From contig NZ_FQVT01000015.1 in the NCBI RefSeq assembly GCF_900129445.1, positions 1-64,000 on the forward strand: a stretch of 64,000 bases of DNA, read 5' to 3'. Of this stretch, positions 1-64,000 are shown piece after piece (the stretch's first letter is position 1; each line of letters starts with the position of its first letter). The notes beneath the pieces were generated by a model that was given only the letters and a program-made list of their open reading frames with translations, did not search any database and was not told the DNA's origin. A program made the translations under genes and the position numbers. The stretch is from Salegentibacter echinorum. Lineage in GTDB: Bacteria; Bacteroidota; Bacteroidia; Flavobacteriales; Flavobacteriaceae.

Positions 1-4
1 CATC

Positions 5-67
5 AGAGAAGGGGTTTTTGTGGTGCACCTCAAAGGTAAACTTTGAGGAACAAAAATTCCCTTCTCT
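5..67. other. Long imperfect hairpin, possible terminator
   Basis: Nested inverted repeat. Bases 5-13 pair with 59-67 (9 bp), 15-21 pair with 50-56 (7 bp), and an inner 8-bp stem (28-35 with 41-48) closes a 5-base loop, leaving a one-sided 6-base bulge at 22-27. A short T-run follows on the plus strand, so it could end a plus-strand transcript entering from outside the window. It lies about 140 bases past the stop of the minus-strand peptidase gene. It could also be a small palindromic repeat element. Confidence 0.4.
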
Positions 68-206
68 TTTTCAATCGTTTAGGACGCTATTGGTTGAAGA
101 ATAATATATATTAAAGATTACAATTATTAGCTAGTTACAATTTAGTCTTTTCTCTTTTTTCTTGCAGCAAAGCGATCTTGGTTCTTTACCGGACACTAGT
201 GATAAT

Positions 207-2723
207 TTACATCTCATCTCCAAAGAAAATCGCATTCATCAATAACTTATTGGTGCCAAACCAAAATGCCCTAAAGTTGGTGTTATCTACAAACAAAATA
301 ACATTTCCTTTACCCAGGCTACTGTGCTTAAAAGGTACGGTTTCAGCAATATCCTCTAATCTGGGTTTGCTAACATAGCCACTTAATAAAGGCTTTTTGG
401 TGTATTGAATAGGATTATTGTAACTCTGTTTATCGGCTTCTATAAAGATTGTTGTGTTTCTAAAAACCGGTAGTTTATCTTTAGTATAGCCAAAGTTTAC
501 AGGATGCGAAAGATCTAGTTTGGTTTCGAAAATAGTTCCGCCAATGCCCTGGGCTCCCCTAAAATCCCTTTTTTCTTCAAAACTGATATTCTTAGCCACC
601 AGGCTATCTTTTTTGACCTCCAAATCCATAAAATCTTTCTGCTTAAAAAAACGGGCTGCATTTCTATATCCAATTAAGGTTCCTCCATTGCTCACCCATT
701 TTTTCAACTTTTTTATATCTTTTTCTTTTAAAGCGTTGCCCCAGGAGTTTGGCAAGATAATATCTGTATATCTACTTAAATTAGATCGCGAGAAATTTCG
801 AGTATCCAGTTTTGTGATTTTCATATCGTATCGCTGGTCAAACAAATGCCAAACTTCACCCGCATCATAAGATGTAATACCTTCCCCAACAAGCAATGCA
901 ACTTTTGCAGGCTCTAAAGCTCTAAATTGATTACTTCCTAAATTAATGCCACTGGTGAGTCCTGTGTTGATGGCGTCTATTTGTACGTTTGATTTTTGGG
1001 CTACTTCCTGAAGAAATTCGTGCATTTCTTCGGAATTTAAAAGTTGATTTTGAACCGGGATCAAGATTGTTCCATAATCATAGGAGCGCTCGTTTAAGGA
1101 AAATTGCTGCATGCCTACTTTGGCGCGCAAGCCTTTTTCCAGGATCATGTTTAGGGTTTTTGGCGCATAGTAGTCTTCCCACGGAAGCAAATAGGCGTAA
1201 TCGCTCTTTTTGGTAGCTTCAATAGTCGGTTTTTTGAGTTCTTGAATTTCTTCGCCAAGCTCCCTTGTTTTAATATCTTCTGAAAAATCCAGGTTAAAGG
1301 CCAATGGAAGGGTCCAGGCAGAAACATCGTAAAACAAACTATCCTGAAACTCGGTTCTACGTTCAAACATGGCTTTTACCAGCCGGTGTTGCCGCTGATC
1401 TTTAGGAACCGCATAGGCGGTGTTCTTAAAAAAGCTTTTACCGTTACTCTTTACATCTTCCTTTAATTTATAAAGTTTTATTTTATGTTTCTTCAGGATT
1501 TTTGCCAACTCATAAGCAGTGGATGCATCCTTTTCACTACCAAAAACATAGGCTCCTTTTTCAGCTGAATTTCTAGCATTTTTATAGAATTCCCGCTGAT
1601 AATTTAGAATTTTTTCTCGCATATTTTTAGCTGCTTCCAGAGTAGAAAGGGCTGCCGTAAATTGGTTGCGAATGGTATAAGGAAAAGTAAGTATGCCGTT
1701 ATCGGTTTCCTGGGCGTGACCGCGTGAGCTGGCTTGCTCGAATAGAATTCCAATTCCGCCATTAATATCGGGGAAAGTAGAGCCTTTTCCGTAGTAAAAA
1801 TCATCAAAACTTTCTTCAGTATAATATAGAGAACCAAGTTCATCGAAAGCAGAAGCGTGATAATTGCCAATTTCTTTGGTAAGATCCTGATTAAGTTGCG
1901 GGGTGAGGGGATGCGTTCTGGAAGGAATACCCGGTTGGAAGAAAAAACTGGCATTCGATCCCATTTCGTGATGATCTGTAAGGATATTGGGGTGCCATTT
2001 ATGAAAAGTACCAATCCTGGCCTGCGATTCTGGTAGTTGTACCGGCAACCAATCGCGGTTCATATCAAACCAATAATGATTGGTTCTGCCGCCAGGCCAA
2101 ACTTCGTCGTATTCCCGGTCTTGAGGATCTGCGTTAATGTGTTCACTTTTATTGCTGTTTGCCCAATAAGCAAAGCGTTGCAGACCGTCTGGGTTAAATG
2201 AAGGATCAAATAAAATTATTGTATTTTCTAATAAATCTTCAATTTCTGCACCTTCTGCTGCAGCTAGATAATAGGCTGCAAGAAGCGCAGCATTAGAGCC
2301 ACTGGGTTCGTTCCCGTGAATAGAGAACCCCTGGTTTACCACAATGGGCATTTTTGAAGTATTTAGCGAAGAAGCGTTTTCCTGGGTTAAAGCCAAATGG
2401 TTTTTACGAATTTCTTCCAGGTTTTCATGGTTTTCTTCTGAAGTAATCGTTAACAGCACCAATGGCCTACCTTCGTAAGTCTTGCCACGGTTTTCCAGGC
2501 TAATGCGCGGGGAGGCGTTGGCGAGTTTACGCATATAGCTTAAAAGTAGGTCGTGGGTCACGTGCCATTCCCCGGGAATATAACCAATAACCTCCTGGGG
2601 TTTGGGGATTTCGGGATTGTAATTAACGTCTTGAGGAAGGTAATAAGCTAAACTTAAATCCTCTTCTTGCGCAGCAGCATTAAAGCAGAGACAAAAAACT
2701 AAAAAACGTAGAATATTCTTCAT
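207..2723 (-). CDS. Secreted zinc carboxypeptidase, peptidase M14 family
   Basis: Predicted secreted or periplasmic metallo-carboxypeptidase of 838 residues. The N-terminus is a signal peptide (hydrophobic residues 5-18, cut near AAAQ). The M14 zinc site is visible: HGNE at 136-139 gives the His and Glu ligands, DHHEM near 250-254 supplies the third His, and a Glu at about 329 in ILFEQAS fits the catalytic base. NPDG (177-180) and DMNRDW (220-225) are conserved substrate-pocket segments of the family. The last ~250 residues look like a glutamine-amidotransferase-like fold (VALLVGEGI, then LPNSWG and GGTLIGYRN), a common tail in large bacteroidete M14 proteins. The gene stands alone; a terminator lies between it and the upstream DUF3276 gene, so it probably has its own promoter. 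Substrate unknown. Confidence 0.9.
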   Translation of the reverse strand: MKNILRFLVFCLCFNAAAQEEDLSLAYYLPQDVNYNPEIPKPQEVIGYIPGEWHVTHDLLLSYMRKLANASPRISLENRGKTYEGRPLVLLTITSEENHENLEEIRKNHLALTQENASSLNTSKMPIVVNQGFSIHGNEPSGSNAALLAAYYLAAAEGAEIEDLLENTIILFDPSFNPDGLQRFAYWANSNKSEHINADPQDREYDEVWPGGRTNHYWFDMNRDWLPVQLPESQARIGTFHKWHPNILTDHHEMGSNASFFFQPGIPSRTHPLTPQLNQDLTKEIGNYHASAFDELGSLYYTEESFDDFYYGKGSTFPDINGGIGILFEQASSRGHAQETDNGILTFPYTIRNQFTAALSTLEAAKNMREKILNYQREFYKNARNSAEKGAYVFGSEKDASTAYELAKILKKHKIKLYKLKEDVKSNGKSFFKNTAYAVPKDQRQHRLVKAMFERRTEFQDSLFYDVSAWTLPLAFNLDFSEDIKTRELGEEIQELKKPTIEATKKSDYAYLLPWEDYYAPKTLNMILEKGLRAKVGMQQFSLNERSYDYGTILIPVQNQLLNSEEMHEFLQEVAQKSNVQIDAINTGLTSGINLGSNQFRALEPAKVALLVGEGITSYDAGEVWHLFDQRYDMKITKLDTRNFSRSNLSRYTDIILPNSWGNALKEKDIKKLKKWVSNGGTLIGYRNAARFFKQKDFMDLEVKKDSLVAKNISFEEKRDFRGAQGIGGTIFETKLDLSHPVNFGYTKDKLPVFRNTTIFIEADKQSYNNPIQYTKKPLLSGYVSKPRLEDIAETVPFKHSSLGKGNVILFVDNTNFRAFWFGTNKLLMNAIFFGDEM

Positions 2724-2816
2724 AATTAGTGGTTTTTAAAACTTAAACGTTGAAAATACTAAGTAATAAGTTGAAAGTTATAGTAACGTGTGAACTTCCC
2801 CTGCTTTTTATAAACT

Positions 2817-2850
2817 ACAAAAAAACCGTCCGGAAAAATTCGGGACGGTT
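2817..2850 (-). terminator. Rho-independent terminator after the DUF3276 gene
   Basis: An 8-bp stem (AACCGTCC with GGACGGTT, 2824-2850) is followed on the minus strand by seven T residues. It lies about 105 bases downstream of the DUF3276 stop and separates that gene from the M14 peptidase gene. Confidence 0.75.
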
Positions 2851-2956
2851 GTCTTATAAAATGAATACTAAAAAGCGAGTCTAAGAAAAATCAAATTTTT
2901 AAAATATAGATTTTAGATTTGTGAGTTTACATCACCTCACTTTTTGGTTGTGTTTT

Positions 2957-3337
2957 TTAAATATCGTCAAAACTTACATCAGTAAATTTTTCAGCAGAAG
3001 CTTCTTTAACCGAACTGGTTTCTGAAGTTTCATATTCTTTTTTAAAGTCTTTTCTATGGCGTTCGCTAATTACTTCCTCTCCTTTTTCTTCGAGAATAAA
3101 ATCTGTCATTTCCTGTAAAATCTCGTTAAAGCCTATAAAATCTTCCTTATAAAGATAGATTTTGTGCTTTTTGTAGAAAAAAGAACCATCATCGTTAGTA
3201 AACTTTTTACTTTCTGTGATTGTTAGATAATAATCGTTGGCTCTGGTCGCCCTCACATCAAAAAAGTAAGTTCTTCTTCCGGCTCTTAGCACTTTAGAGA
3301 ATATTTCTTCTTTCTCCATCATTCCCTTTTCACTCAT
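2957..3337 (-). CDS. DUF3276 family protein, PurA-like nucleic-acid binder
   Basis: Small 126-residue cytosolic protein of the DUF3276 family, which is almost confined to Bacteroidetes and related to the PUR-alpha fold. The core (about residues 10-95) has the alternating beta-rich pattern RAGRRTYFFDVRATRANDYY followed by SKK and FYKKHKIYLYKEDF. The C-terminal ~30 residues are acidic and low in complexity. Homologues in Borrelia (BpuR) bind single-stranded DNA and RNA, so a nucleic-acid-binding role is likely, but no target is visible here. Internal ATGs 5 and 6 codons in are possible alternative starts. It is followed by its own terminator. Confidence 0.85.
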   Translation of the reverse strand: MSEKGMMEKEEIFSKVLRAGRRTYFFDVRATRANDYYLTITESKKFTNDDGSFFYKKHKIYLYKEDFIGFNEILQEMTDFILEEKGEEVISERHRKDFKKEYETSETSSVKEASAEKFTDVSFDDI

Positions 3338-3412
3338 AAAATAAATTCTTTAAATAGTTTGTGTTAGTACTGCTCAAAAATCTAAAAATTTTTAACATCT
3401 AGCAAAAAATTT

Positions 3413-5170
3413 TCACATTTCTTTTTCATTTAATTGTTCAGTATAAAGTTCTTTATAATAGCCTGTTTGGTTTATTAATTGGGAATGAGAACCTTGCTGC
3501 ACAATTTCCCCATTTTCAAGAATAATAATTTTATCGGCATTTTTTATAGAAGAAATTCTGTGGCTCACAATTACAGTAGTCTTATTTCTGGAAATCTTAA
3601 AGAGATTATGTAATATTTCTTCCTCGGTTTCGGTATCTACTGCAGAGAGACAATCATCAAACAATAAGATCTTTGGATTGTGTATAATGGCTCGTGCGAT
3701 AGACACCCGTTGCTTTTGTCCTCCCGAAAGCGTGATGCCACGTTCTCCCAGCACGGTATCGTAGCCTTTACTAAAACCTTTAATATTTTTATGCACAGAA
3801 GCATTTTTTGCAGCTTCATAAATTTCTTCGTCTGTAGCGCTGGCTTTCCCAAATTTAATATTGCTCTTTATAGAATCACTAAATAAGAAAGCGTCTTGTG
3901 GCACATATCCAATATTATTCCTAAGGCTATCTAAGTTGAGCTGTTCTATATTTTTATCATCAATCAAAATCTCACCTTTTTCCACATCATATAATCTGCC
4001 AATAAGTTCCAGGATAGTAGATTTACCGGCGCCAGTTTTACCGATAATCGCCAGAGTTTCACCACTTTTTACTTCAAAAGAAATGTTTTTTAAAGCCGTA
4101 ATATTTGTATCATCATAGGTAAAGCTCACATTTTTAAAAGCGATTTTACCCCTTATTTCATCTGGTGTTTCTTTTTTATTGGTAATTTCTGGATTTTCCT
4201 GAAGAAACTCATTTATACGCTCCTGGGAGGCATCTGCCTGTTGCACTAAAGAAGTTACCCAGCCAATAGAAGCAATGGGCCAGGTGAGCATATTTACATA
4301 AAGAAGAAATTCTACAATTACCCCAATATTTGCTATTTCCCCGTTTATATATTTATTTCCACCAATATAAATAACCAGGACATTGCTTATCCCAATGATT
4401 AACACCATTAAAGGGTAAAAGAACGCCTGCACTTTTACCAGGTCTATGTTTTTATCGCGGCTGCCGTTGGAAAGATCTACAAAACTACTGTTTATTCCTT
4501 TTTCCATCCCATAAGATTTAATTACGGCAATTCCACTAAAGCTTTCCTGGGTAAAGGTATTTAGCTTAGATAGGTATTGTTGCACCACAGTACTTCTTTT
4601 ATGAATGGCTACACTAATTTTATAAATAGAGAAGGCCAAAAGCGGTAGGGGGGCAACGGTATAAAGTGTAAGCTCTGGTGCGGCCTGCACCATAAAAATA
4701 AGCACTACCACGCTAGACGTAAAGGTGGTTACCGTGTACATAATTGCCGGCCCCAGGTATAAACGCACCTTGGTTACATCTTCGCTAATGCGGTTCATGA
4801 GATCCCCTGTTCGGTTCTTTTTATAAAAATTAAGGGAAAGTTCCTGGTAATGTTTGTAGATTTCATTTTTTAAATCGTATTCTATATTCCTGGAAACCAC
4901 GATAAAGGTTTGGCGCATTAAAAAAGTTAGGAAAGCGGCGATTAAAGTGGCACCTATAATTAGACCAATATTTATGGCAAGCTCAGTTCTTAAAACTTCC
5001 AGGCTTTCAATTTTGCCATTTATATATTGTTCAATGGCATCTGTAGAATCGCCAATAAGTGGAATGTAATACAATGCAAAAATCCTGGCTGCGATAGTTA
5101 TCACAAGGCCAATAAGTAATTTCCACTTATATTTTAAAAAGTATTTATTGAGGTGTTTTAGATGCTTCAT
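3413..5170 (-). CDS. ABC exporter, fused transmembrane and ATP-binding domains
   Basis: Half-size type IV ABC exporter of 585 residues (MsbA/LmrA/BmrA-like). An N-terminal six-helix membrane domain spans about residues 15-315. The nucleotide-binding domain carries Walker A GKTGAGKST near 377, the Q-loop, the signature LSGGQKQR near 482, Walker B ILLFDDCLS and the H-loop IVSHR. The length is normal and all catalytic motifs are intact. Such proteins act as homodimers, or as heterodimers when two are adjacent; only one is present, so a homodimer is likely. Substrate (lipid, drug or peptide) cannot be told from the sequence. It is transcribed divergently from the leucine-dehydrogenase-like gene across about 135 bases. 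Confidence 0.92.
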   Translation of the reverse strand: MKHLKHLNKYFLKYKWKLLIGLVITIAARIFALYYIPLIGDSTDAIEQYINGKIESLEVLRTELAINIGLIIGATLIAAFLTFLMRQTFIVVSRNIEYDLKNEIYKHYQELSLNFYKKNRTGDLMNRISEDVTKVRLYLGPAIMYTVTTFTSSVVVLIFMVQAAPELTLYTVAPLPLLAFSIYKISVAIHKRSTVVQQYLSKLNTFTQESFSGIAVIKSYGMEKGINSSFVDLSNGSRDKNIDLVKVQAFFYPLMVLIIGISNVLVIYIGGNKYINGEIANIGVIVEFLLYVNMLTWPIASIGWVTSLVQQADASQERINEFLQENPEITNKKETPDEIRGKIAFKNVSFTYDDTNITALKNISFEVKSGETLAIIGKTGAGKSTILELIGRLYDVEKGEILIDDKNIEQLNLDSLRNNIGYVPQDAFLFSDSIKSNIKFGKASATDEEIYEAAKNASVHKNIKGFSKGYDTVLGERGITLSGGQKQRVSIARAIIHNPKILLFDDCLSAVDTETEEEILHNLFKISRNKTTVIVSHRISSIKNADKIIILENGEIVQQGSHSQLINQTGYYKELYTEQLNEKEM

Positions 5171-5305
5171 CTATTTTTTAAAGACAGTTTTTTTGAGGAT
5201 ATGTTATTTTAACACGTTTCAGAATCCTCTTTGTTAAAATATTCGTTAATTTTGTATCGTGTTTTTCAGAAAAATGAAAACGCTAATTTTAAAAAGTAAC
5301 AAAAT

Positions 5306-6409
5306 ATGCAAGTTGATGTTTTAAATGCAGATGAACTTAAAAAATCTGCACCGGTATTTGGGCAAATTTCTTTTGATGATCACGAACAAATCGTTTTTTG
5401 CAACGACAAAGATACAGGTTTAAAGGCAATTATTGGTATTCACAACACGGTTTTAGGACCAGCTTTAGGTGGAACCAGGATGTGGGATTATGCCAGTGAA
5501 TGGGAGGCTTTAAACGACGTACTTCGTCTATCTCGTGGGATGACTTACAAAAGTGCCATTACAGGATTAAACCTTGGTGGAGGAAAAGCCGTGATTATTG
5601 GAGATGCAAAAACTCAAAAAACACCAGAGCTTATGAGGAGGTTTGGTCGCTTTGTAGATTCCCTTAGCGGTAAATATATTACTGCCGAAGACGTAGGAAT
5701 GGAAACCGCCGATATGGATACTGTATATGAAGTTACAAAACATGTAAGTGGTATTTCTGAAGAAAAAGGTGGCTCGGGAAATCCTTCCCCAATTACCGCT
5801 TATGGAGTGTTTATGGGGCTAAAAGCTGCTGCAAAACATAAATTTGGAACCGATAATTTAGAAGGAAAAACAGTATTGGTACAAGGGATTGGTCACGTTG
5901 GGGAAACTCTTGTAAAACACCTAACTGAAAATGGCGCCAAAGTTTATATAAGTGATATTAACCAGGAACGCCTAGAGGAGGTTAAGAAAAAATATGATGC
6001 CAATATCTTTGAAGGTAAAGATGTTTATGATGCCGAAGTAGATATTTATGCACCTTGCGCCCTTGGTGCAACTATTAATGACGATACGGTAAAACGTATA
6101 AAAGCGAAGGTTATCGCCGGGGCTGCAAATAACCAATTGGCAGATGAAGCCACACACGGAAAGATCCTTAAAGAAAGAGGTATTGTTTACGCTCCCGATT
6201 TTCTAATTAATGCCGGCGGAATTATAAATGTTTATGCTGAATTAGAGAAATATGATAAAAAGGAGATCATAAGAAAGACCGAAAATATTTACAATACAAC
6301 CTTAGAGATTTTAGCCAAAGCAGATAAAGAGGAGATGACCTCGCATTATGCAGCCTTGAAAATCGCGCAACAAAGAATTGACGACAGAAAAAATCGTGAT
6401 TTGAAGTAG
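5306..6409 (+). CDS. Leucine/Glu/Phe/Val dehydrogenase family amino-acid dehydrogenase
   Basis: NAD-dependent branched-chain amino-acid dehydrogenase (367 residues), which reversibly deaminates leucine, valine or isoleucine to the 2-oxo acid and ammonia. The N-terminal domain has the glycine-rich substrate segment GTRMWDY and the catalytic-lysine segment LNLGGGKAVI. The C-terminal Rossmann domain has the dinucleotide motif VLVQGIGHVGE. GGIINVYAE near the C-terminus is typical of leucine dehydrogenase rather than glutamate dehydrogenase. A Bacteroidetes-type -7 box TAATTTTG lies at 5247-5254. The gene is monocistronic or reads into nusB after a 58-base gap. Leucine is the most likely substrate, by similarity only. 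Confidence 0.88.
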   Translation: MQVDVLNADELKKSAPVFGQISFDDHEQIVFCNDKDTGLKAIIGIHNTVLGPALGGTRMWDYASEWEALNDVLRLSRGMTYKSAITGLNLGGGKAVIIGDAKTQKTPELMRRFGRFVDSLSGKYITAEDVGMETADMDTVYEVTKHVSGISEEKGGSGNPSPITAYGVFMGLKAAAKHKFGTDNLEGKTVLVQGIGHVGETLVKHLTENGAKVYISDINQERLEEVKKKYDANIFEGKDVYDAEVDIYAPCALGATINDDTVKRIKAKVIAGAANNQLADEATHGKILKERGIVYAPDFLINAGGIINVYAELEKYDKKEIIRKTENIYNTTLEILAKADKEEMTSHYAALKIAQQRIDDRKNRDLK

Positions 6410-6491
6410 TCAATTTCAAAAGTTTGGTATTTTTGCAGGGCGAAAGAATCTTCTTTCGCCTTTTCTAATGCTAAAAAGTTCTTTAAAACTA

Positions 6492-7436
6492 ATGTTGACA
6501 AGAAGACATATTCGGGTTAAAGTTATGCAATCCCTTTACGCCTTTAACCAAAGCCAAAATAATAATTTAGGTGCCGAAGAACGGTTCCTGTTAAAAAGTA
6601 TGGAAGAGATGTACGATCTTTTCCTGTTGCAATTAAGCCTAATTGCAGAAATAAAAACAAAGGCCGAAACCTTTTTAGAAAGGTCACAACATAAGCACCT
6701 CGCGACAACCGAGGATAAAGATCCCAATAAAAAATTTGTTGAAAATCCTGTTTTTAGTATTCTGGAAAACAATGAAAGTTTACAGGATGCTTTGGAGAGC
6801 CGCAAGATTACTCATTGGAAAAGAGACGATGAATACGCGCAAATCATTTGGGACGATTTAAGACAAAGCGAGCTGTATCAAAACTACATGGCTTCGCGGG
6901 AATCTAATTTTAAAGAGGACAAAGCCTTTATTATTAGTGTTTTTAAAGAAATAATAGCACCCAATGATAAGTTATACGATTACCTGGAAGACAGCAAACT
7001 TACCTGGATAGATGATTTGCCCCTGGTGAATACAGCAGTGCTTAAGTTTCTTCAGAAGTTAAAACCAGGCTCGGCCGAAACACTTAAACTGGGGAAATTA
7101 TATAAGAGTGAAGATGATAAAGACTTTGCTAAAGAGTTATTCAGAAAAACTTACATAAACGACGAGATGCTTGCTGAAGAAATGTTAGGCAAAACTCCAA
7201 ATTGGGATAGGGACCGTATAGCAGAGATCGATATGATCCTTATTAAAATGGCTATTTGTGAGTTTTTAAAATTTAGTTCTATCCCGGTAAAAGTTACCAT
7301 TAATGAATACCTGGAATTAGCGAAAGAGTACAGTACGCCAAAAAGCAGCATTTTTATCAATGGAGTGCTGGATAAACTTTCTAAGGAGTATAAAGAGGAG
7401 AAGAAATTAAATAAAGTAGGGCGTGGCCTTATGTAG
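6492..7436 (+). CDS. nusB: Transcription antitermination factor NusB
   Basis: NusB, the RNA-binding partner of NusE/S10 in the antitermination complex on rRNA operons. The protein is 314 residues, about twice the E. coli length. An N-terminal helical extension (about 1-180) precedes the recognisable all-helical NusB domain (WIDDLPLVNTAVLKF to the end, including IDMILIKMAICEFL and FINGVLDKL). This long form is usual in Bacteroidetes. I prefer the start MLTRRHIRVKVMQ at 6492 over the ATG 24 bases upstream, because TRRHIRVKVMQSLYA is the conserved family N-terminus. A box TATTTTTG at 6428-6435 could be the -7 element. It is followed closely by the DUF1573 gene and yajC, probably co-transcribed. 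Confidence 0.9.
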   Translation: MLTRRHIRVKVMQSLYAFNQSQNNNLGAEERFLLKSMEEMYDLFLLQLSLIAEIKTKAETFLERSQHKHLATTEDKDPNKKFVENPVFSILENNESLQDALESRKITHWKRDDEYAQIIWDDLRQSELYQNYMASRESNFKEDKAFIISVFKEIIAPNDKLYDYLEDSKLTWIDDLPLVNTAVLKFLQKLKPGSAETLKLGKLYKSEDDKDFAKELFRKTYINDEMLAEEMLGKTPNWDRDRIAEIDMILIKMAICEFLKFSSIPVKVTINEYLELAKEYSTPKSSIFINGVLDKLSKEYKEEKKLNKVGRGLM

Positions 7437-7482
7437 TGAATATTTTTTCTTATTTTTAAAGATTAAATTATAAATTTATTAT

Positions 7483-7950
7483 ATGATGAAAAATGGAATT
7501 TTAATGTTAGCCGCAGTGGGGGCGCTGCTATTTACTTCCTGTAAAGACAACAACAATAACGCCTCAGAGAAAGTGAAAGCCGAAAATGTAGAAAGCGCTG
7601 CAGAGCGTGATGCAAAGGCTACCGTTTATCCAACTATGGAATTTGAAAAATCTGAGCATGATTTTGGTTCTATTCCTAAAGGTAAAAATGTGGAGCATAC
7701 TTTTACTTTCAAAAATACAGGCCAGGCGCCATTAGTGATTACAAATGCTAAAAGTACTTGTGGTTGTACCGTGCCTTCTTATACCAAAGAACCTATCCAA
7801 CCTGGAGAATCTGGGGAAATGTTGGTGAAGTTTAACGGTTCTGGAAAAGGTAAGGTAACAAAAACAGTTACTGTAACTGCCAATACCGAAAATGGATCTG
7901 AGCGTCTTAGGATTAAAGCTTTTGTTGAAACTGAAGAAAATGCCAGTTAG
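7483..7950 (+). CDS. DUF1573 domain lipoprotein
   Basis: Exported lipoprotein of 155 residues. A type II signal peptide ends in the lipobox LLFTSC (lipidated Cys about residue 20), followed by a low-complexity linker. The single DUF1573 domain starts at FEKSEHDFGSIPKG and contains the hallmark STCGCTVPSY and the Ig-like strand KTVTVTANTENG. The family is abundant in Bacteroidetes and has no firmly assigned function; the fold resembles the ASH/MSP immunoglobulin-like domains. It sits between nusB and yajC, three bases before yajC, an order common in Flavobacteriaceae, which suggests co-expression with the secretion machinery. Confidence 0.88.
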   Translation: MMKNGILMLAAVGALLFTSCKDNNNNASEKVKAENVESAAERDAKATVYPTMEFEKSEHDFGSIPKGKNVEHTFTFKNTGQAPLVITNAKSTCGCTVPSYTKEPIQPGESGEMLVKFNGSGKGKVTKTVTVTANTENGSERLRIKAFVETEENAS

Positions 7951-7953
7951 TAA

Positions 7954-8280
7954 ATGGAACAATTAACTAATTTTGCCCCAATAATATTAATGTTTGTGGT
8001 TGTATATTTTTTTATGATACGTCCACAAATGAAAAAAGCTAAACAAGAACGTAATTTTGCTGCCGAATTAGAGCGTGGTAACCGGGTGGTGACCAAGAGT
8101 GGTATGCATGGCAAAATTGTTGATTTTAGCGAAAAAAACAATGCAGTAATTATTGAAACCGGAGCAGGAAAAATAACTTTCGACCGTTCTTCTATCTCTA
8201 TGGAAATGAGTAAAAAACTCAATGAACCGGCAAAGTCTGAAAAAGATAATAAGACCAAAGCCGTTAAAGGGAAAAAATAA
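7954..8280 (+). CDS. yajC: Preprotein translocase subunit YajC
   Basis: YajC, the small single-pass inner-membrane accessory subunit of the Sec-DF-YajC complex. It has 108 residues with one transmembrane helix near the N-terminus (PIILMFVVVYFFMIRPQ), then the conserved basic and soluble segment KKAKQERNFAAELERGNRVV and GMHGKIVDF. The C-terminal tail is rich in lysine. The start lies three bases after the DUF1573 stop, and a strong terminator follows, so this is the last gene of the nusB-DUF1573-yajC transcript. Confidence 0.93.
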   Translation: MEQLTNFAPIILMFVVVYFFMIRPQMKKAKQERNFAAELERGNRVVTKSGMHGKIVDFSEKNNAVIIETGAGKITFDRSSISMEMSKKLNEPAKSEKDNKTKAVKGKK

Positions 8281-8306
8281 ATTTCTGCTTTATAATACCT
8301 AAAGAA

Positions 8307-8336
8307 AAGCCTTTCAATTAACGAAAGGCTTTTTTA
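8307..8336 (+). terminator. Rho-independent terminator after yajC
   Basis: A 9-bp stem AAGCCTTTC / GAAAGGCTT around a 7-base loop is followed by a run of T residues, 27 bases past the yajC stop. Confidence 0.85.
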
Positions 8337-8571
8337 TTTCCTGATTTTAAAGCTATAAAAAAGATAAAAACACGCTGTTAATAATTGTAACCTGTCACAA
8401 TTTCTCTTCTTCTTGTAAGCTTCCACTATTGGTAAAGTTTATTTAAAATAGTATTAAAGTATGTGAAATAGCCAGTGCGCGCGGCAATAGCTGACTATCT
8501 TTGAATTTAATTAATCAAAAAAATAACTAGGTAGTGGTCTTAAAAGGACGACTCCATTAAAATTGTGAATT

Positions 8572-9207
8572 ATGAAAAAACTATTATTTTTTAGTACAGT
8601 TTTATTTCTTGGATTTACCGGAATATCTAATGCGCAAATTCAGGAAGGAAATTTAATGTTGGGAAGTGATATTGGGAGCGGAATTGTAAATACCGGTAGC
8701 AATGGTCTCTTCGGATTTAATTTTGGACTTAACGATGGTGCAGGCTTTAATGTAGGTATCAGTCCAAAAATAGGTTATTTTGTAAGTGATAACTTTTTAC
8801 TTGGTGGTGTGGTAAATTTAGGATTTACAAAATCTCCAGAGAATAATGGAGTTTCAACAAAAACTACAACTTATGGAGTACAGGCACTTTCAAGATATTA
8901 TTTAAGCCCGGGAGAACGTGGTGTGGATAACTTATTGAAACACGGTCGCTTTTTTATGGAAGCCAATGCGGGTATTGCCGGAGTTAATATTAAGGATGGA
9001 CCAACTACAAATGGTTTCGCATTTGGCGTAGGTCCCGGTTATTCTTATTTTTTAACCGAAAGTGTTGCTTTAGAAGCTTCAGCTAAGTACAACGGCTTAG
9101 TAGGTGGTGGTAACACGACCTACCAACATTCTTTAGGTTTAAATTTTGGGGTACAAATATTTTTACCTGCGTCTAAAACAGACAACATGAGAGATGAGAA
9201 TATGTAG
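8572..9207 (+). CDS. Outer-membrane beta-barrel protein
   Basis: Predicted outer-membrane protein of 211 residues, with a signal peptide (MKKLLFFSTVLFLGFTGISNAQ) and then alternating strands ending in aromatic residues: NLMLGSDIGSG, FGFNFGLNDGAGFNVG, PKIGYFVSDNFLLGG, QALSRYY, FGVGPGYSYFL and LGLNFGVQIFL. These fit an eight-stranded barrel of the OmpA-N/OmpX-like porin group. No enzymatic motif is seen. The last ~12 residues after the final strand are polar. It has its own upstream region with a TATCTTTG box about 75 bases before the start and a strong terminator after it. The specific role is unknown. Confidence 0.8.
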   Translation: MKKLLFFSTVLFLGFTGISNAQIQEGNLMLGSDIGSGIVNTGSNGLFGFNFGLNDGAGFNVGISPKIGYFVSDNFLLGGVVNLGFTKSPENNGVSTKTTTYGVQALSRYYLSPGERGVDNLLKHGRFFMEANAGIAGVNIKDGPTTNGFAFGVGPGYSYFLTESVALEASAKYNGLVGGGNTTYQHSLGLNFGVQIFLPASKTDNMRDENM

Positions 9208-9225
9208 AAATACAATTTGAATTCT

Positions 9226-9260
9226 AATAAGAAACCCGCTCTAAAAGCGGGTTTCTTATT
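9226..9260. terminator. Bidirectional terminator between an OMP gene and pepT
   Basis: A perfect 15-bp stem (9226-9240 with 9246-9260) around a 5-base loop, with A-rich and T-rich flanks, lies between convergent genes and can serve both strands. Confidence 0.88.
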
Positions 9261-9298
9261 TTATAAATCCTGGATTAGCTATTTAAATGTTAGATGAA

Positions 9299-10552
9299 TT
9301 ATAGATCGTTCTCTTTGAATTCTTCTGAAGTCAATTCGGCGAGTTTTACAATTACTTCTGTGGCCTTTTGCATACTTTCAACCGGTACATACTCATATTT
9401 ACCGTGAAAATTATGGCCGCCGGCAAATATATTGGGACAGGGAAGTCCCATATAACTCAATTGTGCCCCGTCTGTACCACCACGAATGGGTTTTAAAAGC
9501 GGTTTAACATTAACCGCTTCCATTGCTTTTTCAGCCAGATTTACAATATGCATTACCGGTTCAATTTTCTCCCGCATATTAAAATATTGATCTGTGATTT
9601 CTACAGCTATACAATCGCTGTTGTATTGTGAACAAATTTCTGAAGCTAAATCCTGCATCATTTGTTTTCGCGCTTCAAATTGATTTAAATCGTGATCTCT
9701 TATGATGTATTCTAGAATAGTTTCTTCCACAGCACCTTTCATATCGCTTAAATGGAAAAATCCCTGCCTGTCTTCAGTGTGTTCCGGGGTTTCTAATCTA
9801 GGTAAGGAGTTAATAAAATCTACGGCAATATATTGGCTATTTATCATTTTATCTTTGGCATAGCCGGGGTGAACTCCTTTTCCCCGAACGCTAATCACCG
9901 CTTTGGCAGCATTAAAATTTTCAAACTCCAATTCACCAATTTGGCTGCCATCCATCGTGTAAGCCCATTCAGCCCCAAATTTTTTCACATCAAATTTATG
10001 AGCACCACGTCCTATTTCCTCATCGGGCGTAAAGCCTACCCTGATTTTCCCATGCGGAATTTCTGGATGCTCCAATAAATATTGCATAGCCGTCATTATT
10101 TCGGTGATTCCGGCTTTGTCATCGGCACTTAAGAGGCTGGTGCCATCGGTAGTAATTAAAGTTTGTCCTTTATATTGTTTTAGGTCGTCAAAATATTCCG
10201 AAGAAAGCACAATATCGTGCTCTTTATTTAAAACAATATCTTTCCCATCATAATCTTCAATAATCTGTGGATTAATATTAGTGGCATTAAAATCTGGCGA
10301 AGTATCAAAATGAGAAATAAATCCAATCACCGGTACCTGGTGTGAAACATTGGCGGGTAAGCTGGCCATTACATAAGCATTTTCATCAATACTTACTTCT
10401 TCCATGCCCATCTCTGCTAGTTCTTCTGCGAGTTTGCGGGCTAAATCCCATTGTTTCTCTGTACTTGGAGTAGTTTTACTTTCAGGATCGCTTTGGGTAT
10501 CAATTTTTATATAGCTAATAAAGCGATCTATAATCTTTTTTTTATCAATCAT
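9299..10552 (-). CDS. pepT: Peptidase T (tripeptide aminopeptidase)
   Basis: Cytosolic M20B di-zinc aminopeptidase that releases the N-terminal residue of tripeptides; 417 residues, the normal length. The metal-site motifs are in order: FISHFDTSP (first His and Asp), TTDGTSLLSADDKAG (bridging Asp), FTPDEEIGRGAH (catalytic Glu and Glu ligand), YTMDGSQIGE (Asp ligand) and GGHNFHGKYEYV (final His). The dimerisation lid lies between. RGGTDGAQLSYMGLP matches the conserved substrate loop. A minus-strand TATATTTG box at 10609-10616 fits its promoter. It diverges from ggt. Confidence 0.95.
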   Translation of the reverse strand: MIDKKKIIDRFISYIKIDTQSDPESKTTPSTEKQWDLARKLAEELAEMGMEEVSIDENAYVMASLPANVSHQVPVIGFISHFDTSPDFNATNINPQIIEDYDGKDIVLNKEHDIVLSSEYFDDLKQYKGQTLITTDGTSLLSADDKAGITEIMTAMQYLLEHPEIPHGKIRVGFTPDEEIGRGAHKFDVKKFGAEWAYTMDGSQIGELEFENFNAAKAVISVRGKGVHPGYAKDKMINSQYIAVDFINSLPRLETPEHTEDRQGFFHLSDMKGAVEETILEYIIRDHDLNQFEARKQMMQDLASEICSQYNSDCIAVEITDQYFNMREKIEPVMHIVNLAEKAMEAVNVKPLLKPIRGGTDGAQLSYMGLPCPNIFAGGHNFHGKYEYVPVESMQKATEVIVKLAELTSEEFKENDL

Positions 10553-10645
10553 CTGGGTTGGACTTTATTTTTCGAAATTTAAGAAGTATTTTGTCGAAAT
10601 AATATAGGCAAATATAATTAACCCAAATAGCTATTCCTTATCCTT

Positions 10646-12346
10646 ATGAAAAAACTATTACTGCTTTTCGTAATCTTAATCTTCGCTTCCTGCAAGAATG
10701 CTGAAACCTTAAATAATTCTTCAACCACTAAGTTAGGAGTTACCGCCGATAGCGCTATGGTGGTGTCGGCTCGAGAAGAAGCTTCTAAAATTGGCCTGGA
10801 AATACTTAAAAACGGTGGTAACGCTTTTGATGCCATGGTGGCTACCGAAATGGCCCTGGCAGTATCGTATCCCTTTGCCGGCAATTTAGGTGGTGGCGGA
10901 TTTATGGTTTATCGAAAAGCAAATGGCGAAACCGGTTCCTTAGACTACAGAGAAAAAGCACCACTGGCGGCAACTAAAACCATGTATCAGGATAAAGACG
11001 GTAATGTTATTTCTGAAAAAAGTAGGCTGGGCGCGCTGGCCGTGGGTGTGCCGGGCACCGTTGCCGGGATTTTTGCCACTCATAAAAAAATGGGTTCAAT
11101 GCCTATGAAAGAAATTTTAAAACCAGTAATCGCTTTAGCAAAAAAAGGTTTTGTGGTGACCGGTAAACAAAGTAAAACCCTGGCTAATTACCGGGATTTA
11201 TTTCTTCAGGAGAATAAAGATACTATCTTATTTGCGAAACCTTATAAAGCAGGAGATACCATTAAAAATATGCAGCTTGCCAAAACGCTGGAAAGAATAG
11301 CAACCCATGGTAAAGAAGAATTTTATGGGGGTAAAACCGGTAAAATAATGCTTGAATTTCTGCAGGAGAATGATGGGATTATGACTCTGGAAGACTTACA
11401 GCAATATGAAACCCATTGGCGAGATCCTATTAAGGTAAAATATAACAATCTTACCATATATTCTATGCCGCCACCCTCTAGCGGTGGTATTGTGCTGGGG
11501 CAAATTTTAAAATCATTAGAACCGTTTAATCTTAGGCAATATGGACATAACTCTATTGAAACGGTTCAGTTGTTAACTGAAGCTGAAAGAAGAGCTTATG
11601 CCGATAGAAGTTTCTATTTGGGAGATCCAGATTTTGTTGATATTCCTGTAGATACACTTTTAAGTGATGCTTATCTTTCTGGAAGGATGGGTAATTTTAG
11701 TTTTGATAATGCAACCCCTTCTTCCAGCATTAGCTATGGTGAAATTCCTGGCTACGAAAGCGATGAGACCACTCACTATTCGATAGTTGATAAGTTTGGA
11801 AATGCGGTTGCAGTAACTACCACTTTAAATGGAGCCTATGGTTCTAAGCTGTATATAGAAGAATTGGGCTTTTTTCTGAATAATGAAATGAACGATTTTA
11901 GCTCTAAACCCGGTGTGCCAAATATGTTTGGTTTGGTGGGTGCTGAAGCAAATTCTATTGCGCCGGGTAAAAAGATGTTAAGTTCTATGACGCCTACAAT
12001 TGTAGAAAATAACGGCAAACTATGGATGACCCTTGGCTCTCCCGGTGGCTCTACTATAATTACCTCGGTTCTACAAACCATTCTCAATGTAGAAGCATTT
12101 GATATGAGCATGCAGGAAGCGGTAGATGCGCCCCGTTTTCATCATCAATGGCTACCAGATGAGATTCTTTTTGAACCCAATTCTTTTGATGCGAGCCTAC
12201 TGGATGCTTTAAAAAATAAAGGTTATCATATAGATGAGGGGGAATCCAGGATTATTGGTAAAGTAGATGCAATTCTGGTCTTACCAGACGGCCGCCTGGA
12301 AGGTGGAGCCGATAAAAGAGGTGATGATGCTGCTAAAGGATATTAA
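10646..12346 (+). CDS. ggt: Gamma-glutamyltransferase (glutathione hydrolase)
   Basis: Exported Ntn-hydrolase of 566 residues that cleaves or transfers the gamma-glutamyl group of glutathione and related compounds. The signal peptide ends in a lipobox (LIFASC), so it is predicted to be a lipoprotein. The precursor should self-cleave before the nucleophile Thr376 in ETTHYSIVD, giving large and small subunits. Conserved binding motifs include GGNAFDAMVAT, AGNLGGGGFMV, LDYREKAP, PPSSGG, the FLNNEMNDF loop, the SSMTP oxyanion loop and GSPGGSTI. All catalytic residues are present. It is probably used for amino-acid salvage from gamma-glutamyl peptides. Confidence 0.95.
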   Translation: MKKLLLLFVILIFASCKNAETLNNSSTTKLGVTADSAMVVSAREEASKIGLEILKNGGNAFDAMVATEMALAVSYPFAGNLGGGGFMVYRKANGETGSLDYREKAPLAATKTMYQDKDGNVISEKSRLGALAVGVPGTVAGIFATHKKMGSMPMKEILKPVIALAKKGFVVTGKQSKTLANYRDLFLQENKDTILFAKPYKAGDTIKNMQLAKTLERIATHGKEEFYGGKTGKIMLEFLQENDGIMTLEDLQQYETHWRDPIKVKYNNLTIYSMPPPSSGGIVLGQILKSLEPFNLRQYGHNSIETVQLLTEAERRAYADRSFYLGDPDFVDIPVDTLLSDAYLSGRMGNFSFDNATPSSSISYGEIPGYESDETTHYSIVDKFGNAVAVTTTLNGAYGSKLYIEELGFFLNNEMNDFSSKPGVPNMFGLVGAEANSIAPGKKMLSSMTPTIVENNGKLWMTLGSPGGSTIITSVLQTILNVEAFDMSMQEAVDAPRFHHQWLPDEILFEPNSFDASLLDALKNKGYHIDEGESRIIGKVDAILVLPDGRLEGGADKRGDDAAKGY

Positions 12347-12797
12347 TTCTCCTGAAGTTTACTCAATAATCGAGAATTAAATGCTTCGTGCCGGTAGCTA
12401 TCAGCTATCGGGTTGTTTCGAAATTAGAATATTCCTTCTCTATATTATATAGTGAGTTTGCTTCGAGCTAATTATCTTTTAAGAGCGTAAAAAGAGGAAG
12501 GAATAGGTGAAAACGGAAAATTTCAGAAAAATAATTGTCTCAAGTTGTTAAATTTTAAAATTTTTCAAAAAAAGAATAAATTATCAAATAGCAAAGTTTA
12601 GACTTTTGAAGTAGGTCTACAATATAAGAAGTATATAAATCTTCCTTCGTTATTATTAATCTATCAAGTAAAAAATATTTTCCCAGATAAAATACCTTAA
12701 AAATAATCGAAACGGTTGTGAAATAATTTTCTTAATTCATTGTTAAGTGCTTGAAATGGCTAACTTTAAGGTGTTGTTAACCAAAAAATGATGGATT
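12347..12797. other. 450-base intergenic region before the TonB receptor gene
   Basis: AT-rich non-coding stretch. Its first part (12357-12460) is a diverged copy of a dispersed repeat also found before tlpA-like and tgt genes. The remainder shows no ORF or RNA structure that I can name and presumably holds the promoter and leader of the TonB receptor gene. Confidence 0.6.
12357..12460. repeat. Dispersed intergenic repeat, diverged copy 3
   Basis: Resembles 37065-37192: the blocks GTTTACTCAATAATCGAGAA, AAATGC, AGCTATC, TTTCGAAAT and TTCTCTATATTATA occur in the same order. A small inverted repeat TAGCTATCAGCTA lies inside. Unlike the other two copies it lacks a clean TATCTTTG box. The alignment was made by eye. 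Confidence 0.5.
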
Positions 12798-15671
12798 ATG
12801 ATGAGAAATTACCTGATGATTAGCATTCTTTTTTTAGGAAACCTGGTTTTTTCCCAGGAACAAAAAATTACGGGAACCGTAACCGATGATCAATCCCAAC
12901 CACTGCCCGGGGTGTCGGTAGCTATTAAAGACACAAATAAGGGTACTGTGACCGATTTTGATGGAAATTATGCTATCAATGCTACGATAGGACAAACCCT
13001 GGTTTTTACTTTTGTTGGTTTCGATTCTCGAGAAGTTGAAATCGATAACACCACAATTAATGTACAGATGGTGGCTGGAACTTCGTTAAGTGAAGTGGTT
13101 TTGGTAGGTTCCAGAAGTCGAAGTCGAACCGTTGTAGAGTCGGCTGTGCCCGTAGATGTGCTCGATATCCAGGACATTTCTACAGCGGTACCACAGGTTA
13201 ACCTAAACCAGATGCTAAATTATGTGGCGCCTTCGTTCTCTTCTAACACTCAAACCATTGCAGATGGAACAGACCATATTGATCCTGCATCCCTAAGAGG
13301 TTTGGGGCCAGACCAGGTGCTGGTACTTATAAATGGTAAAAGAAGACATAACTCTTCTCTAATAAATGTAAACGGCTCTTTTGGTCGAGGAAGTGTAGGG
13401 ACAGATTTAAATGCTATCCCGGCCGCCGCTATACAAAGAGTTGAGGTTTTAAGAGACGGTGCAGCTGCCCAATATGGATCTGATGCCATTGCCGGTGTTA
13501 TAAACATTGTACTCAATGAAGAAGTGGGAGAATTAAACCTCAATGTAACTTCGGGAGCAAATTTTTCTAAAAATGCTAACAAACAAACGGGGGGTGTAGA
13601 TGGCGAAACGGTAAATGTGGCTGCAAGTTATGGTATTGCCCTGGGAGAAAAAGGAGGTTTTGTTAATTTTTCGGGTGATTTCGATTATCGCGAACCTTAC
13701 AACCGTATGGGAGAATGGGAAGGTTCCATTTTTAATGCATACAATGCAATAGAGCGTATAGGGCTAGACAATGGAGCCGATATTAGTAATTTAAGCGATA
13801 GCCAAATTAAGCAGTTTGGGCAGCAGGTTTCTTATTTTGATGCCAATTTTAAGAATGAAATTTCTTCCGCAGCAAATAGAACAGAGCTTCAGGATTTACT
13901 TGGTATGGATGTCACCGAATCTGAATTAGATGCCCGGGGACAACAGAGAAGTGATTATAATATGAGAGTAGGGCAATCTGCCTTGCGTGGAGGCCGGTTC
14001 TTTGCAAACCTTTCTTTACCAGTAGATGATGGGGGAACAGAACTTTATTCCTTTGCAGGAATTAGCTCGAGAAAAGGGGAAGCTGCGGGATTCTATCGCT
14101 TACCAAATCAAAGTAGAACCTACACACCTATTTATCCCAACGGATTTTTACCAAAAATAAATTCAAAAATAAAAGACCAGTCCCTGGCTGTAGGTATAAG
14201 AGGTATGGTTGGCGACTGGGATGTGGATTTTAGCAATACCTACGGTAAGAATAAATTTGATTATGTAATCTCAAATACTTCCAATGCCTCCTTAGAAGGT
14301 GCCACTGCAACAACCTTTGATGCCGGGGGATTTTCTTTCGCACAAAACACTACAAACCTTGATATTTCCCAATATTACGATGATGTTTTACAGGGGCTCA
14401 ATTTAGCTTTTGGTGCAGAACATCGTTGGGAGAAGTATGAAATTACGGCGGGCGAAAGAGCTTCTTACGAGCAATATACAGAAGATGGACAGGTGATCAC
14501 AAGTGCCGATCAAATTCCCGCACAAGATTTCTTCGGAAATTCCAGAGCGGGGGGTTCTCAGGTTTTTCCGGGATTTAGTCCTCAAAATGAAGTTGCCCGG
14601 GAACGAACCAGCGTGGCCGGTTATTTTGATGTAGAAGCAGATTTTACAGATAAATTCCTGCTAACTTTCGCCTCAAGGTTTGAAAATTATTCAGATTTCG
14701 GTTCTACCGTGAATTTTAAGTTGTCTTCTCGTTATAAACTAAGTGAAAATGTGAATATTAGGGCTGCAGCTAATACTGGTTTTAGGGCACCTTCTTTACA
14801 TCAATTGAATTTTAATTCTACCTCAACTATTTTTAATGATGAAGGGGTACCGGTAGAAGTAGGAACCTTTTCTAACGATAGCCGCGCCGCCAAATTACTG
14901 GGTATTCCAGAGTTAAAAGAAGAAACTTCCCAAAGTGTAAGTGTAGGGGTAACGGCAGAAATTCCAGATGCAAATCTTTCTTTTACAGTAGATGGGTATT
15001 TTGTCGCCATTGATGATCGCGTGGTTTATACCGGCCAATTTAGGGGTCCGGGAACAGGCACAGAGTTAGATCAACTTTTATCGCAGGCCAATGCTACTGC
15101 AGCTGCATTTTTTGCAAACGCTATTGATACCGAATCTAAAGGAATAGATGCTGTAATCACCCACAATGCTTATTTTGGAAAGGATACCCAGTTAAAATCA
15201 GACCTGGCTGCTACTTTCTCCAAGACGAAGCAGGTTGGGGATATTCAAGCCTCTCCAGAATTAGAGCGTGCAGGATTGGTAGATACTTATTTTCCTGAAG
15301 ATAGCCGTATTTATTTAGAGGAAGCAGTGCCAAGGACAAAACTCAACTTAAGCAATAATCTTATGACCGGGAAATTTAACTTCTTTCTTAGAAATGTTTA
15401 TTTTGGAGAAGTTACTGAAGCAATTTCAGACCCCGCACGTCAACAGGTTTTCGATGGTAAAGTTATTACCGATCTTTCTGTAGGTTTTAAAGCAACCCAA
15501 TCTTTAACCTTAACACTGGGCGCCAATAATATTTTTGATATTTATCCCGAAGCTGCAGGCCCTGCTTTTGGAAATCGGAGCAGCGGAAGATTTGATTGGT
15601 CTCGAAGCGCCCAGCAGTTTGGCTTTTCTGGAAGATTCTTATTTGCCAGGTTAAGTATAAATCTAAAGTAA
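12798..15671 (+). CDS. TonB-dependent receptor with carboxypeptidase-regulatory N-domain
   Basis: Outer-membrane gated transporter of 957 residues; the start is either of two adjacent ATGs. The signal peptide ends near VFSQ. A CarboxypepD_reg-like domain (ITGTVTDDQSQPLPGVSVAI to about residue 95) is followed by a plug domain with the features VNLNQMLNYVAPS, LRGLGPDQVLVLINGKRRH and VEVLRDGAAAQYGSDAIAGV. The 22-strand barrel includes TGFRAPSLHQLNF and ends in FLFARLSINLK. There is no SusD partner on either side, so this is an orphan receptor and not a polysaccharide-utilisation SusC pair. The ligand is unknown. It has its own long upstream region and a downstream terminator. Confidence 0.93.
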   Translation: MMRNYLMISILFLGNLVFSQEQKITGTVTDDQSQPLPGVSVAIKDTNKGTVTDFDGNYAINATIGQTLVFTFVGFDSREVEIDNTTINVQMVAGTSLSEVVLVGSRSRSRTVVESAVPVDVLDIQDISTAVPQVNLNQMLNYVAPSFSSNTQTIADGTDHIDPASLRGLGPDQVLVLINGKRRHNSSLINVNGSFGRGSVGTDLNAIPAAAIQRVEVLRDGAAAQYGSDAIAGVINIVLNEEVGELNLNVTSGANFSKNANKQTGGVDGETVNVAASYGIALGEKGGFVNFSGDFDYREPYNRMGEWEGSIFNAYNAIERIGLDNGADISNLSDSQIKQFGQQVSYFDANFKNEISSAANRTELQDLLGMDVTESELDARGQQRSDYNMRVGQSALRGGRFFANLSLPVDDGGTELYSFAGISSRKGEAAGFYRLPNQSRTYTPIYPNGFLPKINSKIKDQSLAVGIRGMVGDWDVDFSNTYGKNKFDYVISNTSNASLEGATATTFDAGGFSFAQNTTNLDISQYYDDVLQGLNLAFGAEHRWEKYEITAGERASYEQYTEDGQVITSADQIPAQDFFGNSRAGGSQVFPGFSPQNEVARERTSVAGYFDVEADFTDKFLLTFASRFENYSDFGSTVNFKLSSRYKLSENVNIRAAANTGFRAPSLHQLNFNSTSTIFNDEGVPVEVGTFSNDSRAAKLLGIPELKEETSQSVSVGVTAEIPDANLSFTVDGYFVAIDDRVVYTGQFRGPGTGTELDQLLSQANATAAAFFANAIDTESKGIDAVITHNAYFGKDTQLKSDLAATFSKTKQVGDIQASPELERAGLVDTYFPEDSRIYLEEAVPRTKLNLSNNLMTGKFNFFLRNVYFGEVTEAISDPARQQVFDGKVITDLSVGFKATQSLTLTLGANNIFDIYPEAAGPAFGNRSSGRFDWSRSAQQFGFSGRFLFARLSINLK

Positions 15672-15694
15672 TATAGCCTACCTAAAGATTTAAT

Positions 15695-15786
15695 GTAGCT
15701 GTTTAAAACGGAATATCTCTAGTTAACTGAAGTTAATTTAACTTCAAAAACAATTAGAAATTCTTGTTTTAGACAGCTACTTTTTT
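15695..15786 (+). terminator. Terminator after the TonB receptor gene
   Basis: GTAGCTGT...AAAAC at 15695 pairs with GTTTT...ACAGCTAC ending at 15780, followed by six T residues. A second small hairpin (GAAGTTAATTTAACTTC) sits in the long loop. Confidence 0.6.
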
Positions 15787-15890
15787 ATTTGAGTATAAGC
15801 TGAAAGAACAATGAAACTAATAAATAAAATAATAGGGTAGTAATTTTAAGACTTTCCAAATTAGGTTATTTTTGCAAAAACCAAGCGTCC

Positions 15891-16922
15891 ATGTACAAAA
15901 CTATTATTCGCCCCATCCTTTTTAAATTCGATCCCGAGTGGGTACACCATTTTACATTTAAATTCCTTAAAAATTTTGGTCAAACTAAAATTTTTCAAAA
16001 GTATATAGAAAAGAATTTTAAGCTGGAAGATTCACACCTGGAGCGGGAAGTCTTCGGACTTAAATTTAAAAATCCGGTAGGTTTGGCAGCCGGTTTCGAT
16101 AAGGATGCAAAACTCTACAAGGAACTTTCCAATCTTGGTTTTGGATTTATAGAAATTGGTACACTTACGCCAAAACCCCAGCCGGGAAATGATAAAAAAC
16201 GACTTTTTAGATTGAAGGAAGACCAGGCGATCATAAACCGGATGGGCTTTAATAACGAAGGAGTGGAAGCCGCGGTAGCCCGCTTAAAAGAAAATAAAAA
16301 TGTACTTATTGGTGGAAATATTGGGAAAAATAAAGTAACACCCAATGAAAATGCCGTAGATGATTACATAACCTGTTTTCACGCCCTTTATGAATACGTA
16401 GATTATTTTGTGGTAAACGTAAGTTCTCCAAATACCCCAAACCTTAGGGAACTTCAGGATAAAGAGCCGCTTACCAATTTGTTAAATACTTTGCAGGCTT
16501 TAAATGCTGAAAAACCCAAACCAAAACCGATTTTATTAAAAATAGCTCCAGATTTAACCGACTCTCAACTCATAGATATTATAGCCATTGTAAAAGAGAC
16601 TAATATTGCCGGAGTGATTGCTACAAACACCACAATCTCCAGAGATGGTTTGCAGGCTAAAGATAAAAATGAGACCGGCGGACTTAGCGGAAAACCCTTA
16701 AAAGACCGGGCCACCGAAGTAATTCGGTTTCTTTCTGAAAAAAGTGAAAAGGCTTTTCCAATTATCGGAGTGGGAGGCATTCATAGTGCCGAAGATGCTA
16801 TGGAAAAATTGCAGGCAGGGGCTAGTTTAGTGCAGCTTTATACCGGTTTTATTTATGAAGGTCCGGGATTGATCAAGGAAATAAATAAGACAATTTTAAA
16901 TCAACAGAAAAAAGAACACTAA
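15891..16922 (+). CDS. pyrD: Dihydroorotate dehydrogenase, quinone-dependent (class 2)
   Basis: PyrD class 2, the membrane-associated flavoenzyme that oxidises dihydroorotate to orotate with quinone in pyrimidine synthesis. It has 343 residues. The N-terminal amphipathic helices (about 1-40) that bind the membrane are present. FMN and substrate motifs follow: [37 protein letters not shown], the class 2 catalytic serine segment [30 protein letters not shown] and [28 protein letters not shown] box at 15867-15874 lies 16 bases before the ATG, implying a very short leader. Confidence 0.96.
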
Positions 16923-16986
16923 AGAAATCGTGTGTAAAATAATTTAATCGAAGTTCTCTATGTTAGAATTGGAAAGAAAATAAAAT

Positions 16987-17601
16987 TTGTTAGAACAATT
17001 AATTCCATTTTTAACGGCCTCCATGGCGCTTACCATATTCCCGGGACCGGATATTATTTATGTAATGGTACAGGGAATGGCCAATGGTAAAAAAGCCGGA
17101 ATAGTTACTGCTCTTGGTTTGGCTACCGGTACCATAATTCATACCAGTCTGGTTGCTTTTGGAGTTTCTGCTATTATTAGAAACTCTGTAACCCTTCTTC
17201 TAATTATTGAACTTTTTGGAGCTGCCTACCTTTTATATCTCGCCTGGCAGGTTTATAGAAGTGAAGCCGAAATAGCCTATTCAGCAAAAGGAATAAAACA
17301 TAGAACTTACTTTTCTCTATATAAAAAGGGGTTTATAATGAATGTTTTAAACCCTAAAGTTACAATCTTTTTTCTGGCTTTTTTTCCCGGATTTCTTTGG
17401 AGTGAAGAGATGAGTACGGTAATTCAGTTTTATATTTTGGGTGCAGCATTTTTGTTGCAAACAGTTTTAATATTTGGCACTGTGGCTCTTATGGCCGGTA
17501 AAATTTCTACTTATTTAAAAAGACATAAACACTCGGCTGTGGTTCTAAAATGGTTGCAAATAGTGGTTTTTATAGGAATTGCTGTTCTAATATTACTATA
17601 A
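16987..17601 (+). CDS. LysE/RhtB family amino-acid exporter
   Basis: Inner-membrane exporter of 204 residues in the LysE/RhtB superfamily, with about six transmembrane helices. The family signature is at the N-terminus (FPGPDIIYVMVQGMANGKKA) and the central FIMNVLNPKVTIFFLAFFPGF is also diagnostic. Members export amino acids such as threonine, homoserine or leucine; the substrate here cannot be read from the sequence. The start is a TTG codon, supported because the conserved N-terminal helix begins immediately after it and no ATG is available upstream. It is separated from the HMG-CoA lyase gene by a palindromic repeat cluster. Confidence 0.88.
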   Translation: MLEQLIPFLTASMALTIFPGPDIIYVMVQGMANGKKAGIVTALGLATGTIIHTSLVAFGVSAIIRNSVTLLLIIELFGAAYLLYLAWQVYRSEAEIAYSAKGIKHRTYFSLYKKGFIMNVLNPKVTIFFLAFFPGFLWSEEMSTVIQFYILGAAFLLQTVLIFGTVALMAGKISTYLKRHKHSAVVLKWLQIVVFIGIAVLILL

Positions 17602-17605
17602 AGGC

Positions 17606-17745
17606 CCCCAAACCCCCAAAGGGGGAATCAAGTAATCGATATTTTTGATAGTGAGAGTATTTTTCTCCCCCTTCGGGGGCAGGGGGCTCGTAAGGGGGAT
17701 TTTTCTCCTCCCCTTTGGGGAGGCCGGGTGGGGCTTTGGTTTTTT
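17606..17745. repeat. Cluster of G/C palindromes (REP-like)
   Basis: Three short hairpins sit in an otherwise AT-rich genome: CCCCC-AAA-GGGGG (17613-17625), CCCCC-TTC-GGGGG (17667-17679) and CCTCCCC-TTT-GGGGAGG (17707-17723), the last followed by a tail ending GTGGGGCTT. Related elements with the same hairpin and tail lie at 52030-52160. They resemble repetitive extragenic palindromes. Confidence 0.75.
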
Positions 17746-17754
17746 TCTTTTTCC

Positions 17755-17762
17755 TATCTTTG
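17755..17762 (+). promoter_or_regulatory. Candidate -7 box for HMG-CoA lyase gene
   Basis: TATCTTTG matches the Bacteroidetes -7 consensus and ends only 5 bases before the ATG at 17768. If it is used, transcription would start at or next to the start codon, giving a nearly leaderless mRNA. No clean -33 TTTG at the usual spacing was seen. Confidence 0.4.
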
Positions 17763-17767
17763 AGCCC

Positions 17768-18631
17768 ATGGATAAAATAAAACTTATCGAATGTCCGCGG
17801 GACGCGATGCAGGGAATTAAAACATTTATTCCTACCGATAAAAAAGTACAGTATATTCAATCTTTGTTACGCTGCGGATTTGACACCATAGATTTTGGAA
17901 GCTTTGTGTCGCCAAAAGCGATTCCTCAAATGGTAGATACTGCCGAGGTTTTATCTAATTTAGATCTTTCTAACACAAGCAGTAAATTGCTTGCTATTGT
18001 AGCCAATACCCGTGGCGCAAATGATGCATCGGTACACGAGGAAATCGATTATCTAGGATATCCTTTTTCTATTTCTGAAAACTTCCAGATGCGAAATACC
18101 CATAAAACCATAGCAGAATCTGTGGTTACCTTAAGTGAGATCCTGGAAATTGCTAATCGCACAAATAAAGAAGTTGTGGCTTATCTTTCTATGGGATTCG
18201 GTAATCCCTATGGCGACCCGTGGGATGTGGAAATTGTGGGGGAGTGGACTGAAAAGCTTTCTAAAATGGGCGTAAAAATTCTCTCCTTATCTGATACTGT
18301 GGGTACCTCAACTCCAAAAATTATCGATTATCTTTTCGCTAATTTGATACCTGAATATCCCGAAATCGAATTTGGCGCACATTTGCATACTACCCCGGCA
18401 AAATGGCACGAAAAAATAGACGCTGCCTACAAAGCCGGCTGCCGCAGGTTTGATGGGGCTATCCAGGGATTTGGCGGTTGCCCCATGGCTAAAGATGAAC
18501 TTACCGGGAATATGCCGTCAGAAAAAATGCTTTCTTACTTTAATTCGAAGAAGTGCGATTCTAATATTAAAATGACCAGTTTTGAATCTGCCTACAACGA
18601 AGCCTCCAAAATTTTTCAAGCTTATCATTAG
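17768..18631 (+). CDS. Hydroxymethylglutaryl-CoA lyase
   Basis: TIM-barrel lyase of the HMGL/DRE family that splits 3-hydroxy-3-methylglutaryl-CoA into acetyl-CoA and acetoacetate, the last step of leucine breakdown. It has 287 residues. The ATG at 17768 is chosen because upstream in-frame sequence is palindromic repeat. Visible motifs are ECPRDAMQG (catalytic Arg and metal Asp), FGSFVSPKAIPQM, SMGFGNPYGDPW, DTVGTSTP, the metal ligands GAHLHTTP and the mobile-loop cysteine motif GFGGCPMAKDELTGN. No other leucine-degradation gene is adjacent, although a leucine dehydrogenase homologue lies 12 kb upstream. Confidence 0.9.
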   Translation: MDKIKLIECPRDAMQGIKTFIPTDKKVQYIQSLLRCGFDTIDFGSFVSPKAIPQMVDTAEVLSNLDLSNTSSKLLAIVANTRGANDASVHEEIDYLGYPFSISENFQMRNTHKTIAESVVTLSEILEIANRTNKEVVAYLSMGFGNPYGDPWDVEIVGEWTEKLSKMGVKILSLSDTVGTSTPKIIDYLFANLIPEYPEIEFGAHLHTTPAKWHEKIDAAYKAGCRRFDGAIQGFGGCPMAKDELTGNMPSEKMLSYFNSKKCDSNIKMTSFESAYNEASKIFQAYH

Positions 18632-18672
18632 TTGTGTTTATCAATCCGATTTTAGAGATTTATAAATGTTAT

Positions 18673-18688
18673 TTTAAATTAATCTAAA
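18673..18688. promoter_or_regulatory. Candidate operator upstream of iron operon promoter
   Basis: TTTAAATTAATCTAAA is a near-perfect 16-base palindrome (one pair mismatched) ending 4 bases before the -33 element. A related site lies at 18735-18750 and another at the ferric ABC promoter (24974-24990). A metal-responsive DtxR/Fur-type repressor is the natural candidate, by inference. Confidence 0.5.
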
Positions 18689-18692
18689 TAAG

Positions 18693-18724
18693 TTTGTTCT
18701 ACTTAAACAGTGTTTTTATATTTG
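18693..18724 (+). promoter_or_regulatory. Bacteroidetes-type promoter of iron operon
   Basis: TTTG at 18693-18696 and TATATTTG at 18717-18724 with a 20-base spacer match the sigma-A consensus of Bacteroidetes. The start codon lies 35 bases downstream. Confidence 0.7.
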
Positions 18725-18734
18725 CTGAAATTAG

Positions 18735-18750
18735 TTTTAATCAATCTAAA
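18735..18750. promoter_or_regulatory. Second candidate operator, downstream of the promoter
   Basis: TTTTAATCAATCTAAA, an imperfect copy of the palindrome at 18673-18688, lies just after the expected transcription start, so the two sites flank the promoter. Confidence 0.4.
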
Positions 18751-18759
18751 TAAATTAAT

Positions 18760-19962
18760 ATGAAAAAGCTGTTTTTCTCAGCAATCCTGGGCGGGCTTAC
18801 ACTTGCCTCGTGTTCATCTGATGATGACAACATTCCAAACAATCCCCAATTAGAAGTTCCTGCAACTTATAGTTTTGAAAGGGATGGTAGTACCACAATT
18901 AGTTATCCCGGCCAGACTACAAGGCTTGAAATGACTTCAGAAATTCTTGCTAATTTCAACGATTTTGAGAATGGAAGTGAAGAGCTCCTGCTCAATATGT
19001 TTTCAAACGAGAACTCGCCTTTTGAAAAAGCAAGCCTTAACGAGTCTTCGAAGAGCGTAAAATCTAAAGTAGCGGCTTCAAAATTATATTTTTCATCAAA
19101 TACAGTTGAAAGCGCAGAGATTAAAAGCGATTTCGACTCTTATATTTCTGAGCAGTTTAATACAGTAGCGGCTAATAAAGATGAATTGGCCGAAGCCGGA
19201 AAGGCAGGGCAAATCGCGCAGGGAGAAAGGGTAAGATATGTGAATGAAAAAGGTTTGGAGTTAAACCAGGCATTCGCAAAAGGTTTAATTGGAGGTTTAT
19301 TGGCCGATCAAATCTTAAATAACTACCTATCTCAGGAAGTTTTGGATGAAGCCGATAACAGGGCAAACAATGATGCCGAAATCACAGAAGAGGAAAAAGT
19401 TTACACCACGATGGAGCATAAGTGGGACGAAGCTTATGGTTACCTATACGGAAATCCTTCTATTCTTACTGCTAACCCTAACTCTGTTTTAAACGAAAGT
19501 GATGATCACTTGTTATTTAATTACCTGGGACGTGTTGATGCAGATGAGGATTTCGCAGGAATTGCAGAAGAAACTTTTGAAGCTTTTAAAACCGGTAGAG
19601 CAGCTATTGTTGCCGGAGATTATAATGTTCGCGATGAGCAGGTTGCCATTATTCGTGAGAATATTTCAAAAACAATGGCGGTAAGAGGAGTACATTATCT
19701 TCAGGCTGGGAAATCTTCTTTAGCCGAAAATAATTATGGAGCAGCTTTTCATGCGCTTTCCGAAGCTTATGGATTTATCTATAGCCTTAGGTTTACTAAT
19801 AATCCTGAAACGGGATCGCCTTATATTTCAGCTGATAACGTAAATAATTACCTGGATCAATTAATGCAAGACAATGGTTTTTGGGATGTAACTCCTGAGA
19901 CTCTTGACACTATTTCTGAAGAAATTTCAAATGCCTTCGGTTTTTCTGTTGAGCAAGCATAA
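18760..19962 (+). CDS. DUF4856 domain lipoprotein, iron operon
   Basis: Exported lipoprotein of 400 residues. A short signal peptide with lipobox LTLASC is followed by an acidic SSDDD linker. The remainder matches the DUF4856 family: a first module with YSFERDGSTTISYPGQTTRLEM, then a largely helical region with MEHKWDEAYGYLYG and FHALSEAYGFIYSLRF. The family has no established biochemical role but is repeatedly found beside imelysin-like lipoproteins and TonB receptors, as here, so a part in iron binding at the cell surface is inferred. It is the first gene of the operon; a hairpin terminator or attenuator follows it before the imelysin gene. Confidence 0.85.
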   Translation: MKKLFFSAILGGLTLASCSSDDDNIPNNPQLEVPATYSFERDGSTTISYPGQTTRLEMTSEILANFNDFENGSEELLLNMFSNENSPFEKASLNESSKSVKSKVAASKLYFSSNTVESAEIKSDFDSYISEQFNTVAANKDELAEAGKAGQIAQGERVRYVNEKGLELNQAFAKGLIGGLLADQILNNYLSQEVLDEADNRANNDAEITEEEKVYTTMEHKWDEAYGYLYGNPSILTANPNSVLNESDDHLLFNYLGRVDADEDFAGIAEETFEAFKTGRAAIVAGDYNVRDEQVAIIRENISKTMAVRGVHYLQAGKSSLAENNYGAAFHALSEAYGFIYSLRFTNNPETGSPYISADNVNNYLDQLMQDNGFWDVTPETLDTISEEISNAFGFSVEQA

Positions 19963-19972
19963 TTTAAAATTG

Positions 19973-20004
19973 GCCGAAGTTGACTTAGGTTAACTTCGGC
20001 TTTT
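19973..20004 (+). terminator. Terminator or attenuator inside iron operon
   Basis: A 9-bp stem GCCGAAGTT / AACTTCGGC is followed by four T residues, between the DUF4856 and imelysin genes and 18 bases before the latter's ATG. The short T-run suggests partial termination, which would lower expression of the downstream genes relative to the first. Confidence 0.65.
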
Positions 20005-20021
20005 AATTTAAGAGTATAACT

Positions 20022-21131
20022 ATGAAAACGATTTCAAAATTCTTATTAATTGCTACTTTAATATTAGCTGCCTGTCAGGGAGACGATGACGCCGGGGATG
20101 GCGATTCTACCGGGAAGGATAATTTTGACAGGGGGGAAATGCTGGCAAATTGGGCCGATAATATTATTGTTCCATCATTCGAAAATTTTCAGGAACAAAC
20201 TGAAAAGTTGGAAGAAATCGCAAATGCTTTTGCTGAAACCCCGGGTAATACCGAACTGATGCTGCTGCGTACCCAGTATAAAGTAGCTTACCAGGTATTT
20301 CAAACCGTTGAAATGTTTCAAATTGGAAAAGCGGAAGAAATAAATTATCGCAGTTTCCTTAATACTTATCCGCTTAATGAGGAAGGGCTTGAGTCTAAAA
20401 TAGCTTCTGGGAGTTATAATCTTGAATTGCCTTCCAGCTTCGCACAACAAGGTTTTCCGGCTTTAGACTATTTATTATATTCTAAAGGTAGCGCAGAAGA
20501 AACCCTGGAATTCCTTACCGCAAATCCCGAACACCTTAATTATTTAGTTTCGGTTGCCGAACGCATAAATACACTAACGGCTGAAGTTACAAACTCCTGG
20601 CAGGGTGGCTACCGCGATACTTTTGTAAGTAATACCAGTTCTTCCAGTACAGGTTCTGTAGATAGGTTTACCAATGATTATGTAATGTATTATGAAAAAA
20701 TACTCAGGTCTGGGAAAATTGGTTATCCTGCCGGTGCTTTTACCGGTTCTCCAGCTCCCGGAAATGTAGAGGCACTTTACGCCGGCAACCTTTCAAAAAC
20801 CCTTTACCTACAGGCTTTTAGTAGCTTCGAAGATTTTTATTATGGCGTTAAACTGAATGAAGAAGGTAATGGGCCCAGTTATTTTCAATATTTGGAATAT
20901 ATGGAAGAGCGTTCAGATTTAGATTTAACTACTTCTATAGCAAATCAATTTTCAGCAATTAGGGACCAAAGTTCAGAATTGGATGAAAATCTAAAAAACC
21001 AGGTGGAAACCGATAACACTAAAATGTTGTCTGCTTTTGATGAATTGCAAAAACAAGTGGTGCTCTTAAAGGTAGATATGATGCAGGCACTATCCATAAG
21101 CGTGGATTATGTAGATTCTGACGGAGATTAG
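20022..21131 (+). CDS. Imelysin-like lipoprotein
   Basis: Periplasm-facing or surface lipoprotein of 369 residues, lipidated at Cys18 (LILAAC). The all-helical imelysin (EfeO/IrpA) fold is indicated by the N-terminal LANWADNIIVPSFENFQ and the family-typical segment QQGFPALDYLLYSKG. In classical imelysins the metal-site motif is GxHxxE; here the same position reads G144-F-P146-A-L-D149, so the His is replaced by Pro and the Glu by Asp. This is a motif-poor variant that may bind iron or haem differently. It is preceded by a DUF4856 gene and followed, 7 bases later, by the HTTM gene, so all belong to one operon. Confidence 0.88.
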   Translation: MKTISKFLLIATLILAACQGDDDAGDGDSTGKDNFDRGEMLANWADNIIVPSFENFQEQTEKLEEIANAFAETPGNTELMLLRTQYKVAYQVFQTVEMFQIGKAEEINYRSFLNTYPLNEEGLESKIASGSYNLELPSSFAQQGFPALDYLLYSKGSAEETLEFLTANPEHLNYLVSVAERINTLTAEVTNSWQGGYRDTFVSNTSSSSTGSVDRFTNDYVMYYEKILRSGKIGYPAGAFTGSPAPGNVEALYAGNLSKTLYLQAFSSFEDFYYGVKLNEEGNGPSYFQYLEYMEERSDLDLTTSIANQFSAIRDQSSELDENLKNQVETDNTKMLSAFDELQKQVVLLKVDMMQALSISVDYVDSDGD

Positions 21132-21138
21132 GTGTCTG

Positions 21139-22503
21139 ATGCAATTTTCTCCCCGCAAATATCTAAAAACAACAACGGAAGCCGCCCCTTTGGCGGTTTT
21201 TCGTTTGTTTTTTGGGCTTATGATGTTTGCGAGCATAGTGCGTTTTTGGCTAAACGGCTGGATTGAAAAATTATATATCACGCCAAAATTCTCTTTTTCT
21301 TATTACGGATTTGAATGGGTAAAACCCCTGGGCGATTATACCTATCTTATTTTTATTCTTTGTGGTATTGCCGCGTTGTTGGTGGCCGCCGGCTATAAAT
21401 ACCACCTGGCCATTATCCTGTTTTTTCTCAGTTTTACCTATATCGAGCTGATGGATAAAACCACCTACCTAAACCATTATTATTTTATTAGCATCCTGAG
21501 TTTTCTAATGATTTTCTTACCGGCCAACGTTTATTTTTCAGTAGATGCCTGGAAAAATCCTGCAAAAGCTTTTCAAAAAATACCTAAATGGTGTATTGAT
21601 GCCATAAAATTATTGTTGGGAATTGTGTATTTCTATGCCGGACTGGCAAAAATAAATTCCGATTGGCTGTTTAGGGCAATGCCGTTAAAAATCTGGTTGC
21701 CGTCAAAATACGACCTGCCTTTTCTGGGCGATCTTTTGCAACAGGAATGGCTGCATTATGCTTTTAGTTGGAGCGGAATGTTCTACGATCTTGCGATACC
21801 TTTTTTATTGCTGTGGAAAAAAACCCGTTTTGTTGCTTTTTTACTGGTCATAATTTTTCACGTGCTTACCCGGGTACTTTTTCCCATCGGCATGTTCCCC
21901 TTTATTATGATCGTTAGCGCCTTGATATTTTTTAGTCCGCAGGTTCACCACGGGATATTGAATTTTATCTCGAAATGGTTCAGTATATCGAAACAAAGAT
22001 TTGATAATTTGAAAACCTACCAATTTACCGCAATTCAGAAAAAACTGAGCTTGGGGATAATTGCTGTTTTTTTTATCGTTCAAATTTTATTTCCGTGGCG
22101 GTATTTATTGTATCCGGGGGAACTATTCTGGACTGAGGAAGGTTTTAGGTTCTCCTGGCGGGTAATGCTTATGGAAAAAGCCGGTTATGCTGAATTTAAA
22201 GTAGTTAATGCTGAAACCGGAAGCCGTTTTTATGTGAATAACTCAGATTTTCTTACTCCTTTTCAGGAAAAACAAATGTCTTTTCAGCCCGATTTTATTA
22301 TTGAATATGCTCATTTTTTAGCCGATCATTTTGAAAAAGATGGTCACGAAAATATTGAAATCTACGTAGAAAACTATGTGGCCCTCAACGGCAGAAAGAG
22401 TGCTCCATACATCGACCCGGAAGTTAATTTGCTTAATTTCGCGGACTCTTTTAAACACAAAACATTCATTTTACCCTTCAAAGATGAAATTAAAGGTCTT
22501 TAG
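21139..22503 (+). CDS. HTTM domain membrane protein, gamma-carboxylase-like
   Basis: Integral inner-membrane protein of 454 residues with an N-terminal HTTM (horizontally transferred transmembrane) domain, the module shared with vitamin K-dependent gamma-glutamyl carboxylases. Membrane segments include the region before YFYAGLAKINSDWLF, a hallmark of the family, and LAIPFLLLWKKTRFVAFLLVI. The C-terminal ~130 residues form a soluble domain. True carboxylase activity is not demonstrable from the sequence. It lies between the imelysin-like gene (7-base gap) and the TonB receptor (20-base overlap), so it is translationally coupled to iron uptake. A role in modifying an exported partner is possible but speculative. 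Confidence 0.85.
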   Translation: MQFSPRKYLKTTTEAAPLAVFRLFFGLMMFASIVRFWLNGWIEKLYITPKFSFSYYGFEWVKPLGDYTYLIFILCGIAALLVAAGYKYHLAIILFFLSFTYIELMDKTTYLNHYYFISILSFLMIFLPANVYFSVDAWKNPAKAFQKIPKWCIDAIKLLLGIVYFYAGLAKINSDWLFRAMPLKIWLPSKYDLPFLGDLLQQEWLHYAFSWSGMFYDLAIPFLLLWKKTRFVAFLLVIIFHVLTRVLFPIGMFPFIMIVSALIFFSPQVHHGILNFISKWFSISKQRFDNLKTYQFTAIQKKLSLGIIAVFFIVQILFPWRYLLYPGELFWTEEGFRFSWRVMLMEKAGYAEFKVVNAETGSRFYVNNSDFLTPFQEKQMSFQPDFIIEYAHFLADHFEKDGHENIEIYVENYVALNGRKSAPYIDPEVNLLNFADSFKHKTFILPFKDEIKGL

Positions 22504-24916
22504 TATATTATTTTTTTTGGTTTCGTTAGTACAAGCGCAACATACGCTTAGCGGAAAAATAACTTCAGCAGCAACCGGTAAACCGATTCCTAATGCTGAA
22601 GTCTGGAATAAAACAGCATCGGAAGTCGTGAAGACCGATAAAAATGGGAATTTTAAAGTTGAAGACCTTGATCAAGGTGTTTATGAGTTCGCTGTTTTTA
22701 GCTATGAATATGCGATTTTAAACAAAAAAATTAGCATAAATGGAGATTTAAACCTGGATTTTAGCCTTTCGCCCCTGGCCGAAAGTTTAAGCGAAGTGAT
22801 GATCACCAACAGAAGGGAACAGCTTTTTGCTTTAAGAAAACTCAGAAAAGTAGAGGGCACTGCGATCTACGCCGGTAAAAAAAGCGAGGTGGTATTATTG
22901 GATAAAGTTTCGGGAAACCTGGCGGCAAATAATGCCCGGGAGATTTATAATCAGGTGGTAGGTTTAAATATTTATGATAATGGTGATGCGGGGCTTCAAT
23001 TAAATATTGGTGGGCGCGGCCTCGATCCCAACCGCACCCAAAATTTTAATACCCGGCAAAACGGTTACGATATTTCTGCCGATGTGCTTGGATATCCTGA
23101 AAGCTATTATACACCACCGCCGGAAGCTTTAAGGGAAATTCAGGTGGTTCGCGGCGCAGCCTCCTTGCAATATGGAACGCAATTTGGCGGACTTATAAAT
23201 TTTAAATTCAAACAGGCCCCGCCCAATAAAAAACTGGAAATTGTCTCCCGTCAATCTGTGGGTTCTTATAATCTTTTTACCAGTTTTAATAGTTTGTCGG
23301 GAACCATAGGGAAGTTTAATTATTATACCTATTACAATTATAAAACCGGAGAGGGTTTTAGGCCGAATTCTGAATATGATTCACATAATTTCTTTGCGCA
23401 TTTAGGCTGGAAATTTAACGAAAATACCGAGCTTGCTTTTGAATATACCTATTTAGATTACCTGGCCCAGCAACCCGGCGGACTTACCGATGCGCAGTTT
23501 TATAAAAATCCCGATTATAGCAACCGGGAGCGAAACTGGTTTGATGTAAATTGGAATTTATATGCCTTAAAATTTAAGCATCGGTTTTCTAATAGAATAG
23601 ATTTCAGTTTAAATGTTTTCGGACTTGATGCTTCGCGGAAAGCGGTTGGTTTTAGGGAAAATCGTGTGTCCCAACCCGACGATCTTACTGCGCCACGGGA
23701 ATTATTGGTTGACGATTTCTCTAACTGGGGTGCAGAAGCAAGGTTGCTTACCAGGTACAAGCTATTTAATGATGAGTCAATTTTACTGGTGGGTAGCAAA
23801 TATTATGATGCCAATAACTTTCAAAAACAAGGGCCTGGAACCACTTCGGCCAAACCTGAATTTAACTTTACTAACGACGAATTTCCAAATTACCCAAGAC
23901 AATCCGATTATAATTTCCCCAATAAAAACCTGGCATTCTTTGGAGAAAATATCTTTAACCTTACCAATAAACTTTCCATCACTCCCGGTTTCAGGATTGA
24001 ATATATAAATACAAAGGCGAACGGGGCTTATAAAGAAATTATCCTCGATTTGGCCGGTAATCCTTTAATCAACGAAACCCGGGAAGAGGAAAAAGACCTG
24101 GAAAGAAGCTTTGCATTATTGGGAGTTGGCGCAACCTATAACCTGAATACCTACAACGAATTATATGGAAATTTCTCACAAAATTACCGCTCGGTTACTT
24201 TTAGTGATATTCGCGTAGTTAACCCCAGTTTTGTTGTAGATCCAAATATATCTGAAGAAAAAGGATTTACTTCAGACTTTGGGATTAGAGGAAGGATCGA
24301 GAAATATGTTTCCTATGATGCCAGTATTTTTGGTTTATGGTACCAGGATAGAATTGGAGAGGTATTGGGGGTGGAAGATGGTTTTATAATTAGAAAACGT
24401 GGGAATATCGGTGATGCTTTTATTTACGGTTTAGAAACTTTTGCCGATTGGGACCTAAAAAATACATTTTTTAAACAGGCTAAGAATTATCGTTTAAACC
24501 TTTTTGTGAATACCGCTTTTACAAATTCAGAATATACGGCTTCCGAAGAAAATAATGTAGAAGGTAACCAGGTAGAATTTATTCCTTCTGTAAACCTTAA
24601 AACCGGACTTAATTTTGGGTATGCCAATTTCCTGGCTGGGTTCCAATATACTTATTTATCTAAACAATATACCGATGCTACCAATGCGCCGCAAGATGTA
24701 AATGATAATCAGCGCGGAATTGAGGGAAGTATTCCTGCCTATGGGATATTGGATTTTTCGACTTCCTATAGTCTCGGAAAGTTTAAGCTCGAAGCGGGTA
24801 TCAACAATCTTTTAGATAATTCTTATTTTACAAGAAGGGCAACCGGCTACCCGGGACCCGGGATTATTCCCGCGCAACCCATTAGTTGGTACACAAGCCT
24901 TCAGTTTAAATTCTAA
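22484..24916 (+). CDS. TonB-dependent receptor, FecA-like
   Basis: Outer-membrane receptor of 810 residues. The ATG at 22484 is chosen because it begins the signal peptide MKLKVFSILFFLVSLVQAQ; it overlaps the HTTM gene by 20 bases. A carboxypeptidase-regulatory domain (HTLSGKITSAATGKPIPNAE) covers about 20-110. The plug has NAREIYNQVVGLNIYDNGD, IGGRGLDPNRTQNFNTRQNG and EIQVVRGAASLQYGTQFGG, which resemble ferric-citrate (FecA)-type receptors. The barrel ends in a terminal Phe (WYTSLQFKF). It is the last gene of the DUF4856-imelysin-HTTM operon and directly precedes the ferric ABC operon. A ferric chelate is the likely ligand. Confidence 0.92.
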   Translation: MKLKVFSILFFLVSLVQAQHTLSGKITSAATGKPIPNAEVWNKTASEVVKTDKNGNFKVEDLDQGVYEFAVFSYEYAILNKKISINGDLNLDFSLSPLAESLSEVMITNRREQLFALRKLRKVEGTAIYAGKKSEVVLLDKVSGNLAANNAREIYNQVVGLNIYDNGDAGLQLNIGGRGLDPNRTQNFNTRQNGYDISADVLGYPESYYTPPPEALREIQVVRGAASLQYGTQFGGLINFKFKQAPPNKKLEIVSRQSVGSYNLFTSFNSLSGTIGKFNYYTYYNYKTGEGFRPNSEYDSHNFFAHLGWKFNENTELAFEYTYLDYLAQQPGGLTDAQFYKNPDYSNRERNWFDVNWNLYALKFKHRFSNRIDFSLNVFGLDASRKAVGFRENRVSQPDDLTAPRELLVDDFSNWGAEARLLTRYKLFNDESILLVGSKYYDANNFQKQGPGTTSAKPEFNFTNDEFPNYPRQSDYNFPNKNLAFFGENIFNLTNKLSITPGFRIEYINTKANGAYKEIILDLAGNPLINETREEEKDLERSFALLGVGATYNLNTYNELYGNFSQNYRSVTFSDIRVVNPSFVVDPNISEEKGFTSDFGIRGRIEKYVSYDASIFGLWYQDRIGEVLGVEDGFIIRKRGNIGDAFIYGLETFADWDLKNTFFKQAKNYRLNLFVNTAFTNSEYTASEENNVEGNQVEFIPSVNLKTGLNFGYANFLAGFQYTYLSKQYTDATNAPQDVNDNQRGIEGSIPAYGILDFSTSYSLGKFKLEAGINNLLDNSYFTRRATGYPGPGIIPAQPISWYTSLQFKF

Positions 24917-24973
24917 TCAATTTTTATAGTAATTGTCAAGTCAATCAAAGCACATATTTCTTCGGAATTTTTA

Positions 24974-25002
24974 TTTAAACCTATTCTAAATAATTATATT
25001 TG
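24974..25002 (+). promoter_or_regulatory. Promoter with overlapping operator-like palindrome, ferric ABC operon
   Basis: TATATTTG at 24995-25002 is a -7 box 21 bases before the ATG. Just upstream TTTAAACCTATTCTAAA (24974-24990) resembles the sites at 18673 and 18735 and would block the -33 region if bound. No strong -33 TTTG is present. Confidence 0.5.
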
Positions 25003-25023
25003 CATAAATCTAAAAACACAATA

Positions 25024-26073
25024 ATGAAAAAATTAATTTTAACGGTTTTCAGTATTAGCGTACTGTTTTCCTGCAAAAATTCTGATAAGAAAGATGAGGC
25101 TGAAACAGGAGCTTCAACTGAACAAGAAGTAAATGTTTATACCCATAGGCATTACGAATCTGATCAGGAATTGTTTAAGAAGTTTGAAGAAAAAACCGGG
25201 ATTAATGTTAATATAATCAACGCTAGCGCCGATGAACTTATTCAGAAAATGACTATGGAAGGCGAACAATCTCCGGCAGATGTTTTGATTACCGTAGACG
25301 CGGGACGGTTAGAAAGGGCTAAAAGTAATGATCTTTTGCAAGCCGTATCATCAGACATCCTTGAAGAAAAAGTTCCATCACACCTTAAAGATGCCAACGA
25401 TTATTGGTTTGGTCTTACAAAAAGGGCACGGATTATTGCCTATGCTAAAGATAGGGTAGAAGAAAGTGAATTATCAACCTATGAAGATTTAGCTTCAGAT
25501 AAATGGAAAGATAAAATATTGATTCGTTCTTCCAGTAATATTTACAACCAGTCTTTGATGGCTTCTATCATAGTTCATGATGGTGAGGAAGAAGCCAAAA
25601 AATGGGCCGCCGGCGTAGTAGAAAATATGGCTCGTTCTCCAAAAGGGGGCGATCGGGACCAAATAAAAGCGGTGGTTGCCGGAGAAGGTGATCTCGCTGT
25701 TGTTAATTCTTATTATGTAGGGAAAATGCTCAATTCAAATGATACGGAAGAGGTTGAAACTGCAGAAAAGGTTGGTTTATTCTTCCCTAATCAGGATGGG
25801 CGCGGTACCCATATAAATGTTAGTGGAGCTGGGGTTGCGAAATATGCACCTAACAAGGAAAATGCGATTAAGTTTATTGAATTCCTAATTTCTGAAGATG
25901 CTCAAAAGGTATTTGCTCATTCCAATTACGAATACCCGGTAAACGAAAAAGTTTCGTCCGCACCACAATTGCAGGAATGGGGAGAATTTAAGGAAGATAC
26001 GCTCAACTTATCTAAACTTGGAGAAAACAATAAAAAAGCAGTAATATTATTTGATGAAGCCGGCTGGAAGTAA
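25024..26073 (+). CDS. Ferric iron ABC transporter substrate-binding lipoprotein
   Basis: Periplasmic-binding protein of the FbpA/FutA group (349 residues) that captures ferric ions for the adjacent permease. The start is the ATG at 25024, giving a lipoprotein signal peptide with lipobox VLFSC. The family N-terminus NVYTHRHYESDQELFKKFEE is followed by NASADELIQKM, ADVLITVDAGRL and YWFGLTKRARIIAYAKD. The tyrosine pair that usually binds iron is present as NSYYVGKM, and GAGVAKYAPNKENAIKFIEF follows. Its end overlaps the permease gene by 20 bases, showing translational coupling. Confidence 0.93.
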   Translation: MKKLILTVFSISVLFSCKNSDKKDEAETGASTEQEVNVYTHRHYESDQELFKKFEEKTGINVNIINASADELIQKMTMEGEQSPADVLITVDAGRLERAKSNDLLQAVSSDILEEKVPSHLKDANDYWFGLTKRARIIAYAKDRVEESELSTYEDLASDKWKDKILIRSSSNIYNQSLMASIIVHDGEEEAKKWAAGVVENMARSPKGGDRDQIKAVVAGEGDLAVVNSYYVGKMLNSNDTEEVETAEKVGLFFPNQDGRGTHINVSGAGVAKYAPNKENAIKFIEFLISEDAQKVFAHSNYEYPVNEKVSSAPQLQEWGEFKEDTLNLSKLGENNKKAVILFDEAGWK

Positions 26074-27715
26074 TGAGGTGTTTTCAATAAAATCCAGGTT
26101 AAGACGACTTAAAAGGGATACTAATCGATGGTCAATACTTACGTTGGCCATCGTTCTTTTTATTGCGTTACCTGTAATTGCCATTGCAGTGAAACTTCTG
26201 GAAGGTCCCGGGGAAACCTGGTGGCACCTGGTGGATAATTTGCTGGCAGATTATATTGGAAACTCTGTCTTTTTAATTTTTGGTTGTAGTATCCTGGTCC
26301 TCATCATGGGCGTAGGATGTGCCTGGTTGGTTGCCCGGTTTGAATTTCCATTTAGAAAACAATTGGAATGGCTGCTTATCCTGCCTCTTGCTATTCCCTC
26401 TTATATTGTTGCTTATGCTTATGCGGGAGTTTTTGATTACGGCGGAAGTCTTAACTTAATACTACGTTTTTTAGATTTCGAATTTATTCGAATAGATATC
26501 ATGAATAAGTTTGGGCTGGCTTTTGTCCTTAGTATTTCTCTTTTCCCGTATGTGTATGTAAGTTCGCGAGCTTTTTTTTTAAACCAGGCTGGTAATTTAC
26601 TTGAAGCTTCAACAATGCTGGGAGTAGGGGAGTTTAAGTCCTTTTTTAAACTGATGTTACCTTTGGCCAGGCCCGCTATTGTTGCAGGTCTTGTTTTGGT
26701 ACTTATGGAGGTGTTAAATGATTATGGTGCTGCACAGTATTTTGGAGTAAATACTTTTACCACCGGGATTTTTAGAGCCTGGTTTTCATTAGAAGAGCCA
26801 GAAACTGCAGTGTACCTTTCTGCGTTATTAATTTCCATGGTTTTTGCACTTATTTTATTTGAAAAATGGCAGCGAAGGAATATGCAGGTTACCGGAAATA
26901 AAGCTTCAAGGCACATTCATAGAAAAGTAGGTGCGCCATTAATGCAATGGTTTAGATTTTTCCTGGTTTTAATTCCTGTGCTATTAGGTTTTTTAATTCC
27001 CGTAGCGCAATTGATTTACTGGGCATTTCTAACGGCTCATAAGGTATTTGACTTAAACTTTATTTTGCTTTCACTGCAAAGTTTTGGGATTGCGTTAATA
27101 ACCGCAATAGTGACGGTTCTTTTTGCTACTTTACTTATTTATTTCGCAAAGTGGAGTAGTGTAAAGGGAATAAAAAGCATCTCAAAACTGGGTATCCTGG
27201 GCTATGCGATCCCGGGGGCGGTGGTAGCTATTGGTATTATGATACCTACCTTAACTTTTGATAAATGGTTTATTAATATTATGGATACTGTTTTTGGCAT
27301 AGAAACCGGCTTTTTGATTAATGGCACCCTGGTGGCGCTTGTTTATGCATATAGCGTTAGATTTTTAGCAGTAGCTTATAATCCTATAGAATCTACGGCT
27401 TTAAAAGTAAGTGACAGTATTCCAGATTCCTCAAAAATGTTGGGGGTGGGTAACTTCAAAACCTTTTTTAAAATAGAGTTTCCACTAATAAAAACAGGAA
27501 TTTTAAGCGCAATAATCTTAGTGTTTATAGATGTTTTAAAAGAATTGCCGTTAACCTTAATCTTAAAACCTTTTCATATTAATACCCTTGCGGTGAAAGC
27601 TTTTGAGTATGCAAGTGACGAAATGGTTATGGAGGCTGCAATTCCTTCATTATTTATTATCTTCACGGCTACAATTCCTGTGATATTTTTAAATAGATTA
27701 TTGATAAAAGAGTAA
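26054..27715 (+). CDS. Ferric iron ABC transporter permease, fused two-domain
   Basis: Inner-membrane permease of 553 residues formed from two fused BPD-transport modules, as in FbpB/SfuB. Each half has about six transmembrane helices and one EAA loop that docks the ATPase: LLEASTMLGVGEFKSFFKLM in the first half and SDSIPDSSKMLGVGNFKTFF in the second. The ATG at 26054 lies within the end of the binding-protein gene, so translation is coupled. A T9 run near 26572 encodes two Phe codons and leaves the frame intact. The gene is followed by one base and then the ATPase gene. Confidence 0.92.
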   Translation: MKPAGSNEVFSIKSRLRRLKRDTNRWSILTLAIVLFIALPVIAIAVKLLEGPGETWWHLVDNLLADYIGNSVFLIFGCSILVLIMGVGCAWLVARFEFPFRKQLEWLLILPLAIPSYIVAYAYAGVFDYGGSLNLILRFLDFEFIRIDIMNKFGLAFVLSISLFPYVYVSSRAFFLNQAGNLLEASTMLGVGEFKSFFKLMLPLARPAIVAGLVLVLMEVLNDYGAAQYFGVNTFTTGIFRAWFSLEEPETAVYLSALLISMVFALILFEKWQRRNMQVTGNKASRHIHRKVGAPLMQWFRFFLVLIPVLLGFLIPVAQLIYWAFLTAHKVFDLNFILLSLQSFGIALITAIVTVLFATLLIYFAKWSSVKGIKSISKLGILGYAIPGAVVAIGIMIPTLTFDKWFINIMDTVFGIETGFLINGTLVALVYAYSVRFLAVAYNPIESTALKVSDSIPDSSKMLGVGNFKTFFKIEFPLIKTGILSAIILVFIDVLKELPLTLILKPFHINTLAVKAFEYASDEMVMEAAIPSLFIIFTATIPVIFLNRLLIKE

Positions 27716-27716
27716 T

Positions 27717-28703
27717 ATGCTTAGCATAAATTCCATTTCTAAAAGCTTCGATAAGGGCAAAAATTTTGCTTTAAAAGATGTTTCTTTCCAGGTAAAAGAA
27801 GGAGCCGTTTGCGCGATTGTGGGTGAAAGTGGAAGCGGAAAAACCACTCTTATTCGGCTAATTGCCGGTTTGGAGCGTCCCGATGCCGGCAGTATAGTGC
27901 TTCGTGGAAAAGAACTTTCTTCGGTTAAGAAGCTCGTCGCGCCAGAGAAGCGCAAGATAGGCCTTGTATTCCAGGAGTATGCTTTATTTCCGCATTTCGA
28001 TTTATTGAAAAATGTGAGTTATGGAATTTCTAATTTAAAAAACAAAAAACAACGGGCTTTAGAAATGCTAGACCTGGTGGGCTTAAGTGGTTTAGAAAAA
28101 CGCTATCCTCATCAACTTTCTGGAGGACAGCAACAGCGTGTAGCTTTGGCAAGAGCGTTAGCGCCAAATCCTTCTTTACTTATTTTAGATGAGCCGTTTA
28201 GCAACTTAGATGCTATGCTTAGAATGCAATTGCGTAACCAGGTCTTTGAAATCATTAAAAAAACCGGTGTTACAGCAATTTTTGTAACACACGATACCCA
28301 GGACGCCCTTTCTGTGGCCGATGAAATTCTTATTCTTCAAAATGGAAAAGTAATCCAAAAAGACCAGGCATCAAATTTATATACCAAGCCAAATTCGGTT
28401 TATGTAGCCTCCCTTTTTGGAAACACTATTCAGCTAAACCAGGAGTTGCAAACTGCTTTCGATTGTCCTTTAAATGCAGATTGCTGCCACGCAATTCGCA
28501 ATGAAAGCCTTAGTATTAACAAGGAGTGTGAATATGTAACACACGCCAGGGTACTTAAGAAAACCTTTATGGGCAACACTACTCATCTATTGCTAAAATT
28601 GGATAACGGACATCAAATTTCTGTAGTAACCCAGGATGATAATGTAGCAGATCATATAAAAATAGGGTTTAACTCTACCGATGTTCTGGAGTTTGCCACC
28701 TAA
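27717..28703 (+). CDS. Ferric iron ABC transporter ATP-binding protein
   Basis: Cytosolic ATPase of 328 residues (FbpC/PotA class) that powers the permease. Motifs in order are Walker A GESGSGKTT, Q-loop VFQEYALFPH, signature LSGGQQQR, Walker B LLILDEPFSNLD and H-loop FVTHDTQDA. A C-terminal regulatory TOBE-like extension (about 235-328) contains two cysteine-rich patches (CPLNADCCH and ECEYV) that are unusual and could sense iron or redox state; this is inference. The gene starts one base after the permease stop and ends the operon. Confidence 0.92.
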   Translation: MLSINSISKSFDKGKNFALKDVSFQVKEGAVCAIVGESGSGKTTLIRLIAGLERPDAGSIVLRGKELSSVKKLVAPEKRKIGLVFQEYALFPHFDLLKNVSYGISNLKNKKQRALEMLDLVGLSGLEKRYPHQLSGGQQQRVALARALAPNPSLLILDEPFSNLDAMLRMQLRNQVFEIIKKTGVTAIFVTHDTQDALSVADEILILQNGKVIQKDQASNLYTKPNSVYVASLFGNTIQLNQELQTAFDCPLNADCCHAIRNESLSINKECEYVTHARVLKKTFMGNTTHLLLKLDNGHQISVVTQDDNVADHIKIGFNSTDVLEFAT

Positions 28704-28763
28704 GCTTCTAAACTAATTTTCTGAATAGAAATTATTTTAAACTAATTTCTGTGATAAAAAATG

Positions 28764-28771
28764 TATATTTG
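28764..28771 (+). promoter_or_regulatory. Candidate -7 box of guaB
   Basis: TATATTTG, 23 bases before the guaB ATG. A matching -33 TTTG was not found at 19-23 bases upstream. Confidence 0.45.
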
Positions 28772-28782
28772 CACGCAATTAA

Positions 28783-30267
<1,485 letters not shown>

Positions 30268-30273
30268 AACAAA

Positions 30274-30313
30274 AAACCTCACAGTCTCGATGTTTTTCGA
30301 GACCGTGAGGTTT
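30274..30313. terminator. Bidirectional terminator between guaB and OmpH-like gene
   Basis: A 17-bp stem with one A-C mismatch (AAACCTCAC..GTCTCGA with TCGAGAC..GTGAGGTTT) lies between convergent genes, with A-runs on the left and TTTAAT on the right. Confidence 0.85.
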
Positions 30314-30334
30314 AATAGCTAATCTATTTACAGT

Positions 30335-30862
30335 TTATTCTTCGCTCGGTATTTCTTCTGGAATTTTGAGTCCTAATTTTCTCATCACCTTTTTAGTAAT
30401 ATCATATTTCTCGGCAGAAAATGCTAAACTATTGCCGCCCGCGTGAAAAATTTGAGTGAAGTTTTCCTCGTGAATCACTTCTTTCATCGCTGCGTCAATC
30501 TTTTGATATAGCGGTTTGGTAAGCTCATTTCTACGCATTTGCATCATTACCTGGGCTCTTTGACGAAAGCCTTTTATTTGATTTTCCAGCTCAATAATTT
30601 CACCTTCTTTACTTTGGCGCTCTTCCTCGTTAAAGTCTTTGTTTTTTAACTGATAATCTTTTACCAAAGTATCATACTGTTTTATGGTTTGATCTAAATT
30701 CCCCTGTAATTCTTTATTATAATCTTCCAGACCACCTTTTACCTGGTTCATTTCGGGCATTTGGTTTAAGATATAATCGGCATCAATAGTGCCTACTTTT
30801 GTTTGCGAGCTCGCAAAAAGGCTAAAGCATAAAAAGAAAATTAAGAAGCTGTTACGTATCAT
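30335..30862 (-). CDS. OmpH/Skp family periplasmic chaperone
   Basis: Periplasmic chaperone of 175 residues that holds unfolded outer-membrane proteins between Sec and the BAM complex. A signal peptide (MIRNSFLIFFLCFSLFASSQ) precedes the Skp pattern: VGTIDADYILNQMPEM, a long coiled-coil (about 40-110, QLKNKDFNEEERQSKEGEI), then the C-terminal strand-forming region ending in acidic residues. Usually ompH genes lie beside bamA; this copy stands alone, so it is probably one of several paralogues. The SurA-like chaperone gene is close by, on the other strand. Confidence 0.88.
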   Translation of the reverse strand: MIRNSFLIFFLCFSLFASSQTKVGTIDADYILNQMPEMNQVKGGLEDYNKELQGNLDQTIKQYDTLVKDYQLKNKDFNEEERQSKEGEIIELENQIKGFRQRAQVMMQMRRNELTKPLYQKIDAAMKEVIHEENFTQIFHAGGNSLAFSAEKYDITKKVMRKLGLKIPEEIPSEE

Positions 30863-31118
30863 AATAAGAGTTTTGTTTTTAGCAAATATAAAAGCCGGTT
30901 TCGATTAATCATATTTTTTTAAGAAAAACTATTTCAATCTGATGTATTAATCAGATTTTGTCTAAACCTTAAGCCTGGAACTTTAAACCTTGAACCAATT
31001 ATTCCAATAATTTGTGTGTAGATAAGCTTGTAGGGCTTTAAGCTTTTCTTATTTTTGTGCTAGTGAATTATGTGCTTTCCTATTTTAAAATGGTACATAA
31101 ATTGCTATAAGCAAACTG

Positions 31119-31985
31119 ATGAATTTTAGAATATTACGCGGTTATTTTTATTGCCTGTTGGGACTTTGCTTACTAACAGGCTGCTCGTATTTTCAAAATT
31201 CTGAAGAAAAGAAAGTGGTTGTACGGGTGAATGAATCTTATTTATACGAAGAAGATATCAACGCGTTGATTAATGAAAACACTTCAGAAGAAGACAGCGC
31301 GCTTATCGTGTCTAATTATATAAATCGTTGGGCCACCCAAAAATTATTAATAGATCGTGCCAGGTTAAATCTTCCGCAAAGCAAACTAAAGGAGTTTAAT
31401 GACCTGGTTGAAAATTATAGAAATGAATTATATACTTCGGCTTATACCTCGGCGGTAGTTACCCCAAAATTAGATACGAATATTACAGAGGAAAAACTGG
31501 AAAGTTATTTTAAAGATCACAAGGATAATTTTAAGTTGGGGGAGAATTTAGTGAAATTGAGGTATATAAGCCTGGAAAAAGATAATTCTAATTTAGATGA
31601 AATAAAAGAGCGAATTAAGCGCTTTAACGAAGAGGATAGAGCTGCTTTAAATAAACTTTCTTTACAGTTTAAAAATTACTCTTTAAACGATTCGGTTTGG
31701 GTAAAGCTGCAGACGGTTTACGATAAAATAAAACCTTTAACAGCGGAAGATAGGAGTAATCTTTTAAAGAAATCTAATTTTCTTGAGGTGAAAGATTCAT
31801 TAAGCGTATATTTGATTTTTATTAATGATGTTTTAGAACGTGGGCAGGAATCTCCATTAGAGTATGCTAAACCTACCATTAAGAAGATTTTGCTCAATAA
31901 ACAAAAGCTGAATTTAATAAAAGAATTAGAAAAAGATATTACAAAAGATGCAATTAAAAAAGAACAATTTGAAATCTATAATTAA
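31119..31985 (+). CDS. PpiC/SurA-related lipoprotein without a clear PPIase core
   Basis: Lipoprotein of 288 residues, with signal peptide and lipobox LLTGC (about Cys21). The sequence after it (VVVRVNESYLYEEDINALI, YINRWATQKLLIDRARLNL) matches the N-terminal chaperone portion of the SurA/PpiC family, and a helical ESYFKDHKDNFKLGENLVKLRYISL region follows. The diagnostic parvulin PPIase residues are not apparent, so it is more likely a chaperone than an isomerase. It overlaps the next gene, a true two-parvulin SurA, by 38 bases, so the two are translationally coupled and probably act on the same outer-membrane clients. Confidence 0.78.
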   Translation: MNFRILRGYFYCLLGLCLLTGCSYFQNSEEKKVVVRVNESYLYEEDINALINENTSEEDSALIVSNYINRWATQKLLIDRARLNLPQSKLKEFNDLVENYRNELYTSAYTSAVVTPKLDTNITEEKLESYFKDHKDNFKLGENLVKLRYISLEKDNSNLDEIKERIKRFNEEDRAALNKLSLQFKNYSLNDSVWVKLQTVYDKIKPLTAEDRSNLLKKSNFLEVKDSLSVYLIFINDVLERGQESPLEYAKPTIKKILLNKQKLNLIKELEKDITKDAIKKEQFEIYN

Positions 31986-33405
31986 AACTTCCGGCTTTTT
32001 GATGGCTATGATTTTTGGTTTTTCTGGCATGGCGCAGGAAGTAATTGTAACCGATAGTACTTCGATACAACCGGAGGACGAAATCGCCCGGGCCACTAAA
32101 GCTACAGAAAACTCATCAGATAGAAAGAAGGTAGATGGGATCGCCGCTGTGATTGGCGATTTTATTATTCTGGATAGCGATGTAGATATGATGTATAAAG
32201 ATATGCAAAGCCAGGGCATGTCCACCGCCGATGTTACCGATTGCCAGCTTGCCGGCTCATTAATGGAAAATAAATTATATGCCCATCACGCCATTCAGGA
32301 TAGTATCATTGTTATGGATGCTGAAGTAAACAATTACATAGATCAGCAAATATCTGAGATGGTAAGACAGGTAGGCTCTATGGAAAAGGTTTTAGATTTC
32401 TATAATAAAGAAGATGAAGCTGAATTTAGAAGTGAGCTTTTTGAGTTGAACAAACAACGGCAATTAGCCAGTAGAATGCAGCAAAAAATTGTAGAAGAGG
32501 TAGAAATTACCCCGGAAGAAGTAAGAGCTTATTATGAAGCCATTGATGAAGACGAACTTCCCGTTTTTGGCGAGGAAGTTGAACTTTCTCAAATAATTGT
32601 TGAACCTGAAGTTCCGCAAAGTGAAAAGCAAAAAGTAATAGATCGCTTAAATGATTTTAGGGCAGATGTATTGGATAACGACGCAAGTTTTGCTACCAAA
32701 GCAGTATTGTTTTCACAAGATCCCGGGAGCGCCAGGGACGGTGGTCGTATAAGCTTATCCAGAAAAGACAATTATATTAAAGAATTTAAAGATGTTGCGT
32801 TTAGCTTGCAAGCGGGAGAAGTAAGTGAGCCTTTTGAAACAGATTTTGGTTTCCATATTATCCAGGTAGATCGCATTAGGGGTCAAACCGTAGATTTGAG
32901 ACATATTTTGCTCATTCCAGATGTAACCAACGCTTCGGTGGAAGAAGCAAAAGCGAAAATAGATAGTATTAAAAAGAGAGTTAGTGAAGGGGTTTTGGAT
33001 TTTGCTGAAGCTGCCAGGGAATTTTCAGACGAAAAGGAAACCAGTAGCGATGGGGGGAAATTAATTAACCCCAGGACCGGCGATACAAGATTCGAATTAA
33101 CCAAAATTGACCCTGAGCTTTACGACCAGGTAGGTGATTTAAAAGAAGGGGAAGTTTCCTTAAGAATAAGGGAGCAGGATAGAACGGGAAGACCTAAATT
33201 TAAATTGCTGAAAGTGGTAAAAAGAATCCCGGAGCACGAAGCAAATTATGCCACAGATTTCACTAAAATTAAAGAGTTGGCATTGCGTGATAAACAGCTG
33301 GAGGCGATAGAAGAATGGCAAAAGGAAAAAATTGGTGATACTTATATTAAAGTAAACGGTAAATTTAAAAACTGTGAATATACCAGTAACTGGTTAAAAA
33401 AATAG
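31948..33405 (+). CDS. Periplasmic peptidyl-prolyl isomerase, SurA family
   Basis: SurA-like folding factor of 485 residues for outer-membrane proteins. The ATG at 31948 gives a good signal peptide (basic LKKNNLKSIIK, hydrophobic core, cut near GMAQ), hence the overlap with the preceding lipoprotein gene. A SurA N-domain (AAVIGDFIILDSDVDMMYKD, LMENKLYAHHAI) is followed by two parvulin domains: the first about 210-310 (ELSQIIVEP...DGGRISLSRKDNYIKEF, FGFHIIQVDRI) and the second about 312-415 (DLRHILLIPD, SSDGGKLINPRTG). It ends in a short C-domain. MoxR follows 10 bases later. Confidence 0.92.
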   Translation: MQLKKNNLKSIIKTSGFLMAMIFGFSGMAQEVIVTDSTSIQPEDEIARATKATENSSDRKKVDGIAAVIGDFIILDSDVDMMYKDMQSQGMSTADVTDCQLAGSLMENKLYAHHAIQDSIIVMDAEVNNYIDQQISEMVRQVGSMEKVLDFYNKEDEAEFRSELFELNKQRQLASRMQQKIVEEVEITPEEVRAYYEAIDEDELPVFGEEVELSQIIVEPEVPQSEKQKVIDRLNDFRADVLDNDASFATKAVLFSQDPGSARDGGRISLSRKDNYIKEFKDVAFSLQAGEVSEPFETDFGFHIIQVDRIRGQTVDLRHILLIPDVTNASVEEAKAKIDSIKKRVSEGVLDFAEAAREFSDEKETSSDGGKLINPRTGDTRFELTKIDPELYDQVGDLKEGEVSLRIREQDRTGRPKFKLLKVVKRIPEHEANYATDFTKIKELALRDKQLEAIEEWQKEKIGDTYIKVNGKFKNCEYTSNWLKK

Positions 33406-33415
33406 CGGTTTAAAA

Positions 33416-34369
33416 ATGTCTGATGTTGCTCTTGTAGAAAAACTGGTAGAAAAGCACCAGGATTTAAAAAAGGAAATTGCCAAAGTTATTGTAGGGCAGG
33501 ATGTGGTAATAGACCAGATCCTGCTCTCCGTTTTTTCGGGAGGACATGCTTTGTTGGTTGGTGTTCCCGGCCTGGCCAAAACTTTAATGGTAAATACCAT
33601 TTCTAAAGCTTTGGGCCTGGATTTTAAAAGAATCCAATTCACGCCAGATTTAATGCCAAGCGATATTCTTGGCGCAGAAATCCTGGACGAAAACCGAAGT
33701 TTTAAATTTATAAAAGGTCCTGTGTTTTCCAATATCGTGCTCGCCGATGAGATTAATAGAACGCCACCAAAAACCCAGGCAGCTTTGCTTGAGGCGATGC
33801 AGGAACGCTCGGTAACGGTCTCTGGACACCATCACGCACTTGCCACCCCATATTTTGTACTGGCCACGCAAAACCCTATAGAGCAGGAAGGAACCTACCC
33901 TTTACCCGAGGCACAATTAGACCGGTTTATGTTCTCTATTCTGCTTCAATATCCCAGTTTTGAAGAAGAAGTGAACGTGGTAAAAAATACAACTTCAGAT
34001 AAAAAACAGAAAATAAGAGCGCTGTTTTCTGCGGAAGAAATCGTAGAAATTCAGCAGCTCATTAGAAGAATCCCGGTGGCCGATAATGTGGTGGAGTATG
34101 CGGTAAGATTGGTGGGGAAAACCAGGCCAAATAGTCCTGAAGCTCCTCAATTTGTAAAGAATTACCTGGATTGGGGTGCGGGGCCCAGAGCCTCTCAAAA
34201 TCTTATCCTGGCCGCAAAATCACACGCCGCCGTTAACGGAAAATTCTCACCAGATATCGAAGATGTGCAAGCCGTAGCCGTAGGAATCTTAAGACATAGG
34301 ATCATAAAAAACTACAAAGCCGAAGCAGAAGGTATTTCCGAAGAAAAAATAATTGAGGATTTATTTTGA
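33416..34369 (+). CDS. MoxR family AAA+ ATPase
   Basis: Cytosolic AAA+ ATPase of 317 residues thought to act as a chaperone for metal insertion or complex assembly. The Walker A VGVPGLAKT, Walker B IVLADEINRTPPKTQAALLEAM, sensor 1 ATQNP, and the arginine-finger/sensor 2 region (LPEAQLDRFM, WGAGPRASQNLIL) are all present. MoxR genes are usually followed by DUF58/VWA partner genes; none follows here. It is 10 bases downstream of the surA-like gene, an association often seen in Flavobacteriaceae, so it belongs to the envelope-folding cluster. Confidence 0.9.
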   Translation: MSDVALVEKLVEKHQDLKKEIAKVIVGQDVVIDQILLSVFSGGHALLVGVPGLAKTLMVNTISKALGLDFKRIQFTPDLMPSDILGAEILDENRSFKFIKGPVFSNIVLADEINRTPPKTQAALLEAMQERSVTVSGHHHALATPYFVLATQNPIEQEGTYPLPEAQLDRFMFSILLQYPSFEEEVNVVKNTTSDKKQKIRALFSAEEIVEIQQLIRRIPVADNVVEYAVRLVGKTRPNSPEAPQFVKNYLDWGAGPRASQNLILAAKSHAAVNGKFSPDIEDVQAVAVGILRHRIIKNYKAEAEGISEEKIIEDLF

Positions 34370-34690
34370 AATAAGTTCAAGGTTCAAAGTTCAAAAACAA
34401 TCCCCCAAGCCCTAAACAACTAGCCCACAAACACCCACTAACCTTATCAAGAATCGGTTTAAATTCTAATTCTAGAGGTTAAACGCATTTCTTTTTTCCG
34501 TTTTTAAAAACTAATTTTTACGAAATTCATAATTTTCAAAACGCTAATTCGTATTTGTTGATTTTAAGTCATTAAATTTTATGAATCATAAAATTATTTT
34601 CACTTATTTCTGACAATCGCTTCTTATTTTTAAATCCCAGTCTAAATTCTTAAATTTGCGGGACTTTTTGAGAACTAAATACACAAAAAC
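34370..34690. other. Intergenic region before aconitase
   Basis: Contains a short direct repeat (GTTCAAG, GTTCAAA, GTTCAAA at 34375-34395), a motif that also occurs inverted around 30966-30997. A TAAATTTG box at 34651-34658 sits 32 bases before the aconitase ATG and is the likely -7 element. Otherwise AT-rich with nothing else recognisable. Confidence 0.5.
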
Positions 34691-36958
34691 ATGGCATACG
34701 ATATTGATATGATTAAGAAGGTGTACAGCCAAATGGCCGAACGTGTAAATACAGCACGTGAGGTGGTTGGAAAACCTTTAAGCCTTTCAGAAAAAATTCT
34801 TTATTCACATTTGTGGGATGGAGCTGCAAAGGAAGCTTATACAAGAGGAAAAGATTATGTGAATTTTTCACCCGATAGGATTGCCTGCCAGGATGCAACC
34901 GCACAAATGGCGCTATTGCAGTTTATGCAAGCGGGGAAAAAGAACGTTGCAGTACCAACAACTGTTCACTGTGATCACCTTATCCAGGCCAAAATGGGAG
35001 CTGCAATAGATTTGCAGGCGGCCAATAAAACCAGTAGTGAGGTTTTTGATTTTCTTGAATCTGTTTCTAATAAATACGGAATTGGTTTTTGGAAACCCGG
35101 TGCAGGTATTATTCACCAGGTGGTACTTGAAAATTATGCATTCCCGGGTGGAATGATGATTGGTACCGATTCTCATACTGTAAATGCCGGAGGACTTGGG
35201 ATGGTAGCCATTGGTGTTGGTGGTGCCGATGCTGTAGATGTAATGGCCGGAATGCCCTGGGAATTAAAATTCCCAAAACTTATTGGTGTTAAATTAACCG
35301 GAAAGCTCTCAGGATGGACTGCGGCTAAAGACGTAATTTTAAAAGTGGCCGGAATCCTTACTGTAAAGGGAGGTACCGGTTCAATAATAGAATATTTTGG
35401 AGAAGGCGCCCGTTCAATGTCGGCTACCGGAAAAGGAACTATTTGTAATATGGGGGCCGAAGTTGGTGCAACAACGTCAACTTTTGGTTATGACGATTCT
35501 ATGGATCGCTACCTGCGTGCAACCAGTCGTGCCGATGTTGCCGATGCTGCAAAAGAAATTGCAGAGCATCTAACCGGTGATGATGAGGTTTATGCAAACC
35601 CTGAACAACATTTTGATGAGGTAATTGAAATTAACCTTTCAGAATTAAAACCACATTTAAACGGACCGTTTACACCAGATTTGGCTACACCTATTTCAGA
35701 AATGGCAACGAAAGCCAAAGAAGGCGACTGGCCAATTAATGTAGATTGGGGCTTGATAGGCTCCTGTACCAACTCGTCTTACGAAGATCTTACGCGAGCA
35801 GCCTCTATTGCAAAACAGGCCGTAGATAAAAAGGTTAAAGCAAAATCAGATTTTGGTATCAACCCGGGCTCTGAGCAAATTAGATACACTGCAGAACGTG
35901 ATGGCTTGCTAAAGATATTTGAGGATCTTGATGCGACAATTTTTACTAATGCCTGTGGACCATGTATTGGCCAATGGGATAGAAGTGATAGAAAAGGGGA
36001 TGAAAAGAATACGATTGTACACTCATTTAACCGTAACTTTTCAAAACGTGCCGATGGTAACCCAAATACGCACGCTTTTGTAGGTTCGCCCGAAATGGTG
36101 GCAGCAATTGCAATTTCAGGACGTTTAGATTTTGATCCTACCCGTGATAAATTAATGAATGAAGATGGGGAAGAGGTAATGCTCGATGAGCCAAGCGGAA
36201 TCGAATTGCCAAGTGATGGTTTTGCTGTAGAAGAAGACGGATATGTGCCGCCAAATGAGGACGGAAGTTCTGTTGAAATTAAAGTAGCCGAAGATAGTGA
36301 TAGGTTACAATTATTGACGCCGTTTGAACCATGGGATGGTAAAAACCTAACCGGTGCAAAACTGTTAATAAAAGCTTTTGGAAAATGTACTACAGACCAT
36401 ATTTCTATGGCCGGGCCGTGGTTGCGTTACAGAGGTCACTTAGACAATATTTCTAATAACTGTCTTATTGGAGCTATTAATGCTTATAATAAGAAGACCA
36501 ATTTTGTGAAAAATCAGCTTACCGGTGAGTATGATGGTGTACCGGCGGTACAAAGGGAATACAAAAAAGAAGGAATTCCAACAGTAGTTGTGGGAGATCA
36601 CAACTATGGAGAAGGTTCTTCCAGAGAGCACGCGGCTATGGAGCCACGTCACCTGGGAGTAAAAGTAGTACTGGTAAAATCTTTTGCCCGTATTCACGAA
36701 ACAAACCTGAAAAAACAGGGAATGTTAGGTATTACTTTCGATAATGAAGCAGATTATGACCTAATTCAGGAAGATGATACCTTCAACTTTATTGACCTGG
36801 AAGACTTTGCGCCAGACAAGCAGATTACTGTAGAAATAGTCCATGCTGATGGCAGCAAAGACACTATTAAGACAAACCACACCTATAATGATACACAAAT
36901 TAGATGGTATAAAGAAGGTTCTGCCTTAAACTTGATTAAGAAGGAAAACGCTGCTTAG
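34691..36958 (+). CDS. Aconitate hydratase, mitochondrial-type
   Basis: Iron-sulfur enzyme interconverting citrate and isocitrate in the TCA cycle. With 755 residues it is of the mitochondrial-aconitase class rather than the longer bacterial AcnA or AcnB. The three cluster ligands are Cys359 ([11 protein letters not shown]) and Cys422/Cys425 ([10 protein letters not shown]). Substrate motifs [28 protein letters not shown] and [19 protein letters not shown] are intact, the last containing the catalytic serine region. The swivelling domain 4 follows. It is monocistronic with its own terminator. Confidence 0.96.
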
Positions 36959-36984
36959 TATAAATAAAGTGGCTTAGAATTATT

Positions 36985-37055
36985 GAGGCCGATTAAAACA
37001 AGATTTTCACTAGAAGGAAACGTGATTTCTTAAGTTTTAATCGGTCTCTTTTTTT
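36985..37055 (+). terminator. Terminator after aconitase
   Basis: GAGgCCGATTAAAAC (36985-36999) pairs with GTTTTAATCGGTCTC (37034-37048), 15 bp with one mismatch around a 34-base loop, then seven T residues. Confidence 0.75.
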
Positions 37056-37064
37056 ATGCACATA

Positions 37065-37192
37065 GTTTGCTCGATAACCGAAAACTAAATGCCGAGTCTC
37101 GATAGCTATAGGGATGCCTCGAAATCAAAATAATTTTTCTATATAATACCTTGTGGCCTTGCCCCGGGGAAGTTTATTCTTAAGTATCTTTG
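37065..37192. repeat. Dispersed intergenic repeat carrying a promoter, copy 1
   Basis: The last ~75 bases align almost base for base with 53380-53456 (shared blocks: AAATCAAAATAAT, TTCTATATAATACC, GTGG, TTGCCCC, GTTTATT, TTAAGTATCTTTG). The first half aligns with 12357-12430. An internal palindrome (GATAGCTATAGGGATGCCTC region) resembles flavobacterial repeats. The unit ends in a promoter. Confidence 0.6.
37159..37192 (+). promoter_or_regulatory. Promoter of the TlpA-like gene, inside a repeat
   Basis: TTG at 37159-37161 and TATCTTTG at 37185-37192, spacer 23, just at the Bacteroidetes limit. The ATG is 18 bases after the -7 box. Confidence 0.55.
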
Positions 37193-37209
37193 TGTTTTAA
37201 AACGATGTT

Positions 37210-37776
37210 ATGAAAAAACTCTTTAGTAACCAGTGGGCCAATATCATTTTTATCGTAATTATTTTGGTAATGCTCATTCCACAAACCAGAAAACCTATTG
37301 CCATTGTTTTTAATAAGCTTATCGCTTTTAGCCCTTCGGTAACTGCGGAAGAAGAAAGGGAAATGTTAGAAAGCTATGATTGGACTTTGGAAACAAAAGA
37401 TGGTAAAAAAGTGAATTTTTCTGAAGCTAAGGGAGAAGTAATTATTGTAAATTATTGGGCGACCTGGTGTCCGCCGTGTATTGCCGAAATGCCCAGCTTT
37501 CAGGAACTATACTCCGATTATGGGGATAGGGTTAAATTTTATTTTATTTCTGGTGAGGATCACGAAACCACCAATAATTTTTTAAAGCGAAAAGGTTACC
37601 GATTTAACAGCTACAGAATGCTTTCGGCAGATCCTAAACCCCTTAACGGTTACACGCTACCCACAACTTTCGTGATAGATAAAAAAGGTGCAATTGTAAT
37701 AAATAAAGTAGGCGCCGCCGATTGGAATAGTCAAAATTTTAGAAATACTTTAGAACAGCTTTTAGCAAAGGAGTAA
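37210..37776 (+). CDS. TlpA-like membrane-anchored thioredoxin
   Basis: Thiol-disulfide oxidoreductase of 188 residues in the TlpA/ResA group. An uncleaved N-terminal transmembrane helix (about 7-24) anchors it, with the thioredoxin domain on the periplasmic side. The active site WATWCPPCIAEMP (WCxxC) and the cis-Pro segment LPTTFVIDKKG are intact. Such proteins keep cytochrome c haem-site or other exported cysteines reduced; no cytochrome gene is adjacent, so the client is unknown. Its promoter lies in a dispersed repeat. The Mrr-type gene follows after 37 bases but may be independent. Confidence 0.9.
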   Translation: MKKLFSNQWANIIFIVIILVMLIPQTRKPIAIVFNKLIAFSPSVTAEEEREMLESYDWTLETKDGKKVNFSEAKGEVIIVNYWATWCPPCIAEMPSFQELYSDYGDRVKFYFISGEDHETTNNFLKRKGYRFNSYRMLSADPKPLNGYTLPTTFVIDKKGAIVINKVGAADWNSQNFRNTLEQLLAKE

Positions 37777-37813
37777 TTGTAAGCTAATCTAATATCTAAA
37801 ATTGAAAAATAAA

Positions 37814-38692
37814 ATGAGAAGAAAAAAAGTTGACGATAAAGTACCAACCCATGACGAGATGATGATTCCTACTTTGGAGGCATTGAAACTCTTAGGAGGT
37901 TCTGGTTCCATCGATGAAATAAATGAAAAAGTATATGAAGTGGCCGGGTATGATGAGGAAATTATGGAAATACCACACGACGAAAACGGAGTTCAAACTA
38001 AAGTGGAGTACAGATTAGCTTGGGCTAGAACTTATCTGAAAAAATATGGGCTAATAGATAATTCCTCTCGTGGAGTCTGGGCATTAGTTGATAACGAAAT
38101 AGACACCTCAAAATTGGATTCTGCCCATATTTTAAAAACTGTCAGAGAATTAACACGAAAGCCAAAAGTAGAGAAGAAAAAATCAAAAAAACAAGTAGAA
38201 TCTGAAGTCGAAGAAGAGGTTGAAGACCAAATTGACTGGAAAGAAGATTTAATTTCTGTTATTTTAAAAATAGAGCCTTCGGCATTTGAAAGGTTATGTC
38301 AAAGAATTTTAAGAGAAAGTGGATTTGTTCAGGTGGAAGTAACTGGGAAATCTGGCGATGGTGGAATTGATGGTAAGGGAATTGTGAGAATAAATGGTTT
38401 TTTAAGTTTTCACGTATTTTTTCAATCAAAAAGATATAAAGGTGCGGTTGGATCGGGAGATGTAAGAGACTTCAGAGGAGCGATGCAAGGAAGAGCGGAT
38501 AAAGGACTTTTTATAACAACAGGTAATTTCACAAGAGAAGCAATTAAAGAAGCATCTAGGGACGGAGCTCCTCCAATTGATTTAATTGATGGAGAAATGC
38601 TGTGTGATAAACTGAAAGAATTTAATCTTGGAGTAAAAACAGAACTCATCGAAGAAGTTGCAATAATTCCCGAGTGGTTCTCGAAAATATGA
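37814..38692 (+). CDS. Mrr-family restriction endonuclease
   Basis: Probable type IV restriction enzyme (modification-dependent nuclease), 292 residues from the ATG at 37814. An N-terminal Mrr_N winged-helix domain (about 10-95) recognises DNA. A charged lysine/glutamate linker (about 115-140) leads to the C-terminal PD-(D/E)xK nuclease domain. The catalytic set is Glu159, Asp186 in GDGGIDG and Gln204-x-Lys206 in FFQSKRYKG; QxK instead of ExK is typical of Mrr. The nuclease looks intact. No methyltransferase or other restriction gene is adjacent, consistent with a stand-alone enzyme against methylated foreign DNA. Confidence 0.9.
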   Translation: MRRKKVDDKVPTHDEMMIPTLEALKLLGGSGSIDEINEKVYEVAGYDEEIMEIPHDENGVQTKVEYRLAWARTYLKKYGLIDNSSRGVWALVDNEIDTSKLDSAHILKTVRELTRKPKVEKKKSKKQVESEVEEEVEDQIDWKEDLISVILKIEPSAFERLCQRILRESGFVQVEVTGKSGDGGIDGKGIVRINGFLSFHVFFQSKRYKGAVGSGDVRDFRGAMQGRADKGLFITTGNFTREAIKEASRDGAPPIDLIDGEMLCDKLKEFNLGVKTELIEEVAIIPEWFSKI

Positions 38693-38705
38693 TACTAACT
38701 CGGTA

Positions 38706-39842
38706 TTATATACCTTTTCTAAAAAAGGATTTTATAAAATCGAAGCTGTAGAGCGAAAACATAATCTTTAGATCTTCAGGAATAGAGGTTTCTTCATCTA
38801 AATACCTAAATATATCCTGAGGTGAGTTTTTGCTATAAAACTTACTAAAAATTTCTTCTCCTTTGTGATTATTTTGGGCGAGCACATCCAGAAAAATAGC
38901 ATCGTATTTCCTGAATCTTTTATTAATTAGGTTTTCACCAGGCAAATTGCCACTTTTAATATTCTCTATAATCCTGGTGATACGCTTTTCTGTATTTTTA
39001 AAGGAATATCCCGTTGAGGCTTTTACCCATCCGCCGCCGGTGCCTATTTTTGTAATCTGCAGGGTGTTTTCCTCTTCAAAAGGGAAATCGGTCATGGGAA
39101 TGACGCCCGTTTCGGTACTTTCAATGTTGTAATCATCGGTTTTTAGAATCTTCTGAAAGTACTTTTCCAGTAAATCGTCATACACCTTGTCTTCAGTTAA
39201 AAATGGTGTAAAAAATGTATGTTCTACTAAAGCTTTATTTTTGGAAACCGGAAGTATATAAGTAAAGCTAGTAGCATTCTCATATTTTATTCGGTAATCC
39301 ATCATGGTGAAAACTTCAGGATTAAAAATGGGATCTTTGGTAGTGACCTCCAAACCTTTAAAATGTTGAAAGATTGTAGTGTGTTTTTTGCTTTCTAAAT
39401 AGGCAGGATCTACCCGGCTGTCAAAAAAATGCGTGGCACCGTAGTTTCCATTTCTGCCTTTAGCTTTAAGGGTAACCTGGTCTATTTCTGTAATTTCATC
39501 GGTTATAAATACGATATCACCAGATTCTTCCAATTCTTTTTTTAGCTGTTGGTGATAGTCTGCAGCTTTGATCATTTTATAGGAATAAGGTGATAAATTT
39601 AGATCTACTTTTTCTTCAGCAGCATAAAAATCCCCATTTTTCCAGGATTTGGAAACAAGTTTATCCCACTTTCCCGTGCCTTTTTCCCAAAAACACCAGG
39701 TTTTTATAGGCACTGAAAAATCTGAATCTATAATTGCAATTTTTTTTCCTTTAAAAAAAACATCCCGGCTAAGTTGCCGGGCGAGTTGTAGGCCAGCTAG
39801 CCCTCCGCCTATGATTACGTAAAAATATGTGGGTCCTAACAT
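38706..39842 (-). CDS. crtY: Lycopene beta-cyclase
   Basis: FAD-dependent lycopene cyclase of 378 residues, which forms the beta rings of beta-carotene. The N-terminal dinucleotide motif is VIIGGGLAGLQLARQL. The family hallmarks KTWCFWEKG (cyclase motif), YSYKMIKA, and IPMTDFPFEEENTLQIT with GTGGGWVKASTGYSF are in place. It is the last gene of the crt operon, reading crtI-crtB-crtZ-crtY, and ends about 15 bases from the convergent Mrr gene. A 121-base gap separates it from crtZ. Confidence 0.93.
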   Translation of the reverse strand: MLGPTYFYVIIGGGLAGLQLARQLSRDVFFKGKKIAIIDSDFSVPIKTWCFWEKGTGKWDKLVSKSWKNGDFYAAEEKVDLNLSPYSYKMIKAADYHQQLKKELEESGDIVFITDEITEIDQVTLKAKGRNGNYGATHFFDSRVDPAYLESKKHTTIFQHFKGLEVTTKDPIFNPEVFTMMDYRIKYENATSFTYILPVSKNKALVEHTFFTPFLTEDKVYDDLLEKYFQKILKTDDYNIESTETGVIPMTDFPFEEENTLQITKIGTGGGWVKASTGYSFKNTEKRITRIIENIKSGNLPGENLINKRFRKYDAIFLDVLAQNNHKGEEIFSKFYSKNSPQDIFRYLDEETSIPEDLKIMFSLYSFDFIKSFFRKGI

Positions 39843-39963
39843 AATTTGCTGCAGGTAGCTTTTTAAGATTATTAGTTATTTTCACCGAGTTAAAACGAAA
39901 ACTTATCAAACGCTATAAATGTGAATTTTGTTTTTATCGATAGCAGATCACCAATTCATTTCT

Positions 39964-40431
39964 TTATTTTTTCGTGGGCTTAGATTCTTTAAAATATTTA
40001 AAAGGTACGAAGAGCATTCCAAAACATTCTCCATCATCTTTCCCTAAATGTTTATGGTGCATTTTGTGTGCCCTTCTTATACCTTTCGCATACCGGTTAT
40101 TGGCATTTCTAAATAATTTAAAGCGTTGATGTATAAAAATATCGTGCACACTAAAATATGCAATTCCATAAGCTAAAATACCTAAACCAATGGGTAATCC
40201 TATCCATAAGATATCATAGCGCCATAGCAGGAAAAAACCAATACTTACAAAGGCATAAAAGATAAAGAAAAAATCATTTCTTTCCCACCAATGGCTGTGA
40301 TCTTTGTGGTGATGGTCTTTGTGTAAGCTCCACAAAAAACCATGCATAATATATTTATGCGTAAACCAGGCCATACCTTCCATAGCGGCAAAAGTACCCA
40401 GAAAAACCAGAATCCATATTAATATGTTCAT
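39964..40431 (-). CDS. crtZ: Beta-carotene hydroxylase
   Basis: Membrane di-iron hydroxylase of 155 residues that converts beta-carotene to zeaxanthin. Four histidine clusters that bind iron are visible: His25-x4-His30 (HKYIMH), HKDHHHKDH at 37-45, HDIFIHQ at 96-101 and HKMHHKH at 122-128. Membrane segments lie between them. One base separates it from crtB. With crtY it implies that zeaxanthin is the pathway's end product, as is common in marine Flavobacteriaceae. Confidence 0.95.
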   Translation of the reverse strand: MNILIWILVFLGTFAAMEGMAWFTHKYIMHGFLWSLHKDHHHKDHSHWWERNDFFFIFYAFVSIGFFLLWRYDILWIGLPIGLGILAYGIAYFSVHDIFIHQRFKLFRNANNRYAKGIRRAHKMHHKHLGKDDGECFGMLFVPFKYFKESKPTKK

Positions 40432-40432
40432 T

Positions 40433-41272
40433 TCAAATAAATTTTAGTCTATAAGAAATATAAGATTTTGCAAGCAAGCCTGCTTTTTGATAATCGGAAA
40501 CCCTAATTCTACTATTCCTAATTTCTAAAGAAGGTACTTTTTTTAACTTGTGCAATAATTTCCTGTAATAAATATATGCTGTATAAACTCCAAATTTGGC
40601 TTCAACAGGTAAATGTGCAATTCCGCTTAAACCCTCTTTAAAATCTTCTTCAATCTCGGCTATAATTTTTTGCTTACTTACTTCATCTAATCGTTCCAGG
40701 TTTGTACCTGGAAAATAGCTTCGACTAAGTTCTTCAAAATCGGCCTTTAAATCTCTTAGAAAGTTAACTTTTTGGAAAGCAGAACCCAGGCGCATCGCCG
40801 ATGCTTTTAAAGCTTCGTATTTGTCACGATTCCCGTTTACAAAAACCTTTAAACACATTAAGCCCACCACGTCTGCGCTTCCATAAATGTATTCCTTATA
40901 TTCGGCCACACTAAGATAATCAGATTTATGCAAATCTAATCGCATACTCTTCATAAAAGAACGGTAAAGTGCTTCATCAATATTATACTTATGTACCGTT
41001 TCCTGAAAAGCATTTAGAATTGGGTTTAAACTTATCTTATTTTCAACAGCCTTGTAAAGATCGGTTTCAAAATCGTTAAAAAGTTGCTCTTTATTATAAT
41101 GATGAAAGGTATCTACAATCTCATCGGCCAGGCGCACAAAACCATAAATATTATAAATATCCTTGCGAATAGACGGGGCAAGCATTCTAGTCGCTGTAGA
41201 AAACGAAGTGCTGTAATGGTGGGTTACCACTTTGCTGCAACTTCTCGAGACCTGATCGAAAATAGATTTCAT
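40433..41272 (-). CDS. crtB: Phytoene synthase
   Basis: Head-to-head prenyltransferase of 279 residues joining two geranylgeranyl diphosphates into phytoene, the first committed carotenoid step. The two Asp-rich metal motifs are LADEIVDTFH (about 48-57) and NFLRDLKADFEE (about 170-180). HYSTSFSTATRML at the N-terminus matches the substrate-binding segment. It overlaps crtI by 4 bases (ATGA), so translation is coupled. Confidence 0.95.
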   Translation of the reverse strand: MKSIFDQVSRSCSKVVTHHYSTSFSTATRMLAPSIRKDIYNIYGFVRLADEIVDTFHHYNKEQLFNDFETDLYKAVENKISLNPILNAFQETVHKYNIDEALYRSFMKSMRLDLHKSDYLSVAEYKEYIYGSADVVGLMCLKVFVNGNRDKYEALKASAMRLGSAFQKVNFLRDLKADFEELSRSYFPGTNLERLDEVSKQKIIAEIEEDFKEGLSGIAHLPVEAKFGVYTAYIYYRKLLHKLKKVPSLEIRNSRIRVSDYQKAGLLAKSYISYRLKFI

Positions 41273-42735
41273 AGCTTAATTTCTTTTTGAATTAACCCCG
41301 CAGCGAGCTTTCCCGAGATTAGGGAAGGAGGGACTCCGGGACCGGGGACACTTAGCTGCCCGGTAAAAAATAACTTGTGTACTTTCTTACTTTTTAGCTT
41401 AGGCCGTAAAAAGGCAGTTTGTAAAAGCGTGTTTGCTAAACCATAAGCATTACCCTTGTAGGAATTGTACGCTTCTTTAAAATCTTTTACACAAAAAGAT
41501 TCTTTAAACAGTATCCTATCGCTAACTGTTTGATTGGTAAGATTTTCAAAACGCGTGATGATCTTCTGAAAATACTTTTCCCTCAATGCTGGCGTATCTT
41601 CTAAATTTGGTGCAAGTGGAATTAGAAATATCCCAGCTTCTTTACCTTTGGGGGCAACTGAAGCATCTGTTACTGAAGGAAAGCTTGCGTAAAAAAGCGG
41701 ATCATCTGGCCAGCTTGCATCATCGTAAATTGCCCTGGCGTGTGCTTCAAAATTAGAATCGAAGAAAAGTGTGTGATGCGATACATCTTGAATTTTTCTA
41801 TCGAAACCTACAAAAAACAATAAGGCCGATGGGGCAAAGGTCTTTTGCTCCCAGTAAGATTCTTTATACTGTTTTTTATAAGCCGGTAAAAGTGTTTCGG
41901 TATGGTGATAATCGGCACCGCTAAGAATATAATCGGCAGTTATTTTATCATCGTTAACCATCATACCCGTGACAGCGTCATTTTCAACGAAGATTTTAGA
42001 AACCGCTGCATTAGTTTGAAATGCTACACCTAAAGATCTTGCTAAGGTTTCCATAGCTTCAATAACTTTGTACATTCCGCCATTGGGGTGCCAGGTGCCC
42101 AAACCAAAATCGGCATAATTCATAAAACTATAGAAAGCGGGTGTATTGCTTGCTTTTGCACCAAGAAACAAAACCGGAAATTCCAGGATTTGCGCCAGCT
42201 TGGGATTGTCGAACTCTTTTCTAACTTCTTTAGAAATAGTGCTAAAAAATTGTCCTATTTTTTTGGCAGTAGTGGGCGTGATCAATTCCATGGGGGATAC
42301 GCCGGGCCTGTACACTAAATCTTTAATAGCGATGTTGTAATTATCTTTAGCTTCAGCTATAAAGCGTTTTAATTTTAAAGAACTTCCCGGTTCTTCCGCT
42401 TCAAACGCAGCACAAATTTTCTCTAAGCTGTCACCTATGGTAATACTATCTCCTTTTCCGAAGAAAACTTTATAGGCAGGATCTAATTTCTCCAACTCAT
42501 AATAATCTGAAGGTTTTTTACCAAAATCTGCAAAAAACCGTTCAAAAACATCTGGCATCCAATACCAGGTAGGACCTATATCAAAACAAAATCCGTCTTT
42601 CTTTAATTGTCGCGCACGACCACCAATCTCTGAATTTTTTTCATAAATCTTTACGCCATGACCATCTTTAGCCAGGTAACAGGCAGCTGCAAGTGAAGCA
42701 AAACCAGATCCAATAATAGCAATATTTTTTTTCAT
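41269..42735 (-). CDS. crtI: Phytoene desaturase
   Basis: FAD-dependent CrtI-type desaturase of 488 residues that introduces the four double bonds turning phytoene into lycopene. The N-terminal FAD-binding motif is IAIIGSGFASLAAACYLAK, followed by GGRARQLKKDGFCFDIGPTW. The C-terminal FAD/quinone motif is FFTGQLSVPGPGVPPSLISG. The length is typical. It is the second gene after the MerR regulator (6-base gap) and overlaps crtB by 4 bases. Confidence 0.95.
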   Translation of the reverse strand: MKKNIAIIGSGFASLAAACYLAKDGHGVKIYEKNSEIGGRARQLKKDGFCFDIGPTWYWMPDVFERFFADFGKKPSDYYELEKLDPAYKVFFGKGDSITIGDSLEKICAAFEAEEPGSSLKLKRFIAEAKDNYNIAIKDLVYRPGVSPMELITPTTAKKIGQFFSTISKEVRKEFDNPKLAQILEFPVLFLGAKASNTPAFYSFMNYADFGLGTWHPNGGMYKVIEAMETLARSLGVAFQTNAAVSKIFVENDAVTGMMVNDDKITADYILSGADYHHTETLLPAYKKQYKESYWEQKTFAPSALLFFVGFDRKIQDVSHHTLFFDSNFEAHARAIYDDASWPDDPLFYASFPSVTDASVAPKGKEAGIFLIPLAPNLEDTPALREKYFQKIITRFENLTNQTVSDRILFKESFCVKDFKEAYNSYKGNAYGLANTLLQTAFLRPKLKSKKVHKLFFTGQLSVPGPGVPPSLISGKLAAGLIQKEIKL

Positions 42736-42741
42736 AAATTT

Positions 42742-43635
42742 TTATAGCTGACTTACAAATTGATTTAGATTAGTATGTGTAGTGACGAAATCTGGTAACC
42801 TTTTATGCTCCAGGCTCCTCAATTTATGACCAAATAGCAAAAGCTTGTAATCGTTGTTATCACCAATCTGTCTTTTAAAATCATTTATATAATCTTCAAC
42901 ATTCTCTGGTCTGGTAGTAAAGTAACTAACAAAATTTATCTTTTCACGCCTCTCCAGGAGGTAGCTAAGATCTGTTACAGGTAAATTGCCCCCCAGGTAA
43001 ATAGTTTGATTCCCGTTTAAAATTAATTCATAATATAGATAAATTATCCCAAGGTCATGAATCTCATTTTCCGGTAGGAATAATACGTAAAGATTTTTAG
43101 TGGTTGCCGGTAGCTTTTCTTTAGCTTCAGCAATATTCAAATACATTTTTTGTTTAATAAGATCTACAATGTAATGCTCATGAATAGGCTTAATGGTATC
43201 GGTTTGCCATAGAAATCCCACTTTTTCGAGTAGAGGCATAAAAACCTGGGAAAAGATTTCACGAAAGCTTTTGTCCTTAATCAAGTCGTTGTAAGTCTTG
43301 TTAAATAATTCTTCATCAAAATTTAACATCGCTAATTGAAAGGCGTTTTGCGCCCTGTTTTCCCGACTGGAACTGGCAGAGATATTTTGCACCATATCAC
43401 AAATTTCCTCATCGCTTAATTTGGAAATCCTTGAGATTTTATAACCATTTTCGTTGAGAAAGGCCACATTTAGAATCTTCTGAAGATTGGAATTATCATA
43501 AGTCCTAATATTCGTAGAGGTTCGGTTAGGAGTTAAAATTTTGTATCTTTTCTCCCAAATCCTTATGGTATGTGCCTTGATTCCGCTTAAATTTTCAAGG
43601 TCTTTTATACTGAAATTTTGTTTTATTTGTTCCAT
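42742..43635 (-). CDS. MerR-type regulator with B12-binding domain, CarH-like photoreceptor
   Basis: Transcription factor of 297 residues. A MerR winged helix (about 8-75, FSIKDLENLSGIKAHTIRIW) is followed by a helical linker and a cobalamin-binding Rossmann domain. The four-helix module contains Trp143 and Glu153-His154, an exact Wx9EH motif that caps adenosylcobalamin in CarH. The B12 motif reads Glu191-x-His193-x-x-Gly196 (ExHxxG), with His193 as the lower cobalt ligand. In CarA/CarH proteins, dark AdoCbl tetramers repress carotenoid genes and light releases them. It heads the crtI-crtB-crtZ-crtY operon, so it probably also controls itself. Light response is inferred from the motifs. Confidence 0.9.
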   Translation of the reverse strand: MEQIKQNFSIKDLENLSGIKAHTIRIWEKRYKILTPNRTSTNIRTYDNSNLQKILNVAFLNENGYKISRISKLSDEEICDMVQNISASSSRENRAQNAFQLAMLNFDEELFNKTYNDLIKDKSFREIFSQVFMPLLEKVGFLWQTDTIKPIHEHYIVDLIKQKMYLNIAEAKEKLPATTKNLYVLFLPENEIHDLGIIYLYYELILNGNQTIYLGGNLPVTDLSYLLERREKINFVSYFTTRPENVEDYINDFKRQIGDNNDYKLLLFGHKLRSLEHKRLPDFVTTHTNLNQFVSQL

Positions 43636-43666
43636 AGGTTGGTTATGATAGTCAAATCTAATTAAA

Positions 43667-43729
43667 GTTAAACATTTTATAATCTATTTAAATGTTAAAA
43701 TGTTTAATGGACTAGTTAAAAAGTTAAAC
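43667..43729. promoter_or_regulatory. Candidate operator for the CarH-like regulator
   Basis: The 104-base divergent region holds several copies of a GTTAAAC-type half-site: GTTAAACATT (43667-43676), the inverted AAATGTTTAA (43698-43707), GTTAAA at 43715 and GTTAAAC at 43723. The first two form an inverted repeat around a 21-base centre, and the last two a direct repeat 8 bases apart. Positions suit control of both the crt operon and the SDR/aldehyde dehydrogenase genes. Confidence 0.5.
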
Positions 43730-43739
43730 AACATAAATT

Positions 43740-44543
43740 ATGACTAAAATCTCATCTAAACTTGTGCTTATTACCGGGGGAGCTTCTGGCATAGGAAAGC
43801 TACTGAGCAAGAAAGTACTGGAGCTCGGCGGGAAATTGGTGATATGGGATATTGATAAAGCGGGCCTGGAACAAACTATTAATGAATTTGAGTCGTGGGG
43901 GGAGGTGCAGGGTTATGTTGTGGATATTGGCGATACCGGGCGCGTAAAAGAAATGGCCAGGAAAGTGGAAAATGAGGTTGGAAGTATAGATGTTCTTATT
44001 AATAATGCGGGCATAGTTTACGGAGGATATTTCCACGAGTTTTCTTCAGAAGAAATTAATAAAACTATGATGGTAAACAGCGTAGCTCCCATGCAACTCA
44101 CACTTGCTTTTTTACCTGAAATGATAAAAAGAAAGTCTGGTCATATTTGTAACATAACCTCTTTGGCGGGTTTGGTTTCCAATCCCAAATTGGCAGTGTA
44201 TGCCGGTAGCAAATGGGCTACCACCGGTTGGTCTGATAGTTTACGACTGGAAATGGAGCAGCTTAAAACAGGGGTTAAGGTGAGTACTATAACCCCTTAT
44301 TACATCAATACCGGGATGTTTCGCGGGGTGAAATCCAGAATACCTATTTTAGATCAACATAAAGTGGTAGAGAAAATCATAAAAGCTATAGAAAAGAACC
44401 AAATTCATTTGAGTTTACCTTTTAGTATGCGTTTTATAAGATTTGCACAGGGGCTTTTCCCAATTTGGTTTTATGATTGGTTTGTAGGTCAAATTATAGG
44501 GGTTTATAAGACTATGGATAATTTTAAAGGAAGAAATAATTAG
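43740..44543 (+). CDS. Short-chain dehydrogenase/reductase
   Basis: Classical SDR of 267 residues. It has the nucleotide motif TGGASGIGKLL, the NNAG motif (LINNAGIVYGG), the catalytic serine in NITSLAG and YAGSKWA (YxxxK). The C-terminal ~60 residues are hydrophobic and lysine-rich, as in retinol- or steroid-dehydrogenase-like SDRs. The substrate is unknown. It diverges from the crt regulator and is followed by an aldehyde dehydrogenase after 2 bases, so oxidation of an alcohol to an aldehyde and acid, possibly of a carotenoid-derived or lipid substrate, is plausible but unproven. Confidence 0.88.
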   Translation: MTKISSKLVLITGGASGIGKLLSKKVLELGGKLVIWDIDKAGLEQTINEFESWGEVQGYVVDIGDTGRVKEMARKVENEVGSIDVLINNAGIVYGGYFHEFSSEEINKTMMVNSVAPMQLTLAFLPEMIKRKSGHICNITSLAGLVSNPKLAVYAGSKWATTGWSDSLRLEMEQLKTGVKVSTITPYYINTGMFRGVKSRIPILDQHKVVEKIIKAIEKNQIHLSLPFSMRFIRFAQGLFPIWFYDWFVGQIIGVYKTMDNFKGRNN

Positions 44544-44545
44544 CG

Positions 44546-45925
44546 ATGGAAGAGACATCAATTACTCAAATTTCAGGTTATTTTAAGGCGCAACGAGATT
44601 TTTTTGCCAGCCATAAAACTAAAGAACTGGATTTTAGAAAGGAGCAACTTAAAAAGTTGAAAAATGCTATTCTTAAGTACGAAAACGAAATCAATGAGGC
44701 TTTATGGAAGGATTTGCATAAATCTAAGGAAGAAGCTTTTCTTACAGAAACAAGTTTGCTTATAGAAGAAATTTCCTACCACTTAAAAAATTTAAAAACC
44801 TGGACAAAACCAGAAAAAGTGGGAACACCTTTGCAATTAAAGCCTTCCCGTTCTAAAATATTAAAAGAACCACTGGGGGTAGCCCTAATTATTTCACCGT
44901 GGAACTATCCCTTCCAATTAGCAATAAACCCACTAATTGGAGCGATTTCTGCAGGTTGTTGCGCGATAGTAAAACCTTCTCCAGATACTCCCAATGTAGC
45001 TTTGGTGATAGAAAAAATGATTACTGAAATTTTTGATTCTTCCTATGTTAAAGTGATGCAGGGAGACAAAGAGGTGAATCAGGAATTGTTTAAACATCCT
45101 TTTGATATCATGTTCTTTACGGGCAGCCCGCGGGTTGGTAAAATTGTGATGAAGGCCGCCGCAGAACATCTAAGTCGGGTTGTTTTAGAACTAGGGGGAA
45201 AGAGTCCATGCGTGGTAGATAAATCGGCCAACCTAAAAATTGCCGGGAAACGCATTGCCTGGGGAAAGATTATTAATGCGGGACAAACTTGTATTGCACC
45301 AGATTATTTGTTGGTACACCGGGAAGTTAAAGCTGAATTACTAAAGGAAATCAAGAACTCTTTTGAGCAGTTCCTGGGAGAGGATATACAAGACAGTAAA
45401 TATTACGGTCGTATTGTGAATGCAGAAGCCATGGAGCGACTAAAAACTTATCTTGATACCGAAGCTTATTACGGCGGAAAAACGGATGCTAAAAACAAAT
45501 ATATAGCGCCTGCAATTTTAGATAAAGTAAAAGCGGAAGATAAAATAATGCAAGATGAAATCTTTGGGCCAATTTTACCGGTGATGGAATTTACCGAATT
45601 AGAGGAAGCAATTAGCTACATTAATAATAATGAAAAACCGCTGGCTTTATATTACTTCGGAAATAACAAAACGGCAAACAAAGTCTTAAACCAAACCAGT
45701 TCTGGCGGAGCTTGTATTAACGATACTTTGCTACACGTGGCTAACCATAAATTACCCTTTGGTGGCGTTGGCAATAGCGGAATGGGGAAATACCACGGTA
45801 AAGAAAGTTTTTTGGCCTTTACACATGAAAGAGGGGTAATGAGTTCTTCGACAAAGTTGGACATCCCTGTAAAATATCCGCCTTATAAATTTTTTAGCCT
45901 GATAAAGAAAATTATTGGAAAATAA
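44546..45925 (+). CDS. Aldehyde dehydrogenase family protein
   Basis: NAD(P)-dependent aldehyde dehydrogenase of 459 residues, resembling the class 3 and fatty-aldehyde group. The catalytic cysteine lies in NAGQTCIAPDY, the general-base glutamate in VVLELGGKSPCVV and the cofactor loop in FTGSPRVGKIV. The C-terminal KLPFGGVGNSGMGKYHG is typical of class 3 enzymes that act on long-chain or aromatic aldehydes. The last residues (PPYKFFSLIKKIIGK) are amphipathic and could bind membranes. It is in an operon with the SDR gene and is opposite the crt operon. Confidence 0.92.
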   Translation: MEETSITQISGYFKAQRDFFASHKTKELDFRKEQLKKLKNAILKYENEINEALWKDLHKSKEEAFLTETSLLIEEISYHLKNLKTWTKPEKVGTPLQLKPSRSKILKEPLGVALIISPWNYPFQLAINPLIGAISAGCCAIVKPSPDTPNVALVIEKMITEIFDSSYVKVMQGDKEVNQELFKHPFDIMFFTGSPRVGKIVMKAAAEHLSRVVLELGGKSPCVVDKSANLKIAGKRIAWGKIINAGQTCIAPDYLLVHREVKAELLKEIKNSFEQFLGEDIQDSKYYGRIVNAEAMERLKTYLDTEAYYGGKTDAKNKYIAPAILDKVKAEDKIMQDEIFGPILPVMEFTELEEAISYINNNEKPLALYYFGNNKTANKVLNQTSSGGACINDTLLHVANHKLPFGGVGNSGMGKYHGKESFLAFTHERGVMSSSTKLDIPVKYPPYKFFSLIKKIIGK

Positions 45926-46011
45926 AGAGGTTTAGAAAACTTAAAAATTGAATAAGGAAAATTCTATAAAGAGATAATAAGTTTATGTAAATTAATTATA
46001 AAGTAAGAAAG

Positions 46012-46095
46012 TGCCCGGAGCGGGAGTCGAACCCGCACGCCCTAATGGACACATGGCCCTCAACCATGCCTGTCTACCAGTTCCAGCACCCGGGC
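46012..46095 (-). tRNA. tRNA-Leu (anticodon GAG)
   Basis: 84-base tRNA. The acceptor GCCCGGG pairs with TCCGGGC, then discriminator A. Anticodon stem CATGG/CCATG closes the loop TTGAGGG, so the anticodon is GAG. A long variable arm marks a class II tRNA, and the T-arm GCGGG TTCGACT CCCGC is perfect. CCA is not encoded in full. Confidence 0.93.
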
Positions 46096-46235
46096 TTAAA
46101 ACAAGTCTGGAATAAATTCCAAAGGGCTGTAGTAAATAAAATTGATCTCTAGCGATCGTGAACTTTTTACAGAGCTGTAATCTTATAAATTTCGTAAAGT
46201 TTACGAGTTTTAAAGTACAGTAGGAATTTTAAAGC

Positions 46236-46443
46236 TGTGAACTGGCTGGTCCCGAGTACTCGGGATTCTCGCCTAACACAATCAGAACTTAACTTTGTGA
46301 TCTGGCTGGGGCTTCCTTCGACTTCGCCTATCGGCTTCGCTCAGGATAAACATCTCGCCCAACAAAATCTGAATTTAACTTTGTGATCTGGCTGGGGCTT
46401 ACTTCGACTGCGCTCAGCACATGCTTCTCGCCCATCCATCTCT
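46236..46443. repeat. tRNA-Lys 3'-end remnant array, left part
   Basis: Three tandem units start with (T)GTGATCTGGCTGG, the complement of the 3' end of tRNA-Lys, at about 46236 (one base different), 46296 and 46382. Each continues with a palindrome (TCCCGAGTACTCGGGA or the CTTCGACTTCGCC/GGCTTCGCTCAG type) and then TTCTCGCC plus a spacer of 9-22 bases. Confidence 0.8.
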
Positions 46444-46444
46444 G

Positions 46445-46517
46445 TGATCTGGCTGGGGCTCGAACCCAGGACCCTCTCCTTAAAAGGGAGATGCTCTACC
46501 AACTGAGCTACCAGATC
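46445..46517 (-). tRNA. tRNA-Lys (anticodon TTT), copy 1
   Basis: 73-base tRNA. Acceptor GATCTGG pairs with CCAGATC, anticodon stem TCTCC/GGAGA closes the loop CTTTTAA giving anticodon TTT, and the T-arm is CTGGG TTCGAGC CCCAG. Identical in sequence to the copy at 46691-46763. Confidence 0.94.
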
Positions 46518-46553
46518 TTTAAAAACTTTCAATATGTAACTTAGAACTTAATT

Positions 46554-46690
46554 TTGTGATCTGGCTGGTCCCGAGCACTCGGGATTCTCGCCCATCCATC
46601 TCTGTGATCTGGCTGGGGCTTCCTTCGACTTCGCCTATCGGCTTCGCTCAGGATCAACTTCTCGCCTAACACAATAAGAACTTAATTTTG
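46554..46690. repeat. tRNA-Lys 3'-end remnant array, right part
   Basis: Two more units between the tRNA-Lys copies: TGTGATCTGGCTGG with the palindrome TCCCGAGCACTCGGGA (46554 onward), and TGTGATCTGGCTGGGG with the CTTCGACTTCGCC/GGCTTCGCTCAG hairpin (46602 onward). Confidence 0.8.
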
Positions 46691-46763
46691 TGATCTGGCT
46701 GGGGCTCGAACCCAGGACCCTCTCCTTAAAAGGGAGATGCTCTACCAACTGAGCTACCAGATC
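46691..46763 (-). tRNA. tRNA-Lys (anticodon TTT), copy 2
   Basis: 73-base tRNA, identical to copy 1. It is first in the direction of transcription. Confidence 0.94.
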
Positions 46764-46886
46764 TTTTTGTCACAATCTTTTTTGCGATTGCGGGTGCAAA
46801 TATACACGCATTAATTTATTTATCAAGGCGAAATTGAGATAAATTTATATTAGTTTTGAATCTTCCTAATTATAAGTACTTTAACG

Positions 46887-47408
46887 ATGAAAATATTTTT
46901 AACGGGCTATATGGGTTCCGGTAAGTCTGTAGTGGGTAGGGAACTCGCTAAAATACTGAAATACAAATATGTAGATTTAGATGATCAAATAGAATTGATG
47001 CAAGGCAAAAAGATCAATACTATTTTTGAAGAACGGGGTGAATTATATTTTAGAAAACTGGAAAGACAAATTCTGGAAGATATTTTAGCCCAAAAAGATA
47101 AAATGGTCATTTCCCTGGGAGGGGGAACTCCCTGCTACGGTGATAATTTTGAGATCATCAATAAACAGGAAAATACAAAAACAATCTATTTGAGTGCTTC
47201 GGTAGCGGTGTTGACCGAAAGACTTTTCCATGAAAAATTGCAAAGACCGGTAATTAGCCATTTGGAAACCCGCGAAGCACTAGAAGAATTTATAAGAAAA
47301 CACCTCTTTGAACGCGCGTTTTACTACAATCAATCGGAAATTATTATTAAAGTAGATGAACTACGCGTTGCGGAAGTGGTAACAAAGATTACCGAAAAAT
47401 TAAAGTAA
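46887..47408 (+). CDS. aroK: Shikimate kinase
   Basis: Shikimate kinase of 173 residues, which phosphorylates shikimate in aromatic amino-acid synthesis. Walker A is GYMGSGKSVVG, the shikimate-binding Asp lies in YVDLDDQIE, GELYFRKLE provides the binding Arg, and SLGGGTPC contains the Walker B-like glycines. LQRPVI carries the lid arginine. Length and motifs are normal. Its 3' end overlaps the convergent phosphoribosyltransferase gene by 9 bases. Confidence 0.94.
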   Translation: MKIFLTGYMGSGKSVVGRELAKILKYKYVDLDDQIELMQGKKINTIFEERGELYFRKLERQILEDILAQKDKMVISLGGGTPCYGDNFEIINKQENTKTIYLSASVAVLTERLFHEKLQRPVISHLETREALEEFIRKHLFERAFYYNQSEIIIKVDELRVAEVVTKITEKLK

Positions 47409-47900
47409 TTCGGCTTTAAAATTTCCTTTGGTGAGATCTACTTTTACGGTTTCATTTAAGGAAGTGGAAAGTGAAATTCCTTTAAAATCGGCCTTAACGG
47501 GATATTTTTTATGGTTTCTATCTACCAGCACGGCAGTTTTAAATTGTTTAAGGGGCACTGCTAAAAAGTGCCTCACACCATAAATTAAGGTGGTGCCAGA
47601 GTTGAGCACATCATCTACCAAAATCACCGATTTGTCTTTGTAAGCATCGCTCGCCAAAGAAGTGGTGATCTTGTCTAATGGGTTTTTCTTATTGATCTTA
47701 ACCTCGCATAAATCTATTTCTAAAGGTGAAATAATTTCTAAAGCCGATTTTAATTCCAAAGCGAGTTGATAGCCTTTTTTCGAAATCCCGGCGAGAATAA
47801 TCTTATTTTCAGCAATATTGCTTTCGTAAACTTGATAGGCAATTCGCTTTATTTTATGCTGAATTTGTTGATGATCTAAAATAAGTATATGCTCTTTCAT
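47400..47900 (-). CDS. PyrR-like phosphoribosyltransferase
   Basis: Type I phosphoribosyltransferase of 166 residues. The PRPP-binding motif is SVILVDDVLNSGTTL, with the segment LAGISKKGYQLALEL upstream. VLVDRNHKKYPVKADFKG closely follows PyrR-type enzymes (uracil PRTase/regulator of pyrimidine operons). Whether it regulates RNA or only salvages uracil is not visible; no pyr attenuator was found here. It overlaps aroK by 9 bases at the 3' ends. Confidence 0.82.
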   Translation of the reverse strand: MKEHILILDHQQIQHKIKRIAYQVYESNIAENKIILAGISKKGYQLALELKSALEIISPLEIDLCEVKINKKNPLDKITTSLASDAYKDKSVILVDDVLNSGTTLIYGVRHFLAVPLKQFKTAVLVDRNHKKYPVKADFKGISLSTSLNETVKVDLTKGNFKAELL

Positions 47901-47940
47901 AAATTTTAATTTTTAAATGGAATAGCTGTCTAATAGAAAT

Positions 47941-48534
47941 TTACCGGTTTTTAAATTTAAAGAACAATTCATTACCTTTTCTGGGTTTAATTGAGTTATA
48001 ACAGGGCTCCAGGATTTCAATCTCAAAATATGGACTAAAATAGGACAAATATTCTTCTTTATTTCCTCCAAAGGGAGGGCCGTTTTCAGTGAGCGGAAAA
48101 TTAAAAAATAATCCAGCTACAACGCCTTCTTTGGTTAATAATTCGTGCATCTTTTTAGCATAATTTGGTCTCGAATTTACCGGGAGAGCACAAAAAAACG
48201 TTTGCTCCAGGATAAGGTCAAATTTATCTTCAAGATCAAAAAAGTTGCAATTTAACAATTGGGCTTCCGGAAAACCGGGAACTCGGTTTTTAAGGTTTTG
48301 CAAAGGTTTTTGACTTAAATCGGCGACAAAAACATTTTCAAATCCATTCAGAAATAAATATTCTGCTTCATAAGAATTTCCGGCACCAGGGATTAAAATT
48401 TTTAATTCCTTATTTTCTAATTGATCAATATATGCTTTTAACGGCCGTGAAATTTCACCCACGTCCCAACCGGTTTTGTCGCTGTCGTATTTTTTAGACC
48501 AGAATTCAGGAGAAAAACTAAGATTTGAGGTCAT
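47941..48534 (-). CDS. TPMT-like SAM-dependent methyltransferase
   Basis: Class I methyltransferase of 197 residues similar to the thiopurine S-methyltransferase (TPMT) family. The ATG at 48534 gives the normal N-terminus (SFSPEFWSKKYDSDKTGWDVG). The SAM motif is KILIPGAGNSYEAEYL, followed by VFVADLSQKPLQ, and FDLILEQTFFCAL is the family motif. It overlaps the upstream S4-domain gene by 17 bases, so the two are co-transcribed. Thiol or metalloid methylation is the family's usual chemistry; the actual substrate is unknown. Confidence 0.85.
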   Translation of the reverse strand: MTSNLSFSPEFWSKKYDSDKTGWDVGEISRPLKAYIDQLENKELKILIPGAGNSYEAEYLFLNGFENVFVADLSQKPLQNLKNRVPGFPEAQLLNCNFFDLEDKFDLILEQTFFCALPVNSRPNYAKKMHELLTKEGVVAGLFFNFPLTENGPPFGGNKEEYLSYFSPYFEIEILEPCYNSIKPRKGNELFFKFKNR

Positions 48535-48913
48535 CGGGATTGGGATCTGTGTTTTCAAACCATTCATCTATATCGCGCCGGTCTTTCTTGGTAGGCCTGC
48601 CTGTACCTTTTTTACGATAATAATCTTTAGAATATTTAAGAAGCTCCTGTTTTTCGAAGGCCTCTTTTGGGGTCCTATCTACCAGGTAAAGATTTACCAG
48701 TTTTGCACCAACCCGGCTGGGAGGGAGGTCTAAAACTTCAATTTGATAATTTATTTGATTTTTTCGAACCGTAATCTTATCGGCCGGAAAAACCTCTTTA
48801 GAAGGTTTAACGCTGCTGCCGTCAATTTTCACGTGTCCTTTCTTGCAGGCATTGGTGGCAATACTCCTTGTTTTAAAATATCTTACGCACCATAGAAATT
48901 TATCCACTCTCAT
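48518..48913 (-). CDS. RNA-binding S4 domain protein, Hsp15-like
   Basis: Protein of 131 residues with an N-terminal S4 RNA-binding domain (MRVDKFLWCVRYFKTRSIAT, ACKKGHVKIDG) and a basic C-terminal tail, matching HslR/Hsp15. The E. coli protein recycles free 50S subunits that carry a nascent chain. The tail KKGTGRPTKKDRRDIDEWF is characteristic. It is first in a two-gene operon with the methyltransferase and diverges from the FKBP lipoprotein gene. Confidence 0.88.
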   Translation of the reverse strand: MRVDKFLWCVRYFKTRSIATNACKKGHVKIDGSSVKPSKEVFPADKITVRKNQINYQIEVLDLPPSRVGAKLVNLYLVDRTPKEAFEKQELLKYSKDYYRKKGTGRPTKKDRRDIDEWFENTDPNPDDLKS

Positions 48914-48994
48914 AAAATCTTCTTCTTTAAATCTGCGTTAATCATGGAACAAAAATACAAGATTATTGTATCTTGCGCGCCAAAATTAGAGACA

Positions 48995-49900
48995 ATGCAA
49001 TTAAACAGAATTTTTATCCTTAGCTTTATTTTAGGCTTTACTTTTATTTCCTGCAACAACGATGATGACGGCGGAAGTAATACCATTGAAGAACGCGACA
49101 GGGAAGAACAGGAAATGGCAGATGCCGACTCTATTAACAATTTCCTCGACACTCATTTCTATAACTATGAGGAGTTTGAAAATCCTTCGGAAGATTTCGA
49201 TTATATGGTGCGTTTTGATAGTATCGCCGGGGATAATGCCGATAAAACTCCACTTTCTGAAGAAGAGAATTTAATAAAGAAGACCATTACCTACGAAGAG
49301 GTAGAGTATGAAATGTATGTGCTTAAAGTTAGAGAGGGAGAGGGAGAGCAACCAAAATTCTCAGACTCTACCCTGGTGAGTTACCGCGGTGACCTTTTAG
49401 ACCTTAGTTCTTTTGATAATACTTCTACCCCCATTTGGTTTGATCTTACCACTTTGGTAAAAGGTTTTTCTGAAGGTGTTGTGGAATTTAAAGGAGCTAC
49501 AGGTTATACCGTAAATCCAGATAACACCGTGACATTTTCTGATGACTACGGAATTGGTGCTTTTATTTTTCCGTCAGGATTAGGTTATTTTTCTTCGAGC
49601 CAACCCGGTATTCCGGCCTATAGTCCTTTAATTTTTAATGTCAATTTATATCGCGTTAATGAAGCCGATCACGATGGAGATGGAATTCCAAGTTGGATGG
49701 AAGATCTAAATGAAAACAGAAATCTTAGAGACGATGATACCGATGGGGACGGTATACCAAATTATGCAGATGCAGATGATGATGGTGATGGTACGCGAAC
49801 CCGCGACGAAATAATTATTGACCAAGATGGAAGTTTAGAGTTCCCGGATGCTAATGAAAATGGTACACCAGATTACCTGGACGCAGATACTTTTCAATAG
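48995..49900 (+). CDS. FKBP-type PPIase lipoprotein with calcium-type repeats
   Basis: Exported lipoprotein of 301 residues. The start at 48995 begins a type II signal peptide (lipobox TFISC); the ATG 51 bases upstream is unlikely because a TATCTTG promoter-like box lies between them. An FKBP domain (about 100-220) is indicated by SYRGDLLD, the paired PGF-like VKGFSEGVVEF, FPSGLGYF and IPAYSPLIFNVNLYRV. The C-terminal ~75 residues are thrombospondin type 3-like calcium repeats (DHDGDGIPSWMEDLN, DTDGDGIPNYADADDDGDG). Folding of other lipoproteins or adhesins at the surface is inferred. Several of these exist in flavobacteria. Confidence 0.88.
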   Translation: MQLNRIFILSFILGFTFISCNNDDDGGSNTIEERDREEQEMADADSINNFLDTHFYNYEEFENPSEDFDYMVRFDSIAGDNADKTPLSEEENLIKKTITYEEVEYEMYVLKVREGEGEQPKFSDSTLVSYRGDLLDLSSFDNTSTPIWFDLTTLVKGFSEGVVEFKGATGYTVNPDNTVTFSDDYGIGAFIFPSGLGYFSSSQPGIPAYSPLIFNVNLYRVNEADHDGDGIPSWMEDLNENRNLRDDDTDGDGIPNYADADDDGDGTRTRDEIIIDQDGSLEFPDANENGTPDYLDADTFQ

Positions 49901-50026
49901 AAAGGCATCTGAATTGAATCGTTTATCTAAAAGTAAAGTGATTTGTTTTCGGTAAGTAAGAAGAACACGAATAGCCTTTTGAGGTTTCTTTATTTAGCTG
50001 AAAGCAGAGCACCAGATACTCATTAT

Positions 50027-50067
50027 AAAGTAGCCACTAATTCTCGAATTAGTGGCTACTTTTTTTG
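50027..50067 (+). terminator. Terminator for the FKBP gene
   Basis: A 16-17-bp perfect stem AAAGTAGCCACTAATTC with GAATTAGTGGCTACTTT around a minimal loop, then T residues. It lies about 130 bases past the stop codon. Confidence 0.8.
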
Positions 50068-50236
50068 CATCCAATCTTATTCTTTAAATATTTTATGAAG
50101 GGCTTATTTTTTTAAGATACAGAGAATCACAAAGACTCCAAAATCCTAAGAAAAAACTGCAAGAGCATCTTTGTATGTCTGGGTGGTTTCCTGTCCTGGT
50201 GGTGAAATTAAAGATCTGTTATTCTGGATAATTAAA

Positions 50237-50283
50237 TAAAAAAGCCACAATTTCAAGATAAAAATTACCGGTGAAATTGTGGC
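50237..50283 (-). terminator. Terminator for the OMP gene
   Basis: GCCACAATTTCA pairs with TGAAATTGTGGC (12 bp) and is followed on the minus strand by six T residues. Confidence 0.8.
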
Positions 50284-50332
50284 GAAGTATCGCTAAGCTT
50301 TAAGCCTAATTATTTAAGTCTATATTACTTAT

Positions 50333-50926
50333 TTAAAAAGCATAGGACAAACTCAAGATCCATTGTGAAGGTCTGGAGTCAATTTGGAAATTTTCACTGG
50401 CTTGTTCGCTAAAAGCAGTGTTATCGCTAAAGGCTCCTTCATAGCGCAAATCGAGTCCCAAGCTACCCAGCGTTGCACCTACACCTAATTGATATCCTAC
50501 TGTGATATCATTTTCTACCTCTCCAATTTTAAGCTCTGTGTTTTCTAAATCATTGCTTAAAATATACTGAAAAGAAGGTCCGGCTTTAATATTTAACGGG
50601 CCAAAAACATTTACACCCACCAACACCGGAAGATCTAATTTATCAATTTTATAATCAAAGTCTTTATACTCGGTATTCAGCCGGGTGTACATTAATTCTG
50701 GCTGTAAAAATATACCTAAAATTTCAAGACGGCTAAAAAAACCAAGATGATAACCAGACTTTTCTTTTCCGTCAATAATGTCTCCCAGGTCATTCGAAGC
50801 GTTTTCCATTTTTAGGTCACCGGTTGCACCATAGTTAAAACCACCTTTAATCCCAAAGTCCACTTCCTGGGCGGTTGCGCTAAGTGTAGAAACCACGAGT
50901 ACAGCGATAAACATTAATTTTTTCAT
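50333..50926 (-). CDS. Outer-membrane beta-barrel protein, PorT-like
   Basis: Outer-membrane protein of 197 residues. The ATG at 50926 begins the signal peptide MKKLMFIAVLVVSTLSATAQ; the longer frame upstream is not a plausible N-terminus. The mature part (DFGIKGGFNYGATGD, YHLGFFSRLEILGIFLQPEL, VGVNVFGPLNIKAGPSFQYI, GVGATLGSLGLDLRYEGAF) is the outer-membrane-protein-beta-brl fold with about eight strands and a terminal aromatic (SLSYAF). No specific function is evident. It has its own terminator. Confidence 0.83.
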   Translation of the reverse strand: MKKLMFIAVLVVSTLSATAQEVDFGIKGGFNYGATGDLKMENASNDLGDIIDGKEKSGYHLGFFSRLEILGIFLQPELMYTRLNTEYKDFDYKIDKLDLPVLVGVNVFGPLNIKAGPSFQYILSNDLENTELKIGEVENDITVGYQLGVGATLGSLGLDLRYEGAFSDNTAFSEQASENFQIDSRPSQWILSLSYAF

Positions 50927-50989
50927 TGTAGATTGTTTTTGTATTAGTTTATAATAACGCAAAATATGACGCGATATTCTTACGAGTTG

Positions 50990-51050
50990 CAAAAAAAAGA
51001 CTGTTTCAAAACTACATTTTGCTAAAAAGCGTTATGTAGTTTTAAAACAG
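50990..51050 (-). terminator. Terminator after transketolase C-terminal subunit gene
   Basis: A 17-bp stem with one mismatch (51001-51017 with 51034-51050) is followed on the minus strand by a T-run (50991-50998). Confidence 0.82.
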
Positions 51051-51075
51051 CCAAATAAATTTTTTTTTAAAAATA

Positions 51076-52029
51076 TTATTTTCTCTTGAGGACCTTTTCT
51101 GTAGCTTTAATGATAGCATTAGCATTTAGCCCATACTTTTCCATAAGCTGATCTGGGGTACCGCTTTCGCCAAAAGTGTCCTGTGTAGCTACAAACTCTT
51201 GTGGAGCGGGAAGATTTTCGCTTAAGGTGCGAGCTACACTTTCCCCAAGTCCACCAAGGTAGTTATGTTCTTCAGCAGTAACAACACATCCGGTTTTCTT
51301 TACTGAATTAATAATAGCTTCTTCATCTAAAGGTTTAATGGTGTGAATATTTATCACATCGGCACTAATGCCTTTTTCTGAAAGCTGCTGCGCCGCTTGT
51401 ATGGCTTCCCATACCAAATGGCCGGTTGCGATGATTGTCACATCGTTTCCTTCATAAAGTTGTACTGCTTTTCCTATTTCGAATTTTTGATCTTCAGGAG
51501 TAAAGTTGGCAACTTTTGGCCTACCAAAACGAAGGTAAACTGGGCCATCGTGTTCTGCTACGGCAATGGTAGCTGCTTTTGTCTGGTTAAAATCACAGGT
51601 ATTGATAACCGTCATTCCCGGTAACATCTTCATTAATCCAAGATCTTCCAGTATTTGGTGGGTAGCACCATCTTCCCCAAGGGTAACCCCGGAATGGGAT
51701 GCACAAATTTTCACGTTTTTTCCTGAGTATGCAATAGATTGGCGAATCTGGTCATAAACTCTTCCGGTGGCAAAGTTGGCAAAAGTCCCTGCAAACGGAA
51801 TTTTCCCACCAATGGTGAGACCGGCTGCCATGCCCATCATATTTGCTTCGGCAATTCCCACCTGGAAAAAGCGTTCGGGATTTTCATCAATAAAATCCTG
51901 CATTTTTAAAGAGCCAATAAGATCTGCACAAAGGGCTACCACGTTAGGATTGGTTTTGCCTAACTCTGTAAGCCCCGCGCCAAACCCAGATCGTGTATCT
52001 TTCTTTCCTGTATCTGTATATATTTTCAT
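51076..52029 (-). CDS. Transketolase, C-terminal subunit
   Basis: Second half of a two-subunit transketolase (317 residues). It supplies the pyrimidine-binding domain and the C-terminal regulatory domain for transfer of two-carbon units in the pentose phosphate pathway. Motifs include FFQVGIAEANMMGMAAGL (conserved Glu of the TPP site), GVTLGEDGATHQ and HLVWEAIQAAQQL in the final domain. The gene lies downstream of its partner, separated by 134 bases of palindromic repeat, with its terminator after it. This split is a known archaeal and bacteroidete arrangement, not a frameshift. Confidence 0.93.
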   Translation of the reverse strand: MKIYTDTGKKDTRSGFGAGLTELGKTNPNVVALCADLIGSLKMQDFIDENPERFFQVGIAEANMMGMAAGLTIGGKIPFAGTFANFATGRVYDQIRQSIAYSGKNVKICASHSGVTLGEDGATHQILEDLGLMKMLPGMTVINTCDFNQTKAATIAVAEHDGPVYLRFGRPKVANFTPEDQKFEIGKAVQLYEGNDVTIIATGHLVWEAIQAAQQLSEKGISADVINIHTIKPLDEEAIINSVKKTGCVVTAEEHNYLGGLGESVARTLSENLPAPQEFVATQDTFGESGTPDQLMEKYGLNANAIIKATEKVLKRK

Positions 52030-52160
52030 AAAAAAGCCTCCCCCAGCCCCTCCAAAGGAGGGGAGCTGAGTTTATTTTTAAATATTAATAATTTGTATTT
52101 TCATAGTAATTTTCTCGAATCCTGAATTCCTCCCCTTGGGGGAGGTTAGGAGGGGCTATT
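52030..52160. repeat. G/C palindromes between transketolase subunit genes
   Basis: CCCCTCC-AAA-GGAGGGG (52047-52063) and CCTCCCC-TTG-GGGGAGG (52129-52145) with tails ending GGAGGGGCT. They are related to the cluster at 17606-17745 and in opposite orientation to each other, with about 65 AT-rich bases between. Confidence 0.75.
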
Positions 52161-52163
52161 TCT

Positions 52164-53012
52164 TTAATAGTCTCCTAAAGTTTCAGGGTTTTGCGCTAAG
52201 GCAGTTTCCAGTTGTTCATCGTTAGGCGCTTTTCCATGCCAGGCGTGGGTATGCATCATAAAATCTACGCCATTCCCCATCACGGTAGTCATAAGCACGC
52301 AAACCGGTTTTCCTTTTCCGGTGCGGGTTTTAGCTTCGTTTAAGCCGTCTATTACCGCTTGCATATTATTGCCATCTTCAATTTCCATTACATCCCAGCC
52401 AAAAGCTTCAAATTTAGCTTTCATATTGCCCATAGGTAATACAGTTTCTGTACTGCCGTCAATTTGTTGGCCATTAAGATCTACCGTAGCGATAAGGTTA
52501 TCTACATTGTTACCAGCGGCATACATAATAGCTTCCCAGTTTTGACCTTCCTGTAATTCCCCATCACCGTGCAATGAGAAAACCAAATGATCATCCTGGT
52601 TTAATTTCTTGGCCTGAGCTGCACCAAGTGCAACAGACATTCCCTGGCCCAGTGATCCTGAAGCTACCCGAATACCAGGTAAACCTTCATGAGTCGTTGG
52701 GTGTCCCTGCAACCTGGAATCGATATGACGAAAAGTTTTTAATTCTTCAACCGGGAAATAACCACTACGGGCTAAAACGCTATAAAATACAGGAGAAATA
52801 TGACCGTTGGAGAGAAAAAACAGGTCTTCTTCGTTCCCGTCCATATTAAATTCTGGCTTATGCTCCATAACCCCGCCCTGGTACAAAGCTGTAAAAAACT
52901 CTGTACAGCCAAGAGAACCTCCCGGGTGACCTGAATTCACCGCGTGTACCTGCCTTAAGATATCCCGGCGTACCTGGGTGGCAAAATCTTCTAATTCTTT
53001 GATTTTTGACAT
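52164..53012 (-). CDS. Transketolase, N-terminal subunit
   Basis: First half of the two-subunit transketolase (282 residues), carrying the TPP diphosphate-binding domain. The TPP motif begins at LHGDGELQEGQNWEA and ends at TVDLNGQQIDG (GDG-x(n)-N). The cofactor histidine lies in NSGHPGGSLG, and ASGSLGQGMSVALGAA and the terminal HAWHGKAPND also match. It is the first gene of the operon; its promoter lies in the intergenic stretch upstream of 53012. Confidence 0.93.
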   Translation of the reverse strand: MSKIKELEDFATQVRRDILRQVHAVNSGHPGGSLGCTEFFTALYQGGVMEHKPEFNMDGNEEDLFFLSNGHISPVFYSVLARSGYFPVEELKTFRHIDSRLQGHPTTHEGLPGIRVASGSLGQGMSVALGAAQAKKLNQDDHLVFSLHGDGELQEGQNWEAIMYAAGNNVDNLIATVDLNGQQIDGSTETVLPMGNMKAKFEAFGWDVMEIEDGNNMQAVIDGLNEAKTRTGKGKPVCVLMTTVMGNGVDFMMHTHAWHGKAPNDEQLETALAQNPETLGDY

Positions 53013-53344
53013 TAATGTAAAATTGTGTTGTTAAATTAATTACGACAAAAATAGGGTATTAAATAGCTTTCTCAAAGTGGGCGCCTGGCAGTTATTAAGA
53101 AATCTTAAAAAGTAACTAACAATTTTTTAAATCCTGCTGTGATAATTGGCTTAGAATGAGTTTATAAATTAATATCCCTGGCTAGTGTAATCACTTTAAG
53201 TTTTTGATTGTTTTATTCCGAAGAAATTTATCGTATTTGAAGGAATTCAGCACGTTTCCGTTTTAATTTTTTGACCTGGGAACTTTAAAAACCGATGAAA
53301 ATAAACTGAATTATAAATTCCGGTTATGTTTAAGTGGGTTCATT

Positions 53345-53456
53345 TTTACACGATAATGGAGATTTATGTTGGACGAGGTAATGCCTTAAATCAAAATAAT
53401 CCTTCTATATAATACCTCGTGGATTTGCCCCTTGGTGGTTTATTTAAGTATCTTTG
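53345..53456. repeat. Dispersed intergenic repeat carrying a promoter, copy 2
   Basis: The ~75-base 3' half aligns with 37118-37192, including the TTCTATATAATACC block and the entire promoter. The 5' half matches more loosely. The rest of the 460-base gap (53013-53344) shows nothing I can name apart from the region that must drive the minus-strand transketolase operon. Confidence 0.6.
53424..53456 (+). promoter_or_regulatory. Promoter of tgt, inside a repeat
   Basis: TTTG at 53424-53427 and TATCTTTG at 53449-53456 with a 21-base spacer fit the Bacteroidetes consensus. The ATG is 20 bases after the box. Confidence 0.65.
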
Positions 53457-53475
53457 CGCTCACTTAAATAGCAAT

Positions 53476-54606
53476 ATGAAGTTTGATTTATTAGGTGCCG
53501 ATGCCGGTAGTAAGGCACGCGCAGGTACTATTACAACAGATCACGGTAAGATTGAAACCCCCATATTTATGCCTGTTGGCACTGTAGCTTCTGTAAAAGG
53601 AGTACACCAACGGGAATTAAAGAAAGACATAAACCCAGATGTCATTTTAGGGAATACTTATCACCTCTATTTAAGGCCAAAAATCGAAATTTTAAAAAAA
53701 GCCGGCGGGTTGCATAAATTTATGAACTGGGACCGTAATATTCTAACCGATAGCGGTGGCTACCAGGTATATTCCCTTTCAGCAAGAAGAAAAATAAAGG
53801 AAGAAGGGGTGAGGTTTAAATCCCATATCGATGGTTCTATGCATACCTTTACGCCAGAGAATGTAATGGAAATTCAGCGTGCCATAGGTGCCGATATCAT
53901 TATGGCCTTTGATGAGTGTACTCCCTATCCCTGTGATTATAAATATGCCCAACGCTCTATGCATATGACGCATAGATGGCTGGATAGATGTGTAAACCAC
54001 CTACAAAAAGTAGATCCTTTTTATGGTTATGACCAAACCTTGTTCCCCATAGTGCAGGGAAGTACTTATAAAGATTTAAGAAAACAATCTGCGGAATATA
54101 TTGCTTCGGTAGGTGCGGAGGGAAATGCAATAGGCGGACTTTCGGTAGGAGAACCGGCCGAAGAGATGTATGAAATGACCGAGGTGGTGACCAATATTCT
54201 TCCAGAAGATAAACCTCGTTACTTAATGGGGGTTGGCACGCCAATAAATATTTTGGAAAATATTGCCCTGGGGGTAGATATGTTCGATTGTGTTATGCCC
54301 ACCCGAAATGCCCGTAATGGGATGCTGTTTACCGCACACGGGACCATAAATCTTAAAAATAAAAAATGGGAAGATGATTTCTCACCCATAGACGAAATGG
54401 GAATTACTTTTGTAGATACCGATTATAGTAAAGCTTATGTGAGACATTTATTTAGTGTAAATGAGCTTCTTGGCAAGCAAATTGCCACTATTCATAATCT
54501 TGGCTTTTATATGTGGTTGGTTAGAGAAGCCAGAAAACATATTTTAGCAGGAGATTTTACAAGTTGGAAGAATATGATGGTAAAACAAATGGATAAACGC
54601 CTCTAA
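53476..54606 (+). CDS. tgt: tRNA-guanine transglycosylase (queuosine), no zinc cysteines
   Basis: Enzyme that swaps guanine-34 for preQ1 in tRNAs of the His, Asp, Asn and Tyr set. It has 376 residues from the ATG at 53476 (MKFDLLGADAGSKARAGTI). DSGGYQVYSLS contains the base Asp92 and DMFDCVMPTRNARNG the nucleophile Asp271. The usual zinc site CxCxxC before the C-terminal helix is absent: residues 307-316 read EMGITFVDTD, although the downstream His in AYVRHLF is kept. It is followed 4 bases later by the LptF/G permease gene. Confidence 0.94.
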   Translation: MKFDLLGADAGSKARAGTITTDHGKIETPIFMPVGTVASVKGVHQRELKKDINPDVILGNTYHLYLRPKIEILKKAGGLHKFMNWDRNILTDSGGYQVYSLSARRKIKEEGVRFKSHIDGSMHTFTPENVMEIQRAIGADIIMAFDECTPYPCDYKYAQRSMHMTHRWLDRCVNHLQKVDPFYGYDQTLFPIVQGSTYKDLRKQSAEYIASVGAEGNAIGGLSVGEPAEEMYEMTEVVTNILPEDKPRYLMGVGTPINILENIALGVDMFDCVMPTRNARNGMLFTAHGTINLKNKKWEDDFSPIDEMGITFVDTDYSKAYVRHLFSVNELLGKQIATIHNLGFYMWLVREARKHILAGDFTSWKNMMVKQMDKRL

Positions 54607-54610
54607 GAAT

Positions 54611-55687
54611 TTGAAAATATTAGATTGGTACATATTAAAGCGCTATTTAGGAACTTTCTTCCTTATGCTCCTGCTTTTTGTTCCTATTGGAATTATAGTA
54701 AATTTAGCAGAAAAAATTGGAAAAATTCTCGATAACGAAGTTCCTTTTATTGAAGTTGCACTTTACTATGTAGATTTCACAATCTATTTCGCTAACTTAT
54801 TATTTCCACTTTTTCTTTTTTTATCGGTTATTTGGTTTACTTCAAAACTCGCTAATAATACCGAGATTATTGCTTTTTTGAGTAGCGGGGTTTCTTTTTG
54901 GAGATTCCTTAGACCTTACCTGGTTGGGGCTATGCTCGTTTGTATTTTTGCTTTATTTTTAGCGATGTTCCTGGCCCCCAAAGCGAGTAAAGGTTTCAAT
55001 GAATTTAAATATGAATATTTAAAAAAGAATGCACAAACCCAGGAAACCAGTGATGTTTACCGACAAATAAATGATGATGAGGTAATATATGCAAGTCACT
55101 TTCAGCCTCGGGCTAAGTCTGCCAGGAACTTTACATTAGAACATTTTAAAGATAATGAGCTTGAGTTTAAAATAAGCGCTTCTCGTTTAGAGTTTAATGA
55201 AGAAGATACCACTTATACCTTAACTAATGTCGATAAACGTATAATTGGGGAAGACGAAGATATTATTCTTCATCAGAGTAAATTAGATACAATTCTTCCA
55301 TTTGAATTTAGCGAGCTTACGCCACAAACTTATGTTGCTGAAACTTTAAATTATAGTGAATTGCACGAGTTTATTGCCCAGGAACGTAGGCGGGGGTCTG
55401 GAAATATAAACCGCTATGAAGTAGTGGCTTATAAAAGATGGAGTACCCCAGTATCTGCCTTTATTCTTACTATTATTGCCGTTGCAGTCTCTTCTAAAAA
55501 ACGCCGTGGTGGGATGGGAGTAAACCTGGCTGTAGGAATTACCCTGGCTTTTATTTTTATTTTTTTCGATAAAGTTTTTGGAACTATGGCCGAGCAATCT
55601 ACCTTTTCTCCCTTAATTGCGGTGTGGTTTCCAAATATTAGTTTTGGGATTTTGGCTGTGTTTTTGCTATTTAAAGCGAAGCGATAG
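54611..55687 (+). CDS. LptF/LptG family permease
   Basis: Inner-membrane component of the lipopolysaccharide transporter (LptB2FG), 358 residues. Six transmembrane helices flank a periplasmic beta-jellyroll domain (about 130-255). The N-terminus ILDWYILKRYLGTFF is the family signature, so translation starts at a TTG codon at 54611. C-terminal helices include KRWSTPVSAFILTIIAVAV, the region where LptF/G dock the ATPase. The gene starts 4 bases after tgt, in the common tgt-lptG order of Bacteroidetes. Confidence 0.9.
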   Translation: MKILDWYILKRYLGTFFLMLLLFVPIGIIVNLAEKIGKILDNEVPFIEVALYYVDFTIYFANLLFPLFLFLSVIWFTSKLANNTEIIAFLSSGVSFWRFLRPYLVGAMLVCIFALFLAMFLAPKASKGFNEFKYEYLKKNAQTQETSDVYRQINDDEVIYASHFQPRAKSARNFTLEHFKDNELEFKISASRLEFNEEDTTYTLTNVDKRIIGEDEDIILHQSKLDTILPFEFSELTPQTYVAETLNYSELHEFIAQERRRGSGNINRYEVVAYKRWSTPVSAFILTIIAVAVSSKKRRGGMGVNLAVGITLAFIFIFFDKVFGTMAEQSTFSPLIAVWFPNISFGILAVFLLFKAKR

Positions 55688-55908
55688 TTTCTTAAATGGG
55701 ATTTTTAAATTGTCTATAGATATTAGATAAATAATGTTCATAGGAACAAGTCTGTAAGCATTTGTTTTGTCGATTCCAATTTCAAGGCGGTTTAAGACTG
55801 GAAATAATTACTTCAAAAATTTCCGAAAAATTAATACTCCTTCAGCCTAATTCTTCGTTTTAAAGTTTGTTATATTTGTGGGCTAATAAAAACAAACGAG
55901 AACAACTT

Positions 55909-56862
55909 ATGGAATATTTAGACTTTGAATTACCCATTAAAGAGTTGGAAGAACAGTACAATAAAGCCTGTAACATAGGGGAAGAAAGTGATGTAGATGT
56001 TACGGCTACTTGCAAACAGATCGAAAAGAAATTACAGGAAATACGAAAGGAAATATATAAGAACCTAACGCCGTGGCAGCGGGTTCAGCTTTCCAGGCAT
56101 CCTAACCGTCCTTATACTTTAGAATATATTAAAGCTATTTGCGGAGATACATTTTTAGAACTTCACGGGGATAGAAATGTAAAAGATGATAAAGCGATGA
56201 TTGGTGGTTTGGGAAAAATAGATGATCAAAGTTTTATGATCATAGGTCAACAAAAGGGCTATAACACCAAGACCAGGCAGTACAGAAATTTTGGGATGGC
56301 CAATCCCGAAGGTTATAGAAAAGCTTTGCGTTTAATGAAATCTGCTGAAAAGTTTGGGCTACCGGTAGTCACTTTTATCGATACTCCAGGAGCATATCCA
56401 GGTCTGGAAGCCGAGGAACGCGGGCAGGGAGAAGCTATCGCTAAAAATATCATGGAAATGACCCGGCTTAAAGTACCAATTATTGTAGTTATTATTGGCG
56501 AAGGTGCCAGTGGTGGTGCCCTGGGAATTGGCGTTGGCGATAAGGTGATGATGTTGGAAAATACCTGGTACTCTGTAATCTCGCCAGAGTCCTGTTCATC
56601 TATCCTGTGGCGTAGCTGGGAATATAAGGAACAAGCCGCCGAAGCTTTAAAACTTACGGCAAAAGATATGAAAAAGCAAAAGCTTATAGATGGTATAATA
56701 AAAGAACCCATTGGTGGTGCACATAGTAATAAGGAAGAAAATTACGACAATGTTAAAAAAGCCATTTCAAAAGCCTATGCTGAATTTAAAAACTTATCAC
56801 CAAACGAATTGGTAAATAAAAGAATGGATAAGTATTTGGAAATGGGCGTTTTTAAAAGCTAA
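55909..56862 (+). CDS. accA: Acetyl-CoA carboxylase carboxyltransferase subunit alpha
   Basis: Alpha subunit of the carboxyltransferase that passes the carboxyl group from biotin to acetyl-CoA in the first step of fatty-acid synthesis. It has 317 residues; the start at 55909 gives the normal N-terminus ([18 protein letters not shown]). The crotonase-like core includes [52 protein letters not shown] and [24 protein letters not shown] box lies at 55871-55878. It is followed by a terminator. Confidence 0.96.
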
Positions 56863-56891
56863 AGGCTTCGCTCACATAAGTTCTAAAATTT

Positions 56892-56917
56892 CCGAAACCC
56901 TGGTTTCGGTTTTTTTT
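56892..56917 (+). terminator. Terminator after accA
   Basis: An 8-bp stem CCGAAACC / GGTTTCGG with a 2-base loop and eight or more T residues, 30 bases past the stop. Confidence 0.85.
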
Positions 56918-57029
56918 GCGCTTATCAACACTAAAAATAAGTTATCAACAGCTAGAATGTTGATTACCGGTTAATTAAGTTAACCCAATTTTATTAAGAT
57001 GCTCTTAACTAATTTTATACTTTAGTAGT

Positions 57030-58592
57030 ATGGAAAAAATGACCGCCCCGCAACAATTCTCTGCTAAAAAAAGCAACGTTATAAGTCTTGAGAAGGGAAA
57101 ACTCCCTCCTCAAGCTGTTGATTTAGAGGAAGTTGTGCTGGGGGCAATGATGATAGATAAAAAAGGCGTAGATGAGATTATAGATATTCTCACGGCCGAT
57201 GCTTTCTATAAAAACTCCCATAAACTAATTTTTGAAGCCATTCATAAACTCTTCGAAAACACAGAAGCGATAGACTTATTAACCGTTTCTAACCAATTGA
57301 AGAAGGATGGCAATTTTGAAAAATCTGGAGGGGATTATTACCTTATTCAATTAACGCAAAAAGTATCTTCCTCAGCGCATATTGAGTTTCATGCGCGCAT
57401 TATTCTTCAGAAATACATTCAACGAAGCTTAATTAAAATTTCCAATGAAATAATTGAAGAAGCTTATGATGAATCTACAGATGTTTTTGATCTTTTAGAT
57501 AGTGCAGAGGCTAAACTTTATGAAGTTACCCAGGGTAATATTCAAAAGTCAACAGAAACTGCACAGAGTTTAGTGATCCAGGCTAAAAATAGAATTGAGG
57601 AAATTTCTAATAAAGAAGGTTTAAGTGGAGTGCCTTCCGGGTTCGATAAATTAGATAAATTAACCTCTGGTTGGCAACCCAGTGACCTTATTATTGTAGC
57701 CGCTCGTCCTGGTATGGGTAAAACGGCCTTAACACTTTCCATGGCCAGGAATATCGCGGTAGGGCAAAACATGCCGGTAGCCTTTTTCTCGTTAGAGATG
57801 TCTGCGGTGCAGTTAATTACCCGTTTAATTTCTTCGGAAACAGGACTTTCTTCAGAAAAATTAAGAACCGGAAACCTGGAAAAGCATGAATGGGAACAGC
57901 TCAATGTTAAGGTGAAAGACCTGGAAAATGCACCGCTTTTTATTGATGACACACCATCCCTATCTATTTTTGATCTCAGGGCAAAAGCCAGGAGATTGGC
58001 CTCACAACATGGTATAAAACTAATTGTGATAGATTATTTGCAATTGATGACAGCCGGCGGAAGCCAAAAAGGAGGAAACAGGGAGCAGGAAATTTCTACT
58101 ATTTCAAGAAACTTAAAAGCGCTCGCAAAAGAATTAAATGTGCCAGTAATTGCGCTTTCACAGTTATCACGTGCGGTGGAAACCAGAGGAGGCAGTAAGC
58201 GTCCATTGCTATCAGACCTTAGGGAATCTGGTGCGATAGAGCAGGATGCCGATATTGTTTCCTTTATTTATCGCCCCGAATATTATAAAATTGAAGAATG
58301 GGATGATGATGACCGTTCACCAACCGATGGACAAGGTGAATTTATTGTGGCTAAACACCGTAATGGTGGTCTGGAAAATATACGTCTTAAATTTATTGGA
58401 CATCTTGGTAAATTTGATAACTTAGAAGAGTTTGATTCTCCTTTTGAATATCATTCTAAAATGAACGATGGGGAAAATGAAGGAAATGAGTTCAATTCGC
58501 CAAATTTGCCAAATCCAAGTGCAAATGAAGCTTTTGGAAGCTCCATAAATAGTGGATTTAACAATGAAGACGATGACGAAGTGCCGTTTTAA
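57030..58592 (+). CDS. dnaB: Replicative DNA helicase DnaB
   Basis: Hexameric helicase of the replication fork, 520 residues. The N-terminal DnaB domain (about 20-125, QAVDLEEVVLGAMMIDKKG) is followed by the RecA-like ATPase domain with Walker A VAARPGMGKTAL, Walker B LIVIDYLQLM and the arginine-finger motif SQLSRAVETRGGSKRP. SDLRESGAIEQDADIV is typical. The C-terminal 70 residues are acidic and low in complexity. No intein is present. The following gene overlaps its end by 20-41 bases depending on that gene's start. Confidence 0.96.
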   Translation: MEKMTAPQQFSAKKSNVISLEKGKLPPQAVDLEEVVLGAMMIDKKGVDEIIDILTADAFYKNSHKLIFEAIHKLFENTEAIDLLTVSNQLKKDGNFEKSGGDYYLIQLTQKVSSSAHIEFHARIILQKYIQRSLIKISNEIIEEAYDESTDVFDLLDSAEAKLYEVTQGNIQKSTETAQSLVIQAKNRIEEISNKEGLSGVPSGFDKLDKLTSGWQPSDLIIVAARPGMGKTALTLSMARNIAVGQNMPVAFFSLEMSAVQLITRLISSETGLSSEKLRTGNLEKHEWEQLNVKVKDLENAPLFIDDTPSLSIFDLRAKARRLASQHGIKLIVIDYLQLMTAGGSQKGGNREQEISTISRNLKALAKELNVPVIALSQLSRAVETRGGSKRPLLSDLRESGAIEQDADIVSFIYRPEYYKIEEWDDDDRSPTDGQGEFIVAKHRNGGLENIRLKFIGHLGKFDNLEEFDSPFEYHSKMNDGENEGNEFNSPNLPNPSANEAFGSSINSGFNNEDDDEVPF

Positions 58593-59919
58593 TATTTTAA
58601 ACAAACACAGAAATACACAACATTATTTAATAAACGAAAATCAGGAGTTCCGGAAAAACACTTTCGGTCTTCTGATTTTTTTGTCTTTACTCTTCTTTGG
58701 GCAGACTGGTTTTGCCGCCCAATTGTTGATTCCAATGGATGAAAAGGGACAGGAAAATCATCTTAAAGCTTACGGCATTACCTATTTTGCGCTGGAAGAA
58801 AAAATGGATGTAAAATGGTTGCTCAATTACAGGGGGGGGGCTTTTTTAATTTCAGATTCTGAAGAACTTAGAAGGGAATGTAAAATTAGAGGGGTTTCTT
58901 TTGAAATACTTAGCGACACAAAAACCAAAGCCATTCTTAATGAAATTAGTAGTCCCGCGAAAAATATGGAAAGCGTCGCTTTAGAAAAAGCACCAAAAAT
59001 TGCAGTGTATTCACCCCAGGGTAATAAACCATGGGACGATGCGGTAACTATGGCACTCACTTTTGCCGAAATTCCTTATGAAACAATTTATGATCGGTCA
59101 GTGCTAAATGACGCTCTGGTACTCTACGACTGGTTGCATTTACATCACGAAGATTTTACCGGACAATATGGAAAATTTTACCGAACATTTAGAACTACGC
59201 CCTGGTATATCAAGGAAAAAAAGGAGGCAGAAGCTTTGGCAAAAGAACTTGGTTACGATAAGGTTTCCGAAGAAAAACTGGCTGTAGCCCTAAAGATTAA
59301 AGATTATGTTGTAGGCGGCGGCTTTATGTTTGCCATGTGCAGCGCCACCGATAGCTTTGATATTGCACTTTCGGCTGAAGGTGTGGATATTGCTGAAGCC
59401 ATGTTTGATGGCGATCCCAGTGAACCAAATTATCAAGCTAAAATAGATTATGATAAAACTATTGCCTTTACCGATTATACGCTGGAGCGAAGTCCTATGG
59501 TGTATGAGTTTTCTTCAATAGATATGACTTCTAAAAGAAGAATACCTAAAGAATCAGATTATTTTACGTTAATGGACTTCTCTGCCAAATGGGATGTGGT
59601 TCCTACTATGTTAACGCAAAATCATACGCGTTTGGTGAAAGGTTTTATGGGACAAACCACCGCCTATAATCCCAAAAATATTAAAGCTAATGTTTTGGTG
59701 ATGGGGGAGAGTAAGCTAAACGGAGAAGCCAGATATCTCCATGGAATTAAAGGAAAAGGCTTTTTTACATTTTATGGAGGTCACGATCCAGAAGATTATC
59801 AACACAGGGTAGGGGATCCAAAAACTGAACTGGAGTTACATCCTAATTCTCCCGGTTACCGACTTATTTTAAATAATGTACTTTTTCCTGCTGCCAAGAA
59901 AAAACCACAAAAAACTTAA
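58573..59919 (+). CDS. Secreted protein of unknown function (labelled asparagine synthetase B in databases)
   Basis: Exported protein of about 450 residues. The hydrophobic signal stretch NTFGLLIFLSLLFFGQTGFA lies ~35 residues in, so the start is uncertain: ATG at 58573 or 58564 or GTG at 58552, all overlapping dnaB, or a non-standard codon after the dnaB stop. Mature sequence starts AQLLIPMDEKGQENHLKAYG. Similar flavobacterial proteins are often named asparagine synthetase B, but neither a glutaminase nor a synthetase domain is visible. Conserved runs include YDWLHLHHEDFTGQYGKF and FFTFYGGHDPEDYQHRVGDP, resembling a GATase-like domain. A G9 tract at 58832-58840 lies in frame. Function unknown. 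Confidence 0.75.
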   Translation: MTKCRFNILNKHRNTQHYLINENQEFRKNTFGLLIFLSLLFFGQTGFAAQLLIPMDEKGQENHLKAYGITYFALEEKMDVKWLLNYRGGAFLISDSEELRRECKIRGVSFEILSDTKTKAILNEISSPAKNMESVALEKAPKIAVYSPQGNKPWDDAVTMALTFAEIPYETIYDRSVLNDALVLYDWLHLHHEDFTGQYGKFYRTFRTTPWYIKEKKEAEALAKELGYDKVSEEKLAVALKIKDYVVGGGFMFAMCSATDSFDIALSAEGVDIAEAMFDGDPSEPNYQAKIDYDKTIAFTDYTLERSPMVYEFSSIDMTSKRRIPKESDYFTLMDFSAKWDVVPTMLTQNHTRLVKGFMGQTTAYNPKNIKANVLVMGESKLNGEARYLHGIKGKGFFTFYGGHDPEDYQHRVGDPKTELELHPNSPGYRLILNNVLFPAAKKKPQKT

Positions 59920-59980
59920 AAAATCGATTAATAGTCGTTGGGTTTTATTGGGTAAATCCATAAATTTTAAAAAACGAACT

Positions 59981-60403
59981 ATGAAATTTTTTCAGAAGGA
60001 AATACAATTAAAAGCAAGATCGAGAGGTTTTCACGTAATAACTAAAGAGGTTGTAGATCAATTTCCGGAATTGAAAGAAATAAATTCAGGAATGTTGCAG
60101 GTGTTTATAAAGCATACTTCAGCCGGAATAAGCATAAACGAGAGCGCCGATCCTACCGTGCTGGAAGATTTTGAAAGTCATTTTAATGAAATGGTACCAG
60201 AAAATATGTCATATTATAAACACACTTTAGAAGGCCCAGATGATATGCCCGCGCATATTAAGGCTTCTTTATTGGGAAGTTCTTTGCAAATCCCCGTTAC
60301 CAATGGTAAACTTAATTTAGGAACCTGGCAGGGGATATATTTGGGAGAGCACCGAGATCAAGGCGGCTCTAGGAAATTGGTGCTTAGTTTGTTTGGAGTT
60401 TAA
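59981..60403 (+). CDS. YjbQ/UPF0047 family protein
   Basis: Cytosolic protein of 140 residues from the ATG at 59981 (MKFFQKEIQLKARSRGFHVI). It matches the YjbQ family, which has weak thiamine-phosphate-synthase activity in some members. The conserved HTSAGISINESADP and the C-terminal GTWQGIYLGEHRDQ and GGSRKLVLSL are present. The compact beta fold probably binds phosphate or metal through the His residues. It follows the unknown secreted gene by 61 bases and ends before a terminator. Confidence 0.9.
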   Translation: MKFFQKEIQLKARSRGFHVITKEVVDQFPELKEINSGMLQVFIKHTSAGISINESADPTVLEDFESHFNEMVPENMSYYKHTLEGPDDMPAHIKASLLGSSLQIPVTNGKLNLGTWQGIYLGEHRDQGGSRKLVLSLFGV

Positions 60404-60536
60404 ATTAAAGTGTTATTTTCTGCTTATAATTGGTTGTAGCTTAATAAGCTATTAAAATTGCAATCCGCTGTCATTTCGACGTAGGAGGGATCTTTCTTTT
60501 AGAACTTTCGTGTTTCCGCAAAATTAAACCATAAAT

Positions 60537-60567
60537 AAATCCGGTTCAAAAAAAGAACCGGATTTTT
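60537..60567. terminator. Bidirectional terminator between YjbQ gene and rplT
   Basis: An 11-bp perfect stem AAATCCGGTTC / GAACCGGATTT around a 7-A loop with A/T-rich flanks, between convergent genes. Confidence 0.85.
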
Positions 60568-60594
60568 AAATAAGAGAGTATAATTAATTTGTAA

Positions 60595-60939
60595 TTACTT
60601 TACTTTATCTACAATTGCTTTAAAAGCTTCTGGGTGGTTCATCGCCAAATCGGCTAGAACTTTTCGGTTTAAACCGATCTCATTGGCTCTTGCAGCTCCC
60701 ATAAATTGAGAGTAAGACATACCGTGTTCACGGGCTGCTGCGTTAATACGCATTATCCAAAGTGAACGGAAATTACGCTTTTTAGCTTTGCGGTCTCTGT
60801 ATGAATAAAGCATAGCTTTTTCAACCGCATTTTTTGCTACTGTCCAAACGTTTTTACGACGTCCGAAGTAACCTTTTGCTTGCTTAAGAACCTTTTTTCT
60901 TCTGGCTCTCTTCGCAACTGAATTTACTGATCTTGGCAT
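60595..60939 (-). CDS. rplT: 50S ribosomal protein L20
   Basis: Ribosomal protein L20, 114 residues, a 23S rRNA-binding assembly protein of the 50S subunit. The typical basic N-terminus ([30 protein letters not shown]) and the globular tail [20 protein letters not shown] are present. It is the last gene of the thrS-infC-rpmI-rplT operon, 138 bases after rpmI. Confidence 0.97.
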
Positions 60940-61077
60940 ATTATTATGTGTTTTGTAGCAGGCGGCCGGTAAAATGGCACTTTTAACTAAAATTTCAAAT
61001 TTTTACTTTAAATGTAAATTTGAAGTGTTGCCCAACTCCAGGGTTTATAAATTATTTAAACCGTTAAAGGCTTCAAC

Positions 61078-61275
61078 TTATTTTAAACGAAGTTGAAGTT
61101 TAACATTGTTCTTATCTGCATCGTGTACTAATGTACTATGCGTAAGGGCAAGCTTACGTTTTTTAGACTTCTTTGTTAAGATGTGGCTTTTAAACGCGTG
61201 CTTTCTTTTAATCTTTCCGGTACCGGTAAGCTTAAAACGCTTCTTGGCACTGGATTTGGTTTTCATTTTAGGCAT
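61078..61275 (-). CDS. rpmI: 50S ribosomal protein L35
   Basis: Ribosomal protein L35, 65 residues, highly basic, with the family N-terminus [20 protein letters not shown] and [19 protein letters not shown]. It lies between infC (34 bases) and rplT. The long spacer to rplT could hold regulatory structure, but nothing specific is seen. Confidence 0.97.
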
Positions 61276-61309
61276 GTTGTCCTCTTTTTATATTAACTCT
61301 CTTATTATT

Positions 61310-61867
61310 CTATTTAGTTTTTAGGGGAGACATGAACATCGTCATTCTTTTACCTTCTAACTTTGGCATTTGCTCTACCTTTCCTAATTCCTCAAGATCT
61401 GTCGCTAATCTAAGCAATAAGATTTCTCCTTTATCCTTAAATACAATTGAGCGACCTTTAAAGAATACAAAAGCTTTTAATTTGGCTCCTTCCTTTAAAA
61501 ACTTTTCTGCGTTACGCTTTTTAAATTCGTAATCGTGATCATCGGTATTGGGGCCAAAACGAATTTCTTTTACTACAACTTTGCTCGCTTTAGCTTTCAT
61601 GGCTTTTTCGCGCTTCTTTTGTTCGTAAAGAAACTTCTTATAATCCATCGCTTTTACAACCGGCGGTTTTGCGTTTGGAGAAATTTCAACCAGGTCCAAA
61701 CCTAAATCTTCAGCAATAGCTAAAGCTTTCTTGGTAGGATAGACATCCATTTCAACATTATCTCCCACAAGTCGAACTTCCTCAGCTCTAATTTTGTGGT
61801 TAATCCGGTGTTGATCTTCTTTAACTGCTCTAAGCGGTCTCTTCGATTTTTTTCTACGTATTGCTAT
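61310..61867 (-). CDS. infC: Translation initiation factor IF-3, ATA start
   Basis: IF-3, 185 residues, which binds the 30S subunit and checks start-codon pairing. An ATG/GTG-only reading would start at 61768 and lose the N-domain. In-frame sequence continues upstream as [20 protein letters not shown] and [13 protein letters not shown], the true N-domain, to a stop just before GCC-ATA. The only plausible start is the ATA at 61867-61865 (MAIRRKKSK). E. coli infC uses ATT for autoregulation, so ATA probably serves the same purpose. The C-domain ([27 protein letters not shown]) is intact. It lies 17 bases after the thrS stop. Confidence 0.93.
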
Positions 61868-61884
61868 GGCTTATATATTTTTGG

Positions 61885-63831
61885 TTAAACTTTAAACGCT
61901 TTCAGCGTTTTTTTAATTTCATTATTAATAATTTCAGCAAAGTCTTCAACAGGCATGGTACCTATATCGCCTTCGCCTCTCTTTCGTACAGAAACCGTAC
62001 CATCTTGCTCCTCTTGTTCCCCTATAATTAACATATATGGGAATTTGTTCATTTCAGCTTCACGAATCTTTTTACCAATGGTTTCGTTTCGATTATCTGC
62101 TACGGCGCGAATTTCGTTATTTTCCAGCAAAGTTAAAACTTTTTGAGCGTATTTTTCATATTTCTCACTGATTGATAGTATCATAGCCTGCTCTGGCATT
62201 AACCATAGTGGGAAATTTCCTGCGGTATGTTCTAATAAAATAGCGATGAACCGTTCCATGCTTCCAAAAGGTGCACGGTGTATCATAACCGGGCGATGTG
62301 TTTCGTTGTCACTGCCTTTATAGGTAAGGTCAAAACGTTCTGGCAGGTTATAGTCCACCTGAATGGTGCCAAGTTGCCAGCTTCTGCCAAGCGCGTCTCT
62401 TACCATAAAATCTAACTTTGGTCCATAAAATGCAGCTTCCCCTGTTTCTACAACATAGTTTAAACCTTTTTCTTTGGCCGCGTTGATAATGGCAGTTTCT
62501 GCTTTGTCCCAAACTTCATCGCCACCAATGTATTTATCTTTATCTTCAGGATCCCGCAGTGAGACCTGGGCTGTAAAGTTATCGAAACCTAAAGAATCGA
62601 ATACATATAAGGTAAGGTCTATCACTTTTTTGAACTCTTCGTCTAATTGATCTGGAGTACAAAAAATATGGGCGTCATCTTGTGTAAAGCCCCTTACTCG
62701 GGTTAAACCGTGTAATTCTCCACTTTGTTCGTATCTATAAACAGTACCAAATTCTGCAAAACGTTTGGGTAAATCCCGGTAACTCCAAGATTGGGAATTA
62801 TAAATTTCACAGTGATGCGGGCAGTTCATAGGCTTTAGCAAAAACTCTTCACCTTCATTGGGCGTATGTATAGGTTGAAAACTGTCTTCTCCATATTTTG
62901 CGTAATGTCCAGAAGTTACATAAAGCTCTTTTTGCCCAATATGCGGACTTACCACCATCTCGTAACCTGCTTTCTGTTGGGCTTTCTTTAAAAAGTTTTC
63001 CAGACGCTCCCTTAAAGCGGCACCTTTTGGTAGCCATAATGGCAGTCCCTGGCCAACTTTTTGTGAGAAAGTGAAAAGTTGTAATTCTTTCCCAAGTTTA
63101 CGGTGGTCTCTTTTTTTGGCTTCCTCCAACAATGCCAGGTATTCTTTTAATTCTTTTTGCTTCGGAAATGAAATGCCATAAATACGGGTTAATTGCGGAT
63201 TATTTTCATCACCGCGCCAGTAAGCACCGGCCGCACTCATTAACTTTACCGCTTTTATAAAACCGGTATTGGGAATATGTCCCCCGCGACATAAATCTGT
63301 AAAACTATCGTGGTCACAAAAAGTAATGTCCCCATCCTGAAGATTCTCAATTAACTCAACCTTAAATTGATTATCCCGCTCCTTATAATAGGAGAGGGCA
63401 TCGGCTTTGGAAACCTCCCTTAATTTAAATTCATGTTTTTCCCGGGCTATTTGCAGCATCCGGTCTTCAATCTTCTTAAAATCATTTTCAGAGATTTTGT
63501 GTTCTCCAAAATCTACATCATAATAGAAACCATTTTCAATGGCAGGACCAATGGTTAATTTTGCCCCGGGGTACATTTCTTCTATCGCCTGCGCCATCAC
63601 GTGGGCAGAAGAGTGCCAAAATGCCTTTTTTCCCTCATCGTCTTTCCAGGTAAATAAAGTTAAGCTTCCATCTGTAGTTAATGGGGTAGAAACCTCTACC
63701 GTTTCTTTGTTGAATTTTGCTGAAATAACATTTCTGGCCAATCCGGCGCTAATACTATTAGCAACATCTAAAGGAGTGGTTCCTTTCTCAAATTCTTTTA
63801 TACTGCCATCTGGCAAGCTTACCTTAATCAT
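61885..63831 (-). CDS. thrS: Threonyl-tRNA synthetase
   Basis: Class II synthetase of 648 residues. The ATG at 63831 gives the normal N-terminus [15 protein letters not shown]; the longer frame adds an unrelated 35 residues. Domains in order are TGS (about 1-62), the editing domain ([18 protein letters not shown] with the deacylase HxxxH and the [10 protein letters not shown] motif), the catalytic core ([33 protein letters not shown] with the zinc Cys, [12 protein letters not shown]) and the anticodon-binding domain. It heads the operon with infC, rpmI and rplT. Confidence 0.97.
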
Positions 63832-63955
63832 GATTCTGGTTTTTTTAATGACGGCAAAGATAATAGGTTGATTTCGCCTGCGCAATATACTTATATATAA
63901 AGGACAATAATTTCTTCTGAAATAAAGTTTTTCCATTGTTTTTCAACTGAAGCTA

Positions 63956-64000
63956 TTATCGATATAAACCAATGGCAGTGGTTATAATTTCCTGAATATC
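63956..64000 (-). CDS. Possible 3' end of a gene entering from the right
   Basis: Minus-strand frame with no stop over the last 14 codons, ending in TAA at 63956-63958; the encoded tail reads DIQEIITTAIGLYR. It is too short to identify and could be chance, but it lies in the same direction as thrS and would precede it. Confidence 0.25.
   Translation of the reverse strand, partial: DIQEIITTAIGLYR

Follow-up and report, generated by a model that had tools for sequence, protein, structure and literature searches.

A CarH-like variant subfamily and its predicted light regulon in the Flavobacteriaceae

The window, by which we mean the whole 64,000-nucleotide stretch of Salegentibacter echinorum DNA that was analysed, carries a carH-like gene followed by carotenoid genes on its reverse strand (Table 1). 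An earlier note on this DNA had described a MerR-family gene as the first of a crt operon, and this is what we observed: crtI follows after 6 bp, and then crtB, a crtZ-like gene and crtY, where the name crtZ-like is our assumption from the position and the His motifs of that gene. The extent that had been claimed for the regulator, 42742-43739, does contain it, but the open reading frame stops at 43635 and the remainder (43636-43739) is the intergenic region between carH and a divergent short-chain dehydrogenase (SDR) gene. The suggestion that this SDR gene and the aldehyde dehydrogenase (ALDH) gene behind it share the control region found support, in that 9 bp lie between a predicted operator dyad and the start codon of SDR. 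The pathway had been called a zeaxanthin pathway, which is plausible, but CrtI scores above the NCBIfam threshold for a bifunctional phytoene desaturase/3,4-desaturase and the end product may therefore exceed zeaxanthin alone. The SDR-ALDH pair adjoins carH in 14 of the 15 genomes of the window's genus; among the 81 loci besides the window, which come mostly from other genera, it does so in one (L035, same genus). On that count we rejected a family-wide link and regarded the pair as a genus-level addition. Upstream of carH, 59 of 82 loci have a tRNA-Leu(gag) gene at a distance of up to 3.5 kb, frequently together with tRNA-Lys, and in 44 of 82 it lies within 400 nt; because SDR-ALDH sits between the tRNA and carH in the window and in L035, it looks like a later insertion.

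Table 1. Features of the locus, with one further operon of the same genome; positions are those of the window unless a contig is given.
Feature	Position	Strand	Basis
crtY, lycopene cyclase	38706..39842	-	PF05834
crtZ-like beta-carotene hydroxylase (presumed)	39964..40431	-	no Pfam/NCBIfam match; position kept in 79/81 loci
crtB, phytoene synthase	40433..41272	-	PF00494
crtI, phytoene desaturase, begins 6 bp past carH	41269..42735	-	NF058655 718.5 bits, cut-off 640
carH-like gene, MerR DNA-binding and helical/Rossmann cobalamin domain, 297 aa	42742..43635	-	ORF, Pfam, model, structure searches
ExHxxG codons (residues 191-196), His193 the predicted lower cobalt ligand	43048..43065	-	regex; orthologue conservation
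Wx9EH codons (residues 143-154), predicted cap over adenosyl group	43174..43209	-	regex; orthologue conservation
TAGATTTG, predicted -7 element (TAnnTTTG) of carH-crt operon	43653..43660	-	same position in genus sequences compared
Extra half-site TGTTTAAC, 6 bp upstream of carH -7 box	43667..43674	-	sequence scan
Predicted operator dyad TGTTTAAT-N14-GTTAAACA, between carH and SDR	43701..43730	.	comparison with relatives, gap scan
Divergent SDR, start codon 9 bp past dyad	43740..44543	+	ORF, Pfam, genus comparison
ALDH, 2 bp after SDR stop	44546..45925	+	Pfam, NCBIfam
tRNA-Leu(gag), beyond ALDH	46011-46095		
tRNA-Lys(ttt), beyond ALDH	46444-46517		
tRNA-Lys(ttt), beyond ALDH	46690-46763		
TetR-family (TetR_C_23) and ABC1/UbiB-like kinase operon under dyad	L135:6633-8633		

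What kind of regulator does this gene encode? It is present as a single copy in the genome, and a contig search for related loci gave one match, in a Gillisia MAG (57% identity), which is the nearest named relative. Pfam recognised MerR_1 (E 8.3e-14) and B12-binding_2 (E 2.6e-9) in the 297-aa product, and regex searches of the protein returned a single WQTDTIKPIHEH at residues 143-154 and a single EIHDLG at 191-196, so that the six residues named earlier (Trp143, Glu153, His154, Glu191, His193 and Gly196) were all correct. An AlphaFold2 model made with 87 sequences had a mean pLDDT of 87.4. Its closest solved structures were those of T. thermophilus CarH, the best with Z 19.9 and an rmsd of 2.6 over 193 residues of the cobalamin domain, and the group as a whole with Z 19-20 and about 2.6 over about 193 residues; Foldseek ranked full-length CarH at the top (E 3.2e-14), and a profile search found T. 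thermophilus CarH at E 2.3e-21. The likeness of a predicted fold alone is no proof of function. The CarH-type assignment is supported, as to fold and ligand residues, by the orthologue alignment, the model and the structure searches; the observation in the earlier note holds, and the interpretation built around it is supported in part.

The two motifs had been attributed to both CarH and CarA. This is right for CarH. CarA of Myxococcus xanthus resembles the window protein in having a MerR and a B12 domain and in repressing carotenoid genes, but according to the accessible text of PMC8156234 it lacks Wx9EH, which is the published reason for its B12 independence; a CarA-like classification was rejected because the window protein has this motif. 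The nearest known system is CarH/LitR of T. thermophilus (PDB 5C8D, 5C8E, 3WHP), which shares the domain order, the fold, Wx9EH, ExHxxG and the link to crt genes, with 17-19% identity in structural alignments. In the available part of the same source, the CarH signature is given as Wx9EH plus ExHx2Gx41SxV/Tx22-27GG. We found the MerR-type DNA-binding domain, the helical/Rossmann cobalamin domain, Wx9EH and ExHx2G, the two motifs both in the protein and in its orthologues. The other half of the B12 motif departs from the signature, with x40, SYF and 29 residues to Gly269-His270. Gly269 is kept in 82 of 82 sequences; the window protein has His after it, and most of the others have Arg, Lys, His or Gln; the second Gly of GG is replaced across nearly the whole family. 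The position of His132, which lies beside the motif Trp in T. thermophilus CarH and is a cobalt ligand in the light state (PMC8156234, accessible text), is occupied by Gln in 80 of 82 (Gln144 here).

Published signatures and profiles gave a similar picture. All 87 proteins of our alignment match the NCBIfam CarH equivalog NF052513 at E 0.001 or better, and the window protein scores 57.4 bits against its cut-off of 400. The Pfam Rossmann B12 domain PF02310 gave no match to the window protein and matched 9 of the 87. CtMerR of Chloracidobacterium (PDB 8JBS/8JBT; Z 18.9-19.0) is a CarH-like domain whose response to light has been tested. It carries GxxW/EH/GxxH/GxxxP, the SignatureFinder signature for light-responsive cobalamin domains (PMC11796333, as far as its available text goes). 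The window clade keeps GxxW (81/81), EH (79/81) and GxxxP (through Gly215-Pro219), but it mostly has Asn in GxxH (Asn190 here; Gly in 1/82), so that a CtMerR-type signature would miss it. In view of the motif departures, the Gln, the Asn and the NCBIfam score, we filed the protein as a CarH-like variant and not as a strict member.

Matches at E 0.001 occurred in 167 of 199 Flavobacteriaceae genomes (198 genera). In 11 of these the sole match was a divergent relative, and in six it was partial, mostly to the MerR domain; these six weak, partial-coverage matches were set aside. By sequence, then, about 150 of the 199 genomes, and most genera, appear to hold a carH orthologue. We aligned 81 orthologues (L005 and 80 fetched loci), most of which came from the better-scoring end of the 167 matching genomes, so that weaker relatives are under-represented. 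In this set, Trp143, Glu153, Glu191 and His193 are present in 81 of 81, His154 in 79 (the exceptions are L044 and L049) and Gly196 in 80; loss of the cobalamin residues in close homologues had been named as evidence against a CarH-type protein, and the residues proved to be retained in the 81 orthologues. In 80 of the 81 loci besides the window, crtI comes after the MerR gene, and 79 have the order crtI-crtB-crtZ there; L059 falls short because its contig ends and L114 because a gene is relocated. The alignment of 87 proteins omits seven of 94: four whose start codon is not ATG (L066, L104, L105, L117), a contig-end fragment placed with the divergent set (L115) and two longer proteins removed by hand (L077, L111). 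In 11 genomes the place of the main clade is taken by a second, divergent CarH-like clade (L116-L126; 31-37% identity over the matched part), and a fasciclin gene is nearby in 9 of the 12 loci of the divergent set.

Where might such a protein act? From the relatives we derived the consensus TGTTTAA-N16-TTAAACA, which is a new and likely operator. In the 82 carH loci (1.05 Mb) there were 56 such dyads at one mismatch or fewer, against 1 for reversed arms: the carH-crtI junction had 41 of them, the region upstream of carH had 12, and three lay elsewhere, two of these at L114 promoters, those of SRPBCC and TetR. When gaps of 0-40 were scanned, gap 16 appeared in 50 of 82 loci and every other gap in at most four. 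A chance palindrome in AT-rich DNA was rejected on the reversed-arm counts (1 versus 56 here, 1 versus 52 in the genus), the gap scan and the shuffles. The arrangement differs from that of CarH, in that the half-sites conserved here are inverted and 23 bp apart, whereas the CarH operator is made of tandem 11-bp direct repeats (PMC8156234, accessible text).

The sequence TAnnTTTG is the Bacteroidota -7 element, and it lies inside 39 of the 41 junction dyads. In 56 loci, TTTGTTTA stands exactly 25 nt before the carH start; the gap-16 sequence there reads NTGAACA in 56 of 56, with ATG in 53, and gives a two-mismatch second arm that spans the start codon. A junction dyad, an upstream dyad or such a start-codon box is present in 77 of 82 loci, and outside the window's genus the dyads mostly cover either the promoter and start codon of carH or the promoter of crtI. 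In ten loci including the window, 72-96 bp separate the beginning of the dyad from the carH start. This places it upstream of the -7 box, and repression of carH there would therefore need more than the dyad. The window dyad adjoins the SDR start codon and not the carH -7 box, a role that we take TAGATTTG to have. At the position of the extra half-site, ten genus relatives have TGTTTAAT, which is missing from four others. Codon 2 of carH, where it encodes Asn, is AAC in 56 of 56 start-codon-box loci, against 494 of 1315 Asn codons elsewhere in the genes, an argument that is weakened because relatedness inflates the signal and because carH genes outside this class share AAC (12 of 14 Asn cases, many of them with imperfect boxes as judged by eye).

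The dyad also marks other promoters. Exactly two exact copies occur in the window's genome, one between carH and SDR and the other at the promoter of the TetR-ABC1-kinase operon, and a one-mismatch copy begins 34 nt upstream of an SRPBCC-SDR-photolyase operon (L240). Across 15 genomes of the genus we counted 52 exact dyads, against 1 for the reversed control, and 51 of the 52 fell in four promoter regions: 15 at TetR-ABC1, 13 at carH/SDR, 12 at SRPBCC-photolyase (exact in 12 of the 15 genomes, with a divergent DUF2911 gene alongside and, in G209, no intervening SDR) and 11 at a fasciclin lipoprotein, in most cases beside a lipocalin-like gene that is transcribed divergently. In one distant genome (G166, L114), SRPBCC, SDR, photolyase and carH stand in one row beside TetR-ABC1, and both promoters have dyads (0 and 1 mismatch). 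Since the operator also precedes a photolyase operon, the light role gains independent support, and the dyad common to the carotenoid and photolyase operons suggests one switch for several sun-protection genes, both in the window's genome and in its relatives.

Some further observations concern these promoters. The fasciclin gene is under the dyad in 11 of the 15 genus genomes (L217, L219, L222, L223, L225, L226, L228-L230, L234, L152); in the window's genome we found no long fasciclin and only a shorter relative (47%). The sole exact genus dyad outside the four targets (G203, L153:2006) precedes a short membrane-protein-like reading frame, possibly DoxX-like by eye. The G166 cluster (L114:9429-11992) adds genes that by eye are 6-pyruvoyl-tetrahydropterin-synthase-like, GTP cyclohydrolase-like and a second cryptochrome/photolyase-like gene.

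We propose that the protein represents a variant CarH-like subfamily with a predicted light regulon, and consider it probable that the carH-like gene encodes a photoreceptor-repressor. In the dark, its B12 domain would contain adenosylcobalamin (AdoCbl), which would keep the protein oligomeric, and the oligomer, seated on inverted TGTTTAA half-sites 23 bp apart, would block the promoters. Light would break the cobalt-carbon bond, the oligomer would dissociate and the promoters would open. The targets in the window's genome would be carH-crtIBZY, which would be autoregulated, SDR-ALDH, TetR-ABC1 kinase and SRPBCC-SDR-photolyase, with fasciclin added in 11 of 15 genus genomes. Binding of AdoCbl by the window protein is suggested by its sequence, and release by light by the CarH residues together with the presence of photolyase among the predicted targets. 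Two AdoCbl-dependent enzymes, methylmalonyl-CoA mutase and an IcmF-like mutase, are encoded in the genome, as is MetH, so that the cofactor is probably available. Repression is indicated by the position of the dyad: blocking fits because the junction and start-codon dyads overlap the -7 box or the start codon and because the register varies; at TetR, the dyad sits just upstream of the -7 box.

Could the protein bind cobalamin and yet report B12 supply or redox state instead of light, so that carotenoid and repair genes follow B12? The lost GG, Gln144 and Asn190 set it apart from the light-tested CarH proteins and would allow this, but the adenosyl-capping Trp-Glu-His set of CarH is kept in nearly all orthologues and the regulon includes photolyase, a light-requiring enzyme; we regard such a role as unlikely. 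A little less likely still is a protein that is B12-independent, as CarA is, and is acted on by a separate light-sensing protein. For this there are the precedents of CarA (PMC8156234, accessible text) and of class II LitR, reported as the effector of a LOV photoreceptor (PMC9758184, in the part available), and the Rossmann domain has diverged. Against it, Wx9EH is retained, unlike in CarA, and His193 is present in 81 of 81. The earlier statement that no other photoreceptor gene is nearby holds for the sole class covered, photolyase homologues: a comparison with the genome's own photolyase found none in the window.

It is also improbable, slightly more so, that the photoreceptor-repressor that we favour is instead an activator like many MerR proteins. 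MerR proteins repress or activate from sites within promoters (PMC8156234, available text), and the ten loci with the dyad upstream of the carH -7 box would suit activation. The position of the dyad relative to TAnnTTTG, however, varies from upstream of it (TetR) to around it (crtI, 39 of 41) to through the start codon (56 carH promoters), which argues for a repressor, because steric repression tolerates such variation and activation by twisting the spacer should not.

Which protein binds the dyad? TetR proteins often autoregulate, and the exact dyad precedes TetR-ABC1 in 15 of 15 genus genomes; because a TetR protein could thus be its own regulator, we checked the co-occurrence of dyad and carH on 40 TetR loci, including one fragment (G147) that was left unscored. 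The dyad (at most one mismatch, gap 16 or 17) lay upstream of TetR in 25 of 26 carH-positive genomes, the exception being G001, against a chance of about 0.4% per 160-nt region in shuffles. Of seven TetR loci with only a divergent CarH-like protein, four had it, as TGTCTAA/TTAGACA with both arms changed (G038, G040), with one arm changed (G066) or unchanged (G025), and G007, G014 and G168 did not. Among the four scorable TetR loci without a CarH-like gene, only G079 (81% complete, no carH found) had the dyad, which was absent from G059, G158 and G180; it was likewise absent from the TetR loci of two genomes of other families (G217, G214). In turn, we found no TetR homologue in four carH genomes, and all four keep the operator at carH or crtI, as a start-codon box in G011 (L092), G018 (L048) and G019 (L097) and as a one-mismatch junction dyad in G021 (L110). 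Finally, 10 of 11 divergent CarH-like genes have a TGTYTAA/TTARACA dyad within 250 nt upstream (0.16 of 11 expected by shuffles), six of which extend into the start of the gene itself. The co-occurrence, the TetR-less genomes and the shifted divergent dyad therefore favour the MerR protein, and we infer on strong grounds that the carH-like protein binds the dyad. That the dyad is instead the operator of a TetR protein that controls both itself and carH is the least probable of the four alternatives.

Light-dependent carotenoid synthesis has already been reported in a flavobacterium. In Chryseobacterium lacus, light induces carotenogenesis, with induction of the crt cluster and a lipocalin gene, and its authors found no car/lit operon genes and left the regulator unknown (PMC7064467, accessible text). 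A MerR-family gene standing first in a crt cluster has been noted in Nonlabens spongiae; in the available part of that source (PMC11855829) the gene is merely named, and we found there no proposal of a sensing function or an operator. We found no CarH regulon or dyad operator for the Flavobacteriaceae among the literature matches listed, which include few subscription papers and leave absence unproven. Searches that joined CarH with flavobacteria or Bacteroidota gave no paper, others gave one review (PMC8123684), and no regulator of CarH-like kind was found in the accessible portions of PMC5932025 and PMC5241685. MliR (PMC9478572) was dropped as a possible relative, its main text containing neither 'cobalamin' nor 'crtI'.

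A broader reading, to which we would give somewhat less than an even chance as a whole, is that most genera of the family hold a distinct branch of B12 photoreceptors that current signatures miss. Its members would have their own photochemistry, with Gln for the His that takes up cobalt once photolysis has occurred and an altered pocket for the nucleotide tail. They would also have their own DNA code, with inverted half-sites two turns apart that in many genomes extend from the -7 box across the start codon and limit the choice of codon 2 in carH, and a sun-protection regulon of carotenoids, photolyase, ABC1 kinase and, in some of the family, fasciclin.

For one flavobacterium with light-induced carotenoid synthesis the regulator had been left open (PMC7064467, accessible text). 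The present analysis predicts, from sequence alone and for a large bacterial family, a candidate sensor together with the DNA address that it would use and the genes that it would control. If the prediction is true, it would add a large group of candidate green-light switches that lie outside current signature searches. Many bacteria must obtain B12 from others, and, if the proposal is true, the protection of these bacteria from sunlight would hinge on this vitamin.
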